The translations under genes and the position numbers were made by a program. From Isoetes taiwanensis (lineage: Eukaryota > Streptophyta > Lycopodiopsida > Isoetales > Isoetaceae), in assembly GCA_021234155.1 (NCBI GenBank), contig JAJEKV010000126.1:62001-126000 (forward strand): a DNA stretch of 64,000 bases, read 5' to 3'. The notes below the pieces were generated by a model that saw only the letters and a list, made by a program, of their open reading frames with translations, was not told the origin of the DNA and did not search any database. Positions 1-64,000 of the stretch are shown here, piece after piece (the first letter of the stretch is position 1; the number at the start of each line of letters is the position of its first letter).

Positions 1-212
1 TCCTTAAATTAAAGCCTTAACAGTCATCAAAGCATAAAATTGCTTTTCAAACTAATTTTCACTTGAATCTATTTAGAATTAGACATTTCAAGAACATAAA
101 ATTTCAATTTTCAAAGATTTAACAAATTTAATGTCACAATCATGATAATTTCTAAATGAAATATGATGGTTTGATAAGGATGACTTAAAATTATTATAAG
201 AATGTCACAAAT
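1..212. repeat. Truncated second copy of the 893-1629 foldback element
   Basis: These bases match positions 1009-1218 with few substitutions and one or two small indels, at an offset of about 1,008 bp. Positions 1009-1218 lie inside the foldback element at 893-1629, so this is a partial copy. It is cut on the left by the window edge and stops abruptly near 212. No coding content is seen. Confidence 0.75.
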
Positions 213-892
213 GCGGATGTATCTTCACTTTTAGCGAAGATTGAAGTGAACCTACAAAGTCGTTAATGAGCTTCTCAATGATATGGGCAAACCGCACCTT
301 AACCGCGGATCACCTCAATGGAAGGTCGCAAAGCAATATGTACAATAAAAACTATAAAGACTCAAATGACAAAATACGACAAGTTAAGCAACTAAAAATA
401 CTTACTTGGCGCATTACTAACTTGAATACACAATAGAGAATGAGCAGATTCACTTTAGTAAATACGCCTCGCTCAAATAAATGATAGCCAATCTAAAAAT
501 AGATATGAATTAGTATAACATGTTAATGTAACAAAATTATCATAAAAGAGTAAAGATATTACCATGAGATGGTTTCGCGCATCAATTAACATGGTCATTA
601 GCTTTTCTCACTTTCATTATTCATTCCATGGTCTCGCCAAGTCACCTAAATCCCGGATCCCTCCAATAAATTCTATAGAACGTACCTCCTACTAATCCAA
701 GTATAGCAATGCTAGTGATCAATGTGATTCTCTTTGATCCCTTCTATAATCTTGGTTAAAATACCCTTCCCAAACACCCATGCTAACTTGGGATACCATG
801 ACTTTGGCTTTTGGTTTTGAGTGAATAAGTACGCGGACACTACGACAAGGGTACCATCGACACATATGACACATCAAATATGAATAAAATGT
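213..892. other. Unassigned stretch between two foldback copies
   Basis: No reading frame of note. By position this should be the downstream continuation of the minus-strand Gypsy integrase interrupted at 1629, but I could not recognise an integrase core in it. It may be too decayed, or unrelated filler. Confidence 0.3.
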
Positions 893-1629
893 TATGACAT
901 ATTTAACAAAACTTGGACTTATTCAGATTTAAAAGATAACTCAAGGAATGTATTGTTTAATTCTTCTTGTTTATTATATTATTTATAAGTTTTAATTAGA
1001 TAAGTTTATTCTTAAATTAAAACCTTAACAATCATCAAAGCATAAAATTGCTTTTCAAACTAATTTTCACTTGAATCTATTTAGAATTAGACATTTCAAG
1101 AACATAAAATTTCAATTCTCAGTGATTTAACAAATTTAATGTTAACAATCATGATAATTTCTAAATGAAATATGATGGTTTGATAAGTGATGATTTAAAA
1201 TTATTATAAGAATTTCACAATTTACAAGCTTTGACACGTTCAGAAAAATTTTAATTTGAAATTTATTAAATTATAAAGTTAATGTTTTAATTATAACTAT
1301 GAATAATTGAAAATATATTGAAAATTAATCAATAATAAACTTTTCATTTTTTTTTTATTAAAGCAAAATTTTCTTTAAGTATTTTGGAAAATAACATTCA
1401 ATTATACTGAGCCTTTCTTACATGAAAATTTAATTGTAAATAGATTAAAGTGAAAATTGGTTTAGAAAGCAATTAAATACTTTAGTAACCATCAAAATTT
1501 TTATTAAAAGATAATTAAGACAAATTATTAAAATCAATAAGAGTTAAAATATATATAATCTTATCATGGGATCCTTGAAATATATTTATTAGATTTGAAT
1601 AAGTCCAAAATTTTGTTAAATATGTCATA
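893..1629. mobile_element. Foldback / long-TIR non-autonomous element
   Basis: The two ends are inverted copies of each other. The left end begins TATGACATATTTAACAAAA and the right end, read on the minus strand, begins with the same bases. Inverted similarity continues inward for about 200 bp (roughly 893-1095 against 1430-1629), weakening toward the centre; for example the block at 1045-1080 reappears inverted at 1431-1475. No protein is encoded. It interrupts the Gypsy integrase reading frame just after its zinc-binding region. I found no clear target-site duplication, so the superfamily is unassigned (MULE-type MITE or Foldback). Confidence 0.7.
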
Positions 1630-2765
1630 CATGCACCAGCATGACATTCTATAAGTATGCCCTCCTGCTCAGCTTCATCAATGCACCTCAATAGGACACC
1701 ATCCTGACCCTTTCTGCATAGAATATCTCCCACAAGGACGTATGGTAAACATGCATGTTTAAACTTGGCAAGCTCCTTCGCAGACATACTACGCTTTTAA
1801 GGTTTATGATCCTAGATATTGTTTGATTGGGGACATCCATGAGAAATCAACATCCGAAGAAAAATGCAATAGATTCTTTAGCAGCTTAATATCATCTACA
1901 TCACCACATTCTCCTTCACAAAATTCGAAAAGCATAAGGAAGATAAGAACTTGGACACGATTTACCTTGTAGCACCAAGACTTTAAAGGAGAACTGTCTC
2001 AAGTAGACAATCCATCGCCAAATTTTGCTTTCTTGAAAGTTTTCCTATAAGCATGGGCAATGGATTCTCGCTTCATGATAACGGTTGTGTATTCTTTGCA
2101 ACAAATAATGCCCGTGCTTTTCAAACAAACATACAACTCCCCGCAGCATACTTTTCCAGCCGGGATATCGTTCTTCAAAACCTAGACCAATCGCTTTTAC
2201 CGAATAACAAACTACTTGTCCGACTTTAGGGAGCGGTTCGCGGACACAAAGCTATCCCGACGCCCATCGAGTGACTAAAACAAATGCTATAAATGGCATA
2301 TCGAAATTTGGAGCTACGATTGTAGATGGCGCTTTCATAACCCGGACAAGAGTCTCGAACGCTTTTGGCATTCTTTAGACCAATAAATCTGCCTCAGATG
2401 ACTCTTTCCCTTAGGCACATGTCCCATTCTCGTTAACTTCATTGATTGGGCCGATTATATCGCGAAAAATTAGGAACATGAATGCGCAAAAAGAGAACCG
2501 CCCAATGAGCTTTTCATATGCTTGAGCGTGGAAGGCTCGCGACAAGTGCTCAATAAGCTCCAACCTTTGTTTGATCAATCTGCACTCCCCTCGCTCGACA
2601 CCTTATGCCCTAATAAAGTACCTTCCCAACAAAAAACTTGCACTTGGATGGATTTAAACATATCTTAAATTGCCCGCATTGTTCAAATATAGCCCCAAAT
2701 CCCGGCGCGCGACCAAAACGAAAGCAAAGAGCATAGCATAAATCATCCAAGAATATATCCGGTCC
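1630..2765 (-). pseudogene. Ty3/Gypsy pol remnant: RT second half, RNase H region, integrase zinc-binding domain
   Basis: Minus-strand remains of a Ty3/Gypsy polyprotein. At 2765-2600 the translation gives an FLDD catalytic-type motif followed by AIFEQCGQFKICLNPSKC, which corresponds to the Gypsy RT segment after the YxDD box (consensus form FEQCRQF..SLNPKKC). The middle (about 2590-1800) should hold RNase H but is too frame-broken to read. At 1787-1630 an open stretch reads YVLVGDILCRKGQDGVLLRC followed by ECHAGAC, the typical integrase H2C2 zinc-binding N-terminus. The frame is then cut by the foldback element at 1629. The first half of the RT lies beyond the LINE at 6874-7025. Several stops and frameshifts; inactive. 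Confidence 0.8.
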
Positions 2766-2769
2766 TTTT
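2761..2769. repeat. Candidate LINE target-site duplication, left copy
   Basis: GGTCCTTTT here is repeated at 6865-6873 at the other edge of the LINE. The last four T are ambiguous with the poly-T tract, so only GGTCC is independent evidence. Confidence 0.45.
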
Positions 2770-3495
2770 TTTTTTTTTTTTTTTTTTTTGGGGTTTTTTT
2801 TTCATTAATTATAGAAAAAGGTACAACATAGTGAGTAAACCTTTATAGATAGGCTACTCATAGTAAAGTAAACAAATGAACATAAGTGAAAAGGTGTCTT
2901 TGAAGTAATACATATATGTAATATGTTGACAAAACAAAGAGTGAACTAGAGAATAGTGCTGCTACTAAGTGCATTAGCAAAGATAAGTGAACATACTTAT
3001 CGAAAGCGTTCTCGGCAGAGAAAGAGTAGATGTTAATAAAAATCAGAGATATTATATGCTAGTCCGCTTAGAGCCAAAAGGGATAAGTGTCTTTGGTCAA
3101 TTGATTTGGGATGGTGGGATGATTTATGTGAAAGTGGTAGGAATTCGTGAATTCATGGTGAGCTCGAAAGTTTGGGAAAATGAGAGTTCTGCCATTTCCC
3201 CAGCTTTAGCTCGGTGATCAATCACATGCGCATTAGTAGTGGACATCAGAATTATTAAGGTGCCATATGCATCCGCCACCCCTGTAATGGTAGTAGCATT
3301 CCCTGTAATACTCAAATTGCTGATTTGTCATTCTTACTTTGTTAATCTCCATGAACCACCATATCTCGTGCATTAAGTATGTGCCTCTCGCAAAATTCCA
3401 TAGCCCATCTAATTCTACATCGGGTATGTCAATTATGTCTATATCCGTGATCCTCTAAACTGCGGCTGTCCCACATATCATGTGTATATTGTATG

Positions 3496-4246
3496 TCATG
3501 TACAAGCCTCCATACCTGGAAAAAGTCTCACTCTGCAGGCTCCACTGGTACCAAAGTCTCGCGCTAAGGCTGCCATGTAATCTAGGAGAAATGCATTGAG
3601 TGTCGGTAGTAAATCATGACAATTTAATTTGAACAATCTATGAGCTCCTATGAATTGACCTATATTTAACCATTGTGTATCTAAATCATCTTTATGTAAG
3701 TGTTTTTGACTGGTGGCCACCATCTCAATGTCATATATAACTTGAGATTTAATCCAGAACATAGATATTTGTTTTCCTCCATATTGGCACCGTTTCTATG
3801 CTTCCACACATTCCATAATGCAATGCAACATAAAAGTATTCTTATAAGCATCATCATTCATCATAAATTCAAGTAAAGTAGCAGGACAATTTATATGAAA
3901 AGTATTTTCAAACCATTCCCAAAAACTAGTAAGCTTTACACAGCCAAATATGTGCTCCATGGATTCAACATATCCGCAATCAAGAGGGCAAGGGGGATTA
4001 ACCTGAATTTGTTCAGAGTTGGAGTGCCTTGAGATAATTTCCGGACATGGCACACTTTTATTTGCAATCAACCAAGCAAAATAAGAAATTTTGGGGCGGT
4101 GGGGAGAGCGGATATTCTTGAGCGATCCCTAATGCAATGTCATCCGAAAGGTCCCAATAGATCTTAGATTTAGAAGGTACATGAGGCTTATTTAAACAAG
4201 TATAAACCTTGGATACATTGTAACTTGGTTTACCACGAGGGTCCAT
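3496..4246 (-). pseudogene. LINE-1 zf-RVT region and C-terminus
   Basis: Three overlapping frames carry the zinc-binding reverse-transcriptase tail of plant L1 LINEs. The key part, in the frame starting at 4071, is PPCPLDCGYVESMEHIFGCV, matching the family pattern PxCxxC...E(S/T)..H(L/I)F..C. The upstream frame (4246-4058) carries the YNVSKVY segment preceding the domain, and 3762-3496 the C-terminal residues. The domain probably binds RNA or DNA during target-primed reverse transcription. Frameshifts separate the pieces, so no full protein is possible. Confidence 0.78.
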
Positions 4247-4312
4247 TCTGATAATAGGATTGTAGTGAAAATTGACATTGCCAATTCTTTGTATGATGAA
4301 TCAGATATCATT

Positions 4313-5297
4313 TTATCCGAGGAACTCCTCTACGATTGATTTTAAGATTGGTCGGGAGATCCACCTTGTGTTTTCCCAGAGATCACCAAGATGCAAAATA
4401 CCATAGGACATCCATTTTTTATAAAGCTTTGGGTGGTTTATGGCCAGAGGTGTAGTATTATCTCTGGAGAAATTGGGATTCCAGAATAAACTTGTGTTGG
4501 AGTGACTGTACTCAATAGCAGAAATATCAAAGGTTTTGTGTACCTTGTTCCAAGCTTGAATGAAACTTTTCATGAGAGGAGAAGTATTAGGGCCAGGTTT
4601 CAAAGTTGTGAAAGGCGAGGGAAGGCAAGCTATGACCGATGGAAGGATGCCCTTGGGGTGACTGCAGGACAGCCAATATTTAATGAAGACCATGGCTGGA
4701 TTGTTGTGACTGAATAATGATTTCCAGATATACTTCCCAGCTAAGGCATAGCCCTGAAGGATCAAATTTTTGCATCCAAGGCCACCATGTATCTTGCTTC
4801 TGGTGATAGTGTTCGATTAACCATGTGATGATTCTTCGGATAAAGTTCCTTACAATTCTCTCAATTTTTTTGGTAAAATGCATTTGGGAGCCAAAAGAGC
4901 CGAGGAGTAATATATGTGAGAGGCAAAAATGACCGAAGTTAGCAATTACTTCTCCCCCCGAGAGAGACATTTGCCATAATTGCCTAATTTCTTTTCGATT
5001 CTCAACTATAGGAGACCATAGCTCTTTTAAACTAGGATTGAGTGACAGAGGCATACCTAGAAGGCTTGTTGTTTCAGGTTGATCCGATGCATTTGATACC
5101 GCAATGTTATCGGTGTCCATGTCACCAATGATGGTACATTTATTTAGATTCACCAATGCCGTAGCGACTCCAAAGATGTGAATTATGTGGAGGAAGTTGG
5201 CAATGATGCTAGGATCATTCTTGAGAAAGCCGAAAAGAGTCATCCGCATATTGAGAATAGACATTGGTTGTTGTATTGTCGGGAAGATTAAGTCCAA
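4313..5297 (-). pseudogene. LINE-1 RT thumb and post-RT linker
   Basis: Two long frames (5297-4680, 205 codons; 4765-4313, 150 codons) cover the stretch after the RT catalytic box. The first begins where YADD should be but reads NMRMTLFGFLKN, so the catalytic aspartates are not visible in this frame. It then follows the usual LINE path through VNLNKCTIIG to LLGMPLSLNPS. The second carries LFWNPNFS and KLYKKWMSYGILHLGDLW, the conserved linker between RT and zf-RVT in plant L1 elements. Confidence 0.78.
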
Positions 5298-5457
5298 TAA
5301 TATTCCCCAAGGATTGATGGTAGTTGATCACTCTAGTTAACATCTCAAAGAATGACCCAGAAAGAGATATGGTGCAAGGGGACATCCCCTGCTCTCACAC
5401 CTCGAGCAAGAGGGAAAAAATAGCCGGGAACCATTGACAAGAACGATTGATTGAGAT

Positions 5458-6183
5458 CTAGAATTTAAGCCCAAAATAAAGCTTAATAATCTTATCATCT
5501 AAGCCAAGCTTTTGAAGAGAGAATTCTAGAAAGTTCCATCTAACAAAGATCAAAAGCTTTTTGAGAAATCTAGCTTGAGCAAAATGCGCTTTGCTTAGTG
5601 AGATTATTCCAATGCATTCCCTCCATGGCTGCAATGTAGTTATCGAGGATGAATGCGTTGGGGAGGAAGGCAGATTGATTCGAAATGATAACCCCTTGGA
5701 GATGAGATTTGACCCCACTTATGATTTTGGTACAGACCTTATAAGTGGAGTTTGTCAAAGAAATAGGCCTCCAGTCCGAGAAGGATTGTGGATTGTCAAC
5801 CTTAGGAATTAGAGTAATGAGGCCAGATGAGAGAGAAGGATGAAGGTGGTTTGAGTTCCAGAAACCTTTGATCATATGCACAAAGTCATCTTTAAGAGTT
5901 TCCCAAAATGTAATAAAAATTCGGGGTAACCCATCGGACTGGGCTTTTACCTTTTTTGCAAGACTTTTAAAGTGAAGAAAATCTCTTCAGCATTTGGAAT
6001 AGACTCCATTGCAGGGGTCATGACAATGGTACTGTGAAGATCATTATTTTCAACCAGATCAGTAAAAGATTTAGCTTCTGCAATTTGGACATGATTGTCT
6101 CTGGGCTGGGAGAAAATATTAGCATAATTTGAGCAAAAAGTTGGAAATTTCTTTTTGATCAAGAATGGTATTATCATTTCCAT
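5458..6183 (-). pseudogene. LINE-1 RT fingers and palm, N-terminal part
   Basis: Frames 6183-5947, 5881-5570 and 5718-5458 together cover the pre-RT spacer and the start of the RT. Diagnostic residues are LITLIPKVDNPQSFSDWRPI, SNQSAFLPNAFILDNYIAA and, in the next frame, FVRWNFLEFSLQKLGLDDK. These match L1 RT motifs 1, 2 and A. Frame changes between the pieces make it non-functional. Confidence 0.85.
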
Positions 6184-6873
6184 CTTTGACCCAGATAAGT
6201 TGATTTTTTCGGAAGCCTAGACTTAGCAACTCTATAGAAAAACCTTGAATTCCCATGATCCATGTGAGATAGGTATTTTAGTTTACATCTGATAGATGCA
6301 CCTTTAGCTTCCAGCTCTTCAATGGTTTTAATTACCATTTCCAGATTTCCTTCTTGTCTATGAAGATCAATGTTGAAGGGGTCTTCTTTGCTTGATTAAT
6401 TCTAACTTCCTTCATTTTCTCGCAAATAAGATTTCTTTTCTCACGCTTTTTAATCTCATGAAGATTCTTTGACCATTGCTTAATCCAGCCTTTGATTTTT
6501 AATGTTGTCATAGAAAGTTCTCATGGAGTTTGTAGATCCGACCTTGGGTAGAGAAGTGTAAAAGGCAATGAAATCTTTAAGTATGATTCGAGTCTAGAGT
6601 GAGCGGTTTAATTTAAAGGGAGTGTTTCCATGCCTTTGATAGAGAGCATAAGATTAGTAGAAAAGAATTGAGGCGGGTGATCGATATTGAAGTACACTCA
6701 TCATCGTATACCAAGCAGCTTATTCCAAATCTCATTATGAGTGTTATTTATGTAAAACCCGCCAAGTGCACAATATACTCGTTGTTCCCTTCTTGCTTAT
6801 TAGACCATGTGTAGACTGAGGTGGAGGATGGGATATCTTTGAAGAAAATGGCTGGATATGCTTGGGTCCTTTT

Positions 6874-7025
6874 CTCCCAATCTGACTGAAATGCTTTTAC
6901 CATTGCTTTTTGAAATGTGGCTTGCATTCATAAGGCCAAATGGCATGGCCCGATAGCATAAATTGGGCCATGGAGTTATAAACGCCTTTTGCTGATCTTC
7001 AAGGCGAATGGAAATCTGGTTAAAG
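6874..7025 (-). pseudogene. Ty3/Gypsy RT first half, other side of the LINE
   Basis: Minus-strand translation gives IRLEDQQKAFITPW, then YRAMPFGLMNA, then in a shifted frame ATFQKAMVKAF. This is the Ty3/Gypsy RT motif block (consensus ..KTAF.T.WG.F.Y.VMPFGL.NAP.TFQR.M). The next expected motif, the YxDD box, lies at 2765 on the far side of the LINE, which is the evidence that the LINE inserted into this RT. It directly follows gag with no protease between, so an internal deletion preceded or accompanied decay. Confidence 0.8.
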
Positions 7026-8050
7026 CCCGAGAATAAATTGTTTTGTCATGTCATCCATCATCTGTTTCATCTGTAGCTGAGCTTGTTGCAACATCTCAGC
7101 CTGCATCTTTTCCTTATGCTGCATCTCCTCCCTTGCTTTCTCAAATTCAGCCTTTATATCCGCAAGTTCTTTCTTCTCAAATTTCTCTGATTTAACAACA
7201 TAAACTAGAGCATGTCTATTGGCATTTCCCATATTCTCCTTTTCCCAATAACTTGGGGATGCATGAGATGATGTATCTGTGAGACACCATAAACCTTACA
7301 TGCAATTTTCAGCAGCTTGAGAATGCCTGTACTATAGAACAAAAGCTGGCCTCGAGATTGTAACTTGCATAACTTTTGGTACAATGAAGGCATTGGTTGC
7401 AAACCTTGCACAAAACAGTAAATTAATTGCAGGTTAGAAGTCTCCACCTTGCTATCCTTACAAGCTTTGATGCATTTGGAAAATCTCTCAACATAAGACT
7501 TCACGCTTTTCTCCTCGCCTAAGGGAAAAGGACATTAAGTTTTGTAGCAAATTCCCTTCATCAAGTAATACTCCAAACCTCTCCACCAAGCCTTTGGCTA
7601 GATCTTTCCATGCTTGGCTTTTGTATGTAATGAAGAAATCGAACCAAGATTCTCGCTTCTCCTTCCATGCTTTTCTTTGAAAACGATACAATATCTCCTT
7701 TCCGATGTCCGTAGTTTTCATAATATGCTTTGAACACTTTAAGAAAATCTTCGATTATTACTCGTGCCATTGTACATTGGAGGAGGTGGTGCTAATAATG
7801 CACTCAAGTCTTCAAGTGGATTTTCTCAAGTACCACGCCCGAAGCATATGTTGGTGGTGCATAATGAACAGATCCTCCGAATCTTCTTATTGAGGGTCGC
7901 AATCTTTGGAGAACTTGTATGAGCCATGATGTATCGGATCCGCTATCAATATTCGAGCACAAGCTGAAAAATTGCCTTAATCGAGAATGATTTGCTCCAA
8001 TGGTGTATCCCTTGGACCTCCAAGGCAAAAATATCCTTCCTCGATTCATA
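7020..8050 (-). pseudogene. Ty3/Gypsy gag remnant
   Basis: Overlapping minus frames 8049-7804, 7770-7561, 7721-7488, 7504-7205 and 7232-7020 give a gag-like protein: FLKVFKAYYENYGHRKGD, then the helical core with KSQAWKDLAKGLVERFG and SYVERFSKCIKACKDSK, typical of the retrotransposon gag domain (PF03732-like). It ends in a strongly charged coiled-coil segment rich in K, E, Q and M at 7190-7030. No CCHC zinc knuckle is seen before the RT fragment starts. Multiple frameshifts. It belongs to the same element as the RT pieces at 6874-7025 and 1630-2765. Confidence 0.75.
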
Positions 8051-8268
8051 AGTGTTCCATTTCTTTTATTTTATTTCTTTTTATTTTTTTTCCATGGTTT
8101 TGAATTGCGAATTCGTAGTTCACAGAATCTGTTCCATACGTTTGATAGGCTATTGAAGAGAGCACAAGATTCCGTAACCTTTACCATGACCTCGAAATTT
8201 TTATGGCATAGAAAACACTAGAGATCGCTATGACAGGAGTCCGCCAATTTGCGGGCGCGTTCCAATGC

Positions 8269-8283
8269 AAAAAAAAAAAAAAA
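8269..8283 (+). repeat. A15 homopolymer
   Basis: Fifteen consecutive A. It follows a locally GC-rich stretch (8239-8260) and could be the tail of an unrecognised retroposed sequence, but no coding similarity is seen on its left. Confidence 0.6.
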
Positions 8284-8786
8284 GTGATATTCTGAGCAGT
8301 GATAATTAGAATAGAATCCTGGCACATCAGATGCATCAGGTGAATATTGCTACAGGTCTGCAGAAGTAGTTTTGTTTTTATTGCATGACTCGTTTTCTGA
8401 TCCGAGGTGGAGGAGAGTTATAGAAGTTGCGAGACTTCTAGATTAATGTTGGTAGGGATTTTGTTAGGGAATATATAGAACATTGCGAGGCAAAATGTAA
8501 GAATTGGCATAGTGGGATAAAAAAATGTAGGCTAGAGGACCTTAGGCAGCCGGTTAGAGGGCCATCTGTCGCATTATGAGGTAAAGGATAAGATTGGTGG
8601 AAGGTTTATATTCCTGTAGTCAATTAACAAGTATAAAACTTGGGTGTGGTATAATTTGAACTATACATCTAAAAAGAGCATCTCTACTTGGCTGCGGGAG
8701 ATGGCTAAAGTATGGAATCAATGGTAATTTCACTAACAAGAGTTGCATATCTACATTGATAACTTTGATGTCTGTTTCCGGTACGA
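8284..8786. other. No recognised feature
   Basis: No ORF, repeat or motif I can support. The stretch around 8400-8720 has few stops in places but no recognisable product. Confidence 0.4.
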
Positions 8787-9286
8787 ATGGCTATTATAGA
8801 CTATAGGAATGTAGAGTCTTACAAACGTTATGATCAAAGTAGTGTTGTCGCGAAGGCGACTGCAAGGAAGGTCTTGCAGTCTGGTAGAGTTTATAGTGAG
8901 GCATTTAAGAGTAATGTGGAAAATCTAAATGTTGAATTGGCTGGATCCTCTAGTTCAGGAAGGCTACTGAATTGGCTGGCAAATCGGAGCCATTAATTGA
9001 CATTACTAGTGCTGGAAGTTTTCTTGTTGAAATTGATGATGAGTATTATAAGGATTTGGACATTGTATTAGAACCTAGTCCAGCGCTGAAGAAGTATTTT
9101 CCAAAGTGTTCTAGTGTCACTGGTTGTCTTAGTTCTAGTGGCAATATTACATTTTCAGGTAATAAAATTGAGAATTCATTCAAGCTAGTAATCTTTCTGA
9201 TGCAGAAAGTTTCGGGAAGAAGTTGTAAGTACTTTCTGATTATTTTAGTTTTGTGTTTTAGTTTTTTTATCATTGCTTTTGTTTAG
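8787..9286 (+). CDS. Unrecognised overlapping reading frames, possible exon fragment
   Basis: Two overlapping plus frames (8787-8996, 69 codons; 8972-9286, 104 codons) read smoothly into each other after a shift near 8970. Composition is protein-like: acidic and serine-rich, with VVAKATARKVLQSGRVYSEA and LVEIDDEYYKDLDIVL. Possible splice signals follow: GTAAGT at about 9224 and a pyrimidine-rich acceptor ending TTTAG at 9287. I do not recognise the family. It may be a decayed gene fragment or an element-encoded exon. Confidence 0.3.
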
Positions 9287-9344
9287 GTATGTCGATGCTG
9301 CTGATAATGCACATGGGATTACAAGTAAACTTAAAATATGATGT

Positions 9345-9540
9345 CAGTTTATTCCAGGTTCAAAGTATATTTAATCTAGGTTGAATTACAAGTTGATACA
9401 AATTTATTCCTTGTTTAAACCAGATAAATGCAGATTTATTCTAGGTTTAAACTAATAGGTTTAATCTAGGTTTAAACTAGTAGGTTTATTCTAGATTTAT
9501 TTAGGTTGTTTAGTATAGGTTTATTAATGTTTTCTTTTGG
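9345..9540. repeat. Degenerate TTTAATCTAGGTTTAAAC tandem repeat
   Basis: Repeated variants of AGGTTTA(A/T)TCTAGGTTTAAAC occur head to tail, the clearest between 9440 and 9500. It is a short, diverged minisatellite with no coding potential. Confidence 0.6.
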
Positions 9541-9559
9541 TTTTACAGGCATCTGTTCA

Positions 9560-10370
9560 GAGAATAATTTCTATGATCTTCAATGAGCTTGTTTCAATGT
9601 CAAATGTGAACTTTCTTCAATGTAAAAGTCTTGGCTCAATGAGCAACTTATGATTCACTTTGAACGTGAAAACATCGAATGTAAACTTGATTAAAAAGAT
9701 TGAGTAAATTTTGAGTTGAAACTATGAAAATCTTAGTGGTGTGAAACCGGTTGCAGTCTACCAAAGTTTAAGTGCACGGAATTGGCTTGTCCTTTTCCAT
9801 TCTGGAATATAGGGATATGCCATGTAGCACTATAGGATTGACTCTCAGCCCAAAACTACGACCCGGTTACCATGTTGTGTTGCCACAGACTTGGAAGACA
9901 CTGATTATAAATGTACCTTTTAATGCTACACATTTTTCCAAGATACTTTTTGCTTATGAATTTACTTCCGTGTTCTAAGCCTTTTGTGTTGTAATGCTAA
10001 GAAATGATGCTCTATATTATGATCCTCAAAACCTCAAGAGGAAGACTCTTGTATTGCGGAGACATAGAACGCTAAAAAAGGTTGTTTCTTCTGGCTTTGC
10101 ATTATGATCTTCAAAGACCTTAAGGGAAGAATACTATCACTATTTTGTGTCGAATCAAAGATTAACATGTTTTGAGATGCTACATTTCAGACTAAAGACA
10201 ATGAATTATGTTTTAAGCTCTCAAATTAAAATACCTCCCACAAAAACGTTTGAAAAAGCAAAAGTAGTGAAGAAACATTCAATTAATAAACAAACAAGTC
10301 TTCCTACTAGCCTAAACAATCTCCCATTGCACTTTTACCTAAAAAACCATGCTAGCATATTTGGTTTGTA
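9560..10370. other. Non-coding stretch with a weak duplicated segment
   Basis: ORFs at 9772-9978 and 10147-10374 have no recognisable family and ordinary AT-driven composition. The segment near 10015-10060 (ATTATGATCCTCAAAACCTC) recurs imperfectly near 10102-10140, so there is a small diverged duplication. Confidence 0.35.
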
Positions 10371-10380
10371 TTAATTGCCA

Positions 10381-10637
10381 TTGAGCAAAAGTATGCTGGT
10401 GGCATGCAAAAAAATGAGGTCCTAGCACTCTTTTCAGCACCCTGCACCTACTATTCTACCCCGTTATTTCACTTGCCATTCATTGAAGATGTTACATGTC
10501 TCTAATGATTATCTAATTACCACATGCGAGCACCATTTCTACTCTAAACAAGCTACCATATAGGGTGCTATATGAGTGATGCTAACATGTGTCTGAACGC
10601 CTGCTTTTGCACCCCACCAGCATACTTTTGCTTCATT
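10381..10637. mobile_element. 257-bp TIR MITE
   Basis: The inverted ends share GCAAAAGTATGCTGGTGG exactly (left 10384-10401; right on the minus strand from 10631), with similarity continuing into TGCAAAA. The seven-base sequence ATTGCCA flanks both sides (10374-10380 and 10638-10644), a plausible target-site duplication. No internal coding. Size, TIR and 7-bp duplication fit a hAT- or Mutator-type MITE; the superfamily is not certain. Confidence 0.75.
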
Positions 10638-10644
10638 ATTGCCA

Positions 10645-11269
10645 AACATTGTTAATGTCAAGTTCAAATGGAATAGTACACTCTATCAAATGGAATAATC
10701 GAATTAGACATTCTTAAGTTTTGTGCTACATATGGAAAGAAATATGTAGTTAATTAGGGCCCTTCAATTCCTTTCAATCATCCTTGCAAATTCAGGTAAG
10801 ACATTACTTGTTTTACATTAATGGAAAGCACTGCTCCAAATAGAAGTAAACAATTTGTATTGATAATTCCTATGCTTTGTACTCACAATGCTGTCACAAG
10901 ATCTAGGGAGCTATAAAGAATGTTCTAGCCAATATCTTAACAAAGGAATTCTATTAATTTAAACTCATCCAAGCTAGTAAAAAACACCATATTTTCCCAT
11001 GCCACATAAAAAAATATGCCAAGATCGGCAAAGAATCTGATACATGATGAAGAAACAAGAATACAACGGCTTGAAGGCAAGCAGAAGCACGAGAGAGATA
11101 TTTAGAAATCTCGAGACCGGCATTGAACCGAATAGTTCGACAAGAAGGAGGTGCCTCTATATATATCTAGGCCAACGGACAGGATCTCGCCACTTCAATG
11201 GCGATATCATGCCAAATGTCACGCATAGATATATTCTAGATTGGTGCATGTGAAGAAGATGTATTGCTA
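10645..11269. other. No supported gene
   Basis: AT-rich sequence. The 69-codon frame at 11044-11253 has no recognisable domain. Nothing else is seen. Confidence 0.4.
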
Positions 11270-11400
11270 ACAACATGGCAAAGGTGTGTGACTCGTAACA
11301 AGAAGGTTATGAGTTCAAACCTTGCCTTTTGCATCCGTGTGATGGCCATCTTTTGTACAGATGAGTATAATGCTCATCAGATACGAATACTCATATAGTC
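11270..11400 (+). mobile_element. Possible tRNA-derived SINE head
   Basis: TGGCAAAGGTGTG at 11276-11288 resembles a Pol III A box and GAGTTCAAACC at 11311-11321 fits the B-box pattern GWTCRANNC at a workable distance. What follows (CTTGCCTTTTGCATCCGTGT) resembles plant SINE bodies. I see no cloverleaf, poly-A or flanking duplication, so this is a tentative call. Confidence 0.35.
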
Positions 11401-12299
11401 ATCACAGTTCAAACATGACCGTGGCTGACAAATAAGGCGCTCGAGTCCTTGGGGATTTGGTGAACTCATTTATAGGGCAAATTGGCCAGGAAAAATTGGT
11501 TTCTTAAGCATCTAATATCCTTTATTGAAGGTGTTTTGAATTTTTTTCTTTAGTTGCCCTTCTCTATGGGATGACCCCTTCCACATCCTCTAATGTCTTT
11601 ATTCTCCATTTTTTTGTGTTTAATTTATGCTATCGAACTTCCCTCTCGGCCTAATGGGTGGATGCCCATTAGACGACATTAGCATATCAACAAATTGAAG
11701 GAGAAGAAACATAGGCCATTTCCATTGCGATTGATTTTCCTTCCTCCTGGCTTGGCTAAAGGACAAAGTTGGATCTGCTAGAAGACGGAGCTTATTCCAC
11801 TACAAGTTAAAGATAGTTTGTCTTGAGCTTTTTAGTCTTTTCCAGCATCCAAAATTTTTTGGGACCTGAACTCTTCAGCGGAAGTTCGACACTTGAAGCT
11901 AATGGAAATGCCAAGTTTTGTGGTTGGGTTTGCCACGAGGCACAAAAAAATCCCCAGATCTGGCTAATGGGGATGCACCCTTAGGTGGCGGGTGATTCAC
12001 CTAAACTTTCGAAGCAAATATTCTCTTCTTGTTAGATTTGTTTTTTCTATTGTTACACATCACATAGTTCTATCTACTTTTTAAGACCATTTTTTCCTCC
12101 TCGTATCCTGATATGGCCCTCCATACACGAAATTTTAATCATTTTGAAGCATTTACTATGAACAAGTGAAAACAAACAAATTTTTGTGTTATACTACAAA
12201 GTGGCTTCCAATACAACCAACATAAGTTGCATTTACAGGAACTTCCATCGGAATTACAACATAAAATATCTCTTTTGTACATATCAAAGCTTTTAAAAA
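11401..12299. other. No recognised feature
   Basis: No ORF, structured repeat or splice-linked exon that I can support. Confidence 0.35.
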
Positions 12300-13060
12300 G
12301 AGCAAAATTGGTCAGAGCTGTAAACCCAAGTCCTCATTCCTACATGCAAGCCCCCTAGTAGTCACAACTCGCAACAAAAGCACAACAAAGAATAACAGAC
12401 TCGCAAATCATCGCCAAAAGCTCCATAGATACAAAGATCGTCGTCAAAAGCTCCACGGACTCGCCAAAACTCCATAGACTTGCCAAGATTGTGGTAAACC
12501 ACCAAAAAAATCCAAAAAATCACAAAAAACCTCAAAACCACCAAGGACCTCAGGGCGCTCAATGCACTTAGCAAGCGCCAGCAAGATTAAACCCTAAACT
12601 AGCAAAAAGACTTGTAGATCTTCGCCAAAAGCTTCAGCAACATGCCAGCCAAATCGAAGAAGACGCAGGCAAAAGGAAGAGGAAAGTGCCCCAAAATGAC
12701 TTTTATATCTCCGCTACATAGGCTAACATGTCTACAAAATTTCAAGTTGGTATAAAATTTCATAGGGGAATTTGCCACGTCAGCAGGAAATTTCAAAATG
12801 AAATTTTCAGCTGAGCAAAATTTTACCTTCCGAAAAAATGGGGGCCATGAATTTTCGGCCCTAAACGACCGATTCTTATAGATCAAAAACCCAATCGATC
12901 TTCACCTGAAGCCAACCTTGGTCTATCGCCCCTCGCTTAGTTTATCGCTTGGTAGCAAAGACCCACCGGAAACTAACCACAAAAACAAATTCGGGCAAAT
13001 TTCAAGCCCCCTATTGTTTTGCTAGGGTCAAAATTTCTCGTTCAGGTGAAGAAAATTCCC
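12300..13060 (-). promoter_or_regulatory. LTR-like promoter region with TATA box
   Basis: On the minus strand TATAAAAG (plus 12700-12707) is followed by a pyrimidine-rich leader (CACTTTCCTCTTCC) and then low-complexity, stop-poor sequence, an arrangement common in plant LTR U3/R regions. The motif AGGGGGCTTG occurs twice on this strand, near 13015 and near 12355. I see no matched TG...CA ends or second LTR, so a solo or truncated LTR is an inference. Confidence 0.3.
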
Positions 13061-13692
13061 TCTTCCAATATCATAGTTGGGTCGTATTTACAAATCACAC
13101 TTTATAATATAGAAACATGGACAATTTTTTTAGTTGGCATGCATTTCTAGGCTACCACGTGGCAACAACTACATCACGGAATGAAAGTTGGCTACCCTGA
13201 TTCCGCAATGCCTAATTTCACAGGTTTAACCGGTCACCTTGTTCTTTTTCATCTTTGTTAAATTTTTTAGTTTATTCAGAACAATACAAACTGTTATATT
13301 CGAAACCGCTGTTGTTTATAAAAAGCTCTACTTTATATAAACCTTGCCAATGTTATTTTCAACAGCGCTGCTTAACAGATCTGTTAGATTGTAGTATGTG
13401 CTACACACAGCACAAGGATAGAATTGCCATGCAGAGCTCCAACATTGGGTTGCCTTCATAGTTCTGGTTTGCCATGTAGCATAATTCGACTTTGGAGTTT
13501 ATGGGTCTACTCCAACTGTATAAATGAAGCTTTGGAAATATTCTTGGAGTGCCACATAATAGAAATTTCATCAGCTTCTGTTTTTCAGCCTTGCTTTCTT
13601 TCTATTTTCTGTACATAGCATATTTCAAAGCACTGTTAACAGAGCAACATTATAATGCCAGATTATAAGGACTCAAATAACAAAAGGGGGAG
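13061..13692. other. No supported gene
   Basis: Two overlapping small frames (13255-13461, 13424-13618) show no domain. Nothing else is seen. Confidence 0.35.
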
Positions 13693-13977
13693 TTAGATTT
13701 CATAACAAACATTAATATACATATTTTCAGTAGCTTTTTCTCCATTGCACAAGATAGGCTCATTAAAACTTACTCGCCGGATCCTAAAAGCTGGAGCATT
13801 TCTTAAGATGCCTAGCTCACTTCCCAGTCTTCGTGCAGCCTGTAGAAGCATTGCTAGAACTGTCTGCAATAATAAAAAACAAGATTGTAACAAAAAATGC
13901 TTGCATGAACGAAAATGTAGCAAGTTTGCAAGCACATTTAGAAATACCACTCGAGCAAAAATCGCTAGAATAGACAA
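13693..13977 (-). CDS. Possible short exon, unrecognised
   Basis: A minus-strand frame contains the block TVLAMLLQAARRLGSELGIL starting right after a good acceptor (pyrimidine-rich, ending TTGCAG, near plus 13864), and a GTAAG donor-like site follows near plus 13777. That layout looks like an internal exon of about 85-90 bp. The peptide is alpha-helical and basic, reminiscent of organelle-targeted proteins, but I do not recognise it and found no partner exons with confidence. Confidence 0.25.
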   Translation of the reverse strand: MSILAIFARVVFLNVLANLLHFRSCKHFLLQSCFLLLQTVLAMLLQAARRLGSELGILRNAPAFRIRRVSFNEPILCNGEKATENMYINVCYEI

Positions 13978-14258
13978 TATCTTTTTGTCCTAAAGCTGTA
14001 AAACAAAAAAGATTGTTAGATCACCACGAAAATTAGCAAGAAATAGTGGGTAACCAAAGAAAACATGTTGCATTTGTTCTTTTTGCTCTAACTCAAAGCT
14101 AAGCAAGAAAAATCATAAAACAAAACTTGCACCGTTGCAAAAATCAGCCCAACGCCTTCATTCGAGTAGCTAGGCTCGCCGGAGGATGAGGTGACCGTTC
14201 TTGTGCCTCCACGAAGCCATTAGAGGAAGGGAGAGAATCTCACATGTTTCTATATTTT

Positions 14259-14531
14259 GGGGGAAGGGCACTTAGGCGACGTTCCCATGCGGCCTGCTGA
14301 CTTCAAATTATTCTTAAAGTTACTGAAAAAGTTGACTTCGAGTTTTCAGAAATGGTCGAGGATTTTTGAAAGCTGAGGTTAACACCTTTGAATTTCGAAG
14401 TCCGATTACGCTCATGAGAACGTAGCCTTATTCCCCCTTTTCGGGTGGCCGTTGACCCGCGACTTCTGCCGCCAGTCGCGGGATCCCACAGTCCACTCTG
14501 GGAAAAAAGGGGTCCCAAGTACCCTTTCCCC
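14259..14531. mobile_element. Probable 273-bp TIR element
   Basis: The left end GGGGGAAGGGCACTTAGG and the right end read on the minus strand, GGGGAAAGGGTACTTGGG, are inverted copies with a few mismatches, and both continue into a TTCCCA block. Inside is a perfect 9-bp hairpin, CCCGCGACT at 14456-14464 with AGTCGCGGG at 14474-14482. It lies about 0.4 kb upstream of the mannanase gene. I see no convincing target-site duplication. Confidence 0.5.
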
Positions 14532-14926
14532 ATACAAATCAGCTTTGATTCTTTCCTCCTTGTTTGGTAAAATGTGAAAGGACCTAAACTAACTATAGAT
14601 GAACCATATGAATCTGTCTACCGCATGAACAGTATGAAGGGCTTGCTTTACCTAACCGCGTCTAGCAGCAGCATATGCATGGCACTTCCGTTTGCGGCAA
14701 AAATATCATTTCTTCCCTTTACGCTTTCTATTGCAATTATAGAGCTCAGGAGATTCAAGATGAAGGAATGCTCCTCTTCCTATTGCTTGCAACATGAGCT
14801 TTGGAATTATATTTAATATGCCACTATGCTTATTGGAAATGGCAGTTTGTGGAACCTTCACATTGGGTAAGACTTTACATATGGCGATTTTGTTTTGCAT
14901 GCTTATATTCATTTTACTTATATCAG

Positions 14927-17119
14927 GCAATTTATGTATGGTCTAACAGGTTCATTCCGGCGTCTATCGTCCTTTTTGTTAGTGTTGTAATCCATCTGCT
15001 ATTTACCTACATGTCTGATCAACCCTCAAAACTAGACATGGCTTTTGTACATAGATATGGGCCTCAGTTTGTTGTAAATGGAAAGCCCTTTTACATGAAT
15101 GGATGGAATTCATACTGGCTTATGGCAAGATCTGTCGATGTAAATACGAGGCCTATTGTACAAGAACTTCTTAAGCAAGCAGCTGATATGGGTCTTACAG
15201 TTTGTCGGACTTGGGCTTTTAATGATGGTGGCTATCAAGCATTGCAGTTGTCCCCAGGAAAGTATGATGAAAAAGTTTTCCAGGTCAGTTTCATGTTCTT
15301 AGATTTTGATTCTCTAGATAAATTGCAATCTATAATTGGTGTTTCTTCTGACAAGGAATATGGTAGCTAATCAACAGATGAACATTGGCTGTAAGGTCCA
15401 ATCTTGTGTGCTTGCTTCTATTCTATGTTTCTAGTTAAATACATATCAAGATTGGATTGCCCTGGACTACTTCCTGGTTGAAGTCCCTCATAAAGTTGAC
15501 TAGCCTTATGATACACTAAGGCAATAGAGTACACAAACTAGTGAGAACAACATGCTTTTTAAATCCTGGTTTATATCCTGTTATATAAAAGCTGATGCTT
15601 AAGGTTGTTTTGCTGCTGTTCAGAACTAGCACGATGTTTTTCTTTTCTCATAGATAGTAGGCATACTGTAATCAAATATTGAAATTCAAACCCGCTTATG
15701 TTCTAGAAAAGAAGCATGCATCTAATGCGGTTTAATGATAGGATACATTTACTTTTAAGTTTGAGGACTATCATTTTCGTAAATAGCTAGGTCTTAATAC
15801 TATTATCAATATTGAAATTCAAATTTTCATATATATGTCTAGAAAAGAAGCGTGTATTGCATGCAGGCATTAGATTTTGTGGTGAGCGAGGCCAAAACAT
15901 ATGGAATACGCTTACTTCTAAGTTTAGCCAACAATTGGGATGACTATGGTGGGAAGACCCAGTATGTCAAATGGGCAAAGGAGGCAGGCATAGATATTGG
16001 AAACCAGACAAATGATGCATTCTACACGGAAAACGGATTATTGACTATTATAAGGCTCATGTGAAGGTAGCATGTTCTTGCTATTTTATTTTATAGCAAT
16101 TTTGAACATCAATAAGTTTGAAATGCAGGCAGTTTTGACACGCCGCTAGTACCATAACTGGCACGGTATCGTGAAGAGCCTGGTATTTTTGGTTGGGAAC
16201 TTATGAACGAGCCACGGTGCACTTCAGATGCATCTGGTTTTGTACTTCAGGTTTCTGAAAGGGACGCAATTAGTTGGTTAAGTTTTCAGTATGCATCTAC
16301 CTTACTTCCTGTTTTACATTACAGAAGTGGATTGATGATATGTCATCATATTTAAAATCATTGATAAAAAGCATTTGCAACAGTCGGGCTCGAGGGTTTT
16401 ATGGTGAATCGCCCTAAGAGCATCATAGCTGATCCTAATACCTATTGCCAAATTCTGGGAACTGATTTTAATCGCAATCACTTATCACCAAATATTGATT
16501 TCACGACTGTTCATGCCTACCCAGATTCCTGGTGTGTATCTACTATATTTTTCAAGCACTTTCTGGTCGTTGCCATTCATGCAGTTACAAATTTCATTAA
16601 GAATGTTTCATGTATTTGCAGGAGATCTGACACACAATTTGGAAGATCTTTTTAAAATGGTTTGCATTATGGGTTAGAACTCATACCTATGATGGGGCAC
16701 TTCTACTACAGAAGCCTGTGGTTTTTGCTGAATTTGGGCTTGCCGATAAGTTTGGCCTTGAGAAACGACTCCAACTAATTGAAAGCCTCTATAATGTAGT
16801 TTATCATTCGGCCATGACTGGTGATGCAGCTGCTGGGGCTATGATCTGGCAGCTCATGGCAGATGATATGGTTGCATGGAAGGATCCATATACAATCTTC
16901 CCATCAAAACAGCCTGAAGTTACACAACTCATTCATCATCAATCCCAGCGGTTGCAGAAGCTTGTTGGAGGTTCCAATGTCACATGGAGTCTGAAATTCT
17001 GTCCAGTTCCAATGTTCACATTGGAACAACATATTGAATGCATAGGCCTTCTTGTTCATGACAAGGAAACTAAGCTGCTGTTGGAAAATACAATTAGGCA
17101 GCTTCACAAACAATGTTGA
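14927..17119 (+). pseudogene. Endo-beta-1,4-mannanase (GH5, plant MAN type), frame-broken
   Basis: Product family: mannan endo-1,4-beta-mannosidase, which hydrolyses internal bonds of cell-wall mannans. Visible exons: (A) about 14927-15283 with a membrane or signal-anchor stretch ([19 protein letters not shown]), then [19 protein letters not shown] and [20 protein letters not shown]; (B) 15867-16066, [20 protein letters not shown]; (C) 16129-16250, [11 protein letters not shown] with the acid/base Glu; (D) 16325-about 16531, DFTTVHAYPDSW; (E) about 16621-17119, VVFAEFG with the nucleophile Glu, to the stop. GT/AG borders fit. Exons B, C, D and E each need at least one frame change, and C and D have in-frame stops, several near homopolymers. 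The first exon and start codon are uncertain (ATGs at 14801 and 15011 are in frame). Closest in layout to MAN2/5/6-like proteins. Either a recent pseudogene or a gene damaged by consensus errors. Confidence 0.85.
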
Positions 17120-17252
17120 GCGGGAAATGATGCAAAAAGAGAACTGAAGTATAACACACCCCTATTGTGAGGGTACGTAACCAACGTCACCTTCAAATGA
17201 CTTAAGATTATTGCTTAAGTTTCTTTTAGGTGATTTTTAGGTGAGAATTCTT

Positions 17253-17276
17253 GGCGGCGCTTACCAGAGCGCCGCC
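17253..17276. repeat. GC-rich hairpin downstream of mannanase
   Basis: GGCGGCGCT and AGCGCCGCC form a 9-bp perfect stem with a loop of about 6 nt, about 130 bp past the mannanase stop. Role unknown; it may be the centre of a small decayed element. Confidence 0.6.
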
Positions 17277-17333
17277 ATCTCCCGTTATACACCACATTGA
17301 TACAAATACAGTTACAGTTCGAAATTTACAGTT

Positions 17334-17372
17334 AGATTTTAAAATTGTGTTAGATTTTAAAATTGTGTTACA
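17334..17372. repeat. 19-bp perfect tandem duplication
   Basis: TAGATTTTAAAATTGTGTT occurs twice head to tail. Confidence 0.8.
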
Positions 17373-17442
17373 CAATAGACAAAAGATTGCAAAACCTGTT
17401 GTTACAAATTCTAGGTAGCGATAGATTGGTTTTTCCTGAACA

Positions 17443-17575
17443 ATGGTCCAATTATGCCTTGAATTAGTAAGATCTATATCAACCCAAGGATCTTCATAAG
17501 TGGCATTGTGTTGCTGGTTATGAACTAGGGTCTAATTATGCATTGATCATTAGTAAGATCTATATCAACCCCATG
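17443..17575. repeat. Imperfect tandem duplication, period about 87 bp
   Basis: The segment around AGTAAGATCTATATCAACCC occurs near 17467 and again near 17553, with flanking similarity (TCCAATTATGC / TCTAATTATGC). No coding. Confidence 0.65.
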
Positions 17576-18260
17576 TTTTGTGTTGACGGTTGGAGATAGA
17601 TTGTTGGAGGATAATAGGTGTTGACTTGGCATACTTGTTGGTCAATCCCTATTTGAAAATGTTGGCTCTAAGCTTAACTAGTTTCTAGATCCAAAGCGCA
17701 TTAAGATGGCCATCACCATTCTAGATCCAAAGTGGCATTATGATCATAAGCTAATTATATTTCCAATATGTCGAAGAAAAGGTCTACCAACTAGCATTTC
17801 ATAGTCACTCGCATCTTCTCTTGCCTATCAAATACCAAAGTCCAACGAAGATTTGAGATCCCTAATGTTGATTGTGATCTCTTTCATGATAGCTTATCAA
17901 GTTACGACTCGTAAGCATGCTTGTTATCATAGATGCTTCGAAGGAAAGTCTGAAGCCAAGCTCTTGTTGCAGTTTCTCAATATTGAGATGTGGACATGAT
18001 TGACATTTTGGTTTGTACAGTTGCGTGAACCATATGTGTGGAGGTGACGTTTGCTTTTACCAATACTGCAGTGAATTTTTACATGAACAGACACAATTTT
18101 AAGGCCATAGCAAGACTGAGTGGAATCTTGACCTTAGGTCTATTCTTCTTCAATCTCGAGAGGACTATTGATAAGATGAGTAGACATGACACTTGTGGTT
18201 GCAACATTGGCAAGCATAGTTGCCACCTTTTTCAAAAGCTGTACTTCAGCAACAGTATTG
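17576..18260. other. No supported gene
   Basis: Unstructured AT-rich sequence. The 103-codon frame at 18038-18349 runs into the LINE tail and has no recognisable domain. Confidence 0.35.
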
Positions 18261-18280
18261 ATTTTATTTTTGTTTTTTTA

Positions 18281-19830
18281 TTTTTTTTGAGGGACGACAG
18301 AAATGTATATTATAAAGAAAATGAAGTACATCATAGAAGGACTAGATGAGGTGGAGACGATCTCCCCCAATCCTATCCTTCTTCTCATCTGGTAATGTAG
18401 AAACTTGAAATTGATTGTACAGCTTGGGCTTAACCTCCTGAAGTAATGAGTGAGCAATACAAAACTCCCTCTAAAGATAAGCTGATTTCTTCTCTTCTAG
18501 GTGATCCAACAAAAGATAGCCCTACGGATATTGAAGGCAAGCTTCTTCAGGCGTTAGGATGATGGCAAAAACAAGTACACATCCATTCCCAAATACACTG
18601 AATGTTAGGACAAAGGTAGAAGCAATGCTCATATTGAGAATACAAGAGATGGAAAAGAAACGATAGAACTCATTGAATTACTAATGGGACAAGAGGTCCT
18701 CAAATACAAATGTAAGAGCCATCTGCTCCTTAACTCAAGGAGTTGTTCACGGGCTATGGTAGCTAGAATGCCACCTAAGCTCATAATAACTCAATGGTTT
18801 CTGGGCAGACTTACAAACTTGGCATAAAGGGATCACGACCGGTTTGAAAGAGGCGCTCCTAGCATTCATTCAAGTGCAATCCGCCAAAGAAGAACCGATC
18901 GCTTTGGGGATGCCTTTTACACGAAAACAAAACTCCATACCTTCAAAAGTGAGTCTCTTCCAATCTAAAACAGCCCAATGTGGAGAGGGTAGTTGAGGTT
19001 TGATGCTATCGTGTATGCATAACTTTTTTGGACAAATCCTTTACCCAAAGAAACACCTGAGGGTAAACGTCAATCCTATGCTCAGCACAATTAGGAAGCA
19101 AATTTATATTATCTCGCAAATATTCTTTCGTGAAGAAAAGTCCCACTAGAGCGAACCAAACTTATGCCTGAATCTATCCCAAGAAAGAAGATGACATTCT
19201 TATACCATGCCTCCAAAGAGTTAACTCCAGCAGCTTTCCATCTGTGCTGAGTAGGAGGATGCATTGTTGTAGCCAGGGGGAGACGACCTATAGGAATCCA
19301 CAAAAAATACGGTGGTTCGGAGACCGTGAAGCGGGGTGAAATGTGATAAGGAGTCTAATAACATCCCATGCCTTAAGTAGACCCTTCAACAATGGTGAAG
19401 CAGATAAGGAGCAAGAGGATACACCCAAGCTAGAGGAGGCTAAATGGTTAGTTTACCAAAAGTATGTGGGTGCTACAAAGGATCGAAAGCAATGAGACGC
19501 TCTAGAAGGGCGCAACTCCATGCAAAGGACTTGCCAAATAAGCTTAGAAGCAACAATATTGAAATAGGTTTTTGCTTCCTAAAGAAGTGGACCCTTACGG
19601 ACGGGTCGACTCACACTGGTCCCGCTTCTGGCTCGTGGTTGTGGCTAAAATAGAGGTGCCTTTGAGTTATAAATCTCTACTTCAATGACTTGAGATTGTA
19701 CCGGGCGCCCCACGATTTGGAAGGCACATCATGGAGAATTTTAGCCGCACCTATCAATCTATGCACCCCACTCCCGCCTCCGTCAAGATCACCCAATAAC
19801 CATATGAGTTTCAAACATATAGCATAATAA
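18281..19830 (-). mobile_element. LINE-2: 5'-truncated LINE, zf-RVT end only
   Basis: A minus-strand LINE tail. Poly-A is represented by T8 at 18281-18288 in a T-rich context. The clearest coding block is at 19303-19109: IGRLPLATTMHPPTQHRWKA followed by NSLEAWYKNVIF, which matches LINE-3 at 21120-21000 (SIHPLTQRRWVLAGVVSIQA, WYEAS). Downstream (about 18960-18790) the frame-broken zf-RVT region can be followed. RT and endonuclease are absent, so the element lost its 5' part at or after insertion. Same family as LINE-3. Confidence 0.75.
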
Positions 19831-20212
19831 CAGGGTTTTGTTTGTATCTTTAATGGCCATATTATATAAGGTGTACTAATTAGTACATCTAGAGTGCGTC
19901 AAGTATTTGCATGCAACTTGTGCCAATTTCCTTCTTTGTCAAGATCAAAGGGCTTATGACAATCATTCTTAAAAGAAGACAAGATCCTACAACAAAAGTC
20001 CTACAACAAAAGTTCTTTTTATAATAATAACTAGAAACGTGTGCCCGACAATGCCGAGCATTACTTGTGGGCGCATGAAATGTGAAAGTGCAACAGAATG
20101 CATAGGTGGATAGAATGGATTGATGAAATGGGGTGGGCAAAGGAAATGGATAGATGCGTGAGCCTATAGACGAAAATGGAGATTATATTTGATGTTCGTG
20201 AACTAAAGGTCA
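19831..20212. other. Spacer between LINE-2 and LINE-3
   Basis: No gene. It contains a 14-bp perfect tandem duplication, TCCTACAACAAAAG twice at about 19985-20012. Confidence 0.5.
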
Positions 20213-20404
20213 TTTTTTTTTTTGGAAGGACGGCTAAGACCGGAAGTTTATTAATCGATAAAAAGCACAAAATTTACATGTCTCATCTAACCGTAAGCAC
20301 AAAAAAGGTGCCACGTGAGCACGAAGCCCGACACAATGTACTTACTTCGTAATAGGAGACTAACAATAAGAATCAATTCAAGATATCAATCCGTGATGCC
20401 TCCA

Positions 20405-20955
20405 TCATTTCGGATTCAAGGGAGGAACACTATGCTTTTTGGGCCATCGTGAATAACACCAAGCGCGGATGAATAAATGCCCCCGAAGATATGGTGTCTC
20501 AGGACATCTCCCATATCGACTCACGTAAGCCAACCGTAACCAAGATGCAATGTCCTCCGTGTAGCCGGGGCCCATGTGTTCGGATATGATGCCAAGAGAA
20601 TGCATCGGTAGTCCAATGTAGTGTTAAATGAACCTTGTAGTCAGGACCATGCTGGTTGAACCTCTGGACAATCTAACACGCAGGCACATGTGGATAACCC
20701 GCCACCATAGTACGTAGACTCTAGGGTGGAGCAACCGATTCTACAACCATCGCCATGTATGACACAAAATGGGCTGTGGAACCTGTAGGTGCCACCTATC
20801 TGGCAACGATGCTAAAAGAAGGCGATATACTGATCTGACAAAGTGCTTGCCTTTGTGAATATTTTCATGACAGTCCCATGACACCCTTTCAGCAACACCA
20901 ACTTGCACTACAAGAGGCAAATTTTCTACGACCTTCTCCCAAAGAGACACATCCC
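20405..20955 (-). pseudogene. LINE-3 zf-RVT tail
   Basis: Frames 20950-20741 and 20605-20405 carry the C-terminal zinc-binding region: WDCHENIHKGKHFVRSVYRL before the domain, and GRCPETPYLRGHLFIRAWCY, which keeps the E-T-x(n)-H-L-F...C core. A frame change lies between the two pieces. Confidence 0.7.
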
Positions 20956-21284
20956 AAAGTTTGCCTAAAATTCAGCCAGACAAGAGGGGCGCACTCGCTT
21001 CATACCATGCTTGAATAGAGACAACACCTGCAAGAACCCATCGTCTCTGTGTAAGGGGATGAATTGATGCTGCCGGTGGAGGTGCTGAGGGGTTTGGAGG
21101 CAGTGGTGCCCACCACCATGGAGTCTCCAATAGGACGTGATGGAGGGGCAAGGCCAAAAAAGAGGTAGGACTGGTTTGACAACCTTCTTGCCTAAAGGGA
21201 TACAAAGGACCAAGAGCTTATCTAAGAAGGCATAAAGTAGGAGAGTCATACCATTTAGGAGTCTCCAAATGAACTTTGAAATAA

Positions 21285-22480
21285 GCACTTTGCTCTGCAG
21301 TAAAAGTCCATCATACCCAGAACACCTGCCCATTTTGGAAGGATGCACTTCACCAAATCATCTTAATCACAACACCTTTCCTCAAGCACTCCACCCATAT
21401 AAAGTTTCGAGCTATTGCAATGAGCTCACGTGACTTTGATCCGTGGGCTAGCAATAAGGATGACATATAAACATGGGTACTACTAAGGACCCACTTGGCC
21501 ACCGTGAATGCTAATCACTCGCAAGAGACAAACTTTGCAAAGGGACCACCGTAACAAGTGCTTCTCCAAACCCTTAATGATCTCCTCCCCCGCAGCCTTC
21601 CATAGTAAATATATAGATGCCAACTATTATCCCCAACAACTTGATGGCCTATCCATGCTAAAGTATTTTTATGAAGTTGGATGCGAACTTGATGGCCTAT
21701 CCATGCTAAGTATTTTCTATGAACACAGTCGATTCGAGTATCCAATGTCCATGAAATTGTATACTTCGCCACCTCACAAGGACACCGAAGTTAGTGAAAA
21801 AGTGTCATTTGGCAATGTGCAAGATTCTCAAAGATTAGCTTACTTAGAAGAGGAACATGTCGCCGTGATATTTATTGCAAACCTCTTAGGTGCATCCTCC
21901 ATTGCAAGACCATGGAGAAGTCCCTCTATGGTTGCAACTATGAATAATCATGGCGAAAAGTCTCTCAAGCGACAATTGTAAAAAGCAAGCAGGTGCTAAA
22001 GGGCATCCCCGCTAATACCACGAATCGAAAGTGAGAAGGCATCTAACGGCCACCATGGAACATAACAATCGCCCGAGTAGAGACATGCAGCTTCATAATA
22101 TCCGATGTGAATTATTTTCCAATCCCAGCCTTAGCATACATCGACGATGAATTCCCAAATAACACCGCCATAAGCCCTTGCAAAATCAAGCTTAAGGTAT
22201 ACAAACCGAAGGTTTTGCTTTAGTGGCCAATAGATTCCCTCGTAGCAGCAACAATATTGTTCGTGAGTGCATCATTTTGGAAGAAAACTCCGATTGTTAT
22301 TGAGATGGACTCGCCAAGATGTCCACTCACTCAAGAAAAGCCTTGGCGGAGATCTTATATACAGATGACAATAAGGTGATGGGCCGCCAGTTTGAAATAG
22401 TCTGAGGATCCTTGATCTTGGGGATGAGTGAGATGGCACCTGTGTTTAGAATTCTATCCAAGGCAGTGGACCGCTTAGAA
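21285..22480 (-). pseudogene. LINE-3 reverse transcriptase region
   Basis: The minus-strand translation passes, with frame changes, through an L1-type LIPK...NWRP block near 22430, a QSEF-like block near 22290 and a GCPLAP block near 22000. It ends at 21348-21285 with CSGYDGLLL where QYADDTLLL is expected, so the catalytic YxDD box is mutated. Beyond this, LQSKVLISKFIWRLLN matches the equivalent place in LINE-4. A 48-bp in-frame tandem duplication sits at 21638-21733. Confidence 0.65.
21638..21733. repeat. 48-bp in-frame tandem duplication
   Basis: AACTTGATGGCCTATCCATG starts at 21638 and again at 21686. The period of 48 is a multiple of three and leaves both strands' frames open across it. 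Confidence 0.8.
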
Positions 22481-23369
22481 AGCATCATACACATATGGCT
22501 CCACCCATTCCCAATACCCCGAAGAACTCAATTGGCAAACCATCCAAACCCTCGGCATTTGCCTCTTTTCACCAAAGACTGCCGAACCTAAATCATCACC
22601 TATCACGGCACTTCTATTGACATGCGCCCGCTTCATCGAGATGATGGGGGAAATCCTAAACAAAATAATATCTCGCATTTCCGATTGAAAGGGAAGATGT
22701 TTCTCAAATAAAAAAATCTGAAAGTGGGTATGCAGATGTTGCTTGAGTTCGGTTGACAATCGCAGCCAGCCATCCGCAAAAGCAATGAGAACGCGGGTTG
22801 ACGTCATGCGACGCCTCTTAGTCACATGAAAAAAGAAGCCTATACAACGATCTCCATCACGAAACCACTGCAAACCTACCTTCATCTTTGCCTGATTTTC
22901 TCCTTCTCCAATGCTTGAATCATATGCCAAAAATATCTCGATCATGAACACCGGAAGGAGTCCCTCTCGAATGGAGCAGGTCCCGATACAAGGTATTCAA
23001 TAAGGCACCCACCCATCACTGAGAGACTCTCAAATTTCACCGCTTGGCAAAGCCTTTGATTGCCGCAATTGCATCCACTATGCCAGTCATGCCTCAACGT
23101 CGGCTGAAGGCAGTTGTCCAAGTGTTCTTGCAGCCTTCTTGAAAGTTAGCATCCTCTAAGAACTTTACATTCAAGCGAAAACACATCCGTCCAGGCCGTG
23201 GCTACTGCAGAGGCTTATCCGAAAGGAATTGCGGATGGTGGTCTGAAACTGAGTCGTCTTTGAGACAGAACCAAAAGAGATCTAGAAGCGCCACAACTAC
23301 ATCTGCATTCCAGTAAGCTCTATCCAACCAAGAGCTTGCGCGACCCCCACCAACTTGACCATTGCACCA

Positions 23370-23960
23370 AGTAAAGGCACCTTCACTATCAATCTCCTAG
23401 AGGTTGCGCCATGGAGTAGATGGAGCCACCGGCCGCTCAAAACCGCATACCATTGTAGAGGTAGCCCCAAACCGATCGAACTCCATTTCCATCATATTAA
23501 GATTCCCAACAAGAAGCCATAAAATGTGGCAGCCCAAGTTGAGCATCTTTTTCGAAAGGAGGCCCACAAAGGAAGCTCTCCTCTCGATGGGGCCTCGCCA
23601 TGGCATAAACATTAATTAGACCATACTTAACCCCTTGTTCCTGCCCATACAATTAGGACCCAACGAACAAAACGACGAGCCCGAGTGAAGATGACCGGCA
23701 AGGAAGAAAGCTGTTATCACTCACCTCGCAGAAAGCGTAATCAATCACCGCGATGGGGACATTAAACCTTCACCAATCATGTTCCCATAAGTTTTGATAC
23801 GCCTCCCATACGCCTCCATACGACATTTGTGCCTTGAAGACATATAAACCGGAGCATCCAATCTAGATAAGTAGAAAGAAATGCGGCTCCGTTTGAGGGG
23901 GGAGGAGGCTACTCCCTGAACATTCCATGAGACTAATCCCATTGACCTTGTGATGGGGCT
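23370..23960 (-). pseudogene. LINE-3 endonuclease domain
   Basis: The frame opening at 23942 reads MGLVSWNVQGVASSPLKRSR, the canonical start of the LINE apurinic endonuclease (LxWNxRG). Near 23380-23330 the frame gives FTWCNGQ followed by SSWLDRAYWN, the TWxN...LDR endonuclease motif, and SDHHP follows near 23250. It cuts target DNA for target-primed reverse transcription. Catalytic motifs are scattered over several frames. Confidence 0.75.
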
Positions 23961-24789
23961 AATTCAGATGAGACCCCTGGTGTCTCAAGGGAATTTGAGG
24001 ATGCCTCTTAGGCATCTGGCATAGCAGTAACCTCATCAACCACATCATCCTACTGAAGCGGATCAAAACGACCATAGTGGGATGCAATGGGAGGAACATA
24101 GCTACATGAAGCAGGAACTGAGGGCTGGGATGCATCAAGAATTAGATCCCTTAGCTGATTTTTGTGGTTGACGAAGAGCCGGTGGTTGTTTTGGTGGTGG
24201 GTGTATGCCACGCCAATCAATGCCCATGTACCGGCCCCACGAGCCTCTTCAATTTGCTCTTGCGATCTCTCGAATTTCAGCCAGGCCTCAACATTTGGTG
24301 ATCGAGACTCGAGGTGAGGAAGCTGCAATTGGAAGAGTAGGGAAGACACTATAGGCGCTGAGAGATATCCATTGAGGTGGAGCTGATCTAGGAGCATGGA
24401 GGTCGAAGGAGCGATGGAGGACCCTATTGGTGAACCTTGTGATATTGAACAAAAGAGAGGGGCTTCAGAAACATGAGAGCTAGCTCCTAACTATTCAATA
24501 AGGATAATTTAAACGAAAGAATATGGGCTCGCCCAAACGTATAAATTGTTTGAGGCAAATCATGATGAATGGACCTTGCAACACAAATCTTGGTGATGCC
24601 ATTGGGTATGGAGGTTGCAAATAGAGTCCAATCTCATTAGCAATGACAGTAATGAACTTGGAACTCAGAGCTCGAGGGAAATCTTCAATAGCAAAACCGT
24701 ATGGGGCACGAAGGCATCCGCTTAGCCGAAAGGATCCAGAACATACCATCGATAGAGCAAGAAGTGTTTCCAAAGAGGATCAACACCTC

Positions 24790-24797
24790 CTTCTATG
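24790..24797. repeat. 8-bp target-site duplication, left
   Basis: CTTCTATG, repeated exactly at 25453-25460 on the other side of the 655-bp insertion. Confidence 0.85.
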
Positions 24798-25452
24798 CAG
24801 GATAGGTTCTATACGCATAAAATTAAAATTTCGACGATAAAGTTAAAAATACGATTTTTTAATAAAATACGATTTAACGTGATAAATACCTCACACGGAA
24901 AAAATTTCGCGACGACGCTGAACCTTCGCGGAAAGAAAGCAGACGCTGGAAAATTTTTTCGCTGCACGCCGAATAGAAAGAATCGCCATACGAAGGACAG
25001 GCTCCGGACATTCACAGACGCTGAAAGTTTAGCGGATAGCTGCAGACGCTAAAAATTTTTCGCAGACGCTTATCCAGCCTCATTTCGCATCGCACAAAGC
25101 AAATACAGAAAATTCGAAAAAAATACCGCAAAAATAAATACTCGCAAAAAAACAATTCTGGCTAATGAAAGATTTCCGCCAAAAAACAACTAAATCGCGA
25201 CGCTAAAAGTCCACAGACGCCGTGGAGGCTTGTTTCGCCAGACGCGAAAATTTTTGCTCGCCATGACGCTGGGGTTTCACAGACAGCTGAAAATTTTTCG
25301 CCAGACGCTGATATAGTTGTTTTCGCTGACAAAATCTTCCGACGAATTGTTTTTGTCGTATTTTTTGGCGCTTTTATACGCAAATTTGTGTCAGACATAC
25401 ACCCATAATGTGATTCGTGATAAAAACGCATGTGACATTGAACCTATCCCCG
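24798..25452. mobile_element. 655-bp CpG-rich hAT-like non-autonomous element
   Basis: Flanked by the exact 8-bp duplication CTTCTATG. Ends are inverted: CAGGATAGGTTC on the left and CGGGGATAGGTTC on the right (minus strand). An 8-bp duplication with a CA(G)G-type end fits the hAT superfamily. No transposase frame. The interior is unlike its surroundings: dense in CpG and carrying at least eight same-orientation copies of GACGCT, mostly as CAGACGCT followed by (G/A)AAAATTTTTCGC, between about 24912 and 25316. Such arrays resemble subterminal transposase-binding repeats. Confidence 0.85.
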
Positions 25453-25460
25453 CTTCTATG
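25453..25460. repeat. 8-bp target-site duplication, right
   Basis: CTTCTATG, exact match to 24790-24797. Confidence 0.85.
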
Positions 25461-26000
25461 AGTTGAGCAAAAATAACTCAAGAGATTCAAACATCAAAAG
25501 AAAGTTAACGCCGAAATCTTTGTCACAAGCTTGATAGTTTGATAAGCAGAAGCCCTAGTTTATGAAGGTGCCTGCATGCCCAAGATCCCACGCTGGCCGC
25601 ATCCAAGAAAAAGGGCTGCTGAAGTGGCAGACCACTTTAACACGAACCAACCCGCCTCCATGTCATCGATGATCTTCATGGCTAATCTACACCTTTGGAG
25701 CCCCAAAACACTCAAAAGTTGCCTTGCACTCTTGAACCTCATAAAAGATTTCGTCTGATGGGAGTTGGACATCCATGAAGTCTTGGTTTACAATTGCCGG
25801 AGATAGTACACAACTTTTTTCCTAAACAAGCTAAGGTGGCGGAGTTGTAAAGACACTCGTGAGAACCGCACACCGTAAATCTCGAGCCACCGCGGTTAGA
25901 TGATCTCCAAGGTGAGGTCGATGCAGCCTTGGGATTGAAGAGGATGTCACCCCAGTCGCCGCGGGGAAGAGGAGGAAACTCCTCCCCGCCGGGTGAGGAA

Positions 26001-26375
26001 CCTCCAACGGTGTTGGACGCACTAACTTTGCCTTGCCTTGCGGGTACACCCATGACAGTAGGTTGCACCACCATCCGAGCACTACCTCCGAGAGTAGTCT
26101 GCGCAAGGAACTTCCAACTTGTGTTGGAGGTGCCGCCTGTGCAACACTATTAGATGCAGCCTATCCAGAGGAGCACTCCGCAGGCATGTGAGATCTCAAC
26201 TGACATGAGGGACCTCCAACATATGTTGGAGGTGCTGCTAGCTTAGAAGCAACTCCAACAGATTAAAGAGGGTCTTGCTCGACCTACGTAACTTCCAATG
26301 AGTGTTGGAAGTGCTAATTGGCCGTAGCACACCACCCCCTCTTCCGGGAACCTCCAACGCGGCGCTGGAGGTGCG
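26001..26375. repeat. Array of five short palindromes
   Basis: Five copies of an inverted repeat of the form (A)CCTCCAAC-N(4-7)-GTTGGAGGT, starting near 26001, 26111, 26212, 26292 and 26351, with arms of about 8-9 bp and some mismatches. A half copy (AACTCCAACA) lies near 26251. On the LINE strand they would encode repeats rich in P, T and V/L, so they may be a repeat-bearing segment of ORF1 or its 5' leader. Confidence 0.7.
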
Positions 26376-26500
26376 CACACTCAAAAATAGTTTCTTAATG
26401 GCACATGATCAACACGCCATCCAAATTTCTCCCGCATTTATGGGCGTAAGCGTGAATTATAGTCGAGGCAACCAAGGCCGAGAGAAAACCTAACAAGTAA

Positions 26501-27046
26501 CTCGAGAAGAGGAGAGAGATGGAGCTCCTATCTCAATTGAGGCAGCCCCGCCGTGCCATTAGAAGACATGTTGGGCAGCACTAAAGGATTGAGGCGACCA
26601 AGAAACCAAACTCTCAGAGCCAAAGAGCACCCTCACGAGCCATTTTGTGTGCATCACATACACTTATTCTCGAAGAATCAGAAAGATATTCTTTTTTCAA
26701 AATTATGTACTATGGTAGAACTACTAGAAGAATCGCTTTTACCAGTCATGATCGATCTTGTCATCTCCACCGTATGGGGCCAAAGTTTTAGAGCCGAGCA
26801 AAATTCTTCTCAATCCGCCAATCTCTAAAAAATTAAGCACCAATCGGATGGAGTAGTTTATCACGACCATTCCCCGATCCATGGATCGAACCGCCCATAT
26901 GACCTCCTATTACTTAAACCCATGTAACTCACAAAAGAAATTCCAATTTTATAATATACTACCATCGTTTGAGTCTTCACTTGTTTCTTAATGAACTCTG
27001 AGAATTTCAAGACCAATGGGGTCATCTATACCTTATGGTGATTGCT
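26501..27046. other. No recognised feature
   Basis: The 91-codon frame at 26553-26828 has no recognisable domain. Possibly LINE-3 5' sequence or its flank. Confidence 0.35.
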
Positions 27047-27112
27047 CAAATATTGAAGAATTTGGCAGTTTCTGCACCAGTCCAGAACTGCCTTCTTCAA
27101 TATTTCTAGCAT
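27047..27112. repeat. Hairpin with stem of about 23 bp
   Basis: AAATATTGAAGAA...GGCAGTT pairs with AACTGCC...TTCTTCAATATTT, with a 3-nt bulge and one small mismatch and an apical loop of about 8 nt. It is size-compatible with a small-RNA precursor or with the relic of a small inverted-repeat element; no flanking TIR is seen. Confidence 0.55.
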
Positions 27113-27792
27113 AAAGTAACCTAAACCTTGCCAAAGTTGGAGATATTTGCCTTTTTATCATAGAATACATTGAGTCTTATGTTCCAATGTTTTCTTGCTA
27201 TCATCTGACATCGACGGAAGCCGCCAAATCCTATTTTGGTCAAAAAAGCTGCTTGAGGTTCAAGAATTATTTCTCTCTCATCATAACAAGTTTTGACTTA
27301 ATTCTTGTGGCCATGAGTTGCTAACTATATGAGCTATAGTTTCATGATTTTTTGGAGTGTTCATAAGTCATGTTAACCTCAATATTTACTAAAAGAACCA
27401 TCCACAATGCCATGTGGGTAATAAATGATGCATTCTATTTTTATCTACATCGAACATAACTCTTCTATCAACTTACATATAGTGTAACTAGAGTGCAACC
27501 ATGCAATTTTTGAATTCAAACATGATGTATAGCAACTGGATTAACACATTAGAGCATAAAAAGTTGGATCAGCTCCACAATGATTATAATTAGTGATGTT
27601 TCTTGATGAATTCAAGTAGATATTGTGAAGTTGCCATGACAAGACTCTGATCTCTAGGGTGTTCTTCCTTCCTACCAAATCGCCAGAGAGCTGCTAGGGT
27701 TGTTTTGCTCGCAAGATAACAAAGTGCTAGTTCGTGATTTTGTTAGGACAGCTCCCGATAAGATTTATACTTCTGAGCCATCCGGCCGCAAG
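27113..27792. other. No supported gene
   Basis: AT-rich, without an ORF above background. The last 100 bp could include the retained 5' leader of the Rab retrocopy. Confidence 0.35.
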
Positions 27793-28409
27793 ATGGGACA
27801 GAGGCCTGATGATGAGTATGACTATTTTTTTAAGGTGGTTCTCATAGGGAACTCAAGGCTCTGAAATCTAATATACTATTCGTGTGCTTACCGCGAACGA
27901 AGTTCCTCAGATTGAATCGGGTCCACTATTGGCGCTGAGTTTGCAAACTGCACTATCTCAAAGCTGATGGGAAAACAATCAAAGCCCAAATTTGGGATAA
28001 TCGCAGGCAAGAAAGGTACAGAGCCATCACCAAAGGCATACTATCGTGGGTGTCAAGTTGGTGCATTACTTGTGTATGACATTGTTGAGAGGTGGCTAAA
28101 AGAATTACGAGACCACGCTGATTCCAACATTGTGATAATGTCGGGGGGCAATAAATCTGACCTTTTAAACATCTCGTAGGTGTCTCAATAGAAGATGCCG
28201 TAAGTTTTTCCGGAAAATGAAGGCCTTTCCTTTATAGAAACATCCGCATTAGAAGCCATTAACGCGGACAAGGCATTTCCGTAATATTCTAACCAAATTT
28301 TACCGCATTCCTTGCTTCAGAGGAATCACCTCTAGGTGGGACCAGAGAGGGTACTACAATTGTTGTAGAACCGCATCCAAGCACAAAGAGAAAAGGCTGA
28401 TGTTCTTAG
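27793..28409 (+). pseudogene. RABA/Rab11 small GTPase retrocopy, broken
   Basis: An intronless copy of a plant Rab11-class (RABA) GTPase, the family that directs secretory and recycling vesicle traffic. It opens MGQRPDDEYDYFFKVVLIG. The P-loop then breaks (GNSR, frameshift) where GDSGVGKS is expected. STIGAEFA (switch I) and [12 protein letters not shown] are readable, but the DTAGQE motif has become [19 protein letters not shown] runs directly into [18 protein letters not shown], missing about ten residues. GNKSD is intact, SALEA is readable further on, and the C-terminus ends in KRKG followed by a stop where a prenylated Cys pair is expected. Contiguity without introns and several lesions mark it as a processed pseudogene. 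Confidence 0.88.
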
Positions 28410-28858
28410 TTGTTGAAGTTAGTTGCATTGGTCAGCATTTAGATGTCGGTAGGGCGCATAGCTTGACTCCATTTTGTGGCATTCAACTCTCTAACAAAAC
28501 CTCAGGTTGTCTTATATTACTGTTATTTTTGGGACTATCTTTTGCTTGGAAAAGATGGAGCTGCAAGGCCAGCAAATTTCCATGGAAATATGATATGGTT
28601 GAGATGTGCTATCTCACTGAAGGAAGGGTTAGAGTGCATCCAGACAATGCTTATGGGGAATATTTGGAGTTCAGAGTTGGAGATATTGCCATGTTACCAA
28701 AGGGTAAGAGCTGCACATGGGATTGCATGAAATCAATGGAGAAATATTACGTCTTGTGTGATAGTATTGAACATCACTATGGTACCGGTATGGAGGGTAA
28801 AATACTTCCCATTCCACCAGGCAGAAAGACCATTGCTGAAATCTTGGGCGAGAAGTGA
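28400..28858 (+). CDS. Cupin_3 (DUF861/EutQ-like) domain protein, possibly only the last exon
   Basis: An open frame of 152 codons. From about residue 49 it matches plant RmlC-like Cupin_3 proteins: FAWKRWSCKASKFPW, then EMCYLTEGRVRVHPD, EFRVGDIAMLPKGKSCTWD and a KYYVLCD segment, i.e. the E..YLLEG.V.V.P and GD...FPKG..C.W core of the beta-barrel. The biochemical role of this plant group is not settled. The first 48 codons overlap the end of the Rab retrocopy and look artefactual, so the true start is elsewhere: an upstream exon is possible, with a CAG acceptor near 28505. The C-terminal 30 residues extend beyond the usual cupin end. The cupin part has no frame break. Confidence 0.7.
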   Translation: MFLVVEVSCIGQHLDVGRAHSLTPFCGIQLSNKTSGCLILLLFLGLSFAWKRWSCKASKFPWKYDMVEMCYLTEGRVRVHPDNAYGEYLEFRVGDIAMLPKGKSCTWDCMKSMEKYYVLCDSIEHHYGTGMEGKILPIPPGRKTIAEILGEK

Positions 28859-29713
28859 AGACATCCATAGAGTAATTAAACCCATGTTTGGGGCTCTACA
28901 AGAAGTTTTACCAACCTAGCAGAATGTTCAACAAAGTGGAGCAGGAATAGCACAATCAATTATGTCATAGCCTTCAAAAAAAAACTCAAGATGAGGACGT
29001 TCATCTAATCAAGTTTTTTATTGAAATCAAGGGAAGGGTGATACCATTATCCGCATGATCCGGATGATTGATCTTTTTCATTCTTTTTTATCATTAGCTA
29101 TAAATACAGATTCGCTATTGTAAGCTATGAAATTGACTGCCACAATGCATCGCTTTTATCAAAGATAGTATATGCATGCTATGTATGAAATTAGGAAGGT
29201 TCGTTAGATGCTTTATACTAATACAAATCAACTATTAGGCAAAGGACTACATAAGCCGGTGGATTGTGCTAACATAGTGTAATTAGAATATTCAAACACG
29301 GAGATGTGTGATATTATGTCGCCAAGAATCACTACATTTATAGCTTCTAATGGAGCTTTAATCGCCTCTAACCAGCTTTAGTTTAGAGTTTTTGCGTGAC
29401 TAACGATAATGCTCATCCGTATTTGTGGATGAACCGACATTTAGACAGCTTAGTATGAAAATCCACAAAGGCATTCATCCCGCTTCCGCAGAATCGATCT
29501 TAGTCTTCTTGCGAAGCTCCTCAAAGCAACAACAAAGAAGGAGAAAACATGATAGCTATGGCGGATTTGGAAGAGCAGCGTGATGGAAAAATCCAAAATC
29601 CGTAATGATGGAAAAAGGATGAATGGCAGCTGGGAATCCAAAATCCACACGATGAAAAAAAGGATGTGGCAAAATTTTGAAAAATCCGAGATGATGGAAA
29701 AAGGATCCGATAA
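28859..29713. other. Non-coding stretch with a short ATCC-rich degenerate repeat
   Basis: No gene. Between 29575 and 29710, variants of AAAATCC...GATGGAAAAAGGAT recur several times. Nothing else is supported. Confidence 0.4.
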
Positions 29714-29882
29714 TAATATTGTGCATTAGTGAGCCCATTACTATTAAGTTTTTTCCCTAAAACCCTTCAAGGGGGTTTTTAATCCCGATAGTAATCGGCA
29801 TCACTAATGTAGTCCGTGTCAAGCTTGAATTTATTGCCTTCCGGGCACCACTATTGGGCACTAAGACTATGCACAATAATTG
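29714..29882. repeat. Small inverted-repeat (MITE-like) element
   Basis: The left end, ATTGTGCATTAGTGAGCCC, is mirrored at the right end (minus strand ATTGTGCATAGTCTTAGTGCCC) with a 4-nt insertion. The span is about 170 bp. Flanking AT-rich bases do not allow a sure duplication call. Confidence 0.45.
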
Positions 29883-30270
29883 TAGAAAAAGGAAAGGGGA
29901 GCTAAGTGTCTGGACAAACCGAACCTCCGAAATTACCACGGGATAGAGCGGGTACAACCTCACGGGCCGGTGTTCTATTTCCACATTCGAAGTTCGGTGC
30001 ACCAAAACCGAGGGTTCATAATTTGACCCACTATTAAAGGTGGGGACAAAGGAATCCACAATGTATACAACTCAAAACCGGTAATAGCGAAGCATTCTCG
30101 CACGGCCACGGCCAAATATAAGCTTGCAGTCCGTACTAATAGAAACCAAGAAAAGCCTTTAGAAAAAAGCTACAATATACCAAAGGATGATGTGCTAGTA
30201 GCGCTCTTTGGGAGCTCGCCCATGCTACATCAGTCCAGGGGCCTTAGGGCACAAGGGACAATAATTTAAT

Positions 30271-30339
30271 TCTATTCTATTCTATTCTATTCTATTCTAT
30301 TCTATTCTATTCTATTCTATTCTATTCTATTCTATTCTA
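30271..30339. repeat. (TCTAT)n microsatellite
   Basis: Sixty-nine bases of perfect TCTAT units, nearly 14 copies, uninterrupted. A likely length-polymorphic marker. Confidence 0.98.
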
Positions 30340-32199
30340 AATAAACCACATAACATTTCATATATGCTTCTTTGGTTCATAGAAAGAGACATTGCTTTTC
30401 CCCAAATTTACCTTTAAAGTAGTTCAAAATCTAAGAAATGACATATATAAGGATCTCTTATATGGGTTATATGGACTTATTGAAAAAAATACCATAAAAT
30501 CTGCTTATTTCTTACTAGCATAAACTTCATATTTGCGTTACTGCTATAAAGCATTGACATCCAAGTAGAATAATATTACATGTAGGTTATCTTTCATGTA
30601 TGTTATATTTTTTATGGATGCAAACCTTCTTCGCCAATAGAAATCTCTAGTTGCATGTTAAAGTAACATGTTATTTCTAAGGTTTTAATTTATATAAGCA
30701 CGCATCACCATTTATGGTCCACGAGACCAATTGTGTAAAGCATATATCTCTCACTAGCCTTATGCATTTTGCCCCATAGAATGATACTATGGCTTTTTAG
30801 CTTTGATCACATGATTTTTGAAAAGGTGTAAGTGAAAAAGTCCATATAGGTTCATTTGGTCATAAGTACCCCATAAATTCTCAATTTTTTGTGCTTCAAC
30901 CTTACCCTTAAATTATGCAAGCGAACCTAATCAATTAAGTTTGCCCTATAGAGAATTATACAAGTAAACTATATGTGAAAGTTGAGATCAAAATTGATTA
31001 AAGTGGCAACAGTAATGATTTTTAAACTTTCTACCATTTGGACCAATGATGGTCTCAGAATCGATCAAGATAGCGGTCTATCTTGATTTTTTATAGTAAA
31101 AGTTTTTCATATTTTTCCTTGGTCCTTTTAGCATTGGTTTCTTGACATGAGATATTTTGAGGATGTGATTTTGTAAAGTCACATCTTAGAGCACAAATCT
31201 AGAATAAACATAGAAGATATAATATAATTAATGCTATCTATTCTAGTACAATTCTCAAGATAATGAACAACAAATATTTTTTATGAACAAAGTGGTCCAA
31301 GAGCTACATATATCTCAAGACTCAACTTGAAATGGACTAACATAAGAACATTATCAATTTTTGAATGAACTATGGTCCAGTAATGGGCATGTACAGATAT
31401 CGTTTTTGATTTTTTTTTACCATATCTTTTGCTCTTTCCACGAGCTTGTTTTTGCATTGGTTTCGTATCCTTACAAACTTTCATAAGTGTGATTTTTTGG
31501 AGGACAACCTATAGTCATATGTAGCAATGCTATCCATTTGTATAAATTCCCTAAAATAAAAAATAGAAATAAAAATCAAAACATCAAATTCAAACTCAAC
31601 AAACATTTTTCTAGAATGAAGGACCACATGAACTACTTATATACCAAATTTGAACTCAAAATAGATCTCCTTCCGAAAGTTGTTGTTTTTATATCACAAC
31701 TGCTTTTTAGGAACCAAGATTAGTTCTCGTATAAGGGAGGGCTTTTGACCTCATTATGTTTGAATTGCTCTATCTTCCTTCACAGACTTTGAATTGAGAT
31801 GATGTGGTTTTTTGTGCCTTGCTCTATATCTCGTGTAGAAAAATAAGATTATAACCAAAAAAAATAAAATAAAAATCTTTTTATCAAGACAGTTTTACTT
31901 TGTGTGAACATGACGCCTTGGTACTTGACCCCTTTGGTTTGCTACAAAGATATAACTTACAAGAATGGGAGCTGATACATCTTTGTGTATTTTTTATGTG
32001 AAGCATGACTGCCATATATGAACTCTTAGAAAGGGTTTGGCTAGTTTTTGTGTTCTTGATTTTATATGATTTTTTTTGTAGACCTTCAAAATGCCCTTTA
32101 GTGGTCCATCATGGGACATGTCTAGTGTTAAAGAGCTTTCCAACAAACCCAAACAAGCCCAAAATTGCCATCAAATGTAGAAGTTATGGCCAAAAGAAA
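30340..32199. other. AT-rich non-coding region with one hairpin
   Basis: No gene is supported; frames at 31281-31484 and 31538-31723 are AT-driven. A 10-bp perfect hairpin, ATCAAGATAG / CTATCTTGAT, lies at about 31067-31090. Confidence 0.45.
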
Positions 32200-33020
32200 A
32201 TTGCAGCCAAACCCTAGCACCGCCAAAAGATGATCGGGATGGTCAGGTAGATTCCTTCCACCAAAACAGAAGAATCACCATTACCAACGGAAAGTACATA
32301 TGACAAGCTTTCCAATGAGCCCAAGAACACCCAAGTCCCACAATCGAATCCCGAAGTTTTGAGCAAAAGAGCGGTGTTAAAACCCTAAGTGCCATCCAAG
32401 CGCCATCATGAGCGCCCTTCCGATTTCCACTCAAAAAACGTTAGACCTGTATATATCGCATTTTCTCCTCTCTCATCAGGCCCTTGATTCTCTTTCTTTG
32501 ACACCAAAGGCGTGGAAGGGGCTTCTCCCTGCTTGGTTTGCCAGTTCCATGTTGTGACATGTTCTTCCCCGATCTTGTCCCCTTTTTGGCCATCCTTCAA
32601 CCTTCGACCTCGATCTCGTTTTGATAAGGAAGTTCTCTTTTTTTGTCGGGAGCATGCATCTCTCCCATGCATGCATGCATTTTTCCTCGAGAGCTCGTTC
32701 ATTTGGGGATCGCTATTTTTATAGATTCTTTCATCAAATTCTCATCGCCATTTTCTCCTCTCTCGCCAGCTTCCCTTGACTTCCATCTACCCTCCCCTTA
32801 ATGTGTACATTATTGTAAATGTTGTTTTTGTTGCGCGGCACACGCGGACTAGCCCCTTGCTTTTCGGGAGGTATAAAATATTGTTTTGCACGCGACGTGA
32901 CCAGTTCTCAAGTTTTTTTCTATATTGGTCTTTTTTTGGTGATGTGCGGGTCCGTGGGTGACGACGACTTCTCGATATTCTCTCGCGGAGCATGGGTTTT
33001 TTTTCGGGAATGTTTAGCAG
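32200..33020 (+). promoter_or_regulatory. Stop-poor region with two TATA-like sites and a diverged duplication
   Basis: TGTATATATCGC (about 32448-32459) and GTATAAAATA (32871-32880) look like TATA boxes. CATTTTCTCCTCTCTC occurs at about 32459 and again at about 32748 with similar flanks, so a segment is duplicated about 290 bp apart. Many overlapping frames on both strands (e.g. 32406-32702, 32787-33089) reflect local GC content rather than a gene. Possibly LTR-derived; unresolved. Confidence 0.3.
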
Positions 33021-33026
33021 TTTGCA

Positions 33027-33102
33027 TTGTCCAAGCCCCTTGCCCTTCTGGGGTTTTCGAGGAAAAACCCTAGTGATAAGCCTTCGCAAGGGGCTTGGAC
33101 AA
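33027..33102. repeat. Perfect 17-bp hairpin
   Basis: TTGTCCAAGCCCCTTGC at 33027-33043 and its exact reverse complement at 33086-33102, loop 42 nt. A shorter related string, AGCCCCTTGC, also occurs near 32851. Confidence 0.9.
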
Positions 33103-33245
33103 ACGTAAAGGCCGAGAAATCGCTCTCAAAACCCACGAATGGAGAAAGTCGGGTTGTTGCTGCTTGTCAACTTGTACCGCACATCACCAACACTAGAACA
33201 AATGTAAAAAAAACAAACCTCCCAAAGTGGAGGGGTTGATCACTG

Positions 33246-33257
33246 TGCCACGTGGCA
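33246..33257. promoter_or_regulatory. Palindromic G-box
   Basis: A 12-bp palindrome, TGCCACGTGGCA, centred on CACGTG, the plant bZIP/bHLH binding core. No gene start is near enough to assign a target. Confidence 0.4.
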
Positions 33258-33526
33258 CCAAAAAAGAAAACCTCTTCAAATAGAGGGCTAGTTCGCATGC
33301 CAGCGACAAATACATTAAACAATGGGGGTTCAAAGAATAGAGAATAAGATAATCACGAGAGAGAAGATGAAGCTACCATGAGATGTTGATGAAGAACCTC
33401 GCTTAGTATAGCGATCTCCCAACCGTAGAAAGTGCAATGCATGCATGCTAGACATGCATGCTCGCCTCTAGAATCTCGATCCAAAAAAAACGACTCATTT
33501 GAGAATTGGGAAATTTATTAAAATTG

Positions 33527-34032
33527 TTGACTAAATTCCCAAAAAGCCCTTTGTATTTTTGAAATTCCCAAAATGCTCTTAATTCTTTAAGTATTTTCTC
33601 AAACAGAAATGTAAGTGTTTCTTACATATCACAACAATTTAGAAAATAATCTTCAAAATGCATTATTGACTGCCCTCATGTTTTGGATACCTTAATTGAA
33701 GGCCTCCACAGATTTAGCATATGCTTCTTGCCAAAAGAACTGATGAATTCACCATTGTTGCACTTCCTTTTAAAATTCGCATCTAGATGTCTCATGCAAA
33801 AAGCATCTAGAAACACAAGAGCCATTGCTGACGATAACCCTTCCATTCTATCAAATACAGAAGTTATAGTTTCTGGAACCTAAACATTATCATGTTATAA
33901 ACGCAAGAACCATACCCAAATATTAGAGGAAAAGGGCAATTTGGGAAATTTGCAAGGCTTTTTGGTGGACGAAGGGCTTTTTGGTAAAATACTTAAAAAT
34001 TAAGGGCATTTTGAGAATTTCAAATATTTCAA
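33527..34032. mobile_element. Deleted MULE (Mutator-like) with TIRs and transposase fragment
   Basis: The left block GAAATTCCCAAAATGCTCTT followed by AATTCTTTAAGTATTTT (about 33560-33597) is mirrored on the right (about 33978-34025, minus strand GAAATTCTCAAAATGCCCTT followed by AATTTTTAAGTATTTT). Sub-repeats of CCCAAAAAGCCCTT flank both. The enclosed frame has MULE transposase similarity. The element is only about 0.5 kb, so it is an internally deleted derivative. A third copy of the left-type end lies at 40308-40400. Confidence 0.7.
33683..33883 (-). pseudogene. MULE transposase fragment
   Basis: Minus-strand translation gives TITSVFDRMEGLSSAMALVF, then LDAFCMRHLDANFKRKC. This fits the plant MULE transposase core, where the family reads ..ISDR..GL..AV..VFP.A.H..C.RHL..NF, including the DDE-region Asp and the C-x2-H zinc-binding pair. 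About 65 codons remain; start, third catalytic acid and C-terminus are missing. Confidence 0.7.
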
Positions 34033-34180
34033 ACCATTAAGTTTTTATATTAAATTGTTTTTCTATTTTTTTAAGAGGTGAGGTGGCACTTTCATTAATA
34101 AAAAGTTAGTGAGGTGGCAAAGCATTTATGTGAGTAGACTTTCCACGAAAGTAGAGGGGTCGGATGAAGGTGGGGTTAGT

Positions 34181-34535
34181 AGAACCTTAGGGAATCTAAG
34201 AGAATCTCAAGAGGATCCTTGAGAATCTAGGGGAATCCTCATAAGATCTTAGCGAATCTGGGAAATCTAGGAGAATCTACATAGAATGTTGCAAAATCTA
34301 TGGGATTCTTGGGAGAATCTTTGAGAATTTAGGGGAATCCTCATAGGATCTCGGGGAATCTAAGAGAATTTACATAGAATTTTGGGGAATCTAGAGGAAC
34401 CTTGGAATAGTCTTTGGGAATTTAGGGGATCTCAAGAGAATCTTAGGGACTATGGGAATCCATGAGGATCTATGAGAATCTACGGGGAATCTCGAGAATA
34501 TTTAAGAATCTAAGGGAATCTTAATAGCATCTTCG
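34181..34535. repeat. GGGAATCTAAGA-type minisatellite
   Basis: About 355 bp of head-to-tail variants of (A)GAATCT(A/T)NGGG, with GGATC, GAATCC and GAATTT variants interspersed. Unit length is about 12 bp with irregular higher-order spacing. No coding. Confidence 0.85.
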
Positions 34536-34659
34536 TTAGACTGCAATTAGTGGCTAATATTTTCCCTTTATATTTCATTCAAGGAGCAATATGTTTTGGT
34601 TTTGCTCTGCATAGATAGATGACAGTGTTTAAATGGATTGAAGAAATGGTGTGATATGT

Positions 34660-34785
34660 TTCTAGTTCTTAAATTGAAATACACATTTTATTTAGCATTT
34701 TCTAGTTGTTAAATTGAAATACACATTTCATTTAGCAATTTTCTAGTTGTTAAATTGAAAACACATTTTATATTGCATTTTGTAA
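34660..34785. repeat. Three tandem copies of a 40-bp unit
   Basis: Units begin TTCTAGTTNTTAAATTGAAA at about 34660, 34700 and 34741 and end in TTTAGCATT-like sequence. Copies 1 and 2 differ at a few positions; copy 3 is more diverged. Confidence 0.9.
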
Positions 34786-35832
34786 AATTTTTGCTTCTTC
34801 TTTAAATAAAGTTGGTTGTGATGTTGTATTCATTGTTGGTGGTTTGTTTATTTTTGAATTATTTGGTCATTTTGTTTATTCTAATGTTGCATTTTTGGGT
34901 TGCCCCTAGGGGGCAAACCCTTGTTTATGTGGAGCTTTTTGGCATATCCTAGGTATATGCTAGAATATCCCTAGGATATCTTTGGTGATCATGAAAACTT
35001 ATGATTGGTCAGAAATGCTCTGGTCACTTTCGTTGATGGGCAGCCGCTCTCGAAACCGGCTAACCGGAGAGGTATCTTGGGCAGATGGCAAGTATTTTGA
35101 GTGTGTGCGCAGGCGCCAGAAGAACCGATCTGGCTTCTACAGTTGTGTGCAAATTTGCCAAACCTTCAATGCTGATGTGAGGAGCGTTTGCTTGTGGATA
35201 TACACCATGCCAAAATTCAAACTTTGCACGATGCCAAAAGCACTCGTTCTTCATCTTTGGGGCTTTCATACCCCCTTTTGGTAAGTGTTAGGCTTATTTT
35301 TCAGTCTATTTTTTGCATTAGCAATCCAAGCGGTCATCCCATCTTCCCATCTATTGGCTTCCGTGATTGCCATTGACGGGAAAGGCCATGTAAAGCATTT
35401 GAAGAGATTTGCAAGTATACCTTTCATTTCATTTTTTTTCTAGGGTGTTGTTCCATTTCGAAGCTTCATTATTTTTGTGTATCCTGCTTTTGCGATCCCT
35501 CTATATGGATTTGATGGCAAAGTCAGCTTTGAGTTTTTGTTTACTTATCCGAAGGGCTTAAGATATTGCTAGTGATTTTTGATCAATGTAATTTGGATAG
35601 GATTTAGATTCATGGAATCAGTACTAAGTTTGTGGTAAATAGATGCGTGACTTTTTTCTTCTTCCAGAATGTTTGGTGTCAGAACTCGTATACTAGAGCA
35701 GGTAGTTGTGATGACTTTATGCCTCCAGATTTACAGGTGTTAAGTTATTCTCTGCACAGACTAGAATGGTGGATTTATTCCCCGCTTAGTTCCATTTTGT
35801 GTTATCCATCCATCCGGTTTTCGGGTTCTTCT
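34786..35832. other. No supported gene
   Basis: A 100-codon frame at 34982-35284 ends at a donor-like GGTAAGTG, but no domain or partner exon is recognised. A small palindrome, GATATCCCTAGGATATC-like, lies near 34964-34980. Confidence 0.3.
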
Positions 35833-36779
35833 TTACCATGTGATTTCAATATCTCACGGGCAAGGTAATTATGCAAGACCAATGCTAAAATCTTGGATTA
35901 AGTTCACGTCGTCAACTTCAAGCATTGGTTCAGATAGGTCAAATTAGAGCTATGCTTAGATTTTTTGGGTTTTATTTGCCGAGGTTCATTTCATGTTCCT
36001 TGGCAAGTTCCCTAAAGGTAGTATAGCTCCTTAACATGTTTTTGAGTTCTCTCAGATGATAAGGGTTTTTTCCGATCCGTAAGTTGCTTAGCTTTTAATC
36101 AGAGTAGAATTCCAACACTCTTTCACATGTGGGTATTTTTTTGGTCTTCAATTTACCATGTGATTTCTAATTTCCGGGCCGGCAATTGTCTTAGTATAAT
36201 GCTAAAATCTTGATTAAGTTATGTGCCGTCGGGGTTCAAGCATTGGTTCAGATAGGTCAAATTAGAGCTATGCTTAGATTTTTTGGGTTTTATTTGCCGA
36301 GGTTCATTTCATGTTCCTTGGCAAGTTCCCTAAAGGTAGTATAGCTCCTTAACATGTTTTTGAGTTCTTGTTAAGGGTTTTTCTCGATAGTTTGCTTAGC
36401 TTTTAATCGAGTAGAATTCCAACACTCTTTTCACATGTGGGTATTTTTTTTGGTCTTCAATTTACCATGTGATTTCAATGTATTGAAATCAAATTATTTG
36501 CAACCAATGCTAAAATCTTGATTAAGTTTTCACGCAGCAACTTCAAGCATTGGTATTTGATAGGGTCAAATTAGAGCTATGCTTAGATTTTTAGAATTTA
36601 TTTGCCAAGGTTCATTTCATGTTCCTTGGCAAGTTCCCTAAAGGTAGTATAGCTCCTTAACATGTTTTTGAGTTCTTGTATGGGATAAGGGTTTTTTCCC
36701 GACCGCAAATTGCTTAGCTTTTGATCGAAAATTCCAACATCTCTTTCACATGTGGGTATTTTTTTTGGTCTTCAATTTG
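35833..36779. repeat. Three tandem copies of a 309-320 bp unit
   Basis: Units start TTACCATGTGATTTC at 35833, 36153 and 36462. Long blocks are nearly identical in all three, for example TTAGAGCTATGCTTAGATTT and GGTAGTATAGCTCCTTAACA, while short patches (unit starts, and the segment after TGAGTTCT) are almost unrelated between copies. A partial fourth unit may start near 36800. No ORF. Confidence 0.92.
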
Positions 36780-39700
36780 TGTTTTTGATCTATTTTTTTA
36801 TTCAATTGTCTTAGTATAAGCTTTGTTGATCCGAAGTTCAATTTGGCTCATTTAGAAGCATATGCATGTCTATCTAGAGGATTTAACGCTGCAAATATCA
36901 TGGATAGGATCAACCAAAGGTTAGATGCATTTTTATCTTTGTTGAGCTTAATAGTTCTTATATAATCTAGACAAAAAGATGCAATAGATCGCACCAAGGA
37001 ATGTATTGAAATCAAATGTTTGCAATGTAGCATGTTTTTATAGATAATCTCTCGTGCTATATTTTATTTGAGCTCTTGTTGCATTTGTTATTGCTAACAA
37101 GAATGATTTGTTCCCTGCTCGTCGAAACATGTCCGCTTTGAGGAATTGTATGTGTTTTTCTTAATCTAATTGATACAAAGTCCAACATCTTTTGCATTGC
37201 CATAGCTTGATTAAAACTTTTGATCATACATTTGTAATTTGGCCATTTCTATTATTTTTTTTGATTGATCTAACTATTTAACTCTACATATTGATGTTGT
37301 AGGTACCGCTTTAGAGCATTTGGCAAATCTTTGTAGATATGTGTTATTATACCGTAAATGAACGCATAGAGCTTTTGGTTTGCCATGGTAGATCTAAATT
37401 GGGAATCGGCCCATCTATAATAAAGACATGATGACTAATCCTTTGGTTTCTTTTTGCAGCATTTAGGAAGAAAAGCAGTTTGCCTTCATTTTTCTATAAT
37501 TGTTTCAAGTTATTTGAGCTTGCCCACTGGGTAAAACTTGGAGCAGAACTTTTCCTTTCTTGGTATTGTCTTTGATTCTTCTTTATTGTACTCGTAAAAC
37601 TCGTATAAAGGTTTGTCGTTGAAATCATTAGCACCGCGGAATATTTACACGCATGTCACTAAAGTGTAGATTATTATTTGCAAGCTATTGAACTATAGAC
37701 TCGGAAGAACATCTTTGTTGACAACAGCCCTTCAAATTTGCTAGTTAAGCAGAGCAAGGGTTTAACGCAATTAAAGCTCACTGATATTCAGTTTGTATAT
37801 TTTCAAGCTCTGCCCACTCAGGAAATATTGAGTTCAAGAATGTGTTCATGCGCTATGGGGCTGAACTCCCCTTGGTTCTTCATAGTCTTTCAGTAACCTG
37901 AAAATCAAATGAGAAACTTGGTGTTGCCGGGTCCGCCTAAAGGTGAGAAAATCAAGCCCTGCTTAATACTTTAATTCAGTATTGTGGTGCCCGGCAGGCC
38001 AAATACTTATTGATGAAGCAGCCAAATACTTATTGATGGTCGTGACATTGCAAAATTTGCTCTAAAATGACCTGCACAAATGGGCTTGAAACAATCCAGC
38101 TTTTTTCTCGGTATTGTAAATATGTCCGTAATGGATATTTTCTACTTGCCGCAAGGTGTTGGCTTAGACTTTTTTCATTCTCCAAGAACCGGGCTGATTC
38201 AACTTGGATCCATTTGAGAATCATAGTGATCCGTGATCTTTGAGAGGCACTTGCAAGATCTCATCCCAAGGACGCTTCAAGATAGAATGTTGCAGGCCTG
38301 CATGCTCAGATACAATATGTAATCATGTAATATCATGTCTCTTGAAGCTTGTTTTTTACATGTTTGCAAGCTATAAACTTTATAATTCACCTAATCTACA
38401 TGAACGTTCAATCCCACTGAGCTAATTAGATTCCTGAAGATTGGCTAAAGAAACGGCGCAGTTGATGTTTATTGCCATAACAAAGTTTGTACTATGTACA
38501 CGACACATGTAGTGCAAACCTTTTCCTTGGGCTTGCCCCTTTATAATTCACCTCCTTTTAACGGCATTTTTTCTAAGTTCTAACTAATATGTAAATGTGA
38601 ATGAATGAAAACCCATTGGAGGCTCTTTTTAGGTGAGAATTTAACGTGGGAATCCATGTAAATATGGGTGCTGGATCATCAGCAAGGGGGGCCGGTGCAT
38701 TGATGAAACAATGCGTGTTGAAGTTATTTAACTTTATGGTAAATTGTGTTGAAACTTTTCCCGCTAAAATGGGCTTTAATATATTCCTCGCTATTTCGAA
38801 ATTAAGATTTTTGATTCTTTTGTTAAGGTCAAGGGGGGTTTCTCATTTAATGAGGTATATGATGAATCATGGTTGTACATTGAGTTTGAATATTATTCCA
38901 TCGGTTGTATGTGGGGTCTTTAATATCCTTCTGAGTTATATGAAATAAGAACTATGTGTGTACATGGTATGTAAGAATTTGATAGACTAAATGTCGACGC
39001 ATCTAAATTTAAAAATTGGGATACGCTTTGTTCTCGACTTTGGCCCTTTGTGTATGAAGTCCGGTGTACATCCTTTATTAGTTCCCATCTCTATCTAGGC
39101 AAAGACTAGAATCATTTTGATACAAATGCCTCAAGCCTTGGGCAAAGTTAACAAAGATTTGAAATTGTTGTTTCGGTTAGGATGTTTTGAAAGGGCATAT
39201 TGTTATTACTACTTTATCACCTATAGCACATCAAGGTGTAGATTGATTGGCAAAGGCTCAATAATTATGCAGTACATTACCATATCCACTTTATTATGGA
39301 GATAATAGTTCCGTCGCCCTTTCAATTGTCACCGCTAAAATCGCTCCATGTTGAAAGTTCCGACTTGAAATTAATCGATTTCTTTCCACATTTGTGTCCC
39401 CGTAGTAATGAAGATCTATCCTTGAAAAAAGGGAGGTAGATAAAGCATAGTAGAAATAGAAAATGTAAATGTTGGTAACGAGTTTATGTTGGTAAATGAA
39501 TTGTTTTCCCAACCCTATGTTCTTAGTGGACATTAAGGTCTTTTTATGGTCTCAAGAGACATTTAAGATCTATTATAATAGTAACATTTTGGTTGTGGGA
39601 CAATAAGTAGGCAAGGAATTGAGGCAACAAATCTTAATAAATGGCCATATTGGTATTGACCGCTTATTACACTTGGTGAACATCAGTGTCTTATGTTTTA

Positions 39701-40307
39701 AAGGAGGTGATCTAGTTGAGTGTTAAGGCCTTCCCATCTTCCATCCTAAGCCTATCTCAAGGGGAGGTTAGCAAGTCGATCACGCCATTTGTGCATCCAT
39801 ATATTCTCAAAGATCATAGATATGAGGCAAAAATTTGAGGCAAATAAGCATCCCGGGCGCCTCAAATTATTCCCATTCCTCGCCATTGGGTTTTGCCTTG
39901 AAATTTGTGTTTGCCCGAAGGTATCTTCGCTTAAGCGTAATGATGGTTCTTTACATATTTTCACCCCTTTTGATTGTTGCCATTGTTGAGAATATTATCG
40001 TAAGGATGAGAGTGCATAATGACCATGTATGGGTCGACGATGTATGGGTGCATGAGGATTTTTTTACCATTCAAGGACTCGGGGGGTTTTTTTGCCATTA
40101 TCCGGGGCAAAATATATACATTTTGAGCTTCCTTCCGGTGTCCATACCCTTTATTACTAAGCCATTAAGCATTACAAGCCGGTATTTTCGTTGAATTTCA
40201 ATGACAATGTACTCATTATGGTTGGTCTCCCATTTCACAGCCAAAGAAGATCTTGCCACAAATATTACATGCGTGTGGTTGCAATCGATTTCTCGGGGCT
40301 TCCTTCC
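36780..40307. other. Long stretch without a recognised gene
   Basis: Small frames only (longest 119 codons, 39835-40194), none with a recognisable domain. Two similar sequences, CAAGTTATTTGAGCTTGCCCAC near 37508 and a shorter CAAGCTCTGCCCACTCAGG near 37804, hint at a diverged duplication. A gene with very long introns cannot be excluded. Confidence 0.35.
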
Positions 40308-40400
40308 TTGACTTAATTCCCAAAAGCCCTTCTCAGATTTTTAAAATTCCCAAAATGCCCTTAAATTTTAAACATTTTCCCAAATAGCCCCATATATTTT
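40308..40400. repeat. Solo MULE-type terminal sequence
   Basis: TTGACTTAATTCCCAAAAGC, then AAAATTCCCAAAATGCCCTT, match the left end of the MULE remnant at 33527-33600. No inverted partner was found nearby. Confidence 0.65.
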
Positions 40401-41653
40401 ATAGTTCTGAAATTGTGTGTTCTTTATTTCACACAGTTGCTAAACTCTTTTAGCTACATTTTGGAAGATAAAGGTAGTTCGCTGGCTACAGAGGATTTTC
40501 GTTTCTAAATGTTCGGGGTTATGGTTTTGAATTGACTGTCAAAATATGACTTTGAACTATGATTTAAGCCACTTCACCCTCCCACCATGGAGGGCAACCC
40601 TCCGTATTGGAAGACCTTGTTTTTTTTAACTACAACCATACTTTGTGTGGAAAAGAAGAGTCATATGCTGCTATTGGTTGCATTGCAAGCAGCAATGCTA
40701 ATCTAGATAGGATAAGAAGACGTTATACCTTGCAATGAGTCATTATCGTGAAGTGGAAAACTGAGAATGACTTTTATGGAATAAGCATTCCATTCCAACA
40801 TATAGTGAGCAGTACCTACACAAATTATAAAATAGACACACTAATCCACTATTCAGGCATTTTATACAGATCTAAGTTCTTTAATTCTAAGTAGCATGAT
40901 AAGAACATATTTAAATACCAAAGAATCAAACAAACCCAACATAATCCAAAAATCACAATATTTATTCTAGAAATATAATTCGTCAACAATACTCTGGTCT
41001 GTACATATAAGAAAGAGATTCAATTGGCCTCCATGGAAGTGTGAAGATATACAGGGATTTAGCCTAAGTATAGTATGGTTGGTCAATTTAATGACAGGGA
41101 TTTAGCCTAAGTATAGTATGGTTGGTCTAAGCCACACATCGCTTACCGAGAAAAATTGGTCATCTAAGCCACAATATTGCCTTTGAAACCTGGACTAGAT
41201 AGCTGATGTTGATGCTGGATTTAATTAGTTAAGTAGATATGGTACTTCACTTGTGTCATAGTATCTAAATTCTCCCCCCGAATGCAATCCTAAGAAATTA
41301 TAGACCTTGCATACGTTCGCCATTTTGCTAGAAGAAATGGGGCTATATAATGCTTCATTGGTACATGGGCCTATCCATCTGTTGCAAATCGTTTTTCAAA
41401 TGGCGATTATAGTAGCATAATGCCGATATATTGCACTGCCGAAAAAGATCAAAAGCTTTTGCAAAGAGTGCATTTATTACAAACATAAACATGGAAAATT
41501 TTAACTTGAACCAAACAATTTAGAAGCCTGATATAAAATAACCAGCTCCATTTTCAACGTCAATAGAATGGCTGCCTATAATAAGATAAAAGCCATTGAA
41601 AACATCGAATATATCGCTATCTCTATCTCGCATGAAAGGCACCATTTGATAGG
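40401..41653. other. Non-coding stretch with a 34-bp exact duplication
   Basis: A 34-bp segment beginning ACAGGGATTTAGCCTAAGTA occurs at 41051-41084 and 41094-41127 without mismatch. Otherwise no feature is supported; the right part may be Helitron sequence. Confidence 0.45.
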
Positions 41654-42270
41654 GACATCCGCATACACCAAAAGGGTGGTGGCCTCAAGAGGATTCCAAT
41701 CACAAACCCAAATCTTGATCACTTAGTTTACCCCATTCTCTTTCCCTTTGGTGACCGGGCGGAGCATAGAATCAAGAAAGCGTAAACATCTTCTCGTGAT
41801 CAACGTCTTCTAAGAAATAGGAGAATGTGACTATGTTTCAATTCTACAATTATCTGGTTGGCAATAAGAAGCGGAGCTTGAACCCACCGCTTATGCGGCA
41901 AAGCTAACACAACAATTCATAGTTGACGGTACTCAGAGTGAGGCAAACAATCTAAACTGGATCAAACAAAATCAAAGGAAGTCATAGTCGAAGTTGTACC
42001 AAGGTCTCATTGACTACATAGACCATGAGGCCCGAGCAAAGAGGCTTAAGATCCGCAAGTTGGTCATCCCGCCTTCTTCACACAATGGGAGCCCGAGAGC
42101 TATGCAACAAAACTACCGAATTCATGGCTTTGATCCGAAGATTTGGCAAAGCCGACCTCTTTGTAACATTTACATCCAACCCAAATTGGTTAGAGAATCC
42201 ACCAACAACTTGCAATAGTGCTAGTGTGCGCAAGATCGTGAAAATGGAACGTAGATTGTACAGTCTCCCA
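41654..42270 (+). pseudogene. Helitron Rep/helicase N-terminal fragment
   Basis: Plus-strand translation gives DIRIHQKGGGLKRIPITNPN followed by HLVYPILFPFGD, then after frame changes QQFIVDG, LYQGLIDYIDHEAR, IPPSSHNGSPRAMQQNY and FGKADLFVTFTSNPNW. This is the conserved Helitron helicase-like N-terminal domain (PF14214 type), which precedes the HUH Rep nuclease. The HUH motif and the Pif1-type helicase are absent. The fragment ends where LINE-4 begins near 42.29 kb. Rolling-circle elements of this kind are common in plants. Confidence 0.85.
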
Positions 42271-42289
42271 TGCAACTAGCAATCCTCTA

Positions 42290-44100
42290 AGAAATGGAGA
42301 CGATTAGGGTATCTTGGTCAATGGATAAAAAAGATCTCAGGGAAAAGGTGGCCTAAGAGATCGAGACCCAAAAGAAATGCACATTTGCAAAGACTGATAA
42401 ACAAGACGGGAACCCGGGGACTCATCCGCATTATTTAAAATTCTCCAAATAAACTTAGAAATCATCACCTTGCTCTAAAAATTTGCTCATCCGCCTCTAA
42501 AAAAGGAAAGTGTCATCCGCATATTGATTACAGATCTCCTGCGACCCATCGTTCATAGGAAGTCCATGCAAGATTCCTTGTGCGGCAAGAGAGAAGACCT
42601 AGGCAAGGACCTCTGCACCACAATTATAAATAACAATGGAGCTAATGGGCAGCCCTGACGGATGCCATGACCCACATGAAAGAATGCTGAGGGTTCCCCT
42701 TGGAAGAGAATAGAAGAGCGAGCAGAATAATGAAGCCTCATGACATCAGCTGTGAATTGTGCACCAAATCCAAAGCGTGAGAGACATTTCTCTAAGAAGA
42801 CCCAGTCGACACTGTCATATGCTTTTGCAAAGTCCAAATTCAAATATACAATTTCATGGCCCTCAAGTCGAGCCCAAGAAATACCTTCATAGGCAGCATA
42901 GCTTAATCGCTTTAATATGCATCATCGTGGCGTAAATCCCGACCGTAGAGCATATAGAATTAGCAAGAATATCCTGAAGCTTTTGTGCATAAGCCTTCGC
43001 AAAATGGTAAGGTGATAGGGTGCCAATCCGAAATTGTTGAAGGTTCCTTACACTTCGGAATAAGAGAAATGCAGCCCGAGTTAAGAATTTTGTCTAGTCG
43101 TATTTGCCTCTTGAAATCCTGAAACGCGTCGTACACATCATCGCCAACCCAATCCCATAACTCCTGAAAGAACTCTATAGGAATACCATCAATGCCAGGA
43201 CACTTTCCTTTCTTCAAAAGGAAGGTAGCATCCGCTAAATCATTCATGTAATCTCTCGCTTCTAGAGTAGCTCTTTGTTCCTTAGATATAATAGGATGTA
43301 TCTTTATGAGGTAATGCCTCCCGAAAATCTGATTGGAAGGGAAGACGACGAAAGCAAAAAAGGAAGAAAAGTGGCCATGCAGAAAGAACTTAAGTTGCTG
43401 AGGATCAGAGATGAGAGGCCCATCTTGAACTTGGAGAGATACCATCGCAGAAGCTTGTCTCCGAATTTTTGCAGCTCTAAAGAAGACGCCGGGTACAACG
43501 ATCCCTCTTTAAACCATTGCAGGCCCGCTTTAACTCGAAAGGATGAACTTGCTCAGCTTCCATCCGTCTAATGCTGGCCAAAATCTGCTTCTCCCACTGG
43601 GCATCCGATGGTACAAATGACACTGCAAGCCACTAATTTCCTGGTACGAGTAAATTAAAATCCCTCGATTAGCAAAGAACTCGCTATTTAATCCCAATTC
43701 TTAGCAAAGAACTTCACTCCAGCTAGAGCATCAACAATCCCACCAATCCTTTTTCCTTCTCACAAATGCAGAGGACCAGGCTTGCTTGCATCCATCTTTA
43801 AACTCCTCATCCTTCAAGTATGAAGTGTTTAACTTGAAATAAGTCTTGGTCCCGCTTATGCCCAAAGCTTGAGAACAAGAGAAAAAATCATGGATTGTGA
43901 TCTGAAATAGAGTACTGCCAAGCATGTTTTTGGCGAGAGAAATTATGCAAATATATAGCTGCCAATGCATTATAATATCCCCGTCATGACATGCATATGC
44001 TCTACCAGCTTTAAGCCAGCCATTGCACCAAGTGAAGGTGTTTGTGTTGGTAGTAGCAGAGATCTTTTCATTAGAGATGCCACAACATTCAGGCTACTTT
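42290..44100 (-). mobile_element. LINE-4: truncated LINE, endonuclease end to RT
   Basis: A minus-strand LINE fragment of the LINE-2/3 family. It starts at the endonuclease TW-type motif (FTWCNGWLKAGRAYACHDG, about 44035-43980) and passes KTYFKLNTSYLKDEEFK (43840-43790), the pre-RT spacer and the RT. It ends just after the YADD box with sequence matching LINE-3 at about 21300. No poly-A or zf-RVT tail, so the 3' end was lost, possibly where it meets the Helitron fragment. Confidence 0.82.
42500..43445 (-). pseudogene. LINE-4 reverse transcriptase
   Basis: The frame at 43445-42960 carries KGKCPGIDGIPIEFFQELWD (RT motif 0/1) and ISLIPKCKEPSTISDW. The frame at 42843-42553 carries LDFAKAYDSVDWVFLEKCLS (motif A, catalytic Asp) and GIRQGCPLAPLLF (motif B). 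NQYADDTF (motif C, both catalytic Asp) is readable with YADD at 42512-42523. This is the best-preserved RT in the window, but the frame is broken between blocks. Confidence 0.85.
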
Positions 44101-47100
44101 TCTATTGCCTCCATACCCTAGAAACCCAAAGGCTTATTACATGCATTCCACCAGAATAATCTGCTCCAACTCTAATCTGCAAAAGAGTTCTACAAAGAAT
44201 GCAGGGGTTTCTACACTTGCACCAAACATATACTGCCACAACAATAACCTGCTCCAGAACTAATCTACGAACTGTGGTTCTCCATAAGCCCAGGGAAAAT
44301 AAAACATAGAAGATTGAAAGGGGTAGATGACATAAAAAAGAAAGGGAAGCTCAAATGGTATACTCCATCAGGATCTCCATCTGCAAAGATTTATAAAAGA
44401 AGAACACATCCCATTTGTTGTGCTTTACAACAATCTCACCTGTGCAGAACATCTCTTGAGATGGCGATGCAGAAGAACAAAGCAAAATTTTTGGGCTCCT
44501 GTAAATCGGCCTCCTTTCGCGAATCAGCCTATTTCCAGCTAATCCTTCTAGCAAATCGGGGTCCTTCCAACAAATTTGCTTCATTCGCTTTAGCCCTTTT
44601 CTCTGATCGACCTTTTTGCTTCACCAAATTAGCCTGTCCTTTTTCTCCGATTTCCGGGTGTATACAAAATGGACTTTAAACCTAATCCTAGAAACTAAAA
44701 AAGAAATAAATCGTAAAGATTCCCTAGAGCCTTATTTTCATATGTATTTTTCTACAATACACACTATAAACCACTGAAACCCTATGTAATAAACATACGG
44801 TTTCATCAACTAGCAAACCTTAGTCTTAAAGATTGTATAAATGCAAACACAAATTATGACCAGGACCATTGAGGGCAACCTTTCGTGCTATAGCACCTTG
44901 TTTAGTCATCATGGCACACAAACATATGAGGCAAAACTTGCCATGCATGTTAGAATGTGATCCATTGCATGAATATGCTCGTAGAGTCGGAAAATGAGAG
45001 GCTCACATTTATGCTCTAGTTCATGGTATAAATGAAGAACCCATTGATGTTAAAGTATGAAGTTTTGGCTACAGTAATGTTTAACTATACTTTGGCTAAA
45101 GTTTCAAAAAAAATAAGCAAAGGATTAGTCAAACTTTCAAGAACCTTTGGAGTTTGTTGAAATTTTTGTAAAATTGACTTAAGACTAGTAAAATCTAGCT
45201 AAAGTAAAAAAAATATCCCAAAAAATTGTAGATATTTTGGCGAATCTTGCAAAAATTTTTAAGAGTCCAATTTGTACTTGATTAAATCCTTTTATTTTTT
45301 GAGATTTTTATCCTATAAAAAATCGCCAAAACCCTAATGGCTAAGTCAAAATTTTAAAGAATAGCCACTAATTTATACCATGCCTAGATCATAGAGTTGG
45401 CATGTCCAAGAACCCAAACAGGTCGAACACCATGTCATTTGACTAAAGTTGGTTCTATGTGCTTCTAACCTAGTCGAATGATAGGAGGTGGGGTAAAGGA
45501 AATTAGAGTAAGTGAAATTGGTGTTTTATGAAATAAGTTTTAATTGGAGTTTGAACTTTGTATTAGGGCGAAATCAGACTACAGCCCAAACTGAAAGAAA
45601 GTAAATTCTAAACCAACAGAAATTTGCCATGTGGACTTTGGACGGGCAACCCATATCACATCTAAGGTGTCAAATGCACAGTCAGCGTTTTGGCACCCAT
45701 CCATTTTTGGACAGGGGATTTTGCCTGTCCCAATTTCTGGCAGGCAACCACGTCATCTACCTCAACCATGTCATTCATCTGTTCACTGTTCATGCGGAAG
45801 AGCAGAAGAGCCCAATTTGGCGAGAGATCATGCCCTTCAGTGAAGATAATCCGGAGGACCTTTGAAAATTATTAGATTCAAGATGAATCCGACACTTTTG
45901 TCTAAAACCTACACGAAAATAGATGGAAATCGAATGGGAAAATCGGTGAAAGCTGTGAAAGGCGGTGAGTTTTCTGATTGGTTTTTGCAAATACAGCGAT
46001 GGATGAAGAAGATTCAGAAAAAAATGATTGCCTTTTGCCAAAGATCATGAAAAGAGCTGCCCAAACCATGTAACTTCCATCACAGCTTTTCTTTCTTTGA
46101 ACTGCGATTTTAGATCAAATTTAGGCAAACTGTGATGGGGCTTTTCGCATATAGATGAGCAAAAACCTATTCCGATGCAGATGGTTGCAGAAGTAGACTG
46201 ATTTTTGATGAATAACTAGTGGAGACTAGAAGGATTATCAACCCCTGGCGAAGTCAATCTCTTCCCCACACGGGTTTCTTTATGCTTGCATGGCGGATGA
46301 TGAGGATGGTTTTTTAAAGTATTGGACAATAATTAGTGTGATATGGGCAAATGGCGAAACTATTTCTTGGGCTAAACATATGCCAAACCTTGCCACAAAA
46401 TTATTTGGGTTGGGCTGTAATCTGATTTAAACCCTTAGATAATTTTTCGCCGTAAGGATTCCGGCGGGTAAAGTTTGAGGCAGGCGCCATCCATCAGGGA
46501 CTTTCTCGTAGGAATCGACCACGGGAAAATATCAAACGTAATGATACTTTTTGGGTTAATGAATATGCGACCGACATCCGCCATACTACCACCATTATAT
46601 TGGCATTACATGCATAGGCATGGCCCTCCGGAATCGTGGAGCGGGAATCCTCCTTACAATGAACTCCTTCACCTTCAAGTCCTCCACTTCGAACGGCGCT
46701 AATTCTCGAAATAAGAGTTGACCTTTGCGTTAATACCCTTATCTTTGCTTTGCTTTTGTCGAGAATCTCTCCAATTGAAAAAGTTCCAACTGGCGGGAAA
46801 CTGACAACTCTTTAATGATTTTGTTAACTGCATGATAGCCTTTTGGTCAAGGTTCTTTGGATGCCCCAGTGCATCCTCGAATCTAGGTGTATCAGCCCAA
46901 GGAAAATTTCCTTACACTAGAGCAGTAGAAATTGAATGTCGTCTGAGAGCTCCACAAACCCTAAATCATTTTTCCTTTTGTTATTTTAATAACATACAAG
47001 TTTTGTGCCTTTTGGTATACATCCAAATAATATACCATGGCTCTATTCGAACCATATAAATGCATTCAAGTGCCATAGTTTTAACATCAAGTCTTTTTTT

Positions 47101-47470
47101 AACTTTCTCTTTGCTTTTCTGTTTCATTCTTTCTGTTCTGATTTTTTTACAAATACTCGCGTGACACACTATACTAGGATTTGTCCGTTTGATCCACGGG
47201 TCCTCATAGTGGTCCGTCTTGCGACGATCCGGCGTAGACCCTAAACAACTTGGCGTCGTGGGCGGGTCTTATTTCTTTTCCGGACTATAAGATTTTGTTG
47301 TTGCTTTTACTCAAGACAAGCTTTTCAATAGCTTGGCTAGATTGGATTGCCATGAATCTTGAGGGAAGCCATCGCGACATGTACTGTTGATTGATTATGA
47401 TATTGAAGGAGGCCGCTTCTTCGCGTGCTCATTGTGCACGCCCCACCTACGTGCATGTTAGGCCTCTGAT
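44101..47470. other. Stretch without a recognised gene
   Basis: A 121-codon frame at 44314-44679 is the longest here. It has no domain I recognise and contains repeated (A)AAATCGGxC-like strings. Frames at 45629-45865 and 46475-46702 are also unrecognised. AGGGCAACC followed by ACCTTGTTT occurs near 44873 and near 40590, so a shared repeat may be present. Confidence 0.35.
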
Positions 47471-47491
47471 CCCAGCCCCCCCCCTCAAACA

Positions 47492-48860
47492 TTGCTCTCA
47501 ACCATAGTCACAACACCACACTCCCCGTGCATCGGACTCTTCACTACTTTCAAACGCCCGGAAAGAACTTATATTCATATTCCCTCAATCGGCGTCATTG
47601 CATTCAAACCATCTTCTCCGGTTTCCTTTGGTCCCAACCATGTCCAAGAATTCCAATCTTCTCAATCTTTTCAATCTCCTATTAATGTCTACAATATTGA
47701 TGATCTAAAATTGAATGAGGATGGACCACAAAGGACCTTGCCTCATGATACCCAAATTCTCTGGCCCTCCTGGGTTTATTGTTCCCACGCAAATGTCAGT
47801 TCCACGTACCTTCGGCTACCCCGAGGACACACTTAATTCTTATGCCCCACCACTTTACACCGGGTTGCGATCCGTTTGTCAATCGCTCATAACCTCAAAC
47901 TTACCTCCGGTTTAGAATGTGAAAGGAAGCCCATCCTCGATCGAAAGTGCTCGTGGGCATACATGGAAGAATTTGAAGCTCGGCTATCTTAAATGGTCAC
48001 TCTCGACCCACGGACTCAAGTTTCACATTTTCTCAACCACGCTGCCTGGAGCACCTCATCAATGGCTCATGGCCAATAAAAGTCATTGGAAACAGAACTG
48101 GCAAGAAATGAAAACAGCCTTTCTGTCCCATTATGGTACTACCGATGATGATCAACAACTTCTCAAGCAACTCAAAGACCTTCAACAATACAATCCACGG
48201 AGTTTGCCCATGATTTTGATGATCGTTTGCATATCTTGGTTAGCAAGCTCAAGGAATACCCCATGCGAGAATCAAATCTTAGTTGGTTTCTGCAAGGCCT
48301 CCCTCCTGCTATTCGACTTATGACTAAATACTTGCGACCCAAGACGCTGGACTATGCTATTGAACTGGTCAATCATTCTGTCAACGTGTCCTCCCGTGGT
48401 GTTCCTCTCACAGATCTCCCTTTCATTCCTTCTGTTATGGTTCCACAAAACACGTTTCAACCTCATCAATCTGCTCCACCACAAAGAAGTCAAGTTTGGT
48501 GCCACATTTATAAGTATCAAGGCCATCTGGCCAATGAATGCAATTCTACTAATGGTCCTCCTCACTACAAATGTTGCAATATGTGCAATCATGCAACTGA
48601 AGAATGCATGCGTCTTCATCCCATGCCTTTTCGACCAAAAAAATGGTCCTTCAAGTTCAGATGGCGCCTCAACAATATCAATAACAACAGCAATATCTAC
48701 AACCTCAGCCACTTCAACAATCACGAGGCCAAAGCTCACACACTCCTTTTGATCCTATGAAAGCTCAATGTTATCGCTGTCAGGAGTGGGGCCACACCAC
48801 CACGGCATGCCCACAACCCCTCAAGTTCAAGTACAACTTCTAGGCACTAACCAAAACGCC
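47492..48860 (+). pseudogene. Gypsy-2 gag with zinc knuckles
   Basis: Frames 47492-47836, 47715-47915, 47919-48323 and 48227-48760 join into a gag: a capsid-type region with ATLPGAPHQWLMANKSHW-like sequence and GTTDDDQQLLKQLKDLQQYN, then LHILVSKLKEYPMRESNLSW and a nucleocapsid part. One zinc knuckle is canonical (CYRCQEWGHTTTAC at about 48772-48813, CX2CX4HX4C). An earlier one has its second Cys replaced by Tyr (CHIYKYQGHLANEC). Frameshifts separate the parts. Confidence 0.82.
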
Positions 48861-49439
48861 TCAAGATATTTCACCAGGGGTAGCCAATGGAAAACAAGGC
48901 CCCCGCCCCACGTTGAAAAAAGCACCTCGCGCCTCAACAGCAACAAGATCAATAATAGATCTATCAAGCTCTAAATCCTCAGGTACAGCAGTCCAATTGG
49001 GTTGGTCTACTCTCACGCCAGCACCTTGGTACCTGCCCTTTGACGCTCACACCTCACGACATACAGCCTGCTTTTGCCATAGACACTATCCCTTATGAGG
49101 AACGTAAGATGGAATATTTTACCCCTCATCTAGACAAGCTTATGCCTCATGTTATGCCCAAAGTCCATCAAAGTATTCTCAAGCTCATGCAAGCGGCTAA
49201 AGGATGCACGCTGGCCAATGTTCACGCTACCACACGCCAATGTTATCGAAGCACCCTCCACGCCTACCACCTCCACGTGCTCAGCCATATCCCAATATGG
49301 CTGCTAAAGTTGAACTCCTTAAGGAAGTTTTAGCCTTGATGTCCCAGGCACCCGCACCATTGGACCCTGCTAATCCCTTAGCACACGTTCCCTTGGCGCT
49401 GCAAGAAGAGCTCGCCAAAATCGAAATTCCTTTCAGTCT

Positions 49440-49790
49440 CTCCACTATCTTAAAGTTATGACCTGTCCTCAGAGAACAGTAATCATGTACAAATTGATGG
49501 AGGCAGTGCTGTCAACCTTATCACGGATAAACTCAGGAAACAACTGGGCATCACTCAACTATAGCATGCTCCTTATGGCATCAAGCTCACCAATGGACAC
49601 ATCATGCGCCCTCAAGGCATCACTCCTATTCTTCACATCAACATCGGTGATCTCAAATTCCCCTTGGAATTTGGGGTTTGGAAAACTGGAGAGGATCCTG
49701 GTGATTATGAAATGCTGGTTGGACGACCTTTTCGCTGCCAGGCTAAAAGCATTCACTATTGCGCCACTGATCAACTTGTCATTACTTAAA
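49440..49790 (+). pseudogene. Gypsy-2 aspartic protease region
   Basis: Translation around 49480-49790 gives QIDGGSAVNLITDKLRKQLG, then ITPILHINIGDLKFPLEFGV and DYEMLVGRPF. The spacing fits a retropepsin (D-S/T-G...ILG/LLGRP), but the active-site triad reads D-G-G. At least two frame changes are needed. Confidence 0.7.
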
Positions 49791-50379
49791 TGCCACTATG
49801 GATCTTGAAACTGGGAAACTCATCTCTGTTGAACATGCTGAATCATCGCCCTTTGATAGTCACTCGGAGAATCTTCAAAACACTTATCATGTCCAAGCAC
49901 CGATTGTCGGCTTGCCTTTATCTGCCTATCCTGAGTATGTTGATCCTTGGGGCGATATGAGTCTAGATGAAGATCACACTATTGCATCCTTGCTTGATCC
50001 CTATCTCGTGCCTTGCAATCGTATTTAGCATGCTGAACTCCAGCAGAATGTTGACATCCCTACGGGCACGGTTGATGTCGCTGCTGTTATGATGCAATCT
50101 TTACTGGACCCAACTCAACATCCTCTATTCTTTTCCACTCAGAGTGCTGAACCCCCAGTGTTATTACAACCACCTAGTCATATTTAGGTCATTCCACATA
50201 TTCAGACTCTTAAAGTTGAAATCATTGACTTAGGAGACAACCAACCAATCAGGTTAGCTGCCAATCTTCAAGCTCATGCACTTTCGGTCTCTTCAAAAAA
50301 TTCAAGCGGATCTTTGCGTGGAGTTATAAAGATTTAAGAGGTATCAAAAAGAGTTGGGGAACTCACAATTCCTACCAAA

Positions 50380-50779
50380 CTTGATGCATGCCCCATCTAG
50401 CAATGATAGTACAAAAAGCCGTTTAAAGTCAAAATTGATAAACTTCTAGTTGCTGGACTTATTTATGAGGTCAAACATTCTGAGTGGGTGAGCCCCATTG
50501 TTATTGCCCTTGAGCATAATGGGAAAATACGCATTTGCGTGGATTACAGAAAACTCAATATGGCCACGGAACGAGATCATTTCTCGTTACCCTTCACAGA
50601 TCAAGTTCTAAAAAGAAGTAGTAGGACATGGGATGTACTTCTTCATGGATAGTTTCTCTGGCTACAATCAAATATTTTTCACACACATTCACCATGCACG
50701 GGGCACTTTTGCCTACAAAATGGTACCCTTTGGTTTGTCAAACTCACCGTGTGGGAATTTAGAACAATCCAGAGCATCA
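50380..50779 (+). pseudogene. Gypsy-2 reverse transcriptase, first half
   Basis: Reads VKIDKLLVAGLIYEVKHSEW, then NGKIRICVDYRKLNMATERD, FMDSFSGYNQIFF and YKMVPFGLSNSP, the ordered RT motifs of Ty3/Gypsy before the YxDD box, which is not reached. The following bases, in another frame, still look like RT (EFRTIQSIMD) up to the LTR border at 50780. Confidence 0.85.
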
Positions 50780-52431
50780 TGGACGTCCCTACTCAGATAC
50801 GGTGCACTCACCGTATACAAAACAAAGAGTTCATCCCCATACCAGCTCCATCGCGATACATGGCCCTCCACAATCAGCACATTCGTAATCTAGTCCCAAA
50901 GTGGGAAGAGTAAGGGGTCATTTTACCCCGCCTCCTCGGGGCCTACCTAGGAAGTGTAAACATACATGTCGATGAAACAACATAATCACATATCCACCTC
51001 GAAGGGTGGTGCATCAACATCTGCATAGACAATGATCAAAGATCATGCATAGGGTCCTACCAAGGCTCGACTTCGAAGGGATGACTGACGGCTTGGGTCT
51101 CGAGTTCATTGCGGGGCAATTCATGGCAATGGATTTGGGCGGCATAAGAACATGGCATAGGGTTGTCCACTCCATCCGCCCTCCCGTGCACACTTTGCGT
51201 AGTAGGCTGAAAAGTGTCGGGACTGGCCCTCAGAGCCACGGGATGCATAGCCAAAAGGGCTATTCCTGGGTTTCATCTTCCCGGTTTGATGGGGCAGTGT
51301 GGGATCCTCCCTCCAGAGATCTACATGCCGACTCAAGGTGACTAGAGACCCTTTGCAGATATCATTTGAACCACCGGAAAGTGTACACCACTTCACGGGT
51401 GTCGAGTCCATGCCTTACCCACTTTCGGTGTGGTAAGCCATTAGGACCTAGTCACAATGATCCCCGGTGGGCCTTACACACCCGAGGGATCGCTCAAGAG
51501 TCGGGACATGAACCTCCTTCTTGCCGGATCTTGCCCCTTCACTCACAACCTGGTGTGGTTCTTGTACACAGCCGATCTACAAAGTGCTAGAGGGCTAGTC
51601 TAGGAGCATCTACTACCAAGCTTGAGGTCTCTACCCCCTTCCTAATACAAGGAGTTCACGATATACATCATCCACATACATCACAGAAACTAAAAACTAG
51701 ATCTAATCTATGTCATAGAGTTATGTTCTTTAGTTAGAGTCTGGTATCTAGAGACCTAGAGGGCTGCTATGGGCAATTTAATAGGCTAAACCCTCTTGAT
51801 TCTATGACCTGAAATAGGGTTTAAGCTATTAAATTGCCTAAATACCCCATCCTGAGTGGCTCCTCCCGACTGAGTTAAGCCCATCCTATTTGAATGCTTT
51901 CAATCAAGGGAAACTAATGGTGCCATTCTCTATTTAGTGCAGGAGGCGGTTTTGGCTCTTGGAGCAACCAAAGCAGAGCTCTAAAACCCTAGAAACGAAA
52001 AATGGGCAAGTTAGGGTTTTCCTCCCTAAATAGACAAGGGGTTGGCTAGGGTTTCCAATTATCCCTTTAGGCATGTGGGATAATTGGGAATGGCCCACTT
52101 GCCTTTTAATGGCTAGGTGGCAAAATGTGCCCACATGGAAAGGGTGTGCACCTTAATAAATGTGCACATTGGTAAATGTGCACATTAATTGCACACTTAG
52201 GTATGGCCCACTTGGCATAAAGTGTCCCTATGGGAAAATGTGCACCCTAGATAAATGTGCACATGGGTAAATGTGCACATTAATAAATGCACACTCCTTG
52301 CAAGTTGCCCCCAAGGCTACTACGCTGGCTACTGCGTCTTCACGCTTTCGGTCGGGGTGGCGTGGTAATGGCGTGATAGGCGATGCGATTATACGCCCAC
52401 GGGGCCGTGATCTTGTCTTTGGGCGATCACA
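50780..52431 (-). repeat. 3' LTR of the 10.9-kb element
   Basis: Pairs with 60017-61660 over its full length, with substitutions and many short indels. On the minus strand it starts TGTGATCGCCC (at 52431) and ends GGGACGTCCA (at 50780). U3 carries six GTGCAC palindromes between about 52146 and 52275; a TATA-like CTATTTAG lies near 52026. Confidence 0.9.
52145..52292 (-). promoter_or_regulatory. GTGCAC palindrome cluster in U3
   Basis: AATGTGCAC(A/C) recurs, giving six GTGCAC cores in about 130 bp in this LTR. The other LTR (about 61395-61525) has five; the difference is one direct-repeat unit, as expected from slippage. They sit upstream of the TATA-like site, where U3 enhancers lie. Confidence 0.6.
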
Positions 52432-52444
52432 TTCTCCCCACCTT
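52432..52444 (-). promoter_or_regulatory. Polypurine tract of the 10.9-kb element
   Basis: On the minus strand AAGGTGGGGAGAA lies directly before the TG of the LTR at 52431, the expected place and composition for plus-strand DNA priming. A similar tract (AAGGTGGGGAGAC) lies near 52473-52485. Confidence 0.8.
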
Positions 52445-52544
52445 GAAATGATGTTGTCCGCAGCATCGTGGGTCTCCCCACCTTGGAATCTTCCTAACCT
52501 GCAATCAACCTGATGCATCCGATATACTACTATAATACTTACAC

Positions 52545-53055
52545 ATTTATTAAGATTACCTTAAGGTAATATTTTTTAAATCATTATTACGCCATTACAT
52601 TATCAAATAACTTGTCAATTAAGTAACTCTATTAAAACAAGGTACTTATTAGTCTCCTTATCACAACATTTAGTTTATCACAATTTAACACTTTCATATA
52701 CAATTATTATTTAAGGTACTCTTCATTTCCTTGCAACACATTCCAACAAAATTTGTGTTGCAAGTCTTTGCACCTTAAAATCCTGCATTAATTTTACAAT
52801 ATCTATAATTACATACTTACTATGTTAATTATTAGAATTACTCTAAGGTAATGTTTAAGACATTACTGTACTATTTCATTATCCAATTAACTTATCACTT
52901 CATAACTTAATCCACGCAAGGTAATTATTAACGTTACTTAATACAACATTTAAGTTTATCAAAGTTTATCAATTTCATACAAAATTTACACTTCTAAGGT
53001 ACTCTTCATCCCTTGCAACACATTATAACAAAATTTGTGTTGCAAGTCTTCATCT
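52545..53055. repeat. Tandem duplication of about 285 bp with conserved hairpin
   Basis: Two units, about 52545-52790 and 52840-53055, each begin with a TTAC(C/T)(T/C)TAAGGTAAT block and end with CTTGCAACACA...TGTGTTGCAAG. That end forms a perfect 11-bp stem in both units (52730-52764 and 53012-53046). Loop and flanks diverged while the stem stayed intact. A third partial start (TTACCCTAAGGTAAT) is near 53660. Confidence 0.8.
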
Positions 53056-53851
53056 TCGACCTCCTTGCCCTCAGGAGCTTCTATTGGCCCATAGTCCTAA
53101 TTCCACGTTATTACCATTTTAATTATTAATAAAATTTTGGTTATATGGTGACCACCCCACCTATCTACATGAATGCATGGCTAATCTCTCCCTACGTGGG
53201 AAGAGGATGCTTCTTCCATCGTGGCCGCGTGGAGACAAATGCTCTATAATGCCTATATGCTCATGCTCTACACCCTAGTTGCCCGTGGAGGATAGGGTCC
53301 TTCCCGTTATATGGGGCGTGAAGGACGATTCCTCCTATCAAAGCATATATGGGGCTAGAGGTGCTTTTCCTATCAATGCATTCCCTGAATGACCTCCTTT
53401 CTCTCGAGGTCGCCTACTCCTCGGGAACAGTAGACTTTCTAATCTACCTTCCACTCATCCAAGCGGAAACGGTCATGCCTACATTGACATTACCCCACGT
53501 CCTGAGATCACCGTAGTGGTCCCATCATCGAATCGCGTGCAACCCATACGGCATAGGTTGCATCGTGATTAATCTTAACTACCCATGAATCTAATCTAAA
53601 CACAAATCGACATGCACGTTTCGATTTTTTTTGCTCCTTTAATGCATGTGATTAACATAATTACCCTAAGGTAATATTTATGAATTAACATTATCATAGT
53701 ATGGGATACATTGCCAGATAGTACAATTATATTTACTCTAAGCTTTGCAATATTTAGCGACTTTTAGATGCGATTATTTAAACAATAACCATGATTTAGA
53801 CCTATTGTATCATGAACAAGGTTTTAATTATCATACACAAGAACTAGATGT

Positions 53852-53853
<2 letters not shown>

Positions 53854-53881
<28 letters not shown>
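53854..53881 (+). repeat. T28 homopolymer
   Basis: Twenty-eight T in a row; on the transcribed minus strand a poly-A. No LINE sequence lies beside it. Confidence 0.95.
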
Positions 53882-53885
<4 letters not shown>

Positions 53886-55269
53886 CTCTTCCTTGGGTCC
53901 TCATTACCCTTGGAAGTATATCCCTAAGATGCACTTAAGTATATCAAATTCTATTTTCTATTTATATTTATAAAGGACCCCCGAGGTCATATAGCTATCC
54001 TTGGAAGGAATTGCATCCTTGCGAAGGATTAATTAACATGCTACCTCACATTATCGTTGTTATTTAACTTATTTCCCTATGATACATATCATTACAACAA
54101 TTTCTATCCGGTTATTAGGATCTATATTTAACTTATCTATAAGACACATTAAAGCTTATAATGTATGCACACACCTTACCTAAGGCTAGAAGCATCCACC
54201 CATTGAGCCGGGGGGTAATTTGGAGATGACTTGTGGCTTTGCATTGCTCCCATACTTTTGCTCCACTTCATTGGTGTAGTTAGCTACTACGTCGGTCTCA
54301 AAGCGTTGAAGGCCTCCCGGCGAAAGGGTATCTATCTATCTTGCGGCTCTGTTATTCTTCGGCCATTCTGGAGTGAACTCTATTCTACTTCGGTCAATTC
54401 GATGCAAATACGTTCAATCATAAGATTGAGCCCTCCCACTTTCTTCAAAAGAAAATGGTCTGCGCCCCTTCAATGACGTTGTACACAACGTCATATCTAT
54501 TCTCTCCCCTTAAGAGGTTATACACTTCTTACTTAGCGCATTACTTTACTAGCCTTAGCTAACATATATAACCATCTAAGATGGATGCACATATTATGTT
54601 ATCATTTATTTCAATATAGTTATGGGTTACCTACTTAGCTAGATGATTCTAAACCGCAAGGTTTTGTCATCATGACAATTCCTTTTGTCTCAAAAGACTA
54701 TTTGATTACTATAATTCTTATTTTAGATGTACCTTTTATGTATTATTCTTTTATGTTCTAGAGATTCCCCCTTTCTTAGTTATTTAAACTCTTGGAATAT
54801 TCCTACCAATCAATTGATGCCATCAAAACAAGTTGGCGGGACTTGTTAGATTACTTCTTTTCTTTCCGGTTGGATTATTCTTTGAGGTATTAGATTTATA
54901 CATGGTCAACAATTATCCTAGCAATGAATCCTTCTTAGCGAGGAGATCAATCTCACCAAGTGGTTTCAATATGTTGGATGTCTGTTAACAATCGTGTATA
55001 ATTTTAGTTACTCCTATGCATTTCCTTCCCAATCCTTGGCGCTTAGCCCAATCTTGGGGCAATCCTTTCAACGAATATCCGGAAATGCCTTCTAATCCCA
55101 ATATGGATGTTACCGTCCATACATTTAACCTACTAGGCCCCATGGCCTTAGATGCTTGAGCTTGCTAGAAGCTCATCCACTGTTGCCTGCTTGAAGTAGC
55201 AAGGAACGTTCTTCCCAGCCGGTCGATGCTTCCTGTCTCCTTGGCGGTGGATCCCCTTTGATGTAGAGG

Positions 55270-58200
55270 TTGACGTTTTCGCTAGAAGCCTCTCATTCTT
55301 GGTGGCTTGATGGTGTAGTTGATTACTTGAAATCTTCCATGCCGCTTTTCAAAAGCCCTGAAGGTGGCCGCATTGAAAGAGATCTTTCATCCCGAACTCT
55401 TTGTCTTGGCAAACAAACTCAGTATCCGATATTGTTTCTTCCGACTCCATCGATGTTTCATACGTCGAGTCCTCTTGTCGTTATCGTGTTGTGCAAGAGT
55501 GTTGAGGATGTTGATTGCTTCACCCCCGCAAATTGCCGCACATGTCTTCCTTTGATCTGTTACGCTATGGGAGGGAAGGAATAACAAGGGAACTATATAT
55601 GCAAGGCATATAGTTTACATAATTACAATTACTACTAGAGCTATTAGGTCCCCCTTTGTGCCTCCCTTCGAAGTTGCACACACCTGGCAATGTCATCGGT
55701 GTTCCTCCCCAGCAATGGTGTTGATGATCTATATCCTCCTATTTGTGCGTCGGCTCATAATCAGGGGTAACTTGTTGATATACTTGGGCCCTCGATGTTT
55801 GTCCGCTATGGCACACACGCTTTGCTGGTCGCTCATGCTTTTGATATTTCAAACGCACGATCCCGTTTCGGGTGGTAATTGTTCCCCCTTCATGATACTT
55901 GAAGCTATTTGAGGCGCCTCTTGAGGTTGTGCGTGATTCCTTTGGCTATACTCCTCCGAGTCGCCCTTTATGCAGTTGTTCTTTGAATCCTCCATGCTTG
56001 GGTTCACCAAGTTGCATGCAAGTCCGCGTGCAAGTCATCGGCTCACCACGCTAATTCTTCTCCATCGAAGCTTCCAAACTTCCTTGTTTGATCCCTCGAT
56101 CACATGGCTTGACGTTGTCCGCGCTCCACGTGTTATGCCGTCTTCTTGTCTTGAGGTACCTTCCATGACTTTGATTGTGCTCGGCCGGGTTTGATCCTCC
56201 TGGTGCCTCTAGCTCGTGGAAGAAGTCGGGTTGCTAGCACTTCTCCTTCAAATTTCGCCTCGACCTTGTCCCTCTATACATGTGGTCTCTCATCAAGTAA
56301 AACATCATGGCTCTCCTCCCCGCTGGCTATATTGTTTGATGATGAATCATTATATCTTCAAGCAGCTTGACCCTTGAGTTGAAGAAGTACACTTTAGATA
56401 TACTCTTATCGTTGAATAGCCCGGCTATTATCTTGAACTCTCTTTTTTGCAAAGGTGCTTCAATTGCTATCCTTGTCGTTAAGGTGTCGAATGCTTCTAC
56501 CTTGGGCGTTTGATGTCCCATATGTCCGGAGATATGATCGGCTTCTTCTCTTCTAATTCTGGTAGGAATACCGACGGCCATCACCTAGTTGTTGGAGGCA
56601 TGTCTCCTCATCATCGGTGCCTTTAGTAAGTGCATCTCCATCTAATAATGCTGCGTGTCATAGCCGCCATCACCCTATATTACTACAAGGTGGAATTATG
56701 GTCGTCGAGATGTTGCCTTCTTAGTTGGCTCGTTGATGTCGGGACGCCTCTCCTTCTATTGTTGAGGCCACTTTCGACGGTCATAAGTTCGTCAAGTGTT
56801 CTTTGCTGCCACAAGATGTAGTGTTAAGGCCCCCGGCGATGTCCCTGTGTACCATGATCTTGACATGACCTGTTGTCTCTTATTCCGACATTGGGTGGAC
56901 GAAACGATCTTCTACTTGAGGGCACTTCCCAAAGTGTTTGAGTCGGGTTTGCTTGGCCTCTGGTCAAGCCTCCTCGTACTTGCTCTTCCATTTTGATCTT
57001 GGGCTATAGTTGTGCTTCCTTGCTTCCTCATTTGGTAGTCGAGGTGAAGGAGCTTCGATCTAAGCGCTAAATCAGAAAACATGACTTTAAACTCATGTTT
57101 CTCCACTATATCTGTGGAACACCAGATATACAATAGACATATAATGATTTACATTGGAATTTTAATTCATCCACTTTCCCAAAACAATTACGAAGATCTA
57201 CTTAAATGTTTATACTCCTTTAGGGTTTCCCTTCCTCCGCCGTTTGATCCTTGATTTTCTTTGCATCTTCTTCGCTTACGGTTGACTCGGGATTCCTTGA
57301 GATGTTGCTACTACTATTGTTGAGCTTCATATGCGATCCGAGCTCGTCACCCCAAGTTGCAAAGAGTGTTCGCCGATGTGATCCTTGAAAAGATGCTCCT
57401 CCTTAATGTGTGTGTCCGTCGTGAAGGAATTCGGTGACCGCTCAACGTCCCTACATGCGTTGTGCGTTTGCAAGGTTGCCGATGTCGCGCCATTGGTCGC
57501 TGAGCTTGATCACCGGCTGTTGCGGTCGGGCATTCTTGAATGTCTTGAAACTTCTAGGATGCGTGTGGTCGGTGGCGAGGGCATTGTCATTCCTCCAAGC
57601 AGTTGAATTTCAGAAAGGACTCACTGCCCAGGCTTTGCTTCATTCCGAGGTGCCTCTCCGTGCCTGGAAGTGTGATCATCTCCATTGCTCCCTACCATGA
57701 AATCCTTCTAATTAAGCTGCGTGATTTGTGTTTCTTTGGCTAGGTCGCCTCCTCCGCCCCTTGTGTCCTATCCATTCGAAGTCTCGCCTCACGACTGGCC
57801 GACGTAGTAAGGTCGCCCTTCCTTTGGTTTCTAGGTGTTTTAAGGTCCGAATTCTTGTTCGAAAGCAGAATATTCTCCTCCTTGATCTTGCCCTAATGCT
57901 GATATAGGCCTTCAAGTTGGAGATGTTCCTTCCCCGATATCGTCTTATACTCCTCATGGTCTCCTACTTTTTGGAGCCGATGAAAGTTCTCTATTTGGTG
58001 CAAAGGAGCCGGAAGCTCGCCCCGGGTCATCCTTAGTGCTTCGTGGTTGCCTAGCTTGGTTGCTCCTTTTGTTGGCGTTGCATGACATTACTCGCGATTC
58101 TTTGCCGCGCAAGGTCGTGGTTGTCTTCCCTCCGGTTTATATCAGCCCTGTGTCGCCATGACTTCTCTCGTCGACGGAAGATTATGCCCTCCCCCTAGCT

Positions 58201-58620
58201 TCGTGATGCTAATACGCGGCATCGATGTCCTAACGTTTTTCCGCACCTCGTATTTTGCTTTGCCTTCGTTCTTCCATTTAAAACTCATGTCGTCGAGGTT
58301 GGTGAAGGCCGAGATCCTCTTCGATGTGAGCTTCGTGGGCGGGTAGTGGCCAGGAGGTTGACATCTAGAAAAATTCTTGATGCCGTTGGTTACCAATATT
58401 CTTCCCATTTGATGAAGATTGATGATAGGCGGTGGTGTCCTGTTCTACTGCGTTTGTCGATTGAGTTTAATGCGTTGTGCTTCCCTCTCTTGGATCCATC
58501 TTTTTCGGTCTCCCTCTCCTTATCTCTGTACATGGCCGGGTCCTCGATGTCTTCGGAAGTTGCCTCTAGTTCTTCCGTTTGATCTAGCCCCCAGATTACT
58601 TGTTTATGCTCAGATATTCT
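55270..58620 (-). pseudogene. Decayed reading frames inside the LTR element
   Basis: Minus frames of 66-88 codons occur at 55587-55387, 56584-56327, 57133-56912, 57957-57712 and 58408-58142, with few stops in the joining stretches. Composition is basic and polar, partly coiled-coil-like (e.g. TNGIKNF, NLDDMSFKWKNEGKAKYEV). No zinc knuckle, protease, RT or integrase motif is recognised. It may be the remains of a gag-like or accessory protein; plus-strand frames here are shadows. Confidence 0.4.
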
Positions 58621-59342
58621 AGAGTCTAAGGGTCTGCTTGAAGGGCTCTCCTACAACATTAAGGGCTCTATAAGCAAGCAAGATGGCCAGCAACACATCG
58701 AGACATATCTATAATCTACAAGTCTATGGACATTAGGACGGTGGTATGGCGTGAAATGAGGTTTGTTTTGCAAAACCTCCATGATGTTTGAGGCATACTC
58801 TAAGGTCCTAGCAAAGTTGGTTTGGGGAAGTCCAATCTCTACACATGGAGGACTTGGGCAGCTCTAGACTCTAGCTCCTTTCTAGGTATCCCGCAATAGG
58901 GAGGTCAATGTGGCGGATGTATAAGTCAAACTCTATTAGAAGGACACAAAATTAGGTCAAGGTTTATGCCTTTGGCATGAGCAGAGGTGATGTACCAAAT
59001 GGTTGGACTTGGGTTGCTATGTTGAGGTCTAGATGACTATAACAACTGGGTGTTCTTGGGCACTTCTATCTAGGAGTAAGGCATTAGCTTTGAGCCGAGA
59101 GCAATACTTGTGAGGTACTAATGGGGTATGCTTCTATTTACAAACAAACCACCGCTTGGAAAAACAATTCAAGGGTTTGAGCAATTTTGGTCATTTTGAG
59201 CTGGGGTTTGAATTTCTAGCCTAATTTGAGATCATAAATGGATTCTAGGCTGTCTAACGGTCCTATTGCAACAAATTTCAGGCGATTTGGAGCTCAGAGC
59301 TCAAGTTATGGAGGTTCAAAGTTTGGAGGTTCACACATTGCG

Positions 59343-59607
59343 CCTGCACCAATAATGAACTTTTCATTTTACGTCCGGCCGTGACGTGTGAGACATTGGC
59401 TCTAAATGGGTTAAACTTGTCTAATTTGGGTGATATAAGGGTCTAATTCTCTTTGGACTCATCGAAAGAAGCACTGACCCCTTATTTGGTCGATTTAGGC
59501 GCTTTTGGGCACTTTTGGGGCATGGTCTCCAAAGATGGTCTCCTGCGTTCGCCCTGCACCAATAATGAACTTTTCATTTTCGGCCCTGGCGCGGCACGGT
59601 GAGACAT
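59343..59607. repeat. 28-bp block repeated about 209 bp apart
   Basis: A 28-bp block beginning CCTGCACCAATAATGAACTT occurs at 59344-59371 and 59553-59580, each followed by similar GGCC...GTGAGACAT sequence. Confidence 0.8.
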
Positions 59608-59751
59608 CCTCAAATTGGCCTAGGATGTCCTTGGCTAAAACAAAAGCTAAAACTTACTAACTCAACTTAATTAAGTAACTTTATACACTTATAATTTACT
59701 CTAAAACACTTTGTATTAAACAAAATTTTATCATTTACGAAATTTTTGTCT

Positions 59752-59954
59752 TTTTATGTTCTCATTCACTTCTTGTTATTACTAGCTTAGCATATACTAC
59801 AAAAATGAGAAAAAATTTCTCACTTTTCGAGGTTTGAGGATCCTATCAAGTTATCTTTTATGTTCTCATTCACTTCTTGTTACTAACTTAGCATATACTA
59901 CCAAAATGAGAAAAAATTTCTCACTTTTCGAGGTTTGAGGATCTTATCAAGTTA
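59752..59954. repeat. Tandem duplication of about 100 bp in the element leader
   Basis: Two nearly identical units (59752-59853 and 59856-59954) from TTTTATGTTCTCATTCACTT to TATCAAGTTA lie just downstream of the primer-binding site in the element's own orientation. Confidence 0.9.
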
Positions 59955-60002
59955 GTACTCTTTGGGGGCATAGCGATTTTGCTCTTGGTCTCCAAGAACA
60001 TT

Positions 60003-60013
60003 GCTCGATACCA
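60003..60013 (-). promoter_or_regulatory. Primer-binding site, Met-tRNA type
   Basis: On the minus strand TGGTATCGAGC lies three bases after the LTR end CCA. It matches the initiator Met-tRNA primer site TGGTATCAGAGC except for one missing A. Confidence 0.75.
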
Positions 60014-60016
60014 TCG

Positions 60017-61660
60017 TGGCGTCCCCCTACTGCATTTATACGGTGCACTCGCGGTAGATACAAGCGGAGTTCATCCCCATGCCGGTTCCATCTTGTCTGG
60101 GGCCCTCCACAATCATTGCACCTAACGAGTCCCAATTGGGAAGAGTGAAGGGGTCATTTTACCCCGCTCTCCCTCGGGGCCTACCTAGCTGCTGCGGAAG
60201 CGTAAACATACATGTCGGTAAACAACATAATCACATATCCACCTCGAAGGGTGGTGCATCAACATATCTGCATAGACAATGATCGGCATCATACATAGGG
60301 TCCCTACCCAATGCTCGGGACTTCGAAGGGATGGCCCGGCGGCTTGGGTCTCGAGTTCATTCTTGAGGCAATTCATGGCAATGGATTTGGCGCGCATAAA
60401 ACATGGCATAGGGTTGTCCACTCCATCCGGCCCCTCATTGCACACTTTGCGAGTAATTTTGAAAAGTGTCGGGACACGATCAGCCAGCGGGATGCATAGC
60501 CAAAAGGGCTATTCACTGGTTTCATCTTCCCGGTTCCGATGGGGCGGTAGGGATCACTCCCTCCGTGATCTACATGCTAACTCAAGGTGACTAGAGGGCC
60601 ACTGCCCGTATCCGACTGAACCCACTGGAAAGTGTACACCACTTCACGGGTGTCGAGTCCATGCCTTACCCGCACTCAGTGGTAAGCCATTAGACCTAGT
60701 CACAATGATCCCCTGCAGGGCCTTACACACCGATGGATTTCTCAAGAGTCGACATGAACCTCCTTCTTAGCCGCCTTGCCCCCTTCACCCACAACCGGTG
60801 TGGTTCTTGTACACAAAATAGAATCTACAAAGTGTGCTAGAGGGCTAGTCTAGGAGCATCTACTACCAAGCTTGAGGTCTCTACCCCCCTTCCCAATACA
60901 AGGAGTTCACAGATATACATCATCCACATACATCACAGAGAACTAAAGAACTAGATCTAATCTATGTCATAGAGTTATGTTCTTTAGTTAGAGTCCGTAT
61001 CTAGAGACCTAGAGGGAGCTGCTATGGGCAATTTAATAGGCTAAACCCTCTTGATTCTATGGAAAATAGGGTTTAAGCTATTAAATTGCCTAAATACTTG
61101 ATCCTTGAGTGGCTCCTCGACTGAAGTTTAGTCCATCCTTGAAACCGCTTTCGAATCAAGGGAAACTAATGGTGCCATTCTCTCGAGGGCAGTGCGAGGC
61201 TGGTTTTAGCTCTTGGAGCGACCAAAGCGAGCTCTAAAACCCTAGAAACGAAAAATGGGGAAGTTATGGTTTCCTCCTAAATAGACAAGGGGGTTGGCTA
61301 GGGTTTCCAATTATCCCCCCCAGGCATGTGGGATAATTGGAATGGGCCCACTTGCCTTTAATGGCTAGGGTGGCAAAATGTGCCCACATGGAAAGGTGTG
61401 CACCTTAATAAATGTGCACATTGGTAAATGTGCACATTAATTGCACACTTGGGTATGGCCCACTTGGCATAAAGTGTCCACATGGGAAAATGTGCACCTA
61501 GATAAATGTGCACATTAATAAATGCACACTCCTTGCAAGTTGCCCCTAGGGGCTACCTTTACACCGTCGGTATCGTCGGTCGGGGTGGCGTGCTGTACGT
61601 GATGGGGGCAAAGACAAAGATATCGCCCCGGGACCGTATCTCAGGCTTTGAACGCCAACA
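60017..61660 (-). repeat. 5' LTR of the 10.9-kb element
   Basis: Counterpart of 50780-52431. On the minus strand it starts TGTTGGCGTTC (at 61660) and ends GGGGGACGCCA (at 60017). It differs from the other LTR by scattered short indels and patchy substitutions. Confidence 0.9.
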
Positions 61661-61726
61661 TCGGGCGTGACTCGTGAAAGTACCCAAAAGGCATGGATTG
61701 TCGGCACATATGGTTGTTTTGCAATG

Positions 61727-62243
61727 CATTAGGGTTTTGAGATTAAAAGGGCCTTCAAAACATGCCAACTAAGCCAAATGAAGATAAATGAACTACCAAT
61801 CGAAATCGAGCTGATTTGGTCTCAATCCTCGCGTAACTCACGATCACATTTTCTAGTATAACTATTGATAAAAAGTCAAATGAGCTCTTCGTTTAGTGTA
61901 ATAGATAGATCTCGTTGAGATCTTTCTAACAGGTGCTTTGCACATATTTTAACCACTTGTGATTGTCAAAACTCCAAAAATATGATTTTTACCATTTTTA
62001 CTATCCTACGGGGTTAAAAAATATGCAAACCACCCAAGATTGGAAAGATCTCAATGAGATCTATCTATTGCACCAAACAAACTCATTTGGTTTTTGTATC
62101 AACACTTATGCTAGAAAATGTGATCCAAAGGAGTTAGTTATAATCGCTTTGGCTTCGGATCCCCGTTTTTTCCGATTGGTAGTTCATATAGCTTAGTCGT
62201 GATTGTTAGAAGGCCCTTTTATGATCTCAAAAAATCCCTAATG
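61727..62243. repeat. Long inverted repeat, arms of about 230 bp
   Basis: The left arm 61727-61954 and right arm 62012-62243 are reverse complements over nearly their full length, with a 57-nt loop. Matching landmarks are CATTAGGG...AAAAGGGCCTT, TGAACTACCAATCG, GATCACATTTTCTAG, and AATAGATAGATCTC(A/G)TTGAGATC next to the loop. Transcripts would fold into one long hairpin. No protein and no clear target duplication. It could be a foldback or MITE, or a hairpin small-RNA locus. Confidence 0.9.
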
Positions 62244-63306
62244 GGTTGGACTATGACCTTATCGTATTTACATATCTCAATCCTCGCGTGGAACGTAAAT
62301 GTATCGTAAGAATATAAGGGAATATGGTTCTAACGAAGAACTGAGATAAACCAATAGGCAAAAGAGGATGGACACTATTAGCAAATTGGAAGGTACTTTT
62401 AGAGAAATTCTAGATATAAATATGGTTATGCAAAACACATTTGCTATGTTGCATTTCTTGCTACTGAATGGCGGCGTGAGGTATTTTGCCTATTTGATGT
62501 GCAGATAAAAATATAGATTTAACAAGGCCACAATAGAAAATATGGAGGCAGACAAAGAAACACGGCTAAAAGTAAGAAGATCTTTGATTTCATAAGGCAG
62601 TGGCCCGGTAGGATGCATCATCAATACAAAAGACAATAGAACAAATATGTTTATGAACTTAAAAGCAAACAAGAACTGTAATCTCGACATAAAAAATTCC
62701 AGCAATACCCAGCAAGGTTGGATTTGATTTCCTAGTTCTGACAACTAAGATATTATCTTTAGTACAATAATTAAGTTATGAGCGATAATTAAATTAACTT
62801 GATGAACTTAATTGATAAACGAGGAGGTTTTTTTCACATCATCATTCATTACATGCATTTCCCCAAAACATTAAATCTACAAAGCTCGTGAAATTCCTTC
62901 ACACGCATTGTTGTCACACTAAGAATATTTTGTGAGCATGATTCATGCCTCCTCCACTTAATCAATCTATGTATGATTACTTAAAGTGGACATGTATATG
63001 TACATGAGTTACATATATTTTAGTTCAAGATAAATTTATGCAAACTTGCCAACTCAATGAAATCATTATATTTAACTAACTATAATTGCAAACTCAAAGT
63101 AGGTGCAAACACAATTTTTTGTTAAAAACGATAGGTGGATACTAACTTTTCAAGTAGCTTGGTAAAAGGCAAAGCATTTTTGGGCCTCAAAGCGCATGTT
63201 TACACTTTAATCATAATGTATTATGTATTCCTCTTGTTTACTTAACGTCAATATGATATGTCAGTTTATCTTAAAGTATCCTTGATACTTTCTCATAATC
63301 TTGAGC
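62244..63306. other. No other gene seen
   Basis: The 84-codon minus frame at 62744-62490 is hydrophobic but AT-driven and has no recognisable family. The bases just left of 63307 presumably hold the 3' UTR of the LTP-like gene. Confidence 0.4.
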
Positions 63307-63594
63307 TTACAAACAGTCTATAGATACATTGCATACCTCTTGAAAATACATGTAAACATATCCAATAAGCATATCATCAAAATAAGAAGAAGCAATAATG
63401 GAGCAGAAGCAATCTGTTAATGGTAGAATAGAGGGACAACATGTAGCATCATCACCATTGCCAAAACAAGGATATATAGCTTGCACTATTTCGTTGCCAT
63501 TACAATCCGAAGCTGGTGAAGGTGCCGGTGCGGAAGATTCCACAACAAGAGAGTTTATGCATGCAAAAAGAAGTATAATAAGAAGGCTCTTCAT
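63307..63594 (-). CDS. Small secreted 8-cysteine protein, nsLTP-like
   Basis: An intact 95-codon frame on the minus strand. Residues 1-22 form a signal peptide (MKSLLIILLFACINSLVVES, then SA), followed by a short Pro/Ala/Ser spacer. The mature part has eight Cys in the order C31-C43-C52C53-C62xC64-C88-C94, the 8-cysteine motif of plant non-specific lipid-transfer proteins. The spacing CC-X8-CXC-X23-C fits type 2 nsLTPs; the first two gaps (X11, X8) do not match the usual X7, X13. Such proteins carry lipids in the apoplast, in cuticle formation or defence. The start is the first ATG, with a TATA-like site about 55 bp upstream. No frame damage. Confidence 0.85.
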   Translation of the reverse strand: MKSLLIILLFACINSLVVESSAPAPSPASDCNGNEIVQAIYPCFGNGDDATCCPSILPLTDCFCSIIASSYFDDMLIGYVYMYFQEVCNVSIDCL

Positions 63595-63644
63595 CCCGTA
63601 CTCGTTGGAACAAAGATAAGGAAGAGGAAGAGAATGGAAAGATG

Positions 63645-63652
63645 AATTATAA
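63645..63652 (-). promoter_or_regulatory. TATA-like box of the LTP-like gene
   Basis: CTTATAAT on the minus strand, about 50-58 bp before the start codon, gives room for a short 5' leader rich in CTTCCTCTTCC. Confidence 0.4.
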
Positions 63653-63762
63653 GTAAGGCCAAGTAGGTGGCACTCTTTCTATGTGATAAAATACTATTAT
63701 CATGCCATTAAACAAACATTGTTTACCAACTGTATTGTCATAAAAGTTTCATGTACAAAGTG

Positions 63763-63780
63763 CAAGAAAGAAAGAAAGAA
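63763..63780. repeat. (GAAA)n short microsatellite
   Basis: AAGAAAGAAAGAAAGAA, about four units, in the upstream flank of the LTP-like gene. Confidence 0.85.
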
Positions 63781-64000
63781 CTCAATAAAATTAATACAAT
63801 ACATAATATCCCATATATCCCCTCCCCCTCCCCCCAAAGGGGAAAAAAACTAGCTTACATTTGATTACTTTGCTATACATGTTATAGAATATTCTTATGC
63901 CACATGAATTCAGTTGAAGATGACAAAGTTTGACTAAGACCAAATTGCATTATAACCTCATTTTGATCAAAATCCCTTGCCAATCCGTCAATCGTCCATG

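What the first reader, a model, noticed from the sequence alone, without database searches (positions are those of the whole stretch)
24790..25460. CpG-rich hAT-like element with a repeated GACGCT motif, unlike any other DNA in the window
Exact 8-bp duplication and matched TIRs define a 655-bp insertion in LINE ORF1. Inside, CAGACGCT followed by A-rich/T-rich TTTTTCGC strings recurs at least eight times in one orientation, with CpG far denser than the surrounding CpG-poor sequence. hAT and CACTA transposases bind subterminal repeats, so this array is a candidate transposase-binding platform. The retained CpG implies recent insertion or escape from methylation decay. I know of no described family with this motif, but could not search.
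Basis: partly seen in the sequence, partly recalled or inferred. Interest (0 to 1): 0.8.

Follow-up and report, generated by a model that had tools for sequence, protein, structure and literature searches.

The report
Plant hAT transposon; its motif misread
This is a real, short, non-autonomous hAT-type jumping element in a plant genome, but the repeated CAGACGCT motif that made it look special is most likely a long-read sequencing error that garbled the palindrome GCGTACGC, which cleaner copies of the same element carry.

Summary
The 655-bp insertion is real: exact 8-bp duplication, hAT-type ends, CpG obs/exp 1.91 against 0.63 for the window, eight GACGCT on one strand. It belongs to a large hAT family (exact 5' end found 397 times). 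Relatives of 5-9 kb share its ends and hold DUF659 and hAT-dimerisation coding stretches; the short class is their deletion derivative. The hAT reading holds.

The motif as written does not. Clean copies carry GCGTACGC palindromes (15 per copy) where this copy has GACGC-type words. One copy equals the clean one except for a single ~173-column block holding 41 of its 42 differences. Copy ends are either nearly clean or heavily altered. Word orientation at homologous sites goes by copy, as a strand-specific miscall of a palindrome would. The repeats on both sides are garbled at CAG/CTG/CG too. Assembly statistics match Isoetes taiwanensis, built from R9.4.1 nanopore reads.

High CpG is real and confined to the ends. 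Clean copies change mainly by CpG to TpG/CpA, so escape from methylation is not supported. Verdict: new member of a known kind; CAGACGCT is most likely an artefact. Raw reads were not available.

The parts
24790..24797 (.). left target-site duplication CTTCTATG
   Evidence: exact 8 of 8 match to 25453-25460
24798..25452 (+). 655-bp non-autonomous hAT element
   Evidence: 39 other places in the genome at 72-78% identity among the 40 scored of 1125 candidates
24798..24809 (+). 5' terminal inverted repeat CAGGATAGGTTC; family form CAGGGATAGGTTC
   Evidence: exact family 5' end occurs 397 times, 0 in control
25440..25452 (+). 3' terminal inverted repeat GAACCTATCCCCG; family form GAACCTATCCCTG
   Evidence: exact family 3' end occurs 342 times, 0 in control
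24912..25070 (+). left part of the word array (GACGCT at 24914, 24942, 25017, 25045, 25065), probably miscalled GCGTACGC sites
25198..25310 (+). right part of the word array (GACGC at 25199, 25216, 25241, 25265, 25304), probably miscalled GCGTACGC sites
25453..25460 (.). right target-site duplication CTTCTATG
23300..24700 (.). left flank: high-copy repeat whose window copy carries 35 clustered multi-base changes (27 at CG/CHG); the 12 other copies carry 3-16
25455..26400 (.). right flank: high-copy repeat; window copy differs from consensus in 24% of columns, the 18 other copies in 5.7-12.4%

Best explanation
The element is a non-autonomous (MITE-like) member of a large hAT DNA-transposon family in a plant genome, almost certainly Isoetes taiwanensis. 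Longer relatives of 5-9 kb hold DUF659 and hAT-dimerisation coding stretches. Each end (~430 bp) carries a CpG-dense array of GCGTACGC palindromes, mostly 20 or 23 bp apart, several of them inside the 16-bp palindrome TTTCGCGTACGCGAAA. The short class keeps the left ~310 bp and right ~296 bp and has lost nearly everything between. Inferred mechanism: the transposase binds the palindrome array, perhaps through an N-terminal CCHC/BED-like finger, pairs the ends, cuts at the CAGGG...CCCTG termini and inserts with an 8-bp duplication. The window copy's CAGACGCT words are not a biological motif. They are most likely nanopore consensus errors at methylated palindromes in a stretch that short-read polishing could not correct because element and flanks are repeats. 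Shown: ends, duplications, family, transposase domains in relatives, deletion-derivative structure, patchy alteration. Inferred: DNA binding, methylation of this copy, and the sequencing cause.
For: hAT: 397 exact 5' ends and 342 exact 3' ends, 0 in reversed controls. 5' and 3' ends pair into elements of 3.1-9.1 kb; 5 of the 7 with both ends found have perfect 8-bp duplications. PF04937 E 1.1e-26 in an L108 stretch and PF05699 E 1e-9 in an L101 stretch. Clean short copy L021 matches L101's two ends at 95% over 310 nt and 96% over 296 nt. CpG obs/exp is 1.9-3.2 in the terminal 430 bp and 0.72-0.91 in the middle of 5 long elements. Artefact: (1) L018 against clean L021: 42 differing columns, 41 of them within alignment columns 142-314, where CGTA becomes CAGA and the like; none in columns 0-141 or 315-652. 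(2) 58 copies were compared with L021 (38's list, 20's). 52 have at least 50 differing columns in the middle 418 nt. Of these 52, the first 88 nt have at most 4 differences in 38 and at least 8 in 14; the last 88 nt have at most 5 in 24 and at least 8 in 28; none lie between. In 2 of the 14 (L166, L171) the differences sit in one or two bins and may be a single indel. (3) At 15 homologous sites, word orientation goes by copy: chi2 247, against a maximum of 126 in 2000 permutations within sites (652 words, 82 copies). Of the 60 loci picked by end sequence alone, the 52 with words give p = 1e-8. (4) Both repeat flanks of the window copy are altered in clusters, 25 of 35 (right) and 27 of 35 (left) at CG/CHG, unlike 18 and 12 other copies. 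Both include CAGA to CGTA, the reverse of the element's CGTA to CAGA. (5) Substitutions at CpG are transitions in 42% for the short hAT copies against L021 and in 87% for the right-flank repeat. (6) G000 has 1658258908 bases in 1110 contigs. The I. taiwanensis paper gives 1658.30 Mb in 204 scaffolds + 909 contigs (1113), ONT R9.4.1, Guppy 3.1, racon + pilon, then gap filling from long reads in two rounds with pilon between (passages).
Against: Raw reads, methylation data and a second assembly were not available, so the sequencing cause is inferred. An exact-match test for shared multi-base changes between the right flank and the transposon interior was not significant (4 observed, 2.5 expected, P 0.11), and CAGA to CGTA was also seen among other copies of the flank repeat. 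Word orientation also differs by site (chi2 64, 14 df), though less than by copy. Even long elements with clean arrays show clustered differences in their interior (15-31 clusters in L101, L102, L105, L108; 43-52 in L103, L106, L107). In the 5.8S rRNA control most dispersed copies show ordinary CpG decay, but 6 of 20 copies (L121, L122, L124-L127) share odd changes that I could not assign. Not all word diversity need be error: other members carry GTAAGC-type words in otherwise orderly sequence (L062), and L103 and L106 carry only GACGC/GCGTC-type words, none GCGTACGC. No complete transposase frame was demonstrated; the two domains were found in separate open stretches of different copies. The finger has no Pfam match even at E 10, and phmmer finds no PDB relative.
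Confidence: 0.88

Rival explanations
1. CAGACGCT and GCGTACGC are both real: the hAT family has subfamilies whose transposases recognise different words, and the words at homologous positions changed together as transposase specificity changed.
For: Words sit at the same sites in a conserved backbone. TTTCRCAGACGCYGAAA occurs 241 times in the genome with 3 in the control. Some members carry another orderly word, GTAAGC (L062). Two long elements, L103 and L106, have GACGC/GCGTC words and no GCGTACGC.
Against: Single copies mix clean and altered blocks with sharp edges (L018, L162). Word orientation goes by copy. Ends are bimodal, not graded. The flank repeats show the same kind of damage. L103 and L106 have only short, broken transposase stretches.
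Confidence: 0.07
2. A real hypermutation or error-prone repair process in the plant targets methylated CG/CHG inside transposons and creates the scrambled words.
For: Changes centre on CG and CHG and vary from copy to copy.
Against: No process known to me gives CGTA to CAGA, CAG to TGC or CTG to CTTTG (recalled judgement). Clean copies change mainly by CpG transition. Clean outer zones reach roughly 80-220 nt in from an end, which fits short reads anchored in flanking DNA (2 x 150).
Confidence: 0.03
3. A CACTA or other superfamily element rather than hAT.
For: Subterminal repeat arrays are also typical of CACTA elements (recalled).
Against: 8-bp, not 3-bp, duplications; ends CAGGG...CCCTG; hAT dimerisation domain in the long relative.
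Confidence: 0.01

Closest known systems
maize Ac/Ds (hAT)
   Same: 8-bp duplications, short inverted repeats, an autonomous element with many internally deleted or short dependants, and many subterminal transposase-binding repeats whose motif AAACGG holds a CpG (PMC3260210, passages).
   Different: 11-bp ends, AAACGG hexamers in the terminal ~200 bp, 4.6-kb autonomous element. The clean copy L021 has 0 AAACGG and instead 15 GCGTACGC cores, mostly at 20/23-bp steps.
Hermes (hAT) subterminal repeats bound by BED fingers
   Same: Arrays of short subterminal repeats in both ends (17 and 14), with the first pair quasi-palindromic and bound cooperatively by two BED domains (PMC10368747, passages).
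   Different: Hermes motif is AAGT-type. Here each core is a perfect CpG palindrome. Binding here is untested and the finger is seen only by eye.
plant hAT short elements of the internal-deletion type (as Ds-del/Ds2)
   Same: Left and right ends of a longer element joined, interior lost.
   Different: Unusual CpG density, obs/exp ~3 in clean copies.

Membership tests
hAT superfamily | 8-bp target-site duplication | tested here: met
   Window copy exact; 53 of 72 copies perfect, best of 12 boundary choices
hAT superfamily | short terminal inverted repeats of the CAGGG type | tested here: met
   CAGGGATAGGT in 57 and ACCTATCCCTG in 50 of 72; 26 of the 72 were picked by the 5' end itself and the 7 long ones through it. 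Window copy reads CAGGATAGG and CCCCG
hAT superfamily | related longer element with hAT transposase (C-terminal dimerisation domain) | tested here: met
   PF05699 inside C23:194098-199432 (L101), E 1e-9; PF04937 in L108, E 1.1e-26. A complete open frame was not shown
hAT superfamily | N-terminal BED zinc finger | tested here: inconclusive
   C-x2-C...H...C spacing visible by eye in L101/L102 stretches; no Pfam match even at E 10
hAT superfamily | DDE catalytic residues and transposition activity | not tested
   Residues not aligned to a reference; no PDB match
non-autonomous deletion derivative (MITE-like) | both ends match a longer element, interior missing | tested here: met
   L021 1-310 and 363-658 match L101 ends at 95% and 96%
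Ac/Ds family proper | AAACGG subterminal hexamers | tested here: not met
   0 in L021 and in the window copy; 0-4 in the eight 3.2-9.1-kb loci
CACTA | 3-bp duplication and CACTA ends | tested here: not met
   8-bp duplication, CAGG ends
genuine CAGACGCT binding motif | word identity shared by site and lineage, not patchy or strand-dependent | tested here: not met

The most novel reading that the evidence does not exclude
The true array, up to 10 GCGTACGC palindromes per end (L101, L105), each with two to four CpGs and stepped by 20/23 bp (about two helix turns), may be a methylation-read switch. A dimeric transposase or a host CpG-binding protein would load along one face of the helix and sense whether the symmetric CpGs are fully, half or not methylated, timing transposition to replication or to loss of silencing, as a stronger form of what I recall being proposed for Ac. 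Such CpG density in a methylated genome would have to be renewed by continued transposition.
Probability: 0.15. Interest if true: 0.65.

Novelty: new member of a known kind. Interest (0 to 1): 0.4.

Why it matters
It separates a real hAT family, for which I found no description in the open papers searched, from a false motif. It also indicates that a published nanopore-based plant assembly can hold patches of probably methylation-linked consensus error inside repeats. These create apparent transposon diversity, false binding motifs, imperfect target-site duplications and false divergence. Anyone dating transposons or calling motifs in such assemblies would be misled. The corrected motif gives a precise, testable candidate transposase-binding site and a natural case in which CpG palindromes are concentrated where a transposase should bind.

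Tried and rejected
Palindrome-arm covariation: against swapped half-words, the observed symmetry lay within the swap range for 6 of 7 word lengths (8-letter words 0.613, maximum 0.632) and exceeded it only for the 28 seven-letter words. I dropped a covarying-palindrome story.

18S rRNA as a control: the search gave no usable answer twice. I used 5.8S instead (20 of 40 listed places fetched); result mixed, see evidence against.

Exact sharing of multi-base changes between unrelated repeats: not significant (P 0.11).

Target-site mismatch against CG content: 13 of 19 imperfect pairs contain CG against 5 of 53 perfect ones (Fisher 2e-6). This leans on a best-of-12 boundary choice, and an imperfect pair offers two different words in which CG can occur, so I did not rest on it.

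Rows dropped: L036 (no 3' end paired, 39 of 40 used); L102, L036 and loci without a 3' end in the fetched stretch (72 rows). One search compared 12 already held copies, chosen by me, with the 20 new ones; one search used all 38 held short copies other than L021, plus the 20 new ones, but not the 60 end-picked loci; 12 of 39 other scored places fetched; 18 of 39; the 20 fetched were high-ranking ones not yet held. One search's copies are biased towards the query's words; the 60 loci were picked by 5' end alone from the 100 listed of 397.

Clean-copy substitutions: one CpG change (column 366) is shared by L027 and L159, so the 6 of 8 may be 5 of 7 independent events.

Literature: searches (open PubMed Central only) listed nothing that describes this family or palindrome as far as titles and abstract openings show; Isoetes + hAT + MITE returned 0 papers. 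on nanopore errors: listings seen; passages read only of PMC9749173, which says methylation differences likely lower basecalling accuracy in plants, with no motif-level errors in the passages shown.

Full report
What is there. The window holds a 655-bp insertion at 24798-25452 bounded by CTTCTATG at 24790-24797 and 25453-25460. Ends are CAGGATAGGTTC and GAACCTATCCCCG. Inside are 8 GACGCT on the + strand and none on the - strand, against a mean of 0.22 and a maximum of 2 in 1000 dinucleotide shuffles; CAGACGCT occurs 5 times, and CpG obs/exp is 1.91 against 0.63 for the window. The insertion sits in a high-copy repeat. Four copies of that repeat appear in the lists of both flank searches with their two halves about 100 bp apart, that is, without the insert. 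The flank's LINE ORF1 label was not confirmed.

The family. A genome search scored 40 of 1125 candidates: the window copy and 39 other places at 72-78% identity, one of them matched only in part. Of the 40 loci, 39 could be paired end to end; 26 of 39 have perfect 8-bp duplications and all 39 have CpG obs/exp 1.85-3.0. The exact 5' end CAGGGATAGGTTCTATACG occurs 397 times and the exact 3' end GCGTATTGAACCTATCCCTG 342 times, both 0 in controls. Of 60 loci picked by the 5' end alone, 26 have a 3' end within the stretch read (about 750 nt for all but one); 22 of those 26 have perfect duplications.

The longer relatives. Pairing listed 5' and 3' ends gave long elements; 8 loci were fetched. Seven have both ends: 3.1, 4.3, 5.3, 5.9, 6.2, 7.1 and 9.1 kb; 5 of 7 have perfect duplications, L101 matches in 7 of 8 letters and L103 in 6 of 8. 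L101, L102, L105 and L108 contain look-alike open stretches of a transposase; an L108 stretch matches PF04937 (E 1.1e-26) and an L101 stretch PF05699 (E 1e-9). A complete open frame was not shown. CpG obs/exp is 1.9-3.2 in the terminal 430 bp at each end and 0.72-0.91 between, in 5 elements. The clean short copy L021 matches the two ends of L101 at 95% (310 nt) and 96% (296 nt), so the short class is a deletion derivative.

The true word. L021, L027, L159 and L160 carry 15 GCGTACGC-type cores each; in L021, 6 of the 15 lie in the full palindrome TTTCGCGTACGCGAAA. Steps between neighbouring cores are mainly 20 and 23 bp (38 of 54 steps under 100 bp in 8 long loci and L021). TTTCGCGTACGCGAAA occurs at 691 places in the genome (0 in control); TTTCRCAGACGCYGAAA at 241 (3 in control).

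Why the CAGACGCT word is judged an error. First, patchiness. L018 is the same as L021 in alignment columns 0-141 and 315-652 but differs in 41 columns between, where CGTA has become CAGA and the like; one further difference is at column 653. In 58 copies compared with L021, 52 have at least 50 differing columns in the middle 418 nt. Of these 52, the first 88 nt show at most 4 differences in 38 and at least 8 in 14; the last 88 nt show at most 5 in 24 and at least 8 in 28; none lie between. Two of the 14 (L166, L171) may be a local indel instead. The same CGTA sites near the ends that are intact in clean-ended copies are altered in copies like the window's, so the clean ends are not simply constrained. 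Clean zones of roughly 80-220 nt from an end fit correction by 150-nt short reads anchored outside (inference; read length).

Second, orientation. A palindrome has no orientation, but a strand-specific miscall of it does. At 15 homologous sites, 652 altered words in 82 copies are far more alike within a copy than expected: chi2 247 against a maximum of 126 in 2000 permutations within sites. In the 60 loci picked by end only, the 52 with words give heterogeneity p = 1e-8 over all words read. Orientation also differs by site, more weakly (chi2 64, 14 df). The window copy is all plus (10:0), L048 nearly all minus (1:8).

Third, the neighbourhood. The right-flank repeat in the window differs from the consensus of 18 other copies in 24% of columns, with 45 runs of 2 or more changed letters; the 18 others differ in 5.7-12.4%, with 2-14 such runs. 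25 of its 35 clusters hold CG or CHG, where about 33-45% of 6- to 8-letter stretches of the consensus do. The left flank has 35 clusters, 27 at CG or CHG, against 3-16 clusters in 12 other copies (42 of 80 at CG or CHG). Both flanks contain CAGA to CGTA, the reverse of the element's CGTA to CAGA. The window element has 6 CGTA/TACG and 11 CAGA/TCTG, L021 48 and 2.

Fourth, spectrum. Against L021, short hAT copies differ in 18% of cells at CpG and 6.5% far from CpG. At CpG, the right-flank repeat rows (19, the window copy included) change by transition in 87% of substitutions, the short hAT copies in 42%. Clean copies L027, L159 and L160 differ from L021 by 8 substitutions, 6 of them CpG to TpG/CpA at sites making up 27% of the element (P 0.007), plus two deletions; one of the six is shared by two copies.

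Fifth, provenance. G000 has 1658258908 bases in 1110 contigs. The Isoetes taiwanensis paper (PMC8566536, passages read) gives 1658.30 Mb, 204 scaffolds and 909 contigs, R9.4.1 nanopore reads called with Guppy 3.1, racon and pilon, then two rounds of LR_Gapcloser with pilon between. The identity is inferred from these numbers, not stated by a tool; the sequence counts differ by three.

Results against. The exact sharing of changes between unrelated repeats was not significant, and CAGA to CGTA also occurs among other copies of the flank repeat. Long elements with clean arrays also show clustered differences inside. The 5.8S control showed mostly ordinary CpG decay (50 of 72 CpG-site differences are C to T or G to A) and one group of six copies with odd shared changes that I cannot assign. 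L103 and L106 have no clean word at all. No reads were available.

Mechanism. Shown: ends, duplications, array, transposase domains in longer relatives, deletion-derivative structure. Inferred: cut-and-paste by a relative's transposase, binding of its N-terminal finger to the palindromes as BED domains bind subterminal repeats in Hermes (PMC10368747, passages) and as Ac transposase binds AAACGG (PMC3260210, passages). The finger is seen by eye only; Pfam finds none.

Verdict. The hAT reading of the first stage is right, and its call for a transposase-bearing relative with the same ends is answered. Its motif is most likely a sequencing artefact, and its methylation-escape inference is not supported.

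Noticed in passing
L108:3048-4385 (- strand of the locus; C923:1147590-1153880) and L107:2381-2890: Two long hAT elements (L107, L108) carry an extra open frame on the strand opposite the transposase with protein-kinase matches (L108 stretch PF07714 E 1.9e-5; L107 stretch PF00069 E 3.8e-7, below Pfam's cut-off). L101 lacks about 1.3 kb corresponding to most of it. Captured gene or second transposon gene.
   Followed up: partly
L040 element (C1039:10497711-10498369), L021 columns 326-574: A near-clean copy carries about 249 nt in the opposite orientation to L021 (99% identity on the other strand); in L021 this stretch is itself an imperfect inverted repeat (84% to its own complement), suggesting inversion between palindromes.
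   Followed up: partly
L062, L058, L092, L097: Members with the same 5' end but diverged subterminal sequence and, in L062 and L092, other words such as GCGTAAGCGAAA, possibly a true sister subfamily.
   Followed up: no
L121, L122, L124-L127 (5.8S rRNA copies): Six of 20 5.8S copies fetched share unusual changes in a conserved stretch, either diverged rDNA or the same kind of consensus error.
   Followed up: partly
window 28253-28858: Open frame with a Cupin_3 (EutQ-like) domain, E 3.2e-18, a gene-like stretch close to the altered repeat region.
   Followed up: no
window 57150-58650: Second CpG-dense stretch of the window (up to 43 CpG per 655 nt); only one open frame of 110 aa or more in 56.5-61.5 kb.
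   Followed up: no
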